Below are positions 1 to 64,000 of a DNA stretch of 64,000 bases, one piece after another (within the stretch, counting starts at the first letter, position 1; each line of letters begins with the position of its first letter). The position numbers were made by a program, and so were the translations under genes. Origin of the DNA: Pomphorhynchus laevis (lineage: Eukaryota; Acanthocephala; Palaeacanthocephala; Echinorhynchida; Pomphorhynchidae); assembly GCA_012934845.2 (NCBI GenBank), contig WNNJ02001114.1:54398-118397 (forward strand). Reading direction: 5' to 3'. The notes below the pieces were generated by a model that worked only from the letters and a program-made list of their open reading frames with translations, had not been told where the DNA came from and did no database searches.

Positions 1-3000
1 GAAATACATGAATCTGTAATATTATGAAAATTTTAAAATAATTTATAATTGTGATGTGATAATATATTAAAAACCGTATTAATATTTTAAAATATTGACG
101 GAGGATTAATAAAACACAATTTGATTCTTCATTTAACAACCTGTTAATAAACCTACATGAGAAATACATAAATCTGTAATATTATAAAATTTTAAAATAA
201 CTTATAATTATGATGTGATAATATATAAATAACGTATACCAATTTTGAAATATTGACGGAGGATAAATAAAACATAATTTGCTTCTTCATTTGACTACCT
301 GATAATAAACGGACATGAAAAATACATAAATCTGTAATGTTATAAAATTACAAAATCATTTATAATTATGATGTGATAATATATTAAATAACGTATTACA
401 ATTTTAAAATATTGACGGAGGATTAATAAAACACAATTTGCTTCTTCATTTGAGCACTTGTTAATAAACAGACATGAGAAATACATAAATCTGTAATATA
501 AGAAAATTAAAAAATAATTTACAATTATGATGTGATAATATATAAAATAACGTATTACAATTTTAAAATATTGACGGTGGAGCAATAAAACACAATTGGC
601 TTCTTCATTTGACATCCTGTTAATAAACGGACATAAGAAAGACACAAACCTGTAATACTAAAAAATTATATAATAATTTAGAATTAAGATGTGATAATAT
701 ATTAAAAAGCGTGTTACAATTTTAAAATATTGAGGGAGGATTAATAAAACTCAATTTGCTTCTTCATTTGACTACCTGTTAATGAACGGACATGAAAAAT
801 ACAAATATCTGTATAAATTTTAAATTAAAAAATAATTTATAATTGTGATGTGATAATATATTAAATAACGAATTAATATTTTAAAATATTGACGGAGGAT
901 TAATAAAACACAATTTGATTCTTCATTTCAGTACCTGTTAATAAAGTGACATTAGAAATACATAAATCTGTAAAAATATAAAATTATAAAATAATTTATA
1001 ATTATGATGTGACAATATATTAAATAACGTATTAAAATTTTAAAATATTGACGGACGATCAATGAAACACAATTTGCTTTTTCATTTGACTTACTGTTTA
1101 TAAACGGACATGAGAAATACATAAATCTGTAATATTACAAAATTATAAAAAATTTATAATTATTATGTGGTAATATATAAAATTACGTATTAATACTTTA
1201 AAATATTGACGGCGGATTAATAAAACACAATTTGCTTCTTCGTTTGACTAACTGTTAATAAACAGACATGATAAATACATAAATCTGTAATATTACAAAA
1301 TTATAATATAATTTATAATTATGATGTGATAATATATTAAACAACGTATTACAATCTTAAAATATTGACGGAGGAAAAATAAAACACAATTTGCTTCTTC
1401 ATTTGACTACCTGTTAATAAACGGACATGAGAAATACATAAAACCTGTAATATTATATAATTAAAAAATAATTTATAATTATGATGTTATAATATATTAA
1501 AAAAAGTATTACAATTTTAATATATTGACGTAGGATTAATAAAACACAATTTGCTTCTTCATTTGACTACCTGTTAATAAACGGACATGAGAAATACATA
1601 AATCTGTAATATTATATAATTCTAAAATAATTTATAATTATGATGTGATAATATATTAAACAACGTATTAAAATATTGACGGAGGATCAATTAAAAACAA
1701 CTTGCTTCTTCATTTGACTACCTGTTAATAAACGGACCTGAGAAATACATAAATCTGTAATTTTATACAATTACAAAATAATTTATAATTGTGATGTGAT
1801 AATATATTAAACAACGTGTTACAATCTTTAAATATTGACGGAGGATTAATAAAACACAATTTGCTTCTTCATTTGATTACCTGTTAATAAACAGACATAA
1901 GAAATACATAAATCTGTAATATTAAATAATTATAAAATAATTTATAATTATGATGTAATAATATATATTTAATAACGTATTACAATTTTAAAATATTGAC
2001 GGAGGATTAATAAAACACAATTTGATTCTTCATTTGACTACCTGTTAATAAACGAAAATGAGAAATACATAAATCTGTAATATTATAAAATTATGAAATA
2101 ATTTATAATTATGATGTGATAATATATTAAATAACGTATTACAATTTTGAAATATTTACGGTGGATTTATAAAACACAATTTTGTTTTTCATATGACTAC
2201 CTGTTAATAAACAGATTTGATAAATACATAAATCTGTAAAATTACAAAATTATAATATAATTTGTAATTATGATGTGATAATATATTAAACAACGTATTA
2301 CAATCTTAAAATATTGACGGAGGATTAATAAAACACAATTTGCTTCTTCATTTGACTACCTGTTAATATACGGACATAAGAAATACAAATATCTGTAATA
2401 TTATATAATTATAATATAATTTATAATTATGATGTGATAATATATTAAACAACCTATTACAATCTTAAACTATTAACGGAGGATTATTAAAACACAATTC
2501 TTCTTCATTTGACTACCTGTTAATAAACGGAAATGAGAAATACATAAATCGGTAATCTTATATAATAATAAAATAATTTATAATTATGATGTGATAATAT
2601 ATTAAATAACGTATTACAATTTTAAAATATTGACGGAGGATTTATAAAACACAATTTGCTTCTTCATTTGACTACCTGTTAATCGAAGGACATGAGAAAT
2701 AAATAAATCTGTAATATTATAAAATAACAAAATAATCCATAATTTTGATGTGATAATATATTAAATAACGTATTACAATTTTAAAATATTGACGGAGGAT
2801 TTATAAAACACAATTTGCTTCTTCATTCTACTACCTGTTAAAAAACGGACATGAGAAATACATTAATCTGTAATATTATATAATTAAAAAATAATTTATA
2901 ATTATGATGTGTTAATATATTAAATAACGTATTTAAATTTTTAAATATTGACGGAGGATCAATTAAACACGATTTGCTTCTTTATTTGACTACCTGTTAA

Positions 3001-4445
3001 TACACGGACATGAGAAATACATAAATCTGTAATATTATATAAATATAAAATAATTTATAATTATGATGTGATAATATATTTAATAGCTTATTACAATTTT
3101 AAAATATTGACTTAGGATTAATAAAACACAATTTGCTTCTTCATTTGACTACCTGTTAATAAACGGACATGAGAAATACATACATCTGTAATACTATAAA
3201 ATTAAAAAAATTATAATTATGATTTGATAATATATAAAATAACGTATTACAATTTTAAAATATTGACGGAGGATTAATAAAACACAATTGGCCTCTTCAT
3301 TTGACTACCTGTAAATAAACGGACATGAGAAATACATAAACCTGTAATATTATAAAATTTTAAAATTATTTATAATTATGATGTGATAATATATAAAACA
3401 ACGTATTACAATTTTAAAATATTGACGGAGGATTAATAAAACACAATTTGCTTCTTCATTTGACTATGTGTTAATAAACGGACATGAGAAATACATAAAT
3501 CTGTAATATTATAAAATTATAAAATAATTTATAATTATGATGTGGTAATATATTAAATTCCGTATTACAATTTCAAAATATTGACTGAGGATTTATAAAA
3601 CACAATTTGCTTCTTCATTTGACTACCTGTTCATTAACGAAAATGAGAAATACATAAACCTTAATATTATAAAATTAAAAAAATATATAATTATGATTTG
3701 ATAATATATTAAATAACGTATCACAATTTTAAAATATTGACGGAGGATTAATAAAACACAATTTGCTTCTTTATTTGACTACCTGTTAATAAACGGACAT
3801 GAGAAATACATAAATCTGTAATATTTTAAAATTATAAAATAATTTATAATTATGATGTGATAATATATAAAATAACGTATAAAAATTTTGAAATATTGAC
3901 GGAAGATGTATAAAACACATATTGCTTCTTCATTTGACTACTTGTTAATAAATGGACATGAGAAATACATAAATCTGTAATATTATAAAATTAAAAAAAA
4001 TAATTTATAATTATGATTTGATAATATATTCAATAACGTATCACAATTTTAAAATATTGACGCAGGATAAATAAAACACAATTTGCTTCTTTATTTGACT
4101 ACCTATTAATAAACGGACATGAGAAATTCATAAATCTGTAATAATACAAAATTATAAAATAATGTATAATTATGATGTAATATTATGTTAAATAACGTAT
4201 TACAATTTTAAAATATTGACGGAGGATTAATAAAACACAATTTGCTTCTTCATTTGACTACCTGTTAATAAACGGACATGAGAAATTCATAAATCTGTAA
4301 TAATACAAAATTATAAAATAATGTATAATTATGATGTAATATTATATTAAATAACGTATTACAATTTTAAAATTTTGACGGAGGATTTATAAAACACAAT
4401 TTGCTTCTTCATTTAAATACCTGAATATTAACGGACATGAGAAAT
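1..4445. repeat. 159-bp AT-rich satellite array, left block
   Basis: Tandem head-to-tail monomers of about 159 bp, recognisable by recurring landmarks such as ttcttcatttgac, gacatgagaaatacataa, atgatgtgataatatatta and tattgacggaggat. About 28 monomers. They differ from one another by many substitutions and 1-5 bp indels, so this is an old, poorly homogenised edge of the array. The block runs off the left window edge and ends where a Penelope-like element has inserted within the gagaaat/acataaatctg part of a monomer. Nothing here is coding: short minus-strand ORFs arise because 159 is a multiple of three. Satellite of this length is typical of pericentromeric or sex-chromosome heterochromatin, but the chromosomal location cannot be told from sequence. 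Confidence 0.97.
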
Positions 4446-4580
4446 TAAATCAGCTTACTAAGTCTACGTATTGTTATATAATTATTAAATAAACAAAACA
4501 TAATAATGCTAAATCAAAATTTAATAATTAAATAATAAAATTAATAATTGTTTTTAGATTTTCTATAATTTAAATCAAAT

Positions 4581-4611
<31 letters not shown>

Positions 4612-4820
4612 ATTTAAAATAAACGTCATTTTTATGAATTGACTAATAAATAACAGACGTTGTATCAGAATAAGAATTAGAGGTCATCAGGAGGAACTGC
4701 TATGCTATCAGGTTTCGTCCCCTTACTCCTCTACCCAACATAGCAGCTGGGCCAAATACATGCTAATGATGTATTTCCTCTGAAATAACTATCTAGTATC
4801 TTATTCTAATGCAAAGTATA
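4446..4820 (-). repeat. PLE 3' terminal region with A/T simple repeat and conserved hairpin
   Basis: Non-coding 3' region of copy A, shared with 45425-45650 (part), 47150-47562 and 62807-63176. It contains an inverted repeat, ctatgttggg...tagcat/agcag style arms around 4690-4750 (ctgctatg / catagcag in element sense), then a TAAAA-type simple-repeat tract (about 4580-4625), and ends at the left satellite junction with aaatcagct. The same terminal sequence at every copy marks the true 3' end of the family. Confidence 0.8.
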
Positions 4821-5804
4821 TTATTTATTATCCATCCATAAAAATTTGCCACTTAAGAGTTTAAATTTATTCTTTATATATTTTACTATTTTCTGCTTGA
4901 TGTTATTTTTATAGTAACCTAGTTTAAAATATGTATCTATTAAATTATTTAAATGATTTTGAAGAAAGCCAGTAGCATTACATATTGTTGCAATTCTTAA
5001 AATTTCATTATTTAATGTATTATATTTTATATTATATGGTATGCATGAATGCTCATGCAAAAATATGTTTCTTGTAAATTTAAATATGTCATCTTTACGA
5101 TATAAATTAATAGTAGTTTTAGTTAATGTTAATTTAATGTTCATATCTAGATATACACTTTCTTTATCATTAATATTGGTTTTGTTAAGAATAAGGCTTT
5201 CTGGATAAATGTGCTCACTAATTGAATAAAAATTATTAGAATTAAATACACATATATCATCAATGTATCGAAACATATATTTCATATATTTATATTGTTT
5301 AGATTTAGTTTTTACACAGTTATGAACAAATTCATATTCTATAAAGCTTAAAAACAAGTCAGCTATAATTGGGCTACTATTACCACCCATTGGAACATCT
5401 TTTACTTGTCTAAATATAGATGTCCCAACTTTTAAATAATTTTGATTTATCAAAATATTTAAGGATTCTATTAATTCAATTTTATTCATATATTTATATT
5501 TATTTGATGGTTTAATTTTTGTTAGATAGGCGTTATAATTATTATAACATATATATGTATATCTTTTTCCGAATATAAGGTTAATTAATTTTACTAACGC
5601 TTCTTTAATATCTACTAAATCTAGATTTGTATAAAGCGTACTAAAATCGTATGTATTTATATTTTGAAAATTTATTCCTTTTGTCTGTTCTAAAAATTCT
5701 TTTGTAGAATTAATACTGAAATAGTGTTTTATACCAGTATTAATTTCGATTACCTTGCAATATTTTTTAAAATGTGCTTTAATTACTTTAAGTATTTTAT
5801 TCAT
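4821..5804 (-). pseudogene. PLE reverse transcriptase, palm and thumb (copy A)
   Basis: A 327-codon open frame that is the C-terminal part of the PLE polyprotein. The first residue in this frame is an internal Met, since RT motifs 1-2 lie upstream in broken frames. Visible motifs are YDFSTLYTNLD (palm motif A, with the catalytic Asp), VPMGGNSSPIIADLF (motif B), and FRYIDDICVF with the YIDD catalytic box (5256-5267), followed by a Leu/Ile-rich thumb with FLHEHSCIPYNIKYN. The ORF ends GKFLWMDNK. Compared with copy C it lacks six codons (INQHNN) near the C-terminus. The product would copy element RNA at a nicked target. PLE RTs are the retroelement RTs closest to telomerase. The copy is inactive because its upstream half is broken. 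Confidence 0.88.
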
Positions 5805-6576
5805 ATAGACAGAAAGTGGTTTTAATGTACATTTAAACGCACTTCATATGAACCTAGGTTTTATTGGATTTTTATGTGATTTTGGATTCCAATATAATAT
5901 AGGTATAGTTTTATTATCTAATTCAACCTTTATACCCTTTTATCCATTATAGAACAGTGACTTGTAATAATTGTTTCTAAACTCAACTCACTAAGTTCAT
6001 ATGTTGGATTTACATTTAAATCATTAGAATTAACCTCTTTCATTAGTATATCATAATAAAGCTTTTTGCATATGAAGACAAAGTTATTACTAGCTTTATC
6101 AATAGTTGTTATTATATAGTTATCCTTTAATTTAGTAAGTTCTTTATACATATCTTTATTAAATTTTATCTTTCCTTTTATAATTGTTTGTTATTTTCAT
6201 TTTATTTTTAATTTTATCAAATATATAATCTTTCCAAATTTTAATCTATATTTATACCCTTTTGATAGCAGCTTTCTTAATTCACAATTTTCAATTAATT
6301 CTAGATAATGGGTACATATATGTTCATTTATTTTATCAAAACTAAGACTTTTACAATTGCATTCTGTTTCCATTATGTTTCTAATATCATCGTTACATAT
6401 TAATTTTAATTCTTTATTATAATTACAAATTTTTCGTCCTAATGGTGGTAGGAGTTTATACCTTATTTTAGGAATATATTTACTTAAATCTGACTCTATT
6501 ATTTCTTTACTTTTAGAATTATTTAAAAGTCCGGCTATATTTATGTTATCTATACATTTATTAATGAAGTTTATGA
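5805..6576 (-). pseudogene. PLE linker and RT fingers, frameshifted
   Basis: This part of the element connects the endonuclease to the RT palm and is broken by at least two frameshifts (about 6222 and 6155) and several stops. Recognisable pieces in reading order are a segment with PPLGRKICNYNKELK, the CxC motif TECNCKS (6353-6361), a segment with ENCELRKLLSKGYKYR, then DNYIITTIDKASNNFVFICK and a Tyr-rich helix (5930-6151), then IPILYWNPKSHKNP and KPRFI, followed by TGA (5844-5846) and SAFKCTLKPLS, which leads into the main RT frame. The DKASNNFVF and WNPKSHKNP blocks correspond to PLE RT motifs 1 and 2. Nothing suggests a separate gene. Confidence 0.75.
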
Positions 6577-7384
6577 TTAATGTATATTTCTATTGTTATT
6601 ATTTACATTTATTGTATGATTATAGTATTTTGTATTACAATAACTGTCTATTATACAACTTAGCCTATCATAGTCGTTAATTAATTTTTGATTTATTGAA
6701 CATATGATATCTTTAGAAAAACTTCTTATATTTACATAAAGATCTTTTAGCTCATTATCACTTAAAAGTTGTTTTAACATTTCTAATTGTTCATTTATAT
6801 ACATATCTTTTTTAATATTTTTAACTCTATTTTTCCGATTCCTTTTATCACCATGACTTCTTGGTTTGCGTTTAAAAGGATTATTATAATATAGTTGTTT
6901 ATTATGTATTATACTACTTCTGCCAATTCCTTGTACCACGTCATTCAATCCTAATGGGTACATGGAATTAAGCGTTTTAATCCAAAAATCTTCTTTTTCT
7001 AATAGTTTTTGATTAAATATTGAAATGTTTTCTTTGATAATATGTTCTAAAATAAATAATTTACAGTTTTTAATATCATGTCCTATTAATCTCATATGTT
7101 TATGAAATATAGTTTGACTATTATGCTGTATATTATATATGTGTTGCCTAAACCTAGTTTTTAACATTTGATATGTTTTTCCTATATATTGCAAACCACA
7201 TGTGCATTGTATTAGATACACTACACCTGCGGTATTACAGTTACAAATATTATTAATATTTAATGAAAAACATTTGTTTGTCGTAATATTTACGATACAA
7301 TTATTATTATTTATAACATCACAAACTATACAATTTTTTCTGTTACATTTAAAAGATCTAAAATTGAAATCACTAGTACTTAAG
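6577..7384 (-). pseudogene. PLE GIY-YIG endonuclease domain with N-terminal Cys finger (partial)
   Basis: The frame is open from the satellite junction at 7384 to a stop at 6577, about 269 codons; no true start is present because the 5' end is missing. A GTG at 7221 is only an internal codon. The first 50 residues hold a Cys-rich finger (KCNRKNCIVC, then CNC), followed by GVVYLIQC and LQYIGKT, the GIY and YIG strands (about 7228-7177). Next come the Arg/His helix (TRFRQHIYNIQ) and the Glu helix EDFWIKTL ending in GLND, all standard for PLE endonucleases that nick the target DNA for target-primed reverse transcription. A very basic tail (KRKPRSHGDKRNRKNR) follows. Placement upstream of the RT is the diagnostic oddity. 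Identity is based on motif recognition, not on a search. Confidence 0.85.
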
Positions 7385-10300
7385 TAATAAATAAATCTGT
7401 AATATTAAAAAATTTTAAAATAATTTATTATAATGATATGATAATATATTAAAAAACGTACTACAATTTTAAAATATTGATGGAGGATCAATAAAACACA
7501 ATTTGCTTCTTCATTTGACTACCTGTTAAAAGACGGACATGAGAAATACATAAATCTGTAATATTATAAAATTATAAAACAATTTATAATTGTGATGTGA
7601 TAATATATAAAAAAACGTATTACAATTTTAAAATATTAACGGTGGAGCAATAAAACACAATTTGCTTCTTCATTTGACATCCTGTTAATAAACGGACATG
7701 AGAAATACATAAACCTGTAATATTAAAAAAATTATAACATAATTTATAATTAAGATGTGATAATATATTAAATAGCGTATTACAATTTTAAAATATTGAC
7801 GGAGGATTAATAAAACACAATTTGATTCTTCATTTGACTACCTGTTAATAAACGGACATGAGAAATACATAAAACTGAATTATTATAAAAAAAAATTTAT
7901 AATTACGGTGTGATAATATATTAAATAACGTATCACAATTTTAAAATATTGACAAAGGACTTATAAAACACAATTTGCTTCTTTATTTTACTACCTGTTT
8001 ATAAACGGACATGATAAATACATAAATCTGTAATATTGCAAAATTATAAAATAATTTATAATTATGATGTGATAATATATTAAATAACGTATTACAATTT
8101 TAAAATATTGACGGACGATTAATAAAACACAATTTGCTTCTTCATTTGACTACCTGTTAATAAAAGGACATGAGAAATACATAAATCTGTGATATATTCA
8201 AATTAAAAAATAATTTATAATTATGATGTGATAATATAAAAATAACGTATACCAATTTTAAAATATTGACGGAGGATAAATAAAACACAATTGGCTCCTT
8301 CATTTGACTACCTATTAATAAACGGTCATGAGGAATACATAAATCTGTGATATTAAAAAATTATAAAATAATTTATAATTAAGATGTGATAATTTATTAA
8401 ATAGCATATTACAATTTTTAAATATTGACGGAGGATTAATAAAACTCAATTTGATTCTTCATTTGACTACCTGTTAATAAACGGAAATGAGAAATACATA
8501 TATCTGTAATATTATAAAATTATAAAAAAATTTATAATTATGATGTTATAATATATTAAATAACGTATCACAATTTTAAAATATCGACGGAGGATTAATA
8601 AAACGCAATTTGATTCTTCATTTTACTACCTGTTAATAAACGGAAATGAGAAATACATAATTCTGAAATATGAAAATATAAAATAATTTATAATTATGAT
8701 GTGATAATATATAAAATAACGTATTAAAATTTTAAAATATTGACGGAAGATTACTAAAACACAATTTGCTTCTTCATTTAACTACCTGTTAAGAAAGAGA
8801 CCTGAGAAATACATAAATCTGTTATATTATAAAATTAAAAAAAAAATATAATTATGATGTGATAATATATTAAATAACGTATTAATATTTTAAAATATTG
8901 AAGAAGGATTAATAAAACACAATTTGCTTCTTCATTTGACTACATGTTAACAAACAGACATAAGAAATACATAAATCTGTAATATTACAAAAGTAAAAAA
9001 TAATTTATAATTATGATGTGATAATATATTAAATAGCGTATTTCAATTTTAAAATATTGACTGAGGATTAATAAAACACAATTTGCTTCTTCATCTGACA
9101 AACTGTTAAAAAAAAGACATGAGAAATACATAAACCTGTAATATTATAAAATTAAACAATAATTTATAATTATGCTGTGATAATATATTAAATAACGTAT
9201 TACAATTTTAAAATATTGACGGAGGATTGATAAATCACAGTTTGCTTCTTCATATGACGACCTGTTAATAAACAGACATAAGAAATACATAAAACTATAA
9301 TATTATCAAATTTTGAAATAATTTATAATTATGATATTAAAATATATATAAAAAACGTATACAATTTTAAAATATTGACGGAGGATTAATAAAACACAAT
9401 TTGCTTCTTCATTTGACTACCTGTTAATAAACCTACATGAGAAATACATAATTCTGTAATATTATCAAATTATAAAATAATTTATAATTATGATTTGAAA
9501 ATATATATAAATAACGTATACCAATTTTAAAATATTGACGGAGGATTAATAAAACACAATTTGCTTCTTCATTTGACTACCTGTTAATAAACGGACATGA
9601 GAAATACAAATATCTGTTATATTAAAAAAAATAAATTAAAATAAATTATAATTATGATGTGGTAATATATTAAATAACGTATCACAATTTTAAAATATTG
9701 ACGGAGGATTAGTAAAACACAATTTGCTTCTTCATTTGACTACCTGTTAATAAACAGACATGAGAAATACATAAATCTGTAATATAATAAAATTATAAAA
9801 AAAATTATAATAATGATGTGATAATATATTAAACAACGTATTACAATTTGAAAATATTGACATAGGATTTATAAAACACAATTTGCTTCTTCATTTGACT
9901 ACCTGTTAATAAACAGACATGAGAAATACATAAATCTGGTATATTATAAAATTAAAAAATAATTTATAATTGTGATGTGATAATATATTAAATAACGTAT
10001 TACAACTTTTAAAATATTGACGGAAGATTGATAAATCGCAGTTGGGTTCTTCATATGACAACCTGTTAATAAAGAGACATGAGAAATACAAAAAACTATA
10101 ATATTATAAAATTATGAAATAATTTATAATTATAATGTGATAATATATAAAATAGCGTATTACAATTTTTAAATATTGACGGAGGATTAATAACACACAA
10201 TTTGCTTCTTTTATTACTATTTGTAAATAAACGGACATGAGAAATACATAAATCTGAAATATTATAAAATTATGAAATAACTTATAATTATGATGTGTTA

Positions 10301-13300
10301 ATATATAAAATAACGAATTTAAATTTTAAAATATTGACGGAGTATTAATAAAACACAATTTGATTCTTCATTTGACTACCTGTTAATAAACGGAAATGAG
10401 AAATACGTAATTCTGAAATATTAAAAAATTAAAAAAAATAATTTATAATTATGATGTGATAATATATTAAATAACGTATTAAAATTCAAAAATATTGACG
10501 GAGGATCAATAAAACACAATTTGCTTCTTCATTTGACTACCTGCTAATAAACGGACATGAGAAATACATCAACCTCTAATTTTAAAAAATTCTAAAAGAA
10601 TTTATAATTGTGATGTGATAATATATTAAACAACGTATTAAAATTTTAAAATATTGACGGAGGATTATTAAAACACAATTTGCTTCTTCATTTGACTACC
10701 TGTTAATAAACGGACATGAGAAATACATAAATCTGTTATATTAAAAAATAAAATATTAATTTATAATTATGATGTGATAATATATAATATAACGTATTAC
10801 AATTTTAAAATATTGAAGTGTAGCAATAAAACACAATTTGCTTCTTCATTTGACTACCTGTTAATAAACAGATGATAAAAACATAAATCTGTAATATTAC
10901 AAAATTATATTATAATTTATAAATATGATGTGATAATATATAAAATAAAATATTAATATTTTTTAATATTGACGAAGGATTAATAAAACACAATTTGCTT
11001 CTTCATTTGACTACCTGTTAAAAAACGGACATGAGAAATACATTAATCTGTAATATTATATAATTATAAAATAATTTATAATTATGATGTGATAATATAT
11101 TAAATAACGTATCACAATTTTTAAATGTTGACGGAGGATTAAGAAAACACAATTTGCTTCTTCATTTTACTACCTGTTAATAAACGGACATGAGAAAAAC
11201 ATATATCTGTAACAATATATAATAATCAAATAATTTATAATTATGATGTGATAATATATTAATAACTTATTACAATTTTAAAATATTGACGGAGGAGCTT
11301 AAACACAATTTGCTTCTTCATTTGACTATATGTTAATAAACGGACATGAGAAATACATAAATCTCTAATATTAAAAAATTAAATAAAATTTATAATTATG
11401 ATGTGATAATATATTAAATAGCGTATACTAATTTCAAAATATTGACGGAGGATTAATAAAACACGATTTGCTTCATCATTTGACAACCTGTTAATAAACG
11501 GACATGAGAAATACATAAATCTGTAATATTAAAAAATTAATAAAAATAATTTATCTTTATGATGTGTAAATATATTAAATAAAGTATCACAATTTTAAAA
11601 TATTGACGGAAGATTAATGAAACACAATTTGCTTCTTCATTTGACTATCTGTTAATAAAAGGACATGAGAAATACATAAATCTGTAATATTATAAAATTA
11701 CAAAATAATTTATAATTATGATGTGATAATATATTAAATAACGTAGTACAATTTTAAAATATTGACGGAGGATTAATAAAACACAATTTTCATCTTCATT
11801 TGAAGATGCAAATAGCTTATTACAATTTTAAAATATTGACAGAGAATAAATAAAACAAAATTTGCTTCCTTATTTAACTTCATGTTAATAAACGGACATC
11901 AGAAATACATAAATCTGTAATATTATAAAATTATGAAATAATTTATGATTATGATGAGATAATATATTAAACAACGTATTACAATTTTAAAAACATGTAG
12001 AACGATCAATAAAACACAATTTGCTTCTTCATTTGACTAACTGTTTATAAACGGACATGAGAAATACATAAATCTGTAATATTACAAAATTATAAAATAA
12101 TTTATAATTATGATGTGATAATATATTAAATAACGTTTTACAATTATAAAATATTGACGGAGGATTGATAAATCACAGTTTGCTTCGTCATATGACGACC
12201 TGTTAATAAACCGACATGAGAAATACATAAAACTATAATATTATGGAATTTTGAAATAATTTATAATAATGATGTGATTATATAAAAACAACGTTTACAA
12301 TTTTAAAATATTGACGGAGGATTAATAAATCACAATTTGCTTCTTCATTTGACTACTTGTTAATAAACGGAAATGAGAAATACATAAATCTGAAATATTA
12401 TAAAATTATTAAATAATTTATAATTAAGATATGATAATTTATTAAATAGCATATTACAATTTTAAAATATTGACGGAGGATTAATAAAACTTAATTTGAT
12501 TCTTTATTTGACCACCTGTTAATAAACGGAAATGAGAAATACATAAATCTGTAATATTATAAAACAATAAAATAATTTATAATTTTGAAGTTATAATATA
12601 TTAAAAAACGTATCACAACTTTAAAATATTGACGGAGGATTAATAAAACACAATTTGATTCTTCATTTGACTACCTGTTAATAAACGGAAATGATAAATA
12701 CATAAATCTGAAATATGAAAATATAAAATAATTTATAATTGTAATGTGATAATATATTTAACAAAGTATTAAAATTTTAAAATATAGACGGAGGATTAAT
12801 AAAACACAATTTGCTTCTTCATTTGACAAACTGTTAATAAAGAGACATGAGAAATACATAAATCTGTAATATTAAAAAATTAAAAAAAACTATAATTATG
12901 ATGTGATAATATATTAAATAACGTATTAATATTTTAAAATATTGAAGTAGGATTAATAAAACACAATTTGCTTCTTCATTTGACTACATGTTAACAAAAA
13001 GACATGAAAAATACATAAATCTGTAATATTACAAAATTAAATAATAATTTATAATTATGATGTGATAATATATTAAATAGCGTATTTCAATTTTAAAATA
13101 TTGACTGAGGATTAATAAAACACAATTTGCTTCTTCATTTGACTACCTGTTAATAAACCTACATGAGAAATACATAAATCTGTAATATTATCAAATTATA
13201 AAATAATTTATAATTATGATGTGAAAATATATAAAAAACGTATACCAATTAAAAAATATTGACGGAGGATAAATAAAACATAATTTGCTTCTTCATTTGA

Positions 13301-16300
13301 CTACCTGTTAATAAACGGACATGAGAAATACATAAATCTGTAATATTACAAAATTAAAAAATAATTTATAATTATGATGTGATAATATATTAAATAGCGT
13401 ATTACAATTTTAAAATATTGACGGAGGATTAATAAAACACAATTTGCTTTTTCATTTGACTACCTGTTAATAAACGGACATGAGATATACAAATATCTGT
13501 AATATTATAAAATAAATTAAAATAAATTATAATTATGGTGTGGTAATATATTAAATAACGTATCACAATTTCAAAATATTGACGGAGGATTAATAAAACA
13601 CAATTTGCTTCTTCATTTGAATACCTGTTAAAAAAAAGTCATGAGAAATACTTAAATCTGTAATATTACAAAATTATAAAATAATTTATAATTGTGATGT
13701 GATAATATATTAAACAACTTATTACAATTTTAAAATATTGACGGAGGATTAATAAAACACAATTTGATTCTTCATTTGACTACCTGTTAATAACCGGACA
13801 TGAGAAATAAATAAATCTGTAATATTTAAAAAAAAAATTATAATTTTGATGTGATAATATATTAAATAACGTATCACAATTTTAAAATATTGACGGAGGT
13901 CTTATAAAACACAATTTGCTTCTTCATTTGACTACCTGCTAATAAACAGACATGAGAAATACATAAATCTGTAATATTTTAAAATAAGAAAAAAAATTAT
14001 AATTATGATGTGATAATATATTTAATAAAGTATTAATATTTTAAAATATAGAAGGAGGATTAATAAAACACAATTTGCTTCTTCATTTGACTACATGTTC
14101 ATAACCAGACATGAGAAATACATAAATCTGTAATATTACAAAATTAAATAATAATTTATAATTATGATGTGATAATATATTAAATAACGATTAAAATTTT
14201 AAAATATTGACGGAGGATAAATGAAACACAATTTGCTTCTTCATTTGACTACCTGTTAATAAACGGACATGAGAAATACATAAATCTGTTATATTAAAAA
14301 ATTAAATAATAATTTATAATTATGATGTGATAATATATAATATAAAGTATTACAATTTTAAAATAATGACTTGTAGCAATAAAACACAATTGGTTTCTTC
14401 ATTTGACATCCTGTTAATAAACGGACATTAGAAATACATCAACCGGTAATATTTGAAAATTTTATAATAATTTATAATTAAGATGTGATAATATATTAAA
14501 TAGCGTATTACAATTTTAAAATATTGACGGAGGATTAATAAAACTCAATTTGATTCTTCATTTGACTACCTGTTTATAAACGGACATGAGAAATACATAA
14601 ATCTGTAATATTTTAAAATTACAAAATAATTTATAATTATGATGTGTTAATATATAAAATAACGAATAAATATTTTAAAATATTGACGGAGCATTAATAA
14701 ACCACAATTTGATTCTTCATTTGACTATCTGTTAATAAACCTACGTGAGAAATATAAAAATCTGTAATATTTTAAAATTTTAAAATAATTTATAATTATG
14801 ATGTAATAATATATAAATAACGTATACCAATTTTGAAATATTGACGGAGTATAAATAAAACATAACTTGCTTCTTCATTTGAATACCTGTTTATAGACGG
14901 ACATGAGAAATACATTAATCTGTAATATTAAAAAATTAAAAAATAATTTATCATTATGATGTGATAATATATTAAATAGCGTATTACAATTTCAAAATAT
15001 CGACGGAGGATTAATAAAACACAATTTGCTTCTTAATTTGACTACCTGTTAATAAACGGACATGAGAAATACGTAAATCTGTTATATTATAAAATTAATA
15101 AAAATAAATTATAATTATGGTTTGGTAATATATTAAATTACGTATCACAATTTTAAAATATTGACGGAGGATTAATAAAACACAATTTGCTTCTTCATTT
15201 GACTACCTGTTAATAAACGGACATGAGAAATACATAAATCTGTAATATTATAAAATTACAAAATAATTTATAATTATGATGTGATAATATATTAAAAACG
15301 TATTACAATTTTAAAATATTGACGGAGGATTAATAAAACACAATTTGCTTCTTCATTTGACTACCTTGTTAATAAACAGACATGAGAAATACATAAATCT
15401 GTAATATTATAAAATTAAAAAATAATTTATAATTATGATGTGATAATATATAAAATAACGTTATTACAATTTTAAAATATTGACGGTGGAGCAATAAAAC
15501 ACAATTGGCTTCTTCATTTGACATCCTGTTAATAAACGGACATGAGAAATACATAAACCTGTAATATTAAAAAATTATATAATAATTTATAATTAAGATG
15601 TGATAATATATTAAATAGCGTATTACAATTTTAAAATATTGAAGGAAGATTTATAAAACTCAATTTGCTTCTTGATTTGACTACCTGAAAATAAACGGAC
15701 ATGAAAAATACATAAATCTGTATTAATTTTAAATTATAAAATAATTTATAATTATGATGTGATAATATATAAAATAACAAATTAATATTTTAAAATATTG
15801 ACGGAGGATTAATAAAATACAATTTGATTCTTCATTTAAGTACCTGTTAATAAAGTGACATGAGAAATACATAAATCTGTAATATTAAAAAATTATAAAA
15901 TAATTTATAATTATGATGTGACAATATATTAAAAAGCGTATTAAAATTTTTAAATATTGACGGACGATCCATGAAACACAATTTGCTTTTTCATTTGACT
16001 AACTGTTTATAAACGAACATGAAAAATACATAAATCTGAAATATTATAAAATTATAAAATAATTTATAATTGTGATGTGATAATATATTAAATAACTTAT
16101 TAATATTTTAAAATATTGACGGAGGATTAATAAAACACAATTTGCTTCTTCATTTGACTACCTGTTAATAAACGGACATGAGAAATACATAAATCTGTAA
16201 TATTATAAAATTATAAAATAATTTTTTTATATGATGTGATTATATATTAAATAACGTATAAAAATTTTAAAATATTGACGGATGATCAATAAAACACAAT

Positions 16301-19300
16301 TTTGCTTCTTCATTTGACTACCTGTTAATAAAAAGACATGAGAAATACATAAATATTAAATTTTAAAAAATTATAAAAAAAATTATAATTAGGTAGTTAT
16401 TATATATTAAATAGCCTTTTACAATTTTAAAATATTGACGAAGGATTAATAAAACACAATTTGCTTTTTCATTTGATTACCTGTTAATAAACGGACATCA
16501 GAAATACAAATATCTGTAATATTATAAAATTATGAAATAATTGATAATTATGATGAGATAATATATTAAACAACGTATTACAATTTTAAAATATCGGGGA
16601 AAGATCAATAAAACACAATTTGCTTCTTCATTTGACTACCTGTTTATAAACTGACATGAGAAATACAAATATCGGTAATATTACAAAATTATAAAAAATT
16701 TATAATTATGATGTGATAATATATTAAATAACGTATTAAAATTTTAAAATATTGACGGAGGATTTATAAAACACAATTTGCTTCTTCATTTGACTACCTG
16801 TTAATAAACAGACATGATAAATACATAGATCTGTAATATTACAAAATTATAATATAATTTATAATTATGATGTGATAATATATTAAACAACGTATTACAA
16901 TCTTTAAATATTGACGGAGGATATATAAAACACAATTTGCTTCTTCATTTGACTACCTTGTTAATAAACGGACATGAGAAATACATAAATCTGTAATATT
17001 ATAAAATTATAAAATAATTTATAATTATGATGTGATAATATATTAAAAAACGTATTACAATTTTAAAATATTGACGGAGGATTAATAAAACACAATTTGC
17101 TTCTTCATTTGACTACCTGTTAATAAACGGACATGAGAAATACATAAATCTGTAATATTATATAATTATAAAATAATTTATAATTATGATGTGATAAAAA
17201 ATTAAATAACGTATTAAAATATTGACGGAGGATCAATAAAACACAATTTGCTTCTTCATTTGACTACCTGTTAATAAACGGACATGAGAAATACATAAAT
17301 CTGTAATATTTATAAAATTATAAAATAATTTATAATTGTGATGTGATAATATATTAAACAACGTATTACAATTTTAAAATATTGACGGAGGATTAATAAA
17401 ACACAATTTGCTTCTTCATTTGACTACCTGTTAATAAACGGACATGAGAAATACATAAATCTGTAATATTAAAAAATTATAAAATAATTTATAATTATGA
17501 TGTGATAATATATTAAATAACGTATTACAATTTTAAAATATTGACGGAGGATTAATAAAACACAATTTGCTTCTTCATTTGACTACCTGTTAATAAACGG
17601 AACATGAGAAATACATAAATCTGTAATATTATAAAATTAATAAAATAATTTATAATTATGATGTGATAATATATTAAATAACGTATTACAATCTTAAAAT
17701 ATTGACGGAGGATTAATAAAACACAATTTGCTTCTTCATTTGACTACCTGTTAATAAACGGACATGAGAAATACATAAATCTGTAATATTATAAAATAAT
17801 AAAATAATTTATAATTATGATGTGATAATATATTAAATAACGTATTACAATTTTAAAATATTGACGGAGGATTAATAAAACACAATTTGATTCTTCATTT
17901 GACTACTTGTTTATAAACGGACATGAGAAATACATAAATCTGTAATATTATAAAATTACAAAATAATTTATAATTATGATGTGATAATATATTAAATAAC
18001 GTATTAATATTTTAAAATATTGACGGAGGATTGATAAAACACAATTTGCTTCTTTATTTGATTATTTGACTACCTGTTTATAAACGGACATGAGAAATAC
18101 ATAAATCTGTAATATTGTAAAATTATAAAATAATTTATAATTATGATGTGATAATATATTAAATAAGCGTATTACAATTTTAAAATATTGACGGATGGAT
18201 TAATAAAACACAATTTGCTTCTTCATTTGACTACCTGTTAATAAACGGACATGAGAAATACATAAATCTGTAATATTATAAAATTAAAAAAAATTTATAA
18301 TTATGATGTGATAATATATAAAATAACGTTATTACAATTTTAAAATATTGACGGAGGATTAATAAAACACAATTTGCTTCTTCATTTGACTACCTGTTAA
18401 TAAACGGAAATGAGAAATACATAAATCTGTAATATTAAAAAATTATAAAATAATTTATAATTATGATGTGATAATATATTAAATAACGTATTACAATTTT
18501 AAAATATTGACGGAGGATCAATAAAACACAATTTGCTTCTTCATTTGACAACCTGTTAATAAACGGACATGAGAAATACATAAATCTGTAATATTATAAA
18601 ATTACAAAATAATTTATAATTATGATGTGATAATATATTAAATAACGTATTACAATTTTAAAATATTGACGGAGGATTAATAAAACACAATTTGCTTCTT
18701 CATTTGACTACCTGTTAAAAAACAGACATGATAAATACATAAATCTGTAATATTATAAAATTATAAAATAAGTTATAATTATGATGTTATAATACATTAA
18801 ATAACGTATCACAATTTTAAAATATAGACGGAGGACTTATAAAACACAATTTGCGTCTTCATTTGACTACCTGTTAATAAACGGACATGAGAAATACATT
18901 AATCTGTAATATTTTAAAATTATAAAATAATTTATAATTGTGATGTGATAATATATTAAATAGCTTATTACAATTTTAAAATATTGACAAAGGATTTATA
19001 AAACTCAATTTGCTTCTTCATTTGAAAACCTGTTAATAAACGGACATGAAAAATACATAAATCTGTATTAATTAAAAATTATAAAATAATTTATAATTAT
19101 GATGTGATAATATATAAAATAACGAATTAATATTTTAATATATTGACGAAGGATTTATAAAACTCAATTTGCTTCTTCATTTGACTACCTGATAATAAAC
19201 GGAAATGAGAAATACATAAATCTGTAATAATGTATAATTATAAAATAATATATAATTATGATGTGATAATATATTAAATAACGTATTAAAATTTCAAAAT

Positions 19301-22300
19301 ATTGACGGACGATCAATAAAACACAATTTGCTTTTTCATTTGACTACCTGTTAATAAACGGACATGAGAAATAAATAAATCTGTAATTTTATAAAATTAT
19401 AAAATAATTTATAATTATGATGTGATGATATATTGAATAACATATCACAATTTTAAAATATTGACAGAGGTCCTTTAAAACACAATTTGTTTCTTAATTT
19501 GACTACCTGTTAATAAACAAACATGAGAAATACATAAATCTGTAATATTATAAAATTCTAAAATAATTTATAATTATTATGTGATTATATAATAAATAAC
19601 GTATTAAAATTTTAAAAAATTGACGGAGGATCAATAAAACACAATTTGCTTCTTCATTACACTACCTGTTAATAAACGGACATAAGAAATAAATAAATCT
19701 GTAATTTTATAAAATTATAAAATAATTTATAATTGTGATGTGATGATATATTAAAAGGCTTATTACAATTTTAAAAAATTGACTGAGAATTAATAAAACA
19801 AAATTTGCTTCTTTATTTGACTATCTGTTAATAAAGGGACATCAGAAATACAAATATCTGTAATATTTTAAAATTATGAAATATTTTACAATTATGATGA
19901 GATAATATATTAAACAACGTATTTCAATTTTAAAATATCGGGGCAAGATCAACAAAACACAATTTGCTTCTTCATTTGACTACCTCTTTATAAAACGACA
20001 TGAGAAATTCATAAAACTGTAATATTACATAGTTATAAAATAATTTATTATTATGATGTGATATTATATAAAGTAACGTATTAATATTTTAAAATATTGA
20101 CGGAAGATTAATAAAAGACAATTTGCTTCTTCATTTGACTACCTGTTTATAAACAGACATGATAACTACATAAATCTGTAATATTACAAAATTATAATAT
20201 AATTTATAATTATGATGTGATAATATATTAAACAACATATTACAATCTTAAAATATTGACGGAGAATTAATATATCACAATTTGTGTCTTCATTTGACTA
20301 CCTGTTAATAAACGGACATGAGAAATACATAAATCTGTAATATTATATAATTAAAAAATAATTTATAATTATGATGTGAAAATATATATTAAATAACGTC
20401 TTACAATTTTAAAATATAGACGGAGGATTAATAAAACTCAATTTGCTTCTTCATTTGACTACCTGTAAATAAACAGACATGAGAAATACATAAATCTGTA
20501 ATTTTATAAAATCACAAAATAATTTATAATTATGATGTGATAATATATAAATAACGTATACAAATTTTAAAATATTGACGGAGGATAAATAAAACATAAT
20601 TTGCTCCTTCATTTGACTACCTGTTAATAAACGGACATGAGAAATACATAAATCTGGAATATTAAAAAATTATAAAATAATTTATAAATATGATGTGATA
20701 ATATATTAAATAGCGTATTACAATTTTTTATTATTGACGGAGGATTAATAAAACACAATTTGCTTCTTCATTTTACTACCTGTTAATAAACGGACATGAG
20801 AAATACATAAATCTGTAATATTATAAAATTAATAAAAATAATTTATTATTATGATGTTGTAATATATTAAATAACGTATAACAATTTTAAAATATTGACG
20901 GAGGATTTATAAAACACAATTGGCTTCTTAATTTGACTACCTGTTAATAAACGGACATGAGAAATACAAAAAACTGTAATAATAAAAAATTACAAAATAA
21001 TTTATAATTGTGATGTGTTAATATATTAAATAACGTATTACAATTCAAAAATATTGACAAAGGATTAATAAAACAAAATTTGCTTCTTCATTTGACCACT
21101 TGTTAATAAACAGACATGATAAACACAAATATCTGTAATATTATAAAATAAAATAATAATTTATAATTATGATGTGATAATATATAACATAACGTATTAC
21201 AATTTTAAAATATTGACAGTGGAGCAATAAAACACAATTGGCTTCTTCATTTGACATCCTGTTAATAAAGGGACATGAGAAATACATAAACCTGTAATAT
21301 TATAAAATTAATAAAAATAATTTATTATTATGATGTGATAATATACAACATAACTTATTACAATTTTAAAATATTGACAGTGGAGCAATAAAACACAATT
21401 GGCTTCTTCATTTGACATCCTGTTAATAAACGGACATGAGAAATACATAAACCTAAAATATTAAAAAATTATATAATAATTTATAATTATGATGTGATAA
21501 TATATTAAATAGCGTATTACAATTTTAAAATATTGACGGAGGATTAATTGAACTCAATTTGCTTCTTTATTTGACTACCTGTTAATAAACGGACATGAGA
21601 AATACAAAAATCTGTAATATTTTAAAATTATAAACTAATTTATATTTATGATGTGATAATATATAAAATAACAAATTAATATTTTAAAATATTGACTGAG
21701 GATTAATAAAACGGTATTTGATCCTTCATTTGAGTACCTGTAAATAAACGAAAATGAGTAATTCATATATCTGTAATCTTTAAAAATTATAAAATAATTT
21801 ATAATTTTGATGTAATAATATATTAAATAACGTATTAAAATTTTAAAATATTGACGGAGGATAAATAAAACACAATTTGCTTTTTCATTTTACAACCTGT
21901 TAATGAACGGACATGAGAAATACATAAATCTGTATTGTTATAAAATCACAAAATAATTTTTAATTATGATGTGATAATATATTAAATAACGTATTACAAT
22001 TCTAAAATATTGACAGAGGATTAATAAAACACAATTTGCTTCTTCATTTGACCACTTGTTAATAAACAGACATGAGAAATACATAAATTTGTAATATTAA
22101 ATAATTAAATAATAATTTATAATTATGATGTGATAATATATAAAATAACGTATTACAATTTTAAAATATTGACGGTGGAGCAATAAAACACAATTGGCTT
22201 CTTCATTTGACATCCTGTTAATAAACGGACATGAGAAATACATAAACCTGTAATATTAAAAAATTATATAATAATTTAAAATTATGATGTGATAATATAT

Positions 22301-25300
22301 TAAATAGCGTATTACAATTTTAAAATATTGACGGAGGATTAATAAAACACAATTTGCTTCTTTATTTGACTACCTGTTAATAAACGGACATGAGAAATAC
22401 ATAAATCTGTAATATTATAAAATTATAAAATAATTTATAATTATGATGTGATAATATATTAAAATAACGTATTACAATTTTAAAATATTGACGGAGGATT
22501 AATAAAACACAATTTGCTTCTTCATTTGACTACCTGTTAATAAACGGACATGAGAAATACATAAATCTGTAATATTATAAAATTATAAAATAATTTATAA
22601 TTATGATGTGATAATATATTAAATAACGTATTACAATTTTAATGTATTGACGGAGGATTAATAAAACACAATTTGCTTCTTCATTTGACTACCTGTAAAA
22701 AAACGGACATGAGAAATACATAAATTTGTAATATTGTAAAATTATAAAATAATTTATAATGTTGATTTGACTTCTTCATTTGACTACCTGTTAATAAACG
22801 GACATGAGAAATACATAAATCTGTAATATTAAAAAATTATAAAATAATTAATAATTATGATGTGATAATATATTAAATAACGTATTACAATTTTAAAATA
22901 TTGACGGAGGATGAATAAAACACAACTTGCTTCTTCATTTGACTACCTGTTAAAAAACGGACGTGAAAAATACAAAAATCTGTAATATTATAAAATTACA
23001 AAATAATTAATAATGTTGATGTGATAATATATTAAATAAAGCATTACAATTTTAAAATATTGACGGAGGATTAATAAAACACAATTTGCTTCTTCATTTG
23101 ACTACCTGTTAATAAACGGACGTGAGAAATACATAAATCTGTAATATTAAAAAATTATAAAATAATTTATAATTATGATGTGATAATATATTAAATAACG
23201 TATTACAGTTTTAATGTATTGACGGAGGATTAATAAAACACAATTTGCTTCTTCATTTGACTACCTGTTAATAAACGGACGTGAGAAATACATAAATCTG
23301 TAATATTAAAAAATTATAAAATAATTTATAATTATGATGTGATAATATATTAAATAACGTATTACAATTTTAATGTGTTTACGGAGGATTAATAAAACAC
23401 AATTTGCTTCTTCATTTGACTACCTGTTAATAAACGGACATGAGAAATACATAAATCTGTAATATTAAAAAATTATAAAATAATTAATAATTATGATGTG
23501 ATAATATATTAAATAACGTATTACAATTTTAAAATATTGACGGAGGATGAATAAAACACAACTTGCTTCTTCATTTGACTACCTGTTAAAAAACGGACGT
23601 GATAAATACAAAAATCTGTAATATTATAAAATTACAAAATAATTAATAATGTTGATGTGATAATATATTAAATAAAGCATTACAATTTTAAAATATTGAC
23701 GGAGGATTAATAAAACACAATTTGCTTCTTCATTTGACTACCTGTTAATAAACGGACGTGAGAAATACATAAATCTGTAATATTAAAAAATTATAAAATA
23801 ATTTATAATTATGATGTGATAATATATTAAATAACGTATTACAATTTTAATGTATTGACGGAGGATTAATAAAACACAATTTGCTTCTTCATTTGACTAC
23901 CTGTTAATAAACGGACATGAGAAATACATAAATCTGTAATATTATTAAAAATTATAAAATAATTTATAATTATGATGTGATAATATATTAAATAACGTAT
24001 TACAATTTTAAAATATTGACGGAGGATTAATAAAACACAATTTGCTTCTTCATTTGACTACCTGTTAATAAACGGACGTGAGAAATACATAAATCTGTAA
24101 TATTATAAAATTATAAAATAATTTATAATTATGATGTGATAATATATTAAATAACGTATTACAATTTTAATGTATTGACGGAGGATTAATAAAACACAAT
24201 TTGCTTCTTCATTTGACTACCTGTTAATAAACGGACATGAGAAATACATAAATCTGTAATATTAAAAAATTATAAAATAATTAATAATTATGATGTGATA
24301 ATATATTAAATAACGTATTACAATTTTAAAATATTGACGGAGGATGAATAAAACACAACTTGCTTCTTCATTTGACTACCTGTTAAAAAACGGACGTGAA
24401 AAATACAAAAATCTGTAATATTATAAAATTACAAAATAATTAATAATGTTGATGTGATAATATATTAAATAAAGCATTACAATTTTAAAATATTGACGGA
24501 GGATTAATAAAACACAATTTGCTTCTTCATTTGACTACCTGTTAATAAACGGACGTGAGAAATACATAAATCTGTAATATTAAAAAATTATACAATAATT
24601 TATAATTATGATGTGATAATATATTAAATAACGTATTACAGTTTTAATGTATTGACGGAGGATTAATAAAACACAATTTGCTTCTTCATTTGACTACCTG
24701 TTAATAAACGGACGTGAGAAATACATAAATCTGTAATATTAAAAAATTATAAAATAATTTATAATTATGATGTGATAATATATTAAATAACGTATTACAA
24801 TTTTAATGTATTGACGGAGGATTAATAAAACACAATTTGCTTCTTCATTTGACTACCTGTTAATAAACGGACATGAGAAATACATAAATCTGTAATATTA
24901 TAAAATTATAAAATAATTAATAATTATGATGTGATAATATATTAAATAACGTATTACAATTTTAAAATATTGACGGAGGATTAATAAAACACAATTTGCT
25001 TCTTCATTTGACTACCTGTTAATAAAACGGACGTGAGAAATACATAAAATCTGTAATATTAAAAAATTATAAAATAATTTATAATTATGATGTGATAATA
25101 TATTAAATAACGTATTACAATTTTAAAATATTGACGGAGGATTAATAAAACACAATTTGCTTCTTCATTTGACTACCTGTTAATAAAACGGACGTGAGAA
25201 ATACATAAATCTGTAATATTAAAAAATTATAAAATAATTTATAATTATGATGTGATAATATATTAAATAACGTATTACAGTTTTAATGTATTGACGGAGG

Positions 25301-28300
25301 ATTAATAAAACACAATTTGCTTCTTCATTTGACTACCTGTTAATAAACGGACGTGAGAAATACATAAATCTGTAATATTAAAAAATTATAAAATAATTTA
25401 TAATTATGATGTGATAATATATTAAATAACGTATTACAGTTTTAATGTATTGACGGAGGATTAATAAAACACAATTTGCTTCTTCATTTGACTACCTGTT
25501 AATAAACGGACGTGAGAAATACATAAATCTGTAATATTAAAAAATTATAAAATAATTTATAATTATGATGTGATAATATATTAAATAACGTATTACAATT
25601 TTAATGTGTTTACGGAGGATTAATAAAACACAATTTGCTTCTTCATTTGACTACCTGTTAATAAACGGACATGAGAAATACATAAATCTGTAATATTAAA
25701 AAATTATAAAATAATTAATAATTATGATGTGATAATATATTAAATAACGTATTACAATTTTAAAATATTGACGGAGGATGAATAAAACACAACTTGCTTC
25801 TTCATTTGACTACCTGTTAAAAAACGGACGTGAAAAATACAAAAATCTGTAATATTATAAAATTACAAAATAATTAATAATGTTGATGTGATAATATATT
25901 AAATAAAGCATTACAATTTTAAAATATTGACGGAGGATTAATAAAACACAATTTGCTTCTTCATTTGACTACCTGTTAATAAACGGACGTGAGAAATACA
26001 TAAATCTGTAATATTAAAAAATTATAAAATAATTTATAATTATGATGTGATAATATATTAAATAACGTATTACAGTTTTAATGTATTGACGGAGGATTAA
26101 TAAAACACAATTTGCTTCTTCATTTGACTACCTGTTAATAAACGGACGTGAGAAATACATAAATCTGTAATATTAAAAAATTATAAAATAATTTATAATT
26201 ATGATGTGATAATATATTAAATAACGTATTACAATTTTAATGTATTGACGGAGGATTAATAAAACACAATTTGCTTCTTCATTTGACTACCTGTTAATAA
26301 ACGGACATGAGAAATACATAAATCTGTAATATTATTAAAATTATAAAATAATTTATAATTATGATGTGATAATATATTAAATAACGTATTACAATTTTAA
26401 AATATTGACGGAGGATTAATAAAACACAATTTGCTTCTTCATTTGACTACCTGTTAATAAACGGACATGAGAAATACATAAATCTGTAATATTATAAAAT
26501 TATAAAATAATTAATAATTATGATGTGATAATATATTAAATAACGTATTACAATTTTAAAATATTGACGGAGGATGAATAAAACACAACTTGCTTCTTCA
26601 TTTGACTACCTGTTAAAAAACGGACGTGATAAATACAAAAATCTGTAATATTATAAAATTACAAAATAATTAATAATGTTGATGTGATAATATATTAAAT
26701 AAAGCATTACAATTTTAAAATATTGACGGAGGATTAATAAAACACAATTTGCTTCTTCATTTGACTACCTGTTAATAAACGGACGTGAGAAATACATAAA
26801 TCTGTAATATTAAAAAATTATAAAATAATTTATAATTATGATGTGATAATATATTAAATAACGTATTACAATTTTAATGTATTGACGGAGGATTAATAAA
26901 ACACAATTTGCTTCTTCATTTGACTACCTGTTAATAAACGGACATGAGAAATACATAAATCTGTAATATTAAAAAATTATAAAATAATTTATAATTATGA
27001 TGTGATAATATATTAAATAACGTATTACAATTTTAATGTATTGACGGAGGATTAATAAAACACAATTTGCTTCTTCATTTGACTACCTGTTAATAAACGG
27101 ACATGAGAAATACATAAATCTGTAATATTATAAAAATTATAAAATAATTTATAATTATGATGTGATAATATATTAAATAACGTATTACAATTTTAATGTA
27201 TTGACGGAGGATTAATAAAACACAATTTGCTTCTTCATTTGACTACCTGTTAATAAACGGACATGAGAAATACATAAATCTGTAATATTAAAAAATTATA
27301 AAATAATTAATAATTATGATGTGATAATATATTAAATAACGTATTACAATTTTAAAATATTGACGGAGGATGAATAAAACACAACTTGCTTCTTCATTTG
27401 ACTACCTGTTAAAAAACGGACGTGATAAATACAAAAATCTGTAATATTATAAAATTACAAAATAATTAATAATGTTGATGTGATAATATATTAAATAAAG
27501 CATTACAATTTTAAAATATTGACGGAGGATTAATAAAACACAATTTGCTTCTTCATTTGACTACCTGTTAATAAACGGACGTGAGAAATACATAAATCTG
27601 TAATATTAAAAAATTATACAATAATTTATAATTATGATGTGATAATATATTAAATAACGTATTACAGTTTTAATGTATTGACGGAGGATTAATAAAACAC
27701 AATTTGCTTCTTCATTTGACTACCTGTTAATAAACGGACGTGAGAAATACATAAATCTGTAATATTAAAAAATTATAAAATAATTTATAATTATGATGTG
27801 ATAATATATTAAATAACGTATTACAGTTTTAATGTATTGACGGAGGATTAATAAAACACAATTTGCTTCTTCATTTGACTACCTGTTAATAAACGGACGT
27901 GAGAAATACATAAATCTGTAATATTAAAAAATTATAAAATAATTTATAATTATGATGTGATAATATATTAAATAACGTATTACAATTTTAATGTGTTTAC
28001 GGAGGATTAATAAAACACAATTTGCTTCTTCATTTGACTACCTGTTAATAAACGGACATGAGAAATACATAAATCTGTAATATTAAAAAATTATAAAATA
28101 ATTAATAATTATGATGTGATAATATATTAAATAACGTATTACAATTTTAAAATATTGACGGAGGATGAATAAAACACAACTTGCTTCTTCATTTGACTAC
28201 CTGTTAAAAAACGGACGTGATAAATACAAAAATCTGTAATATTATAAAATTACAAAATAATTAATAATGTTGATGTGATAATATATTAAAATATTTAAAA

Positions 28301-29371
28301 AAAAAGCATTACAATTTTAAAACACAATTTGCTTCTTCATTTGACTACCTGTTAATAAACGGACGTGAGAAATACATAAATCTGTAATATTAAAAAATTA
28401 TAAAATAATTTATAATTATGATGTGATAATATATTAAATAACGTATTACAGTTTTAATGTATTTACGGAGGATTAATAAAACACAATTTGCTTCTTCATT
28501 TGACTACCTGTTAATAAACGGACATGAGAAATACATAAATCTGTAATATTAAAAAATTATAAAATAATTAATAATTATGATGTGATAATATATTAAATAA
28601 CGTATTACAATTTTAAAATATTGACGGAGGATGAATAAAACACAACTTGCTTCTTAATTTGACTACCTGTTAAAAAACGGACGTGAAAAATACAAAAATC
28701 TGTAATATTTACAAAATTACAAAATAATTAATAATGTTGATGTGATAATATATTAAATAAAGCATTACAATTTTAAAATATTCACGGAGGATTAATTAAA
28801 CACAATTTGCTTCTTCATTTGACTACCTGTTAATAAACGGACGTGAGAAATACATAAATCTGTAATATTAAAAAATTATACAATAATTTATAATTATGAT
28901 GTGATAATATATTAAATAACGTATTACAGTTTTAATGTATTGACGGAGGATTAATAAAACACAATTTGCTTCTTCATTTGACTACATGTTAATAAACGGA
29001 CGTGACAAATACATAAATCTGTAATATTAAAAAATTATAAAATAATTAATAATTATGATGTGATAATATATTAAATAACGTATTACAATTTTAATGTGTT
29101 TACGGAGGATTAATAAAACACAATTTGCTTCTTCATTTGACTACCTGTTAATAAACGGACATGAGAAATACATAAATCTGTAATATTAAAAAATTATAAA
29201 ATAATTAATAATTATGATGTGATAATATATTAAATAACGTATTACAATTTTAAAATATTGACGGAGGATTAATAAAACACAACTTGCTTCTTCATTTGAC
29301 TACCTGTTAAAAAACGGACGTGATAAATACAAAAATCTGTAATATTATAAAATTACAAAATAATTAATAAT
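7385..29371. repeat. 159-bp AT-rich satellite array, central block
   Basis: Continuation of the same satellite, about 138 monomers. From 7.4 to about 16.9 kb and again from 18.8 to 22.2 kb the monomers are diverged. Around 16.9-18.8 kb and from 22.3 kb onward they are close to consensus, showing recent homogenisation. A few monomers are rearranged: junction deletions near 11795 and 22762, and a scrambled monomer near 28286-28325. No gene is present; minus-strand ORFs around 9906-10091 and 15369-15554 are satellite translations. Confidence 0.97.
22700..29371. repeat. Higher-order repeat core of the satellite, left half
   Basis: Here monomers fall into discrete subtypes that recur in order. 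One carries aataatgttgatgtg followed by aaagcattac; one carries gatgaataaaacacaact; one has ttttaatgtattgacgg; one has ttttaatgtgtttacgg. The aaagcattac subtype recurs at about 23038, 23674, 24471, 25903, 26700, 27497, 28304 and 28757, that is, mostly at 4-, 5- or 9-monomer spacings. Copies of the same subtype are almost identical while neighbouring subtypes differ, which is the signature of higher-order amplification. Confidence 0.85.
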
Positions 29372-30420
29372 GTTAAAAAAAGAATTGATTATTAAAGTAC
29401 TTACAATAAAATAACATACAATTCTTCGATTCTTTTGGAGTTCCGAAGCGTATTTATTACAAGCGCCAGAAGCAAACTTAAGCATTCACGTTAAAAAAAA
29501 GAATTGATTATTAAAGTACTTACAAGATTAATATACACACGAAACAAACTTTACAAGCAAAACATAATCAGCTTCGAACCAACGGCTTACAATTAATTAA
29601 TACAAAACCGAGCTTGGGATAACATGCAAGCGAATACGGCTAGTTGCGCAGTCTGTGGCGGATCGTTTCGCCTTAACGCATCAGGTCATCTTCGGGTACA
29701 CGGACCTGTGAACTTGCGCTGCTCAGGATCAGGACATCTACCGACAGCCAGCTCTCACAACGTTATCGCATCAACTGACACAATACCTGAGTTTTTAGAA
29801 GCTAACGAGAACACCTCGAAGACATCGTTTCAGTTTGAAAAGATAGACAGTTCCTGCTGTGAAAATCAAAAGAGATCCTTCGAGCTTCTTCATAGGGTTT
29901 GGATGGAACCAGTTTACACGATCAAGCACATTCCTTGGAATCTTCGCCGCCGAGTTGCCAATGTTTTTTCCTCTTTAATTCTAGAGGCATTGTGCTCAAA
30001 TTCATCCAACGATTGGGAGCGTTTGCTGTGCTTTCCGAAGCTATGCCTCGAAAACCCATCAAAAAAACTTCTCTTTCGTATTGAAATGTATTTTTTTTAA
30101 GTTTGTGCAGCCATTCCTAATAACACCTCCAACCATATCCATCAATAGAACGTTTATAAAGACTAAGCTTCATATAAGTATCACAGATAATGCATTTCAT
30201 AGACCGAACTAAATACCTTGAATCAAACAAGTGGTCTATAAAATCTTGCTGTGTTGAGCTAATTATTAGCTGTTCGTAGTGATCTAGGTTATCCATGGGG
30301 TAAATCTGAATTTTTTTTATTTATAGTTTAGGAGGAAAAAAAAGTAGCTGTTCGTAGTGATCTAGGGGGGGAAATTTTACCTCTGATCGCCTAGGGGGGG
30401 AAATTCTACCTCTGATCCAA
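29371..30420 (+). mobile_element. Internally deleted non-LTR-like retroelement inserted in satellite
   Basis: A GC-richer insertion of about 1.05 kb. The satellite stops at aataatgtt and resumes at aaaaacggacgtg, so roughly 95 bp of monomer phase is missing across it. The left end has a direct repeat (29372-29405 and 29490-29524; motif agaattgattattaaag) like a 5' UTR tandem. An ORF follows (29624-30100), then a 3' region with two repeated motifs: agctgttcgtagtgatctag (about 30269 and 30346) and a G-rich ctagggggg plus aaattttacctctgatc unit (about 30363 and 30390). Tandem short repeats at the 3' end are common in non-LTR elements. Only the N-terminal ORF part and the 3' tail remain, so this would be a non-autonomous derivative. 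Confidence 0.7.
29624..30100 (+). CDS. Truncated retroelement ORF with CCHC-like finger
   Basis: 158 codons from ATG, with base composition clearly less AT-rich than its surroundings. Residues 8-33 form a CxxC...H...C finger (CAVCGGSFRLNASGHL, then VHGP and C33). Residues about 100-146 match a pattern I recognise from invertebrate retroelement ORFs: IKHIPWNLRRRVA followed by DWERLLCFPKLCLENP. In such ORFs a Lys/Arg-rich RGG-type segment and eventually an RT domain normally follow. Here the frame ends at MYFF and the 3' tail begins soon after, so the RT is deleted. The likely role in the parent element is nucleic-acid binding. It is probably not a host gene. The family name is uncertain. Confidence 0.65.
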   Translation: MQANTASCAVCGGSFRLNASGHLRVHGPVNLRCSGSGHLPTASSHNVIASTDTIPEFLEANENTSKTSFQFEKIDSSCCENQKRSFELLHRVWMEPVYTIKHIPWNLRRRVANVFSSLILEALCSNSSNDWERLLCFPKLCLENPSKKLLFRIEMYFF

Positions 30421-33400
30421 AAACGGACGTGATAAATACATAAATCTGTAATATTAAAAAATTATAAAATAATTTATAATTATGATGTGATAATATATTA
30501 AATAACGTATTACAATTTTAATGTGTTGACAGAGGATTAATAAAACACAATTTGCTTCTTCATTTGACTACCTGTTAAAAAACGGACATGAGAAATACAT
30601 AAATCTGTAATATTATTAAATTATAAAATAATTAATAATTATGATGTGATAATATATTAAATAACGTATTACAATTTTAAAATATTGACGGAGGATGAAT
30701 AAAACACAACTTGCTTCTTCATTTGACTACCTGTTAAAAAACGGACGTGAAAAATACAAAAATCTGTAATATTACAAAATTACAAAATAATTAATAATGT
30801 TGATGTGATAATATATTAAATAAAGCATTACAATTTTAAAATATTGACGGAGGATTAATAAAACACAATTTGCTTCTTCATTTGACTACCTGTTAATAAA
30901 CGGACGTGAGAAATACATAAATCTGTAATATTAAAAAATTATACAATAATTTATAATTATGATGTGATAATATATTAAATAACGTATTACAGTTTTAATG
31001 TATTGACGGAGGATTAATAAAACACAATTTGCTTCTTCATTTGACTACCTGTTAATAAACGGACGTGAGAAATACATAAATCTGTAATATTAAAAAATTA
31101 TAAAATAATTTATAATTATGATGTGATAATATATTAAATAACGTATTACAATTTTAAAATATTGACGGAGGATGAATAAAACACAACTTGCTTCTTCATT
31201 TGACTACCTGTTAAAAAACGGACGTGAGAAATACAAAAATCTGTAATATTATAAAATTACAAAATAATTAATAATGTTGATGTGATAATATATTAAATAA
31301 AGCATTACAATTTTAAAATATTGACGGAGGATTAATAAAACACAATTTGCTTCTTCATTTGACTACCTGTTAATAAACGGACGTGAGAAATACATAAATC
31401 TGTAATATTAAAAAATTATAAAATAATTTATAATTATGATGTGATAATATATTAAATAACGTATTACAATTTTAATGTATTGACGGAGGATTAATAAAAC
31501 ACAATTTGCTTCTTCATTTGACTACCTGTTAATAAACGGACGTGAGAAATACATAAATCTGTAATATTAAAAAATTATAAAATAATTTATAATTATGATG
31601 TGATAATATATTAAATAACGTATTACAATTTTAAAATATTGACGGAGGATTAATAAAACACAATTTGCTTCTTCATTTGACTACCTGTTAAAAAACGGAC
31701 ATGAGAAATACATAAATCTGTAATATTATAAAATTATAAAATAATTAATAATTATGATGTGATAATATATTAAATAACGTATTACAATTTTAAAATATTG
31801 ACGGAGGATTAATAAAACACAATTTGCTTCTTCATTTGACTACCTGTTAATAAACGGACGTGAGAAATACATAAATCTGTAATATTAAAAAATTATACAA
31901 TAATTTATAATTATGATGTGATAATATATTAAATAACGTATTACAGTTTTAATGTATTGACGGAGGATTAATAAAACACAATTTGCTTCTTCATTTGACT
32001 ACCTGTTAATAAACGGACGTGAGAAATACATAAATCTGTAATATTAAAAAATTATAAAATAATTTATAATTATGATGTGATAATATATTAAATAACGTAT
32101 TACAATTTTAATGTGTTGACGGAGGATTAATAAAACACAATTTGCTTCTTCATTTGACTACCTGTTAATAAACGGACATGAGAAATACATAAATCTGTAA
32201 TATTATAAAAATTATAAAATAATTAATAATTATGATGTGATAATATATTAAATAACGTATTACAATTTTAAAATATTGACGGAGGATGAATAAAACACAA
32301 CTTGCTTCTTCATTTGACTACCTGTTAAAAAACGGACGTGAAAAATACAAAAATCTGTAATATTATAAAATTACAAAATAATTAATAATGTTGATGTGAT
32401 AATATATTAAATAAAGCATTACAATTTTAAAATATTGACGGAGGATTAATAAAACACAATTTGCTTCTTCATTTGACTACCTGTTAATAAACGGACGTGA
32501 GAAATACATAAATCTGTAATATTAAAAAATTATAAAATAATTTATAATTATGATGTGATAATATATTAAATAACGTATTACAATTTTAATGTATTGACGG
32601 AGGATTAATAAAACACAATTTGCTTCTTCATTTGACTACCTGTTAATAAACGGACGTGAGAAATACATAAATCTGTAATATTAAAAAATTATAAAATAAT
32701 TTATAATTATGATGTGATAATATATTAAATAACGTATTACAATTTTAATGTGTTGACGGAGGATTAATAAAACACAATTTGCTTCTTCATTTGACTACCT
32801 GTTAATAAACGGACATGAGAAATACATAAATCTGTAATATTATTAAATTATAAAATAATTAATAATTATGATGTGATAATATATTAAATAACGTATTACA
32901 ATTTTAAAATATTGACGGAGGATGAATAAAACACAACTTGCTTCTTCATTTGACTACCTGTTAAAAAACGGACGTGAAAAATACAAAAATCTGTAATATT
33001 ATAAAATTACAAAATAATTAATAATGTTGATGTGATAATATATTAAATAAAGCATTACAATTTTAAAATATTGACGGAGGATTAATAAAACACAATTTGC
33101 TTCTTCATTTGACTACCTGTTAATAAACGGACGTGAGAAATACATAAATCTGTAATATTAAAAAATTATACAATAATTTATAATTATGATGTGATAATAT
33201 ATTAAATAACGTATTACAGTTTTAATGTATTGACGGAGGATTAATAAAACACAATTTGCTTCTTCATTTGACTACCTGTTAATAAACGGACGTGAGAAAT
33301 ACATAAATCTGTAATATTAAAAAATTATAAAATAATTTATAATTATGATGTGATAATATATTAAATAACGTATTACAATTTTAATGTGTTGACGGAGGAT

Positions 33401-36400
33401 TAATAAAACACAATTTGCTTCTTCATTTGACTACCTGTTAATAAACGGACATGAGAAATACATAAATCTGTAATATTAAAAAATTATAAAATAATTTATA
33501 ATTATGATGTGATAATATATTAAATAACGTATTACAATTTTAAAATATTGACGGAGGATTAATAAAACACAATTTGCTTCTTCATTTGACTACCTGTTAA
33601 AAAACGGACATGAGAAATACATAAATCTGTAATATTATTAAATTATAAAATAATTAATAATTATGATGTGATAATATATTAAATAACGTATTACAATTTT
33701 AAAATATTGACGGAGGATGAATAAAACACAACTTGCTTCTTCATTTGACTACCTGTTAAAAAACGGACGTGAGAAATACAAAAATCTGTAATATTATAAA
33801 ATTACAAAATAATTAATAATGTTGATGTGATAATATATTAAATAAAGCATTACAATTTTAAAATATTGACGGAGGATTAATAAAACACAATTTGCTTCTT
33901 CATTTGACTACCTGTTAATAAACGGACGTGAGAAATACATAAATCTGTAATATTAAAAAATTATAAAATAATTTATAATTATGATGTGATAATATATTAA
34001 ATAACGTATTACAATTTTAATGTATTGACGGAGGATTAATAAAACACAATTTGCTTCTTCATTTGACTACCTGTTAATAAACGGACGTGAGAAATACATA
34101 AATCTGTAATATTAAAAAATTATAAAATAATTAATAATTATGATGTGATAATATATTAAATAACGTATTACAATTTTAAAATATTGACGGAGGATGAATA
34201 AAACACAACTTGCTTCTTCATTTGACTACCTGTTAAAAAACGGACGTGAAAATACAAAAATCTGTAATATTATAAAATTACAAAATAATTAATAATGTTG
34301 ATGTGATAATATATTAAATAAAGCATTACAATTTTAAAATATTGACGGAGGATTAATAAAACACAATTTGCTTCTTCATTTGACTACCTGTTAATAAACG
34401 GACGTGAGAAATACATAAATCTGTAATATTAAAAAATTATAAAATAATTTATAATTATGATGTGATAATATATTAAATAACGTATTACAGTTTTAATGTA
34501 TTGACGGAGGATTAATAAAACACAATTTGCTTCTTCATTTGACTACCTGTTAATAAACGGACGTGAGAAATACATAAATCTGTAATATTAAAAAATTATA
34601 AAATAATTTATAATTATGATGTGATAATATATTAAATAACGTATTACAATTTTAATGTGTTGACGGAGGATTAATAAAACACAATTTGCTTCTTCATTTG
34701 ACTACCTGTTAATAAACGGACATGAGAAATACATAAATCTGTAATATTATTAAATTATAAAATAATTAATAATTATGATGTGATAATATATTAAATAACG
34801 TATTACAATTTTAAAATATTGACGGAGGATGAATAAAACACAACTTGCTTCTTCATTTGACTACCTGTTAAAAAACGGACGTGATAAATACAAAAATCTG
34901 TAATATTATAAAATTACAAAATAATTAATAATGTTGATGTGATAATATATTAAATAAAGCATTACAATTTTAAAATATTGACGGAGGATTAATAAAACAC
35001 AATTTGCTTCTTCATTTGACTACCTGTTAATAAACGGACGTGAGAAATACATAAATCTGTAATATTAAAAAATTATAAAATAATTTATAATTATGATGTG
35101 ATAATATATTAAATAACGTATTACAGTTTTAATGTATTGACGGAGGATTAATAAAACACAATTTGCTTCTTCATTTGACTACCTGTTAATAAACGGACGT
35201 GAGAAATACATAAATCTGTAATATTAAAAAATTATAAAATAATTAATAATTATGATGTGATAATATATTAAATAACGTATTACAATTTTAAAATATTGAC
35301 GGAGGATGAATAAAACACAACTTGCTTCTTCATTTGACTACCTGTTAAAAAACGGACGTGATAAATACAAAAATCTGTAATATTATAAAATTACAAAATA
35401 ATTAATAATGTTGATGTGATAATATATTAAATAAAGCATTACAATTTTAAAATATTGACGGAGGATTAATAAAACACAATTTGCTTCTTCATTTGACTAC
35501 CTGTTAATAAACGGACGTGAGAAATACATAAATCTGTAATATTAAAAAATTATAAAATAATTTATAATTATGATGTGATAATATATTAAATAACGTATTA
35601 CAATTTTAATGTATTGACGGAGGATTAATAAAACACAATTTGCTTCTTCATTTGACTACCTGTTAATAAACGGACGTGAGAAATACATAAATCTGTAATA
35701 TTAAAAAATTATAAAATAATTTATAATTATGATGTGATAATATATTAAATAACGTATTACAATTTTAATGTGTTTACGGAGGATTAATAAAACACAATTT
35801 GCTTCTTCATTTGACTACCTGTTAATAAACGGACATGAGAAATACATAAATCTGTAATATTAAAAAATTATAAAATAATTAATAATTATGATGTGATAAT
35901 ATATTAAATAACGTATTACAATTTTAAAATATTGACGGAGGATGAATAAAACACAACTTGCTTCTTCATTTGACTACCTGTTAAAAAACGGACGTGATAA
36001 ATACAAAAATCTGTAATATTATAAAATTACAAAATAATTAATAATGTTGATGTGATAATATATTAAATAAAGCATTACAATTTTAAAATATTGACGGAGG
36101 ATTAATAAAACACAATTTGCTTCTTCATTTGACTACCTGTTAATAAACGGACGTGAGAAATACATAAATCTGTAATATTAAAAAATTATAAAATAATTTA
36201 TAATTATGATGTGATAATATATTAAATAACGTATTACAGTTTTAATGTATTGACGGAGGATTAATAAAACACAATTTGCTTCTTCATTTGACTACCTGTT
36301 AATAAACGGACATGAGAAATACATAAATCTGTAATATTAAAAAAATTATAAAATAATTTATAATTATGATGTGATAATATATTAAATAACGTATTACAAT

Positions 36401-39400
36401 TTTAAAATATTGACGGAGGATTAATAAAACACAATTTGCTTCTTCATTTGACTACCTGTTAAAAAACGGACATGAGAAATACATAAATCTGTAATATTAA
36501 AAAATTATAAAATAATTTATAATTATGATGTGATAATATATTAAATAAAGCATTACAATTTTAAAATATTGACGGAGGATTAATAAAACACAATTTGCTT
36601 CTTTATTTAACTATTTGTTAAAAAACAAACGTGAGAAATACAAAAATCTGTAATATTATAAAATTACAAAATAATTAATAATGTTGATGTGATAATATAT
36701 TAAACAACGTATTACAATTTTAAAATATTGACGGAGGATTTATAAAACACAATTTGCTTCTTCATTTGACTACCTGTTAATAAACGGACATGAGAAATAC
36801 ATAAATCTGTAATATTATGAAATTAAAAAATAATTAATAATTATGATGTGATAATATATCAAATAACGTATTACAATTTTAAAATATTGACGGAGGATCA
36901 GTAAAACACAATTTGCTTCTTTATCTGACTAGCTGTTTTTGAACGGACATGAGAAATACATAAATCTGTAATATTAAAAAATTATAAAATAATTTATAAT
37001 TTTGATGTGATAATATATTAAACAACGTATTACAATTTTAAAATATTGACGGAGGATGAATAAAACACAATTTGCTGCTTTATTTGACTACCTGTTTATA
37101 AAAAGGACATAAGAAATACATAAATCTGTAATATTAGAATATTATAAAATAATTTATAATTTTGATGTGATAATATATTAAACAAAGTATTACAATTTTA
37201 AAATATTGACGAAGGATTAATAAAACAATATTTGCTTCTTCATTTGACAACCTGTTAATAAACGGACATGAGAAATACAAAAATCTGTAATATTAAACAA
37301 TTAAAAAATAATTTATAATTATGATGTGATAATATATTCAATAACGTATTACAATTTTTATATATTGACGGAGGATTAATAAAACACAATTTACTCCTTC
37401 ATTCGACTACCTGTTAATAAACGGACATGAGAAATACACAAAATTTTAAATAATACATAATATAAAAATTATACATAATATTATAGAATTATAAAAAAAT
37501 TTATAATTTTGATGTGATAATATATTAAATAACGTATTACAATTTTAAAATATTGACAAAGGATTAATAAAACACAATTTGCTTCTTCATATGACCACCT
37601 GTTAATAAACGGACGTGAGAAATACAAAAATCTGTAATATTAAAAAAATTACAAAATAATTAATAATGTTTATGTGATAATATATTAAAAAACGTATTAC
37701 AATTTTAAAATATTGACGGAGTATTTATAAAACACAATTTGCTTCTTCATTTAACTTCCTGTTAATAAACAGACGTAAAAAATACAAAAATCTGTAATAT
37801 TATAAAATTACAAAATAATTAGTAATGTTGAGGTGAAAATATATTAAATAACATATTACAATTTTAAAATATTGACGGAGGATTAATAAAACACAATTTG
37901 CTTCTTCATTTGACTACCTGTTTATAAAAGGACATGAGAAATACATTAATCTGTAATATTATGAAATTTAAAAATAATTTATTATTATGATGTGATAATA
38001 TATTAAATAACGTATTACAATTTTTAAATATTGACGGAGGATTAATAAAACACAATTTGCTTCTTCATTTGACTACCTGTATATAAAAGGACATGAGAAA
38101 TACATAAATCTGTAATATAAAAAAAAAATTATAAAATAATTTATTATTTTGATGTGATAATATATTAAACAACGTATTACAATTTTAATGTATTGACGGA
38201 GGATTAATCAAAACACAATTTGCTTCTTCATTTGACTACCTGTTAATAAACGGACATAAGATATACATAAAACTGTAATATTATAAAATTAAATAATAAT
38301 TTATAATTATGATGTGATAATATATTAAATGACGTTTTACAATTTTAAAATATTGACGGTGGATTTATAAAACACAATTTGCTCCTTCATTTGACTACCT
38401 GTTAATAAACGGACATGAGAAATACATAAAATTATAAATAATACATAATATATAAATTGTACATATTATTTAAGAATTATAAAATAATTTATAATTTTGT
38501 TGTGATAATATATTAAACAACGTATTACAATTTTAATGTATTGACGGAGGATTAATAAAACACAATTTGCTTCTTCATTTGACAACCTGTTAATAAACGG
38601 ACGTGAGAAATACAAAAATCTGCAATATTATGAAATTAAAAAATAATTAATAATGTTGGTGATAATATATTAAATAACGTATTTCAATTTTAAAATATTG
38701 ACCGAAGATTTATTAAACAATATTTGCTTCTCAATTTGACTACCTGTTAATGAACGGATGTGAGAAATACATAAATCTGTAATATTAAAAAATTATAAAA
38801 TAATTTATAATTATGATGTGATAATATATTAAATAACAAATTACAGTTTTAATGTTTGACGGAGAATTAATAAAACAAAATTTGCTTCCTCATTTGACTA
38901 CCCGTTAATAAAGGGACGTGAGAAATACATAAATCTGTAATATTAAAAAATTATATAATAATTTATAATTATGAGGTGATAAAATATTAAATAACGTATT
39001 ACAATTTTAAAATATTGACGGAGGATTAATAAAACACAATTTGCTTCTTCATTTGACTACCTGTTAAAAAACGGACATGAGAAATACATAAATCTGTAAT
39101 ATTATAAAATTACAAAATAATTAATAATGTTGATGTGATAATATATTAAAAAAACCATTAATTTTAAAATATTGACGGAGCATTAATAAAACACAATTTG
39201 CTTTTTCATTTGAGTACCTTTTAATAAATGGACGTGAGAAATACATAAATCTGTAATATAAGAAAATTATAAAATAATTTATAATTATGATGTGATAATA
39301 TATTAAATAAGGTATTACAATTTTAATGTGTTGACAGAGGATTAATAAAACACAATTTGCTACTTCATTTGACTACCTGTTAATAAACGGACTTGAGAAA

Positions 39401-42400
39401 TACATAAATCTGTAATATTATCAAATTATATAATAATTTATAATTATGATGTGATAATATATTAAATAACGTATTATAATTTTAAAATATTAACGGAGGA
39501 TTAATAAAACACAATTTGCTTCTTCATTTGACTACCTGTTAACAAACGGACATGAGAAATAGATAAATCTGTAATATTATAAAATTATAAAATAATAAAT
39601 AATTATGATGAGATAATATATTAAATAACGTATTACAATTTTAAAATATTGACGGAGGATGAATAAAACACAATTTGCCTCTTCATTTGACTACCTGTTA
39701 AAAAACGGACGTGAGAAATACAAAAATCTGTAATATTAAAAAATTAAACAATAATTTATAATTATGATGTAATAATATATTAAATTACGTATTACAGTTT
39801 TAATGTATTGAAGGAGGATTAATAAAACACAATTTGCTTCTTCATTTGACTACATGTTAATAAAAGGACGTGAGAAATACAAATATCTGTAATATTAAAA
39901 AATTATAAAATAATTTATAATTATGATGTGATAATATATTAAAAAACGTATTACAATTTTAATGTGTTGACAGAGGATTAATAAAACACAATTTGATTCT
40001 TCATTTGACTACCTGTTAATAAACGGACTTGAGAAATACATAAATCTGTAATATTATAAAATTAAATAATAATTTATAATTATGATGTGATAATATATTA
40101 AATAACGGTATTATAATTTTAAAATATTAACGGACGATTAATAAAACACAATTTGCTTCTTCATTTGACTACCTGTTAACAAACGGACATGAGAAATAGA
40201 TAAATCTGTAATATTATAAAATTATAAAATAATAAATAATTATGATGAGATAATATATTAAATAATGTATTACAATTTTAAAATATTGACGGAGGATGAA
40301 TAAAACACAACTTGCTTCTTCATTTGACTACCTGTTAAAAAACGGACGTGAAAAATACAAAAATCTGTAAAATTATAAAATTACAAAATAATTAATAATG
40401 TTGATGTGATAATATATTAAAAAAACATTACAATTTTAAATTATTGACAGAGGATTAATAAAACACAATTTGCTTCGTCATTTGACTACCTGTTAAAAAA
40501 ACGGACATTAAAAAATACATAAATATGTAATATTAAAAAATTATAAATTAATTAATAATTATGATTTGATAATATATTAAATAACGTATTACAATTTTAA
40601 AATATTCACGGAGGATAAATAAAACACAACTTGCTTCTTCATTTGACTACCTGTTAAAAAAACGGACATGAAAAATACATAAATCTGTAATATTAAAAAA
40701 TTATAAATTAATTAATAATTATGATTTGATAATATATTAAATAACGTATTACAATTTTAAAATATTGACGGAGGATGAATAAAACACAATTTGCTTCTGC
40801 ATTTGACTACCTATTAAAAAACGGACGTGAGAAATACAAAAATCTGTAATAATCTAAAATTACAAAATAATTAATAATGTTGATGTGATAATATATATAT
40901 ATAACAACGTATTACAATTTTAAAATATTGACGGAGGATTAATAAAACACAACATGCTTCTTCATTTGACTACCTGTTAAAAAACGGACGTTAAAAATAC
41001 AAAAATCTGTAATATTACAAAATTACAAAATAATTAATAATGTTGATGTGATAATATATTAAATAAAGCATTACAATTTTTAAATATTGACGGAGGATTA
41101 ATAAAACACAATTGGCTTCTTCATTTGACTACCTGTTAATAAACGGACGTGAGAAATACATAAATCTGTAATATAAAAAAATTATACAATAATTTATAAT
41201 TATGATTTGATAATATATTAAACAACTTATTACAGTTTTAATGTATTGACGAATGATTAATAAAACACAATTTGCGTCTTCATTTGACTATCTGTTAATA
41301 AACGGACGTGAAAAATACTTAAATCTGTAATATTAAAAAATTATAAAATAATTTATAATTATGATGTGATAATATATTAAATAACGTATTACAATTTTAA
41401 TGTGTTTACGGAGGATTAATAAAACACAATTTGCTTCTTCATTTGACTACCTGTTAATAAACGGACGTTAAAAATACAAAAATCTGTAATAATTTAAAAT
41501 TACAAAATAATTAATAATGTTGATGTGATAATATATTAAATAAAGCATTACAATTTTAAAATATTGATGGAGGATTAATAAAACACAATTTGCTTCTTCA
41601 TTTGACTACCTGTTATTAAACGGACGTGAGAAATATATAAATCTGTAATATTAAAAAATTATAAAATAATTTATAATTATGATGTGATAATATATTAAAT
41701 AACGTATTACAATTTTAATGTGTTTACGGAGGATTAATAAAACACAATTTGCTTCTTCATTTGACTACCTGTTAATAAACGGACATGAGAAATACATAAA
41801 TCTGTAATATTAAAAAATTATAAAATAATTAATAATTATGATGTGATAATATATTAAAAAACGTATTACAATTTAAATGTATTGACGGAGTATTAATTAA
41901 ACACAATTTGTATCTTCATTTGACTACCTGTTAAAAAACGGACATGAGAAATACATAAATCTGTAATATTATTAAATTAGAAAAAAAAAATTATAATTAT
42001 GATGTTAATATATATTTAATAACGTATTACAATTTTAAAATATTGACGTAGGATTAATATAACACAACTTGCTTCTTTATTTCACTACCTGTTAATAAAC
42101 GGACATGAGAAATACATAAATCTATAATATTATAAAATTCCATAATAATTTATAATTATGATGTGATAATATATTAAATAACGTATTACAATTTTAATTA
42201 GTTGACAGAGGATTAATAAAACACAATTTGCTTCTTCATTTGACTACCTGTTAATAAACGGACATGAGAAATACATAAATCTGTAATATTATAAAATTAT
42301 ATAATAATTTATAATTATGATGTGATAATATATTAAATAACGTATTACAATTTTAAAATATTGACGGAGGATTAATAAAACACAATTTGCTTCTTCATTT

Positions 42401-43475
42401 GACTACCTGTCAAAAAACGGACATAAGAAATACATAAATCTGTAATGTTATTAAATTATAAAATAATTAATAATTATGATGTGATAATATAATAAAAACG
42501 TATTGCAATTTTAAAATATTGACGGAGGATTAATAAAACACAACTTGCTTCTTCATTTGACTAACTGTTAAAAAACGGACGTGAGAAATACATAAATCTG
42601 TAATATTAAAAAATTATAAAATAATTTATAATTATGATGTGATAATATATTAAATAACGTATTACAATTTTAATGTGTTTACGGAGGATTAATAAAACAC
42701 AATTTGCTTCTTCATTTGACTACCTGTTGATACACGGACATGTGAAATACATAAATCTGTAATATTAAAAAATTATAAAATAATTAATAATTATGATGTG
42801 ATAATATATTAAATAACGTATTACAATTTTAAAATATTGACGGAGGATGAATAAAACACAACTTGCTTCTTCATTTGACTACCTGTGAATAAACGGATTG
42901 GAGAAATACATAAATCTGTAATATTAAAAAATTATACAATAATTTATAATTATGATGTGATAATATATTTAAAATCGTATTACAGTTTTAATGTATTGAC
43001 GGAGGATAAGTAAACACAATTTGCTTCTTCATTTGACTACCTGTTAATAAACGGACGTGAGAAATACATAAATCTGTAATATTAAAAAATTATAAAATAA
43101 TTTATAATTATGATGTGATAATATGTTAAATAACGTATTACAATTTTAATGTGTTTACGGAGGATTAATAAAACACAATTTGCTTCTTCATTTGACAACC
43201 TGTTAATACACTGACATGTGAAATACATAAATCTGTAATATTAAAAAATTATAAAATAATTAATAATTATAATGTGATAATATATTAAATAACGTATTAC
43301 AATTTTAAAATATTGACGGAGGATGAATAATACACAACTTGCCTCTTCATTTACTACCTGTTAAAAAACGGACGTGATAAATACAAAAATCTGTAATATT
43401 AAAAAATTACAAAATAATTAATAATGTTGATGTGATAATATATTAAAAAAAGCATTACAATTTTAAAATATTTAG
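30421..43475. repeat. 159-bp AT-rich satellite array, right block
   Basis: About 82 further monomers. From 30.4 to about 36.6 kb the higher-order pattern continues (aaagcattac subtype at about 30823, 31291, 32412, 33046, 33843, 34319, 34955, 35432, 36068 and 36546; spacings mostly 3 and 4 monomers). From 36.6 kb to the end monomers become progressively more diverged, with small AT insertions (for example near 37440 and 38430). The array ends abruptly at about 43475, inside a monomer, where unique AT-rich DNA starts. Confidence 0.97.
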
Positions 43476-44924
43476 CAACATCAACACAAGCAAATATACA
43501 AATATACAGTTCTTAAAAATATGGTTTTCATTTTTACAAAATAATCACATATAAATTATTACAACACAACAGCATGCGCTTGGGATAAGAACTTTATAAA
43601 AATAAAACGCAATAATGATTAATAATATTCAATTTAATAAATTTTCAAGATAAATATTTATTATGAAAAGATCAATAATTGTACAATAGATATAATATCC
43701 ATTATTATATTTATTGATTGACAAACTTAATTATTGAATATTCAAAATTTTGTATTCGTTATATTTTTTAAATCTAAATGCATAGATGGATTTGATTTCA
43801 TGACGAATTCTGAAAATCAAAATGTAAAACTTAAAATATGATTGGTCTTTACGTAAAATAGTTTACTATTTCGCTTTTATTTTAAATAATACTTATTTTT
43901 CTTCATTGGTTAATATAATTTCAATCTATGAATTCATAGATCCCTCTACAGGTTTTTCTGAATTGCCTTTATTTTTTGGTCGTTATGCTATCATATAAAT
44001 TATTATTTTATATTTTTATTATGCATTGAGAATTTGATTTTTATTTAGTATCGATGCTTTCTTTATTAAACTACTCAATTAAATAAACACCCTCTAATAA
44101 AACAGGCAATTTATAAACTAATAATTTGTTCTACATAAATAAATATTTAGGGAAATTGTGTTAAACTTGCAATTTTAATTGTTTTATTAAAATATATATT
44201 TTTTTCTTAAATAAGTTTCTCTATATGCATCTATCTTATGTTTTCAAGTTAAATATACATCATAAAATTGTGTAATGAGAGATTAAATTGCAAGACTCAA
44301 TAAACAAAAATAAAATTTTAAGTAGTTTTCTTTAAATTAATCTGTCAAGGAATAAAATGGTATTTTGTACATTTGTGAAATCGATGTTATTCAACGTTAA
44401 TAGTCGTTATAATATTTAATCCATACTAGGAATGTAGTGTATGCAATACCCTATACAGATGCTTTTATTTTTATTTATGAAGGAGATCATTGACATTTTA
44501 TTTAAGCAAGTGAATGTCATCAACTTTATTGAGTAGAACTATTCGTTCATAAAGTGAATGTGTTATTGAGATTTAGCATTTCTATAGTTCATCGTTTTAC
44601 GGTATAGAATTAGGAATGCAGTGTTACCAATAAAATTATTAGTAATCATTGATGTTTGTTATGGCGTAATTTATGGCTCGGTAAAGCTTATTTGTTCATT
44701 AAGCAAACTGAGACGCCTGGTAAAGTAATCTTATACAATGATGTAAGTTATTGCAAAAATTAATAAAATTTGATAATAATATGTTATATTACTAATATAA
44801 TTTGGTAAAATAATTAGCAGAAATTTTTTTATTTATGAATAATTTCGTAGATAAAAAGAAGTTTTCAATACGTCATGTACTGTTATAGTTCTATTAATAT
44901 AAAAATTACAATATGATTGTCTAG
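43476..44924. other. AT-rich non-coding stretch between satellite and first exon
   Basis: No ORF of note, no tandem repeat and no recognisable element. Compatible with intron or 5' flank of the exon array that starts at 44925. I looked for a first exon with ATG plus signal peptide and a GT donor and found none that was convincing. Confidence 0.5.
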
Positions 44925-44990
44925 ATATTTTCACAATACTCAAGTGCAATCAAACTCTTCATTGGTTCTATTTCATAAAGTTTTAGAGTC
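44925..44990 (+). CDS. 66-bp symmetric exon, copy 1 of array
   Basis: Bounded by gattgtctag upstream and gtaagtacc downstream. Of the three frames only the one leaving 1 nt at the start and 2 nt at the end is open; the other two contain stops. Residues include FHNTQVQSNSSLVLF. The length, phase and FxNT...SxSxL pattern match the other exons of the array, so adding or skipping any of them keeps the reading frame. The encoded peptide is 22 residues per exon, with no recognised domain. The function is unknown; the arrangement recalls schistosome micro-exon genes, whose exons are usually shorter (36 bp or less). Confidence 0.72.
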
Positions 44991-45235
44991 GTAAGTACCT
45001 TTGGATTTTAAATAAACTATTAATTTTATGTAAAGTTGTTTGTGTCACATTTTATAAAAAATCATGATATGATGAACATCGTATATTTATGCTCGTGATG
45101 GCTTAGTTCATGGTTTTGATAAAGAGTGCATGTTTTTTTTTGAACTAAAACTATATTGGTAAATGATGTTATATAATAGTATAATATTATAAAATACTAT
45201 ACAATAATATAATAAAACGATGAATTTTGCGATTA

Positions 45236-45277
45236 CAACCCTGTCCTTATATTTTGCGAAATATAAGGACAGGGTTG
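45236..45277. repeat. Perfect 19-bp-arm hairpin
   Basis: Left arm caaccctgtccttatattt (45236-45254), loop tgcg, right arm 45259-45277, an exact reverse complement. It sits in the intron after exon copy 1. It is GC-richer than its surroundings, which makes chance pairing unlikely. It could be the remnant tip of a foldback element or a small-RNA hairpin. Confidence 0.85.
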
Positions 45278-45424
45278 AAGCATCGGGATGCATGCTTTCA
45301 GCAGCGCTTTTTTAACTCTGTTTTTATGAATATTTTTACTTACATAAATAATTGTAATTTTAGTCTATATTCTATGCGGTTCACTTTATAAAATACAAAT
45401 AAAATGTTTGAACTGTGTACTAAA

Positions 45425-45650
45425 TTGATCAAATCAACTAACTGAGTCTACGTATTTAATATAATTATAAAATAAACAAAACATAATAATGCTAAATCAA
45501 AATTTAATAATTTAATAATAAAATTAATAATTGTTTTTAGATTTTTTATAAGGTAAATCAAGTTAAAATAAAAAATTTAAATTAAAAATAAACGTCATTT
45601 TTATGAATTGACTAATAAATAACAAACGTTGTATCAGCATAAGAGTTATA
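45425..45650 (-). mobile_element. PLE 3'-end fragment (copy D)
   Basis: Begins with atcaactaactgagtctacg and matches the 3' terminal region of copies A and C through the cgtcatttttatgaattgac segment to gtatcagcataag, then stops. No coding sequence. It is in inverted orientation to copy B, which starts about 0.8 kb downstream. Confidence 0.85.
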
Positions 45651-46424
45651 ACTTTGTTTAAACTTATTTTTTAAAGTGATGCTATATTGTGTTGATATTT
45701 CTTAATTTCGAACCGTTTGTGATCGAAAAAGATTTTTTTTGTATGGTGCTCATAGCTAGTATTTGTTTAAATGATTTTTCTATTGATTGTACAAATGTAA
45801 TGATTAATAACATTACTTTATTAAAATGTAGATTTTTAAAATTAAAACAGGACTGATGTTTACAAACATTAATATATTTGAGAATATATTAAGATAATAT
45901 ATATTTCCTGTTCTACCCGTACGCGTGTTTTTATTTTACTGCTATTGTTATTATATGTATATATCATGATTTATAAACTTGACTAAATGATGCTTCTTTA
46001 TCAATCGAAAAATTATTTGAAAAATACTTTATTGACTACTAAGAAATGTAAATAATAGAGAAGAAATGCAAGTTTTATGTAGAATATTCGTTAAACAAAA
46101 TATATAGTATTCTCTAGCGGTCAGCTACAGACCAAAAATGAGTTGGTTCAATTTAAAAATTTTTCCTACTTCGCGTTTCGACTAGTATTTTTGAAATTTT
46201 GAGTAGTAGTATTGACTGATGCATCAGTGTTCGCAACATTCTATTCAACTGTCGTTTTGTAAATAACAACTATCTAAGAAAAATTAAACCATTAAAATTT
46301 GAAACATTTTTTTTGTAATCCTGATGATGATAGCAGAAGCTATTGAAATATAAAATTTTTATCAAATAAAGGTTAATTTCTGCTTCTTCGTTCCTGTAAT
46401 AACTATATATTTGAAATGGAAGAA
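45651..46424. other. Intron-like segment homologous to later units of the exon array
   Basis: Contains stretches (45705-45960) that align with 49785-50260, and partly with 56857-56900, for example the shared ttaaatgatttttcta...gtacaaatgtaa and atatattaagataatatat segments. This indicates that the exon-bearing unit was duplicated together with its intron. No intact gene. Confidence 0.55.
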
Positions 46425-46916
46425 GATTGTGGGTTTAGTATTTATTATAAATATATGGATAAAATTGAATTAATAGAATCCTTAAATATCTTAATAAATC
46501 AAAATTATTTAAAGATAGGGACATCAATATTTAGACAAATAAAAGGTGTTCCAATAGAAGGTAATAGTAGTCCAATTATATCTGACTTGTTTTTAAGCTT
46601 TATAGAATATGAATTTGTTCATAACTGTGTAAAAACTAAATCTAAACAATATAAATATATGAAATATATGTTTCGATACATTGATGATATATGTGTATTT
46701 AACTCTAATAAGTTTTATTCTATAAGCGAACAAATTTATCCAGGTAGCCTCATTCTTAATAAAACCAATATTGATGATGAAGAAGGTATATATCTAGATA
46801 AGAACATAAAATTAACATCAATTAAAACTAATTTTAATCTATATTGTAAAGATAACATATTTAAATTACAAAAAACATGTTTTTGCATGAGCATTCATGC
46901 ATACCATATAATATAA
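46416..46916 (+). pseudogene. PLE reverse transcriptase fragment (copy B)
   Basis: 166-codon frame; the first nine or so residues are flanking sequence. It shows IKGVPIEGNSSPIISDLF (motif B, with the usual MGG changed to IEG) and FRYIDDICVF with YIDD at 46677-46688. A frameshift in the thumb replaces FTRNIFLHEH with LQKTCFCMSIHAYHII. The 5' half of the RT and the endonuclease are missing, so it is inactive. It is more diverged than copies A and C. Confidence 0.88.
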
Positions 46917-47562
46917 AATATAATACATTAAATAATAAAATTTAAAGAATTGCAACAATTTGAAATGATATTAGATTTCTTCAAAATCATTTAAATAATC
47001 ATTTAATATATGAATATTTTAAACTAGGTTACTATAAAAATACCATCAAACAGAATATAGTAAAATATATAAATCAATACAATAATATTAAAAATATATT
47101 TAAAATCATCAGAGGAAAATATTTATGAATAGATAATAAATAATATACTTTGTATTAGAATATAATATAGATAATCAAATTTCATCAAAGGAAATACGTC
47201 ATTAGCAAGTGTTTGGTCTTGCTGCTATGCTAGGTCGATGAATAGGAGTAGAAACATAATAGCATAGCAATTCCTCCTGATGACATCTAATCCTAATTCT
47301 GATACATCGTTTGTTATTCAATAGTTAATTTATAAAAAATGAGTTGTTTTTTAAATTTCAATATTTTATTTTAACTTGACATAAGTTATATAAAATCTTA
47401 TAGCAATTATTTATAATTATTTATTATATAATTATTTAATTTTGATTTATTGAGTTTGCATTATTATTTTTATTTATTTATTTTTATATTTTTGTATTTA
47501 CTTTTATTTATTTATTTTTATAATTTTATTAAATACGTAAGCACAGTTAGCTGAATTAATTA
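46425..47562 (+). mobile_element. Naiad-type PLE, 5'-truncated copy B
   Basis: Plus-strand copy starting inside the RT at the YKYMDKIELIESLN segment and running to the family 3' end (aaatacgtaagcacagttagctg, the reverse of the copy A terminus). It contains the RT fragment listed separately, a degenerate C-terminus and the 3' hairpin region (47215-47290). It lies within the intron between exon copies 1 and 2. Confidence 0.85.
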
Positions 47563-48178
47563 AAATGATGCAAGAGGATATACATGGTCTGTTATGCTGC
47601 TGACTCGTATTGAATCCATTCTGCTATTATATTGTTTATCGGAAGGGATCTCAAAACTTGGCTGTTAATACATTATCACGAGTTGAAGTTAATCGTGCAG
47701 TCATTGTTACAATTGAAAGTTTAATGGCACTGCACGTTGCTTTTATTTTTTCTTTAAACCAAGGAAAATTGATTTAGTATTGGTGGATCTCATCATCTAC
47801 TGATCCAATACATACATTTCACGTTTCGGTCCTTTACAATGTTGGCCAACGATCACTCGACAGTAGATTAAATCAGATTTAATCTGATTTCAAATTAAAG
47901 CAGTGTTGGTAGATAAATATTCTAGCTTAAATTTGAAAACACAATGTTTTTCTATTAATTACTATTATCAAGCTTCTCATCTATTGTTTGCTTACTAACT
48001 AACTGATGTGCATTCATTGTTGCAATTGAAAGTTTTGAAGACACCCTCACGTTTTCTTTAATCATTCAACAGCAGTACGTTACATTCAAGTATTGGTGGA
48101 TCTCATCATCTACTTTTCCAATACCTACGTTTCACGTTTCGGTCCTTTTAATGTTGGCTGACGATCACTCGACTCGTC
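47562..48178 (+). mobile_element. Ty3/gypsy-like remnant with two LTR-like repeats
   Basis: At about 47605-47700 one frame reads FCYYIVYRKGSQNLAVNTLSR, which resembles the C-terminal RNase H segment of gypsy elements (YRKGxxNxxADALSR). Two related segments of about 170 bp follow (47694-47861 and 48008-48173), sharing attgaaagttt, attggtggatctcatcatc, ttcacgtttcggtcc and acgatcactcgac. They may be LTR remnants. The integrase region between RNase H and the 3' repeat is absent, so the copy is heavily deleted. Confidence 0.55.
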
Positions 48179-48529
48179 TATTTTTATTGCCAATTAGATT
48201 TAATGAAAGACTTTTGTCTTACATTTTGACTAATTGTATAATTGAACATTTGTACAAATCAATAAACTTCTGATATAATCAGAAATTGATTTTAACAATT
48301 TTGTCAAAGAACATTTTAAACATTAAAAATATGTATCTATTTGAAATTGAAAACTGCATTGTAATTTAGCAGTACAATGTAAAAATTAAACAATAGTATT
48401 GATAATTTAATTTCAGAAAATAAAACTACAAAAGAAAATAAATAAAACTACTAGAAAAATAAAACTACTAGACGACTCAACAAGAAACATGGCAACGACA
48501 ACTGAACGTGGATGAAGATCGACCACTAG
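48179..48529. other. AT-rich spacer
   Basis: No ORF, repeat or recognisable element beyond A/T-rich sequence. Lies between the LTR-like repeat and a reverse-transcriptase fragment. Confidence 0.5.
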
Positions 48530-48960
48530 AACGCATTTAACTTAGTGTATAGAGCACACTTACGAGTGTCAATCCGAGATAACGTCACAAAGCTTTTGCC
48601 GTAGTTTGACCTTACGTACAAGCGTAAGGCACTCCTCCGTTTCGGCTAACTCGACCCTCTCACTTCATGTAAAGGAGTCCAGCAGGGTGATCCATTGGGC
48701 CCGTTCCTCTTGTTGGCTATAAATGGTACAATTGAACATGTATCCCATATCTTCGGAATCAACTTCAACATGTGGTACCTGGACGACGGGATAGTCGTCG
48801 GTACTACATCGGCAATCGCATTCGCATTCGGCTGACTAGAACCGAGATTTAAGGTGATAGAGCTTTAGCTAAACTGGCGAAATACAGAGGTAATTATCTC
48901 GCCTGAAGTCGTAAACGCTTACATGGCCTCTTATCTGATAAAGTTATGGAGAACACTTCC
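48530..48960 (+). pseudogene. Non-LTR reverse transcriptase fragment (GVQQGDPLGP / WYLDDG)
   Basis: GC-richer block. One frame reads GVQQGDPLGPFLLLAI, then FNMWYLDDGIVVGT, which are RT motif B and the catalytic box in the LDD form. Upstream motifs are frameshifted and a stop follows the catalytic region. It resembles the RT of the retroelement group whose N-terminal ORFs carry the IPK...FP and RRxALW patterns seen at 29.6 and 52.1 kb, so the fragments may belong to one group; this is an inference. It is followed at 48961-48993 by a third copy of the LTR-like 3' motif (ggtccttttaatgttggc). Confidence 0.75.
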
Positions 48961-49210
48961 GGTCCTTTTAATGTTGGCTGACGATCACTCGACAAAAAAA
49001 TTGCACATTTTTATTATTCCTTTAATATGTTTTATCAACCACTTCTACGAAAGAATACAGCTTCTTAAAATATTACTCTATTCTTTTATTAAAAAATATC
49101 AAACGGTCCTCATCATTAATAAAAATAGTATGAACATTTTTTGAAATTTTAACATTTAAGTTGTTTTTAAATTTGCTTTTGCTCTTAAGGATTATAATTT
49201 TTCTGTTTAG

Positions 49211-49276
49211 AGAATTTTGGGATACAAAATTTGAATCAAACTCCTCTTTGACTATAAGTGGAACCGTCGAAGATGT
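49211..49276 (+). CDS. 66-bp symmetric exon, copy 2 of array
   Basis: Preceded by tttttctgtttag and followed by gtaagtcc. Open in the 1 + 21 codons + 2 phase, with EFWDTKFESNSSLTISG. The core SNSSL is identical to copies 1 and 5 although codons differ (AAC TCC TCT against AAC TCT TCA). About 150 bp of upstream and 150 bp of downstream intron is homologous to that around copy 5 (56360-56780), so the two arose by segmental duplication. The first part of this unit is cut at 48993 by the retroelement debris. Confidence 0.75.
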
Positions 49277-49960
49277 GTAAGTCCAAAACTTTTAATAATC
49301 AATTTCTGCGTTTAAAATATTGAATTTGTTTTTTTTATAAAAGTATTTATTTTTATTTCAGTAATAATTCGTAAGTTTTTGTAAATTAGAATAAGTTTTA
49401 TTGAATTTAATTGTATATTTTCATCGCCGTATAATTAAAACTTATCTCAAATAAAAAGAAATAATTTACTTACATTAATAATTTTTACTTGAAGGTTATT
49501 TTTAAATTATAACATGAATTAAATAATTTTTCATATTCAAATTTAATTCGTCTTCTGATTCCAATATTTCCTGCCGAATTCATGTAAATCGCATTTATAT
49601 CGCGTTTATTTATTTATAAAAAATATCGCGTTTATTTATTTATCTCGTTTATTATTTATTTTTGTATATCGCGTTTTCTTAAACTTACAAAGAAAACGTA
49701 TAAATTACGTGAACTGTTAATTTAAAACTCTATATTTACACTTAATTAATTAGCCTTTATTAATTACTTAATTAATGATTAATTTCCAATCGTTTGTAAT
49801 CAGAATAAATTATTATTTTTGATATTTTGGTACTACCACTATTTGGTTGAATAATTTTCAGGTCTGTGAATAATGTGCGTAAAATATAAACATATTTAAT
49901 GACTAATATCATTATTTTAACTAGTTAATAATTATCCAAATAATGTTAACACATTATCGG

Positions 49961-50107
49961 AGCTGGATCAAAGAAAGAAGGAAAATTTTATTTGATTTTC
50001 GATAACTTCTGTTAGCATCTTCAGAAAATTACTTCAGTAATTTTCTGAAGATGAAACAGAAGTTACCAAAATATCAAAAATAATTTCTTCTTTTCTTTGA
50101 TCCAGAG
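49961..50107. repeat. Foldback element with about 70-bp arms
   Basis: The outer arms begin agctggatcaaagaaag and end ctttgatccagagct. The inner tip is a perfect 16-bp stem (atcttcagaaaattac at 50017-50032, partner 50037-50052) with loop ttca. It resembles a small MITE or hairpin. No coding capacity. Confidence 0.75.
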
Positions 50108-50227
50108 CTTCAATAATTCTTGATATTATCATTCAAATGTGGGGTTTTCCTTTTTTAAATGGGCGTGATGTTTAAAAGGCTTAATAAATTGTCACAATAT
50201 ATTAAGATAATATATTTTTTGTTTCAG

Positions 50228-50290
50228 CTGTACACGTGCTTTTATGAATTTTATTGTTAAATTTTATTGTATTGATAAACCCATCAGAGG
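50228..50290 (+). CDS. Candidate second-type exon, 63 bp
   Basis: Preceded by a strong acceptor tttttgtttcag and followed by gtaacc. It is open in the same phase as the 66-bp exons (1 nt + 20 codons + 2 nt), with TRAFMNFIVKFYC. Related sequences sit at about 45912 (acceptor AG lost) and 55618 (stop codon, no donor), at comparable places in their units. It may be a second exon type of the same gene or an accidental open stretch; the weak donor keeps confidence low. Confidence 0.35.
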
Positions 50291-50819
50291 GTAACCAATA
50301 TTGAAATAACTGTTTGTCAAGTTGTATTGATAAATAATATTGTAATAAAAAAATTAATTGTCTCTTTAAGATTGAAGTGAATATTTTTTGTTTGACTTCA
50401 TCGCTTTTATCAGCTTGCAAACGCGATTCAAATATATCAAAAAAAGGGTAATTTCAACGAATCCTGTTTATTCAGGAAATTACAACACTGCATGATTGCA
50501 TTAAATAAACGTCTTCTCTTTGATTTGTCATCTAAAAATTGCTGTATACAGATGCGTTGATTATATGATCAACTTGTAACTTAATTTCCAAAGCTAGATT
50601 CCCAAAATAGGAACAACGAATTTTACTCAAAGCATAGTATGCTCCATGGTTACTTTGCAAATGAGATCACAGAACCAGCTCTAAAATGTCTTTATCGACT
50701 GGTCTTTACGTTTAAAATATGTTCCCGGTCATTCAGTCTTACAAGAAACTTTTGTTTTATTGCCCATTATATTAAATTTAAATGTTATTGACGATACTGA
50801 TTCGCTTAATTCACCATTT

Positions 50820-51565
50820 ACGTCTAGTGATGTGCACAGATCCCTTTATATCATAAAGACTTATAAAGCTGTTGGGTTAGATTAGCTTTACGTTGAACAT
50901 ATAACATTGACCTTTCGATGGTTGGATAATTACTGTACGCACTTATTAAATGTTTTGTTTAATTGTTATTCGATTCCATTATCTTGCGTGACGGTGTAAT
51001 AAAAATTCTTTACTTTAGTAAAGGATCTTAATTTTTTTTAGTTTTTTTTATCACGGGATTGATATTCTTAATCCTGTCTTTAATTTATTCACACGTATTA
51101 TGCATACGCGATTAATTAGCTATCGTTGATATTTTCTGGATGAAGAGCAATATAGCGCACAAATCCCCACCGATTTACTTCATATGCTATAAAGATGGTC
51201 GTGATGAAGGTGATGGCTATTTTTGGAGGCATATTACGAGCTTTTGATTCAGCTAATCTGATCTTCTATGCTGTAATCTTGATAGCACATTTTGTTAATA
51301 ATCGGTTTTTACATCTTCTACAGTTCTTTAATTCAACTGTCTATGAGTCTCCAACGGTCTAAGCGTTTTAGCGCCGTTTATATCTGATCGTAATGTATTG
51401 CATGGCTATCCTCTGAGCCCACTGTTATTTTCGTATTTTGTACTCGATCGTACTAGAGCTCCTTCAAAAATGCAATCTAAACGCCGATGATCTTTTGATA
51501 TTATCCAAAAGTCTGTCCTCTTCCCAACTATCACTAAATGAACTTTCTATTATTTTACGAATGAA
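50820..51565 (+). pseudogene. Non-LTR reverse transcriptase pseudogene (YADD type)
   Basis: Scattered RT motifs on the plus strand in several frames. They include IIKTYKAVGLD-stop-LYVEHI near 50850 (fingers motif), LLNVLFNCYSIPL near 50950, VLHGYPLSPLLFSYFVLDR near 51395 (motif B) and NADDLLILSKSLSSSQLSLN near 51480 (catalytic box, Tyr replaced by Asn). Multiple stops and frameshifts. It differs in motif style from the RT fragment at 48.5 kb, so it is probably another LINE clade. It stops near the minus-strand element that begins at 51570. Confidence 0.72.
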
Positions 51566-51569
51566 ATTA

Positions 51570-52675
51570 AGGTTAACATTAATAAATAAAATGTTGTGGA
51601 AATTCGCTTAGGTGGTCCACTCCTTCTCTGCCACAGGTAGATTCGGTAGTGATGCGAATCGCAAAGCGAGTGAGAGCTTGTGCTAAAGTTCGAGACTGTG
51701 AACTAAAACGTGTAAGCATGTTCCGCCAAGATGTTGAATCAAGTTCAGAAGGCTCTGCACCACTTTTAGTTCGTTCACGTGCGGAGATGATACAAGTTTT
51801 GTCCAAAGCATAAAATCTGCTTGCGTGATGCATTATTGGACCAGGAAATTGTGACGATAAAAATATTTCTGGTGGTGGGACTTTTGCGAAGGGATGAAGA
51901 TCTTGTAGTCATGATTTTAATGATCTAACGTGCACGTTTTCGTCTGGGCTCAGGACTATGGATTATGACTTATCTTTTAGTACTGATGTAGACGCCGTCA
52001 CTTTCACTGTGGTCAGAAATTTACAATAACGACCGATTCAATCAGTTTTCTTGAGGGGAACGCGATAAGTTAGTCCCAACTGAAAGTGCTTAGCATCATG
52101 GAACAATGCGTCGTACTTATTTTTCTCCCATAAAGCTAAACGTCTCTCTATAATTTTGCGAATGAGCGACATCTTTGTGGTAGGGACTCGTAGCCGTACG
52201 CATTGGGAGAACACCGTGGCTTTTTTTAAAAAGGACGGATCGCAAATTTCTTAAATTGATGCCTTTACGTATAAATCGTCGAGAGTTGCTACAAACGTAT
52301 GACTGGCGTTGCATTTTCGAAGGGTAAATAGATTTGATCGCCATTGCATGACCACAGAGTATATTTCGTCAATGGTCATCGGTGTCACTATTCGATTTTC
52401 GTGGTGTAGGGGACTAGTTCTGATTCAATCTACGATAATCGCTGGCATGTCACCTTAAGGTCTATATTGTTGACTATCAGATGCGGAGAAGTAGGCAGCT
52501 CGTTTGTAACGATGGGTGATTGATTCGAGTCCAGCGTTGATTTGCATGAGCAATTATTGGCTAAACAATTAAAGCATGGCTTTCCAGCTTTAGCGCACTT
52601 GCATCTTAGGCATTTAGCTGCTAATGTGTTGCAATCGTAGCATTTGACGCTGGATGAGGGAACACCCTTCGGCAT
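51570..52675 (-). mobile_element. Retroelement ORF fragment with Cys-rich finger, minus strand
   Basis: Minus-strand coding remnant in at least three frames. 52430-52675 is the Cys-rich N-terminus (separate entry). Downstream, near 52100-52180, one frame reads MSLIRKIIERRLALWEKN, then KYDALFHDAKHFQLGL, a pattern found between the finger and the RT in some invertebrate retroelement ORFs. 51579-51833 is a further open piece (84 codons) of uncertain frame. No RT is attached; the remnant abuts a plus-strand RT pseudogene, so it is truncated. Confidence 0.6.
52430..52675 (-). CDS. Cys-rich zinc-binding N-terminal retroelement ORF
   Basis: 81 codons from ATG. Residues 12-44 hold ten cysteines in the pattern CxxC, CxxCxC, CxxC and CxC (CYDC, then KCLRCKCAKAGKPCFNC, then NCSCK). 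Such CKCxKAGxPCxNC modules occur in nucleic-acid-binding N-termini of invertebrate retroelements. The frame ends at QRLS and sequence related to such elements continues downstream in other frames, so a frameshift or stop has cut the original protein. A host DNA-binding protein is less likely given the surrounding debris. Confidence 0.6.
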   Translation of the reverse strand: MPKGVPSSSVKCYDCNTLAAKCLRCKCAKAGKPCFNCLANNCSCKSTLDSNQSPIVTNELPTSPHLIVNNIDLKVTCQRLS

Positions 52676-53147
52676 TCTCTTAGTTATTTATGTGCTGGTT
52701 ATTTTGTCCAATGATTGTATGTAATCCAAGTGTATTGTAAAATCCAAGTGTGTTGTAATCCAAGTGTATTGTATTGTGTGTATTATGGTATTATTGTGTG
52801 TTTAAGGTTACGCTTCCAGTAATATTTATATTAATAAAAATTTTAATCTTTGTGGACAAGATTTAAGAATCAAGACAATTTTTTAGCCAGTGCAAACATT
52901 ATAATACGAAGTTATATCCCGCCTCAATCATTTTAGCACGGTACTTTCTATCTTTGACCGATGATGCGTACTGCGCAGCTGCATAACCAGGCACAATAGC
53001 TGACTGGCGAAGAAACGATTACTGTAGTGGATGTGTTACCGCGAAGTCTATAGCATCTGAAGGATCCCCGTAGATCTGTATATATGTATGTATATACATA
53101 TACATGTTATATATAACATGTATAAGTATATATGTATTGATACATTG
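52676..53147. other. Spacer with short minisatellite and AT palindromic tract
   Basis: 52721-52775 carries three imperfect copies of a unit of about 19 bp (aatccaagtgtattgta). 53083-53140 is an alternating TA/CA tract with palindromes such as acatgttatatataacatgt. Between them is a moderately GC block (52880-53080) without a readable frame. It leads directly into the 443-bp repeat. Confidence 0.6.
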
Positions 53148-53341
53148 TTTCGTATGGGATCATGAAGATCGATTGAAATCGGGACTGGTGATCCTTTGAT
53201 GGATGCTTATTTATGTATTGAAAAGTTGCTAGGTCACACAAGGTGACTTTCACATTGAAAACCAGCTACAGAATTCGTCCTTCATGATGTTCAACTCAAC
53301 ACACCCTGACAACCAACGGAACCATTGCCACAGCCGTTTTC

Positions 53342-53425
53342 GTTTCGCCCGCTTTTTGCCACATGTTGGTAGTCCCGGGCTCGTCAGAAGGCTGGCTACC
53401 AACTCTTCACCTTTTGAAACTTGAC
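53342..53425 (-). ncRNA. Hammerhead ribozyme-like core, unit 1
   Basis: On the minus strand the conserved core appears in the correct order: cleavage triplet GTC (53425-53423), a stem I region closed by AAG and CTT, CTGACGA (53387-53381, fitting CUGANGA), stem II GCCC (53380-53377) pairing with GGGC (53350-53347), then GAAAC (53346-53342). Stem III next to the GTC is short (TGT against ACG, with one wobble), as in minimal hammerheads that act as tandem dimers. The stem II loop of 26 nt is longer than usual. A self-cleaving repeat transcript would yield monomers of about 443 nt. Activity is not proven. Confidence 0.6.
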
Positions 53426-53784
53426 ACATCCGAGATTCGAGCTGTTGCTCTCCGTACTTTAGCTTGCGCTCTTGACTGCTAGGCTACGAATCCAGGATTA
53501 CCAAATTTCACACAGTATATGAAACTTTCCATCATGATATCCAGAAATTGTATTATCCGAGATACTTTCTGGCATGCTTATTATAGATTATTTCGTATGG
53601 GATCATGAAGATCGATTGAAATCGGGAATGGTGATCCTTTGATGGATGCTTATTTATGTATTGAATAGTTGCTAGGTCACACAAGGTGACTTTCGCATTG
53701 AAAACCAGCTACAGAATCCTTCTTTCATGATATCCAATTCCATACACCCTAACTACTAACGGCGCCAATGCCACAACCGTTTTC

Positions 53785-53868
53785 GTTTCGCCCGCTTTTT
53801 GCCACATGTTGGTAGTCCCGGGCTCGTCAGAAGGCTGGCTACCAACTCTTCACCTTTTGAAACTTGAC
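53785..53868 (-). ncRNA. Hammerhead ribozyme-like core, unit 2
   Basis: Identical core to unit 1, although this unit belongs to the other sequence variant: GTC, CTGACGA, GCCC/GGGC and GAAAC are all retained. Confidence 0.6.
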
Positions 53869-54227
53869 ACATCCGAGATTCGAGCTGTTGCTCTCCGTAC
53901 TTTAGCTTGCGCTCTTGACTGCTAGGCTACGAATCCAGGATTACCAAATTTCACACAGTATATGAAACTTTCCATCATGATATCCAGAAATTGTATTATC
54001 CGAGATACTTTCTGGCATGCTTATTATAGATTATTTCGTATGGGATCATGAAGATCGATTGAAATCGGGACTGGTGATCCTTTGATGGATGCTTATTTAT
54101 GTATTGAAAAGTTGCTAGGTCACACAAGGTGACTTTCACATTGAAAACCAGCTACAGAATTCGTCCTTCATGATGTTCAACTCAACACACCCTGACAACC
54201 AACGGAACCATTGCCACAGCCGTTTTC

Positions 54228-54311
54228 GTTTCGCCCGCTTTTTGCCACATGTTGGTAGTCCCGGGCTCGTCAGAAGGCTGGCTACCAACTCTTCACCTTT
54301 TGAAACTTGAC
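54228..54311 (-). ncRNA. Hammerhead ribozyme-like core, unit 3
   Basis: Identical core to units 1 and 2. Confidence 0.6.
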
Positions 54312-54670
54312 ACATCCGAGATTCGAGCTGTTGCTCTCCGTACTTTAGCTTGCGCTCTTGACTGCTAGGCTACGAATCCAGGATTACCAAATTTCACACA
54401 GTATATGAAACTTTCCATCATGATATCCAGAAATTGTATTATCCGAGATACTTTCTGGCATGCTTATTATAGATTATTTCGTATGGGATCATGAAGATCG
54501 ATTGAAATCGGGAATGGTGATCCTTTGATGGATGCTTATTTATGTATTGAATAGTTGCTAGGTCACACAAGGTGACTTTCGCATTGAAAACCAGCTACAG
54601 AATCCTTCTTTCATGATATCCAATTCCATACACCCTAACTACTAACGGCGCCAATGCCACAACCGTTTTC

Positions 54671-54754
54671 GTTTCGCCCGCTTTTTGCCACATGTTGGTA
54701 GTCCCGGGCTCGTCAGAAGGCTGGCTACCAACTCTTCACCTTTTGAAACTTGAC
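54671..54754 (-). ncRNA. Hammerhead ribozyme-like core, unit 4
   Basis: Identical core to units 1-3. Unit 5 retains only GAAAC and the 3' strand of stem II because it is cut at about 55140. Confidence 0.6.
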
Positions 54755-55156
54755 ACATCCGAGATTCGAGCTGTTGCTCTCCGTACTTTAGCTTGCGCTC
54801 TTGACTGCTAGGCTACGAATCCAGGATTACCAAATTTCACACAGTATATGAAACTTTCCATCATGATATCCAGAAATTGTATTATCCGAGATACTTTCTG
54901 GCATGCTTATTATAGATTATTTCGTATGGGATCATGAATATCGATTGAAATCGGGAATGGTGATCCTTTGATGGATGCTTATTTATGTATTGAATAGTTG
55001 CTAGGTCACACAAGGTGACTTTCGCATTGAAAACCAGCTACAGAATCCTTCTTTCATGATATCCAATTCCACACACCCTGACTACCAACAGAACCATTGC
55101 CACAGCCGTTTTCGTTTCGCCCGCTTTTTGCCACATGTTGGCAAACATTACATAAT

Positions 55157-55345
55157 GTTTGCATTATATTAATGATAATAATATAATACAAATTTTATTA
55201 TTAATATAATTTGTAAATAATTAATTTACATAATTACAAATTACATTTAATTATACAAATTACATTTGTATAATTTTATTATAATATTATATAAATATTT
55301 ATATTATTAATATAATATTATTTATATTGTTAATATAATGCAAAC
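55157..55345. repeat. MITE-like AT element with terminal inverted repeats
   Basis: Left end gtttgcattatattaat (55157-55173) and right end gttaatataatgcaaac (55329-55345) are inverted repeats matching at 16 of 17 positions. The interior is nearly pure A/T. It sits at the point where the fifth 443-bp unit is interrupted, next to a small palindrome gcaaacattacataatgtttgc-like junction (55141-55162). Confidence 0.6.
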
Positions 55346-55760
55346 ATATATTCATAATAAAAATAATGCTTTTTAAAATATAATTTTGTTTATAATAAAG
55401 AAATTTATTAATAATACAATATACAAGTCAAGGGTTACTCGCAAATGGGTCCTTATGTTTATATTTAATTGATCATTTCGCTTGTTTGTAATCACTGGAG
55501 AATTAATCCTCGACCTTTGTGATCGGATCGATAACGAAACATAAAGTGTTAATGCAATGCTTATTTTATTTCGAAACTCTCTTATCGCATGATAATACTC
55601 ACGTTTATGTTTTTCAGCTGTTTAACGTGCCATTGCTTTTATTAGAATAGAAGCTGATAAATTCACTCAATATTTTCTGCTAAGGAGAATTTGAATTAAA
55701 CCTAAAATTAATTTTCTTGTTCTGTTTAATTCATAAATTAATAATAATTTACCTGTTTAG
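55346..55760. other. Intron-like sequence before exon copy 3
   Basis: AT-rich. Holds a relic related to the candidate 63-bp exon: ttttcag then ctgtttaacgtgcc at 55618, with an in-frame stop and no donor. No other feature seen. Confidence 0.5.
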
Positions 55761-55826
55761 AGAGTTTCACAATACTCAGGTCTTGTCAAAGACGTTATTG
55801 CGTATTTTTGGTAATAATACTCTATT
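55761..55826 (+). CDS. 66-bp symmetric exon, copy 3 of array
   Basis: Preceded by acctgtttag and followed by gtaagtac. Open in the shared phase, with EFHNTQVLSKTLLRIFGNN. The N-terminal half is closest to copy 1 (FHNTQV). Only 192 bp separates it from copy 4, the shortest intron in the array and the only pair not separated by mobile DNA or long intron. Confidence 0.75.
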
Positions 55827-56018
55827 GTAAGTACACGCTTATGCTAATTAATTGTATATCAACACAGTTTATTAATAGTGCATTAAAATTGTAATTTTTT
55901 AATAAAAAATTCAATATTTTTTATTCAATATTTTCTTCAAATGAGAATTTCAATTCAACGGACAAATAATTTACTTATTCTGATTTATTCATAAACGAAC
56001 TATGATTGATCTGTTTAG

Positions 56019-56084
56019 AGAGTTTTTCAATACTCGGATCAGCGCAAAGTCGGTTTTGGATGTTTTTGCTAATGTTAATTTGTT
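56019..56084 (+). CDS. 66-bp symmetric exon, copy 4 of array
   Basis: Preceded by gatctgtttag and followed by gtaagtgc. Open in the shared phase, with EFFNTRISAKSVLDVFANVN. Upstream intron (ttattcataaac...gatctgtttagagagttt) is a near copy of that before copy 3, so these two come from a local tandem duplication. Confidence 0.75.
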
Positions 56085-56580
56085 GTAAGTGCACTTTAAT
56101 TTAAGTTATTTATCGTATTTGGGTGAAATCTGTTTTATCAGATTCCAGAAAATTTTAATTATTTTTTCATATTTTATTTTATTCGTCACAATCAGTAGTC
56201 GTTTATCATCGCAAAGGATCAATTCATAAATGATTTAGAAATTTTACTTTCCAAAGGACAAATGTATTACGAAATAGTTACAATAATATTTGTATAAAAT
56301 CAATTGGTTAGTTTGCATTTCAAATGCCGTATTTAGCACATAATATAGTATCTTAATATTGTATTTTTCACAATTTTATTATTTTGTTTAAATGTTTTAT
56401 TAATCAATTTATGAAAAGAATACAATTTATTATAAAATATTATTGCATTTTTTTATATATAACATATCAAATGTATCTCGTCATTAATTCAAATAGTTTG
56501 AGAACGAATTTTTAAATTTAAACATTTATTTCTACTTGAAATTTTTGTTCAGCTTTTACGATTATAACTCTTTTGTTTAG

Positions 56581-56646
56581 ACAATTTATAAATACAAGAT
56601 TTGAATCAAACTCTTCATTAAATATTTACGGAGGCGTGCAAAATAT
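56581..56646 (+). CDS. 66-bp symmetric exon, copy 5 of array
   Basis: Preceded by cttttgtttag and followed by gtaagttc. Open in the shared phase, with QFINTRFESNSSLNIYGG. It shares FESNSSL with copy 2, and flanking intron on both sides is also related to that around copy 2. Confidence 0.75.
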
Positions 56647-56885
56647 GTAAGTTCAAAATATGATCAATTTCAGTAATCATTCGTTTGTTTTTATAAATGT
56701 GAACAGGTGTCTTTATTGAATTTAATTGTATATTTTCATTGTCTTATAATTGAAATTTTACTCAAATAAAATGTCAAATTTTAATTTACTAAATTAAATT
56801 GTAAAAATTTAAATTGTAAATTTAAATTTAAATTTACTAAATTTACTTTATTCATCGCTAGTATAGGGTTAAATGATTTTTCTAG

Positions 56886-56898
56886 TGAATGTACAAAT
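56886..56898 (+). other. Possible 13-nt micro-exon
   Basis: Between tttttctag and gtaagtagc lies the 13-nt segment tgaatgtacaaat. Homologous places in the other units read cag / gtctgtgaataat / gtgcgt (about 49862) and a version without AG (about 45790). A 13-nt exon would shift the frame, so it could not be added freely. Low confidence. Confidence 0.25.
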
Positions 56899-57069
56899 GT
56901 AAGTAGCATACACAAAACTAGTAGATTCTACATATGAGTCTGTTGGATATGAACAGTTTTTTACATCTAACAATTTAGTGATAGATCATGTAAACGAATT
57001 TATATAAAGAAAAATATTAATGCCAAATGATGTAGATAAATTAGTTTAAAACATCCGCAAATTTGGAAC

Positions 57070-57920
57070 ATTTCATTATGTCGACAGAAGTGCATAAGTT
57101 ACAATTACTATATGTCGGACGACCAATAGTGAGCTGCATATGAACGCCAACAGAATTGCCATTTCGACGTATACACGAACTACCCAGGCCTCTCCTAAAA
57201 TTTGTACAGGCTCATTTTGATTGTTCGTTATAGTTCCTTCGGTTCTTTGAATCCCAAAGAGAAACATGGCCATCTGAGGACATATTAGTCTCCGCAGATG
57301 TAAAGAACCTTGTATTCAAACATCCCTACGAGTGAAGCATTGAGAGCGATTGCCTTAATAATGGAAAATACTGATTTGTATAGTTCTATGAAAGACTTCA
57401 TTTTGAAGTCAGCTAGAATAATTTTGGAGAATAACGTTCTTGAATTCGATGTTAATTATTTTATTTAACGAGAAATAACAGCCATGATTGCACCATTTGC
57501 TCTAACGTTGGCAGTGATGTATATGTGACTGGTTGAGACCAAATGGTTGTCTAATAATTCTATAAAGCCTCTGTGCTTTTGTTGCTATATAGATGACATT
57601 TTCTTTGTATGGCCTGGCAGTGAGTTAAGTTGAGAAAACTTTAAAAGTTCAGTCGATTCCATAACACCACTGAAACTGACGCTCTAAAAAGGTATATTGG
57701 TGAACTTCTTAGATCTTACAATATATCGGTCTGATAGAGGGTACTAAACAACATTTTATAGGAAACCTGTATCCCTAATGTTACATTTACACGCTAGGAT
57801 TTGTCACCCTATGTCACTAAGAAGGCATGTTAAATTTAACGAAACTCTACGTGTAAGAAGATCATGTTATATATGCGACTAGCGAATTGAAGCTATTAAG
57901 CTTGCAATACTTTGTTTCTG
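57070..57920 (+). pseudogene. Canonical Penelope/Poseidon-type reverse transcriptase fragment
   Basis: Plus-strand RT remnant with stops and at least two frameshifts, readable in pieces. These are EVHKLQLLYVGRPIVSCI-stop-TPT (motif 2), SEDILVSADVKNLVF (motif A), LENNVLEFDVNYFI then TAMIAPFALTLAVMYM (motif B region), CCYIDDIFFVWPGSELS (catalytic YIDD, about 57575-57590), VNFLDLTIYRSDRG, FYRKPVSLMLHLHARICHP and RRHVKFNETLRVRRSC. This set is typical of canonical PLE RTs and clearly unlike the Naiad-type copies in the same window. No endonuclease follows before the sequence turns AT-rich. Confidence 0.82.
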
Positions 57921-59945
57921 CATAAACCCTTACCTATGATAAACGTTTAGAAAACAATAAAATATAGTTATAATACGTTAATTTTGTTTACCTCAAATAG
58001 GCAGCGGTTAACATTACGTATTAGTTGAGTTTAGAAAATCAAATTTTCATGTATATTGACTCAACAATTCACTACCTATCTTGCTTTTGGCATAAGCTAT
58101 AATCCGGACGTTACTTGCTTCAATGTTATGTCAAGTTTTGAAAGATAGTTTTCAGACAATTTTGAGTTTTTAATTTTGTTTTACACTCACACAACTTGTC
58201 ATTTAATTCTGCATTCCATCCTAGCGAGAGTGTTTCGAATTTTTCTTTAATCACTAGACAACAATCATTTAAATTCATAAGCTTCATTAGATCTCTAAAT
58301 GATATTGATTTTAGTTTTGTGTAAAAAAATTATAGAGAAATATTTTAGTCGATAGTTACTTTAATATTGCAATATTTATCTTTTTTCATTAATAGCTATT
58401 TAATCTTATTCAATTCATTCTGTAATAGTTGGTTAGATCTACATAATTGATATTAGCCATTTAACGATGCCATGGCCATCTCCTTGTCAGTTTCGCAAAA
58501 AAATGTTTGTCTTTGTGTACTTGCATTGTTTTGCCTTTGTTTGATATTCGTTTGATTTTATTAAACAGAAAATTTAACGTTTAATATTGCTGTTTAATCT
58601 CAATCTCTAATTAAATAGATTTACGTTGATGATTTAGAAATTCATGACCGTCGGCGGCTTTCTGCTAACTTGTAAGGTCAACTTGTTATTTATCAACATA
58701 ACGCCCATAAATCTTCCTGATATCGTTTCCATAATACTTTTTGTAACTGACACTTGAATTTTTTGAGATTATACGGCTTATTTAATTACTAATCGCCACT
58801 ACGTATTTTTGAAAAATAATTGTTTATTAATTGTAAAATGATTAATACACATTGTTCAATAGTTATTCAAATTTATTGTTTAAATTTATTGTTTTATTAA
58901 ACAATAACTTTTCAAGTAATCAATATTTTATGAACTTTAAAATATATATATTTTATAAATGTATATAAATATATTATATTATATATATTATATAAAAATA
59001 CTAAGTAAATAAACAGATTACATTAATGTATATACTTCGTTAGCATAATTTCGACTCTATTTAACATTAATATTAAAAAATCTTAAATATTAATATGTTC
59101 ATTAAATTTTTAAAAACTACATATATATGCTAAAAATGTGATTAACAAGCTCAAATAGCTTCGAATGTAATGTGAAAGTAAAATAAATTCGAAAATACAT
59201 TAATATTTACTTATTAAATTAAAATTTTTCTGATTACAATGAAGTTTTTTATCGACCTCTAAATTTTCAATACGTGATATATTATTTATTTGTTCATAAC
59301 AATTCGTTATTATATAAAATTTAAATTTTACATATTTCTATTTGTAAAATTTTAGTTGGAAATATTTTGCATTAGTTATATGACTCGATTATGATCTTTG
59401 AAAATATTCGACGCTCTTGTCAACAAAAGTAGAAACATTTCTACATGACACCAATATAAAATAAACATAAAATCTGTGTTTACATTCACAACATGGTTTA
59501 GGTTTTGACTCATGTATCATCGACTTTACGTAACAATTTGTGGTCACCAGTATGCTGAAACGTTTTTATGGTCAGATGTATGTTAGAGCTCAAAACGCAG
59601 TAGAATGCGGTGAACCTAGCTGATGCATTAACATCTGTAAGCTACTTGACAATAGAAAAATAAGTTATGACTGAATGTTTAGTGAACATTTGTCCGATAT
59701 GATCGGATCTACCTATAGTTTATCAAAAAGCAGTCATTTTTTTGCTGATATTTCGTGCAACCATGTGTGCGCTTCTGTCAATTTCGCTTCTACTTAAGCT
59801 GCCGATAATTTCCGAGCCTTATGTAAATCAAAATATCGTTCACATGTGGTCTACTATCTTACTTAAATTTTGTCAATGTTTTTGAGCGAATAACACGCTT
59901 TATCTCACTGTCCACTCATTTTCTTTCGTTAATGTAATTTTTTAG
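57921..59945. other. Long AT-rich intron-like stretch
   Basis: No ORF or recognisable element. Contains TA-rich tracts (58930-59000) and many short direct repeats. An acceptor-like tag at about 58156 is followed by an early stop and no donor, so I do not call an exon there. Confidence 0.5.
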
Positions 59946-60011
59946 AGAATTTCATGATTCTTCTATAAAGTCACACATTTTGCTGGACATCCTAGATAAT
60001 ATTCGTATGTT
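59946..60011 (+). CDS. 66-bp symmetric exon, copy 6 of array
   Basis: Preceded by gtaattttttag and followed by gtaagtatc. Open in the shared phase, with EFHDSSIKSHILLDILDN. It keeps the EFHD start and the S-x-x-L spacing but lacks SNSSL. The pyrimidine tract is shorter than in the other copies. Confidence 0.7.
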
Positions 60012-60919
60012 GTAAGTATCTGTAGTTTTTAAATTAACAATTTATATCGCAATATTTCAAATTATACTGAATGCATTTATATCACAATAATTTATCCATA
60101 GTGCTTTTAGCAGCAATGACCACTTTTGTTTTAGAATTTAAGTTTATTTGCAAATGCATCATTTTGTTAAAAAGAATTTTACAAGAATATGATGTTTTAT
60201 GAAAATAATCTTTTATTAGAATAGGAAACATTTTTATAGTTGCATAACTTAAACAACAGGTATTATTGTTGATCACAGTAAGATATATTGATAAAGCTCA
60301 ATTATTACAAATGTAAAAAGGCAATTTACATAAAATTTGTTGACACATTTTTAATGTAAAATTATTTAAATACATTGTTTCAAAATGTCCTTTGGTTGAT
60401 CATTTTAATTATAAAGAAATTACACATTTATATCATTTTATGCGATGAAACTGATTTCTACATTCTGATATAAATCTTAATTAAAATAAAATTAAAATTC
60501 TTTTTTATTATAATCTTTAGTTAATAAGGGAAAATTAATTTACCCAATATGCTTAAATAGCTGTTATTTTTTTTAATAACGAACCGATTGAATGCTCTAT
60601 ACTGGAATAAGATTTAGTTAGAAATTTTAAATTTACATTTTAAAATATTTATTGTCAATATTTAAATATTGACAATATTAAATTAATATTATTAATATAA
60701 ATTAATATTATTTTAAATCAATATTTAAATATTGATTGTCTTTATTAGTATAAAGAACAAATATATTACAACATTTTCGCAGCTTGACAAAATAATTATA
60801 CTTTATATTGTAAATTTGTTCCAGAATAAATTATTATTACAAAATAAATTTTGTATTAAAATTTTCATTTTTTAATAATTAAAATAATTTCGAAAATAGT
60901 ACGGCCTTATTTTATCAAG
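60012..60919. other. AT-rich intron-like stretch with palindromes
   Basis: No gene. Two perfect palindromes around a shared aatatttaaatatt core: 60651-60676 and 60716-60737. A segment near 60575 (cgaaccgattgaatg) is related to intron sequence after copy 1 (about 45710). Confidence 0.5.
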
Positions 60920-60988
60920 GATGGTATCACACGATACTATCCTTGAACCAAACTCTTAACTTGTCTTCTCTGGAAACGTTAAAGGAAT
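60920..60988 (+). pseudogene. Decayed exon, copy 7 of array
   Basis: Related to the other exons (SHDTILEPNS aligned to FHNTxxxSNS) and still followed by gtaagtg. However, the position that is Ser in SNSSL is TAA, and the acceptor is changed to atcaag one codon upstream of the expected start. The length, 69 bp, still preserves phase. It is probably a pseudo-exon. If it were spliced in it would end the protein, so a regulated terminal exon cannot be excluded. Confidence 0.6.
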
Positions 60989-61739
60989 GTAAGTGTCGCT
61001 GAATTTAAAATCGATCAGTCTTGAACTGAATTTTTACAATCAGTGTTACAATGGTTATAATGTTATAATTTTATTACAAATTTAATTATTAAATACTACT
61101 TCATTTTATTTGATATATTATATTAAATAATACATTAAATAATGTATTATTGTTTAATAATTACTACTCTTTGGAAGTAGTTGTTATTCTTGGTTGATTA
61201 TTGACAAAATATTCATTTTTTGTATGTTTTCGATTCGGCGTCAATTTATTAGTTGGTATAGGAATTCTCGCTGATCAGCCAAACAAAGTGTTATGTTCAA
61301 TAACGAAAGGATTCTTTATTTGATACATTATATTAAATAATACATTAAATAATACATTAAATAATACAGTAATTATTTTATGCAATGATATTGTTTAATA
61401 ATTATTCTATTCTACAACTCGATTTTTTAAGTTGAAAATAAATTTTATATTTTTTAATATAAAATGATAGTATATTTAAAATTCCTGAAGCTTTTATTGT
61501 TATATGTTTTAGCAACACTTGAATGACACCCTCTGCAAACTTTTATCAGATATATTACTATAATGTAGTAACCTGTAATTTTGAATTCATCATTACTGTT
61601 TTAAATATTATTAACAATTATGTGTGATAATGTTGTATAGTTTATTTAATTTTATATATAAAATGTCAACTAATTAGATTACAAATATTCTAGAATGCAC
61701 CACCCACGTTTTTAAATTCGTTAAATTTTTAACGTTTAG

Positions 61740-61805
61740 AGCATTCTTCAAGACGAACTTCGATACAAGCTCTTCAATGGTTATATCTGGTAATGCTCAT
61801 TGTAT
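61740..61805 (+). CDS. 66-bp symmetric exon, copy 8 of array
   Basis: Preceded by ttaacgtttag and followed by gtaagtatc. Open in the shared phase, with AFFKTNFDTSSSMVISGN, close to copy 2 in the VISG/TISG part. Last copy seen in the window. The true 3' end of the gene was not found. Confidence 0.75.
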
Positions 61806-62806
61806 GTAAGTATCAGCAAAGCTTTAATTATCATTTAGGTGTCAGTATTATGTTTATTCAAGTATTTTTGTCTTGACATTATTATTATTTCTATCAGTAC
61901 AAATCTGTACAGATTTGAAAAATCTTTCTGATTTTTTATTATGCTAAATACTTTCTATGACATACTAGCGATTGTTATCAAAATGTAGTAGCAATTAAAT
62001 TGTTCAAATCGCACATTGTTTTTATTTTTCGTATATGTTTGTATATTATTTAAGGTTGTAATTTAATCATTTGGATGTTACTTTTCTATCGTCCAGATTT
62101 GAAGATAATGTTCATTAGTAAATTTTTAATAGTGTTATTGTCTAAATATTAAAATACGATATTTTTAGAAATAATGTAAACGAATAAACCTTTTTATATT
62201 GCCAATGATTTTTGTATACAATTATTTTAGGTGAATAGGGATAACTATAAAAGCAATAATTAAATAATAGAAGATATAAAATATGTTCAACCGATGATAC
62301 ACATATTTAAATATTTTGGCTCTTATAAAGTGTATTTTATGGCTAACACACTGAATTCTTAGAAGTTCATTGATAATTGTTACGAACCACCTAAATTACC
62401 TTATATTTCAAAATATTACGATTTTTTCAATTCATTTTTCCAGATTATTGATTTTGTAGCTGTATTGTCGCTACAATAAACGAGTCTTATCCACTTTTAT
62501 AAAAATTAATAGGAAATCCAACTCCGAAATAATATTAAAATTCGTTTTAATATATATTTTCTGTTTGCCTGCTCTCTTTGATGATTGTTTTGTATATTCA
62601 TCATTTGCCGGCTGAATACCTCTTTCTTGATATTTCCCATTTGATGTCACCTCAATTAATAATCCAAATAAGTTATTTTTGGCAATTTAATGATTCTTAC
62701 TCTATCATAATACCAATCTTCAACTCGAATTATTCTGTTTATTTTTATAATGCACTTTGTATTTTAGTGTAAATGAATTTCATATAAATTAAATCAGCTA
62801 TCAAAA
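61806..62806. other. AT-rich stretch after last exon
   Basis: No recognised element. The open frame at 62578-62772 has the composition of random AT-rich sequence and no family signal. An acceptor-like ttttccag at about 62442 precedes a short open stretch with a stop, which could be a terminal exon, but nothing else supports it. Confidence 0.45.
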
Positions 62807-64000
62807 CTTATTAAATCAGCTAACTGAGTCTACGTATTTAATATAATTATAAAATAAACAAAACATAATAATGCTAAATCAAAATTTAATAATTAAATAA
62901 TAAAATAAATAATTGTTTTTAGATTTTCTATAATTTAAATCAAGTTAAAAAATAAAAATAAAAATAAAAAATAAAAAATAAAATTTAAAATAAACGTCAT
63001 TTTTATGAATTGACTAATAAATAACAGACGCTGTATCAGAATAAGGATTAGAGGCCATCAGGAGGAACTGCTATGCTATCAGGTTTCGGCCCCTAGCTAC
63101 TCTACCCAACCTAGCAGCGGGGCCAAATACATGCTAATGATGTATTTCCTCTGATAAAACTATCTAGTATCTTATTCTAATACAAAGTATATAATTTATT
63201 ATCCATCCATAAAACTTTGCCACTTAAGAGTTTAAATTTATTCTGTATATTATTGTGTTGATTTATATATTTTACTATTTTCTGCTTGATGTTATTTTTA
63301 TAGTAACCTAGTTTAAAATATGTATCTATTAAATTATTTAAATGATTTTGAAGAAAGCCAATATCATTACATATTGTTGCAATTCTTAAAATTTCATTAT
63401 TTAATGTATTATATTTTATATTATATGGTATGCATGAATGCTCATGCAAAAATATGTTTCTTGTAAATTTAAATATGTCATCTTTACGATATAAATTAAT
63501 AGTAGTTTTAGTTAATGTTAATTTAATGTTCATATCTAGATATACACCTTCTTTATCATTAATATTGGTTTTGTTAAGAATAAGGCTTTCTGGATAAATG
63601 TGCTCACTAATTGAATAAAAATTATTAGAATTAAATACACATATATCATCAATGTATCGAAACATATATTTCATATATTTATATTGTTTAGATTTAGTTT
63701 TTACACAGTTATGAACAAATTAATATTCTATAAAGCTTAAAAACAGGTCAGCTATAATTGGGATACTATTACCACCCATTGGAACACCTTTTACTTGTCT
63801 AAATATAGATGTCCCTACTTTTAAATAATTTTGATTTATCAAAATATTTAAGGATTCTATTAATTCAATTTTATCCATATATTTATATTTATTTGATGGT
63901 TTAATTTTTGTTAGATAGGCGTTATAATTATTATAACATATATATGTATATCTTTTTCCGAATGTAAGGTTAATTAATTTTACTAACGCTTCTTTAATAT
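62807..64000 (-). mobile_element. Naiad-type PLE, copy C, running off the window
   Basis: Same family and orientation as copy A. The 3' terminal region is 62807-63176 (aaatcagctaactgag end, TAAAA-type tract at about 62945-62990, conserved hairpin near 63065-63125). The RT continues to the window edge. It is very similar to copy A, indicating relatively recent activity of the family. The endonuclease would lie beyond position 64000. Confidence 0.88.
63177..64000 (-). pseudogene. PLE reverse transcriptase, palm and thumb (copy C, partial)
   Basis: The open part is 63177-63674, with FRYIDDICVF (YIDD at 63645-63656) and the complete thumb including INQHNNIQNKFKLL, which copy A lacks. Upstream, a single substitution makes TAA at 63720-63722 (EYEF becomes EY-stop-F). 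Beyond it the frame is open again through VKGVPMGGNSIPIIADLF to IKEALVKL at the window edge. Apart from that stop the RT is well preserved. Confidence 0.88.

Follow-up and report, generated by a model that had tools for sequence, protein, structure and literature searches.

A partial array of 66-nt repeat exons in Pomphorhynchus laevis, probably from a large undescribed family with one beta-solenoid rung per exon

Short exons that share one length and one phase can in principle be joined in any combination, and eight segments of this appearance lie in a 64,000-nt stretch of the Pomphorhynchus laevis genome (contig WNNJ02001114.1, positions 54,398 to 118,397; hereafter the window). A first-pass annotation had read them as an array of homologous exons from a possible micro-exon-like gene. 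We asked whether these segments are coding exons and, if so, to what kind of gene they belong.

All eight segments are preceded by AG and followed by GTAAGT, and the coordinates, splice motifs and body lengths first reported for them were confirmed throughout: seven bodies measure 66 nt and that at 60920 measures 69 nt. Between 43.4 and 64 kb, 8 of the 11 forward GTAAGT sites are donors of these exons, and a profile built from the eight recovered only its own training exons in the window at E < 1. The exons, all on the forward strand, comprise type epsilon at 44925..44990 (YFHNTQVQSNSSLVLFHKVLE, last two bases TC), similar to QFFGTQVQANSSLIL exons on contig C729; type beta at 49211..49276 (EFWDTKFESNSSLTISGTVED) and 56581..56646 (QFINTRFESNSSLNIYGGVQN, preceding intron 496 nt); type alpha at 55761..55826 (EFHNTQVLSKTLLRIFGNNTL) and 56019..56084 (EFFNTRISAKSVLDVFANVNL, preceding intron 192 nt); type alpha-2 at 59946..60011 (EFHDSSIKSHILLDILDNIRM), with relatives on C489, loci L016 and L017; and type delta at 61740..61805 (AFFKTNFDTSSSMVISGNAHC). 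The 69-nt exon at 60920..60988, of a type that we name gamma here, looks decayed because it carries a TAA in the common frame and three extra bases; its open relatives are found in L016, L030 and L031. The claim that the exons are open in one phase only held for 44925, 49211, 56581 and 59946 but not for 55761, 56019 and 61740, where a second frame is also open. The proposed motif [E/Q]Fx[N/D]T is present in a looser form (44925 starts with YF, 61740 with AF, and 59946 has EFHDS), and the codons for SNSSL do differ synonymously between copies (TCAAACTCTTCATTG, TCAAACTCCTCTTTG, TCAAACTCTTCATTA). Over 19 compared codons, exon 49211 and its near copy on C426 differ only by two synonymous substitutions; the first codon differs as well. 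All eight are real exons that, to judge from their sequences, look coding.

Each beta exon in the window is followed by a related forward-strand element, at 49362..49455 after 49211 (TTTCAG followed by TAATAATTCGTAA; AATAAA at 49450) and at 56674..56770 after 56581 (AATAAA at 56765). Further relatives of the 49362 element occur in L014, L015, L018, L019, L023, L024 and L030, in a comparison that set L025–L029 aside. L015 and L018 retain the acceptor AG but L014, L019, L023, L024 and L030 have lost it, and because of the loss in these five loci the reading of the element as a terminal exon stays uncertain. Tentatively, the element may be an alternative terminal exon or a conserved intron.

The suggestion of a gene at this locus stood insofar as the exons are here, but they are not limited to it: on sequence grounds, the window array is a small part of a genome-wide exon family. 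A narrow splice-exon-splice pattern matched the genome 188 times versus 2 for its reversal, and another exon pattern gave 53 matches versus 0 for the reversed pattern. A broader genome pattern (397 versus 48) was rejected as a measure of rung number because a repeated sequence starting TTTAGATCTTTTAAATG accounts for many of the matches listed. Of 58 distinct exons for which acceptor and donor are both present, 53 are 66 nt long, three are 63, one is 69 and one 68, in a tally that favours lengths near 66 within 58–74 nt. The phase-2 frame is open in 56 of these 58 and the other two frames in 0 and 24; for distinct exons of 63 or 66 nt the phase frame is open in 90 of 91, versus a mean of 17 and a maximum of 29 in 300 mononucleotide shuffles. 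The 93-exon union used for frame and length counts leaves out five exons, four of 63 nt that look LRR-like and one (C1244) that is probably a chance match, all of which are included in the 65 exons typed from among the matches listed, where identical and some near-identical copies were left out. The exons lie in arrays, one of which has 18 within 46 kb. Among 92 matches, no pair of rungs was seen to be fused with no intron between them, and the longer matches checked by position run into intron.

Such exons are used in deposited P. laevis gene models, where they are joined as homologous, phase-symmetric and coding-like exons, in agreement with the first-pass annotation. In a comparison of the window peptides with deposited proteins, from which exon 60920 was left out for its stop, GJ496_000155 (P0122) contained a peptide identical to exon 56019, followed directly by the 56581 peptide and then by another repeat; its start, MVISGNAHCI, is the end of the 61740 repeat. 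The other model, P0121, joins 11 rungs, the last five across 17 kb, and its N-terminus, MVKCDDK, is possibly a wrong start.

Phase-2 introns flank the exons; their TTTAG and GTAAGT sites vary little, and the donor is GTAAGT in 55 of 58 exons. The intron-split codon is in most cases NTA, for Leu, Ile or Val, and by the structural model described below it falls in the rung's first strand; therefore, rung exons would be interchangeable, any one following any other with frame and hydrophobic core kept. Reading past the donor meets a stop in 57 of 58 exons, so a retained intron would end the protein at once. Exons diverge about as fast as introns yet keep their length, the zero gaps between compared exons arising partly by choice as 66-nt exons were picked. 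The repeat consensus, drawn from 72 of 82 distinct peptides, is xFxxTxxxSNSSLxIxGNVxxx, and cysteine makes up 0.55% of residues in the 82 distinct repeats.

A single-sequence AlphaFold2 model (mean pLDDT 55.8, pTM 0.41) renders the repeats as strands only, with repeat blocks mostly at pLDDT 59–87 and 47–54 near an insert; most repeats have two strands and a two-residue bridge, and helix is absent. Judged by title, all 50 structural matches listed are beta-helices or beta-solenoids of other kinds, several solenoid types being represented. By this moderate-confidence model, which has the parallel beta-helix trait of a solenoid of ~22-residue strand rungs, each exon is predicted to form one 22-residue rung of a beta-solenoid. 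Pfam, NCBIfam and PDB searches gave nothing significant, whether run with repeats taken singly, with joined repeats or with a 72-row profile, in keeping with the initial remark that no known family is recognisable. The best PDB match of the 72-row profile had E = 0.26; Pectate_lyase_5 reached E = 0.0093 at 16.6 bits, below its curated cut-off of 24.3, and of 72 repeats searched singly one matched Chlorovi_GP_rpt (E = 0.0055). Searches for the arthropod cuticle domain PF00379 and for PF01484, which had no positive control and so gave hints only, found no match, and the leads to an aphid or phylloxera and to a nematode were dropped. The family is easily missed because its exons encode 22 residues, no Pfam or NCBIfam model tried recognises them, and both deposited models found are named hypothetical protein. 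Among the open-licence PMC titles and abstract openings listed, none gives an account of the exon family; subscription papers lie outside this coverage.

Overall, we suggest that the window probably holds a partial array of repeat exons from a large undescribed P. laevis family, with one cysteine-poor beta-solenoid rung per exon. An exon of 66 nt, sometimes 63, between phase-2 introns would supply one 22-residue turn, and genes would grow and diversify via duplication of exon blocks. The product may be an extracellular, glycosylated, fast-evolving binding or surface protein that faces the host. With such a design, the worm could extend or reorder a rapidly changing protein by single turns. Beta-helix exon arrays spread over a parasite genome, if true, would amount to a natural experiment in how proteins can be built from modules, and would be a candidate for the interface between acanthocephalans and their hosts, about which little is known. 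A further proposal, which we regard as unlikely, is that hundreds of rung exons give different host-facing solenoids by alternative splicing and exon-block duplication, with length and surface varied rung-wise; if true, the system would be like immune-receptor combinatorial exon systems but on the parasite's side.

How many of these exons serve working genes, and how long those genes are, can be read in other ways. There might be many short tandem genes, of two to four rungs each with their own ends, in place of few long ones. This arrangement, to which we give a sizeable though less than even chance, fits the alpha-then-beta exon pairs that recur on several loci, the 3.94-kb tandem units on C1405, the conserved AATAAA element after beta exons and the shortness of the deposited models (110 and 365 aa). 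However, rungs lie 86–1,298 nt apart on C729 and down to 133–221 nt apart on C2305, which would leave little room for gene ends, and P0121 joins 11 rungs, of which the last five span 17 kb. It is also conceivable, but somewhat unlikely, that a few functional genes exist but that most of the duplicates, those of the window array among them, no longer function although their exons have not yet decayed. Ratios of dN/dS near 1 between copies, which the first-pass annotation had counted against its own reading, were found at 10–30% divergence (1.05 and 0.98), but the ratio was 0.54 for closer pairs and 0.75, 0.74 and 0.53 for more distant ones, as estimated from 57 of 58 66-nt exons, one with a stop being left out. 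Loss of function is further suggested by mobile-element pieces in introns, by the decayed 60920 exon and the lack of clean splice sites in 5 of 23 matches on C2305, and by near-identical contigs that, with the C1405 units, point to frequent recent duplication. The near-universal open frame (90 of 91, versus ~17 by shuffling), the conserved GTAAGT donors and the presence of such exons in two deposited models argue against it.

The nature of the repeat has also to be considered. Its spacing, V-x-x-[LIV]-x-F-x-x-T-x-F, resembles the leucine-rich repeat (LRR) consensus LxxLxLxxNxL, and one LRR per phase-2 exon would be a distinctly unlikely alternative to a solenoid rung. FNIP, which we take to be an LRR-like family, matched at E = 0.24, and a separate class of 63-nt exons (KFAGCEINIKDFLGLDKLTSL) that shares this phase looks LRR-like. 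The phase-2, one-repeat-per-exon design is also that of glycoprotein hormone receptors and of ROCO genes in brown algae (PMC11378527). Nevertheless, the helix-free model with its two strands and bridge in most repeats does not favour an LRR, the Pfam families listed up to E = 10 include none with the name LRR, and none of the 50 structural matches listed is an LRR chain by title, although such absence does not exclude an LRR. One match, 8ikw, is a complex of polygalacturonase and an LRR inhibitor, and the aligned chain was taken as the polygalacturonase by its length. Finally, exon and splice sites could be carried by a mobile element or satellite and not belong to host genes. The copies are dispersed and recently amplified, and mobile elements abound around them; but the shared block is the exon with intron flanks of variable extent, and exon types come in varying order along arrays, which makes this origin highly improbable.

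A solenoid-rung exon family can be set beside several known systems. Schistosome micro-exon genes have most of their coding sequence in symmetric exons of ≤36 nt that are not known to be copies of one repeat, and a signal peptide at the N-terminus. The P. laevis exons are likewise short, symmetric and skippable in frame, in a parasite and with a possibly host-facing product, but they are 66 nt long, homologous and predicted to encode one structural unit each, and P. laevis is an acanthocephalan, not a flatworm. The micro-exon-like design first proposed thus stands, but the likeness to a schistosome micro-exon gene does not, 66 nt being above the 36-nt limit. As in pectate lyase-like parallel beta-helix proteins, the best structural matches among those listed, the model has short-strand rungs; unlike in them, neither an enzyme domain nor a significant match by sequence was found, and each rung has one exon.

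The exons of aphid bicycle genes are not known to derive from a single repeat of fixed length, and their proteins carry cysteine-tyrosine motifs. The cysteine-containing CYC motifs separate that family from the P. laevis repeats with their very low cysteine content. Bicycle and megacycle genes contain numerous small internal exons, of which almost all are in phase 2, and are highly divergent, and one gene has >100 microexons (PMC9168663). The grape phylloxera effector cluster is a large, lineage-specific and fast-evolving family in which some members have duplicated exons forming motif repeats; unlike the P. laevis family it belongs to an insect and most of its genes have no introns (PMC7376646, compared by description). 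Single-phase arrays of one repeat per exon are known for LRRs and thought to feed receptor diversity, and the brown algal ROCO LRR exons, of a constant 72 nt and in phase 2, form arrays that duplicate and shuffle, with multiple splice variants of different exon combinations reported (PMC11378527). The P. laevis repeat does not fit the brown algal LRR consensus LxxLxxLxxLxLxxNxL with its 72-nt exon. The algal exons lie beside ROC-COR domains whereas the 66-nt P. laevis exons, in an animal parasite, encode a probable beta-helix, but both systems use exons of one repeat each, in phase 2 and of uniform length (PMC11378527).

Direct examination of the window found the eight homologous 66- or 69-bp exons of the first-pass annotation as it had described them, apart from corrections of detail. 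The genome searched amounts to 249 Mb in 3,242 contigs (published P. laevis draft: 260 Mb, 4,021 N-free contigs; PMC7310846). Because the window comprises bases 54,398–118,397 of the 118,397-base contig C141, the array reaches the contig end. Introns separating neighbouring exons span 192 to 6,484 nt, and mobile-element remnants sit inside them. The window opens with a satellite of 159-bp units, with higher-order periods of 318 and 477 bp, that takes up two thirds of its length (1–43472). A 443-bp tandem unit (53135–55141; 4.5 copies, 95% matches) has a G+C content above its surroundings, and a similar unit (88–91% identity) adjoins exons on C489 (locus L018). An inverted pair, 85% alike, at 46446–47490 (+) and 62840–63887 (–) carries a reverse-transcriptase remnant that looks Penelope-like from its YIDDI motif (RVT_1 match E 0.001, under the cut-off).

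Pattern counts extend the picture beyond this one locus: these rung exons (short, mostly 66-nt phase-2 exons encoding one 22-residue repeat each) are a real, coding-like, genome-wide family. The pattern TTTAG-A-GAR-TTY ... TGTAAGT, joining acceptor, Phe codon and donor, gave 53 matches versus 0 for its reversed control. A slightly wider splice-exon-splice pattern gave 188 versus 2; one or more chance matches and some 63-nt exons of LRR-like appearance are among the 188. Among the matches listed, 65 typed exons measure 66 nt (58), 63 nt (six) or 65 nt (one); the phase-2 frame is open in 64 of them, the other two frames in 1 and 18. Since the search patterns fix part of the exon sequence, a second count used a profile and a free acceptor search over the genome stretches read. 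Its 94 matches include 58 distinct exons with both splice sites (53 of 66 nt, three of 63, one of 69, one of 68) and five without. The phase-2 frame is open in 56 of the 58 and the other frames in 0 and 24, the two closed cases being window exon 60920 and one exon in locus L038. Donors are GTAAGT in 55/58 and acceptors TTTAG in 50/58. Merged, the two sets hold 93 distinct exons; 91 have a length of 63 or 66 nt, and 90 of these are open (300 shuffles: mean 17, maximum 29).

Among the matches listed, C141, C2129, C2485, C2740 and C2963 carry identical or near-identical copies of window exons. Such contigs are either recent duplicates or uncollapsed haplotypes, and these copies may inflate the genome-wide counts. 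A second exon class, 63 nt long and sharing this phase (KFAGCEINIKDFLGLDKLTSL with its relatives; 38 matches), occurs on C214, C603, C837, C1137, C1154, C1738, C1924 and others, usually with one or two members on a contig. By eye it is LRR-like, and it is possibly a separate repeat-per-exon family. The assembly also holds several broken, nuclear-looking fragments of mitochondrial cox1 (C2414, C2953, C510, C3234 and others).

Arrays extend over tens of kilobases on other contigs: among the matches listed, every C489 exon is on the plus strand and every C569 exon on the minus strand. In the 105.5 kb read of C2305, 18 clean plus-strand exons run from 189,955 to 235,518 (smallest intron 133 nt), with five more matches lacking clean sites, one of them minus-strand; there are no matches in the 27 kb preceding or the 33 kb following. 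Single repeat matches at C2305:205359 and C2954:114742 are opposite in strand to their arrays. C729 has six clean exons within about 4.6 kb plus two partial matches (smallest intron 86 nt). Tandem units of about 3.94 kb on C1405 bear exons of sequence types alpha and beta, with an exon of our type gamma in the stretch read; they are a recent amplification. Identical alpha exons recur there at intervals of about 3.94 kb in at least 11 units, which are followed by units of about 6.2 kb (L023–L030).

Deposited P. laevis protein models contain joined repeats. Spliced in silico, the 18 C2305 exons encode 395 residues with no stop. In a search of 5.8 billion proteins (8,000 candidates scored), the only match to these repeats at E ≤ 1 was GJ496_006834, a 365-aa P. 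laevis hypothetical protein (E 1.3e–100). Peptides of this protein are encoded within the 30 kb read on C2954, by four 66-nt exons (106,923, 122,645, 123,102 and 123,772) and one of 63 nt (116,080), all bordered by TTAG and GTAAGT. The fit is imperfect: the first four repeats fall outside the stretch read, three repeats all match one exon, that at 106,923, the protein lacks the clean exon at 107,514, and its residues 140–256 are non-repeat. The seven open window repeats, joined, matched one protein, the 110-aa P. laevis GJ496_000155, in which the 56581 peptide directly follows that of 56019. Its record lies on an 18,455-base contig, so these exons have a copy elsewhere than on C141. The C-terminal end of GJ496_006834 is donor read-through on C2954, and that of GJ496_000155 looks similar. 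In 57/58 exons the codon that spans the donor G is followed immediately by a stop; hence retaining the intron would terminate the protein at that rung.

The consensus repeat is xFxxTxxxSNSSLxIxGNVxxx. The intron-split codon combines an exon's last two bases with the first base of the next, and, given NT ends (56/58) and A starts (51/58), is mostly Leu, Ile or Val. N-glycosylation sequons are present in 58 of 82 distinct repeats, at 0.91 per repeat versus 0.47 in within-peptide and 0.79 in column shuffles; the latter rate indicates that the motif itself carries them. Together with scarce cysteine (0.55% of residues), this sequence composition suggests an extracellular protein.

The first-pass annotation had named dN/dS between copies as a check. 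Nei-Gojobori estimates (1,596 pairs of 57 exons, omitting codons 1–2, which the search pattern fixes) were near 1 only at 10–30% divergence (1.05 and 0.98), and lower in the nine closest pairs (0.54) and beyond 30% (0.75, 0.74 and 0.53). Exon identity (alpha 0.744, n = 9; beta 0.665, n = 5) is similar to that of the 100-base flanks (alpha 0.760 and 0.638; beta 0.563 and 0.672); flanks have 15–26% gaps and exons, chosen at 66 nt, none. In alpha exons, conservation at third codon positions is at least that at first ones (0.751 versus 0.706); in beta exons it is lower (0.567 versus 0.700). Length and frame are thus preserved, with loose constraint on the residues. This pattern is consistent with rapid, perhaps host-driven evolution on a constant scaffold and also with recent duplicates under weak constraint, between which these figures do not distinguish.

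The products are probably modular beta-helix proteins, most likely encoded by long genes in which every 66-nt exon would contribute one rung. Exon blocks would have multiplied through tandem duplication; one phase and uniform splice sites would make any join legal, and length might vary by exon skipping or intron retention. Transcription of the window array, variation by splicing, and the location and role of the protein we infer.

Schistosome micro-exon genes share exon symmetry with rung exons, not exon size; the analogy drawn in the first-pass annotation holds as a design and fails as a family name. Among the titles and abstract openings listed in searches of the open-licence literature, none describes the P. 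laevis family. Small phase-2 exons are shared with aphid bicycle genes, one of which has over 100 microexons (PMC9168663). The design is also shared with brown algal ROCO LRR arrays, built of 72-nt phase-2 exons with one repeat apiece, whose authors point out phase-2 LRR exons in gonadotrophin receptors as well (PMC11378527).
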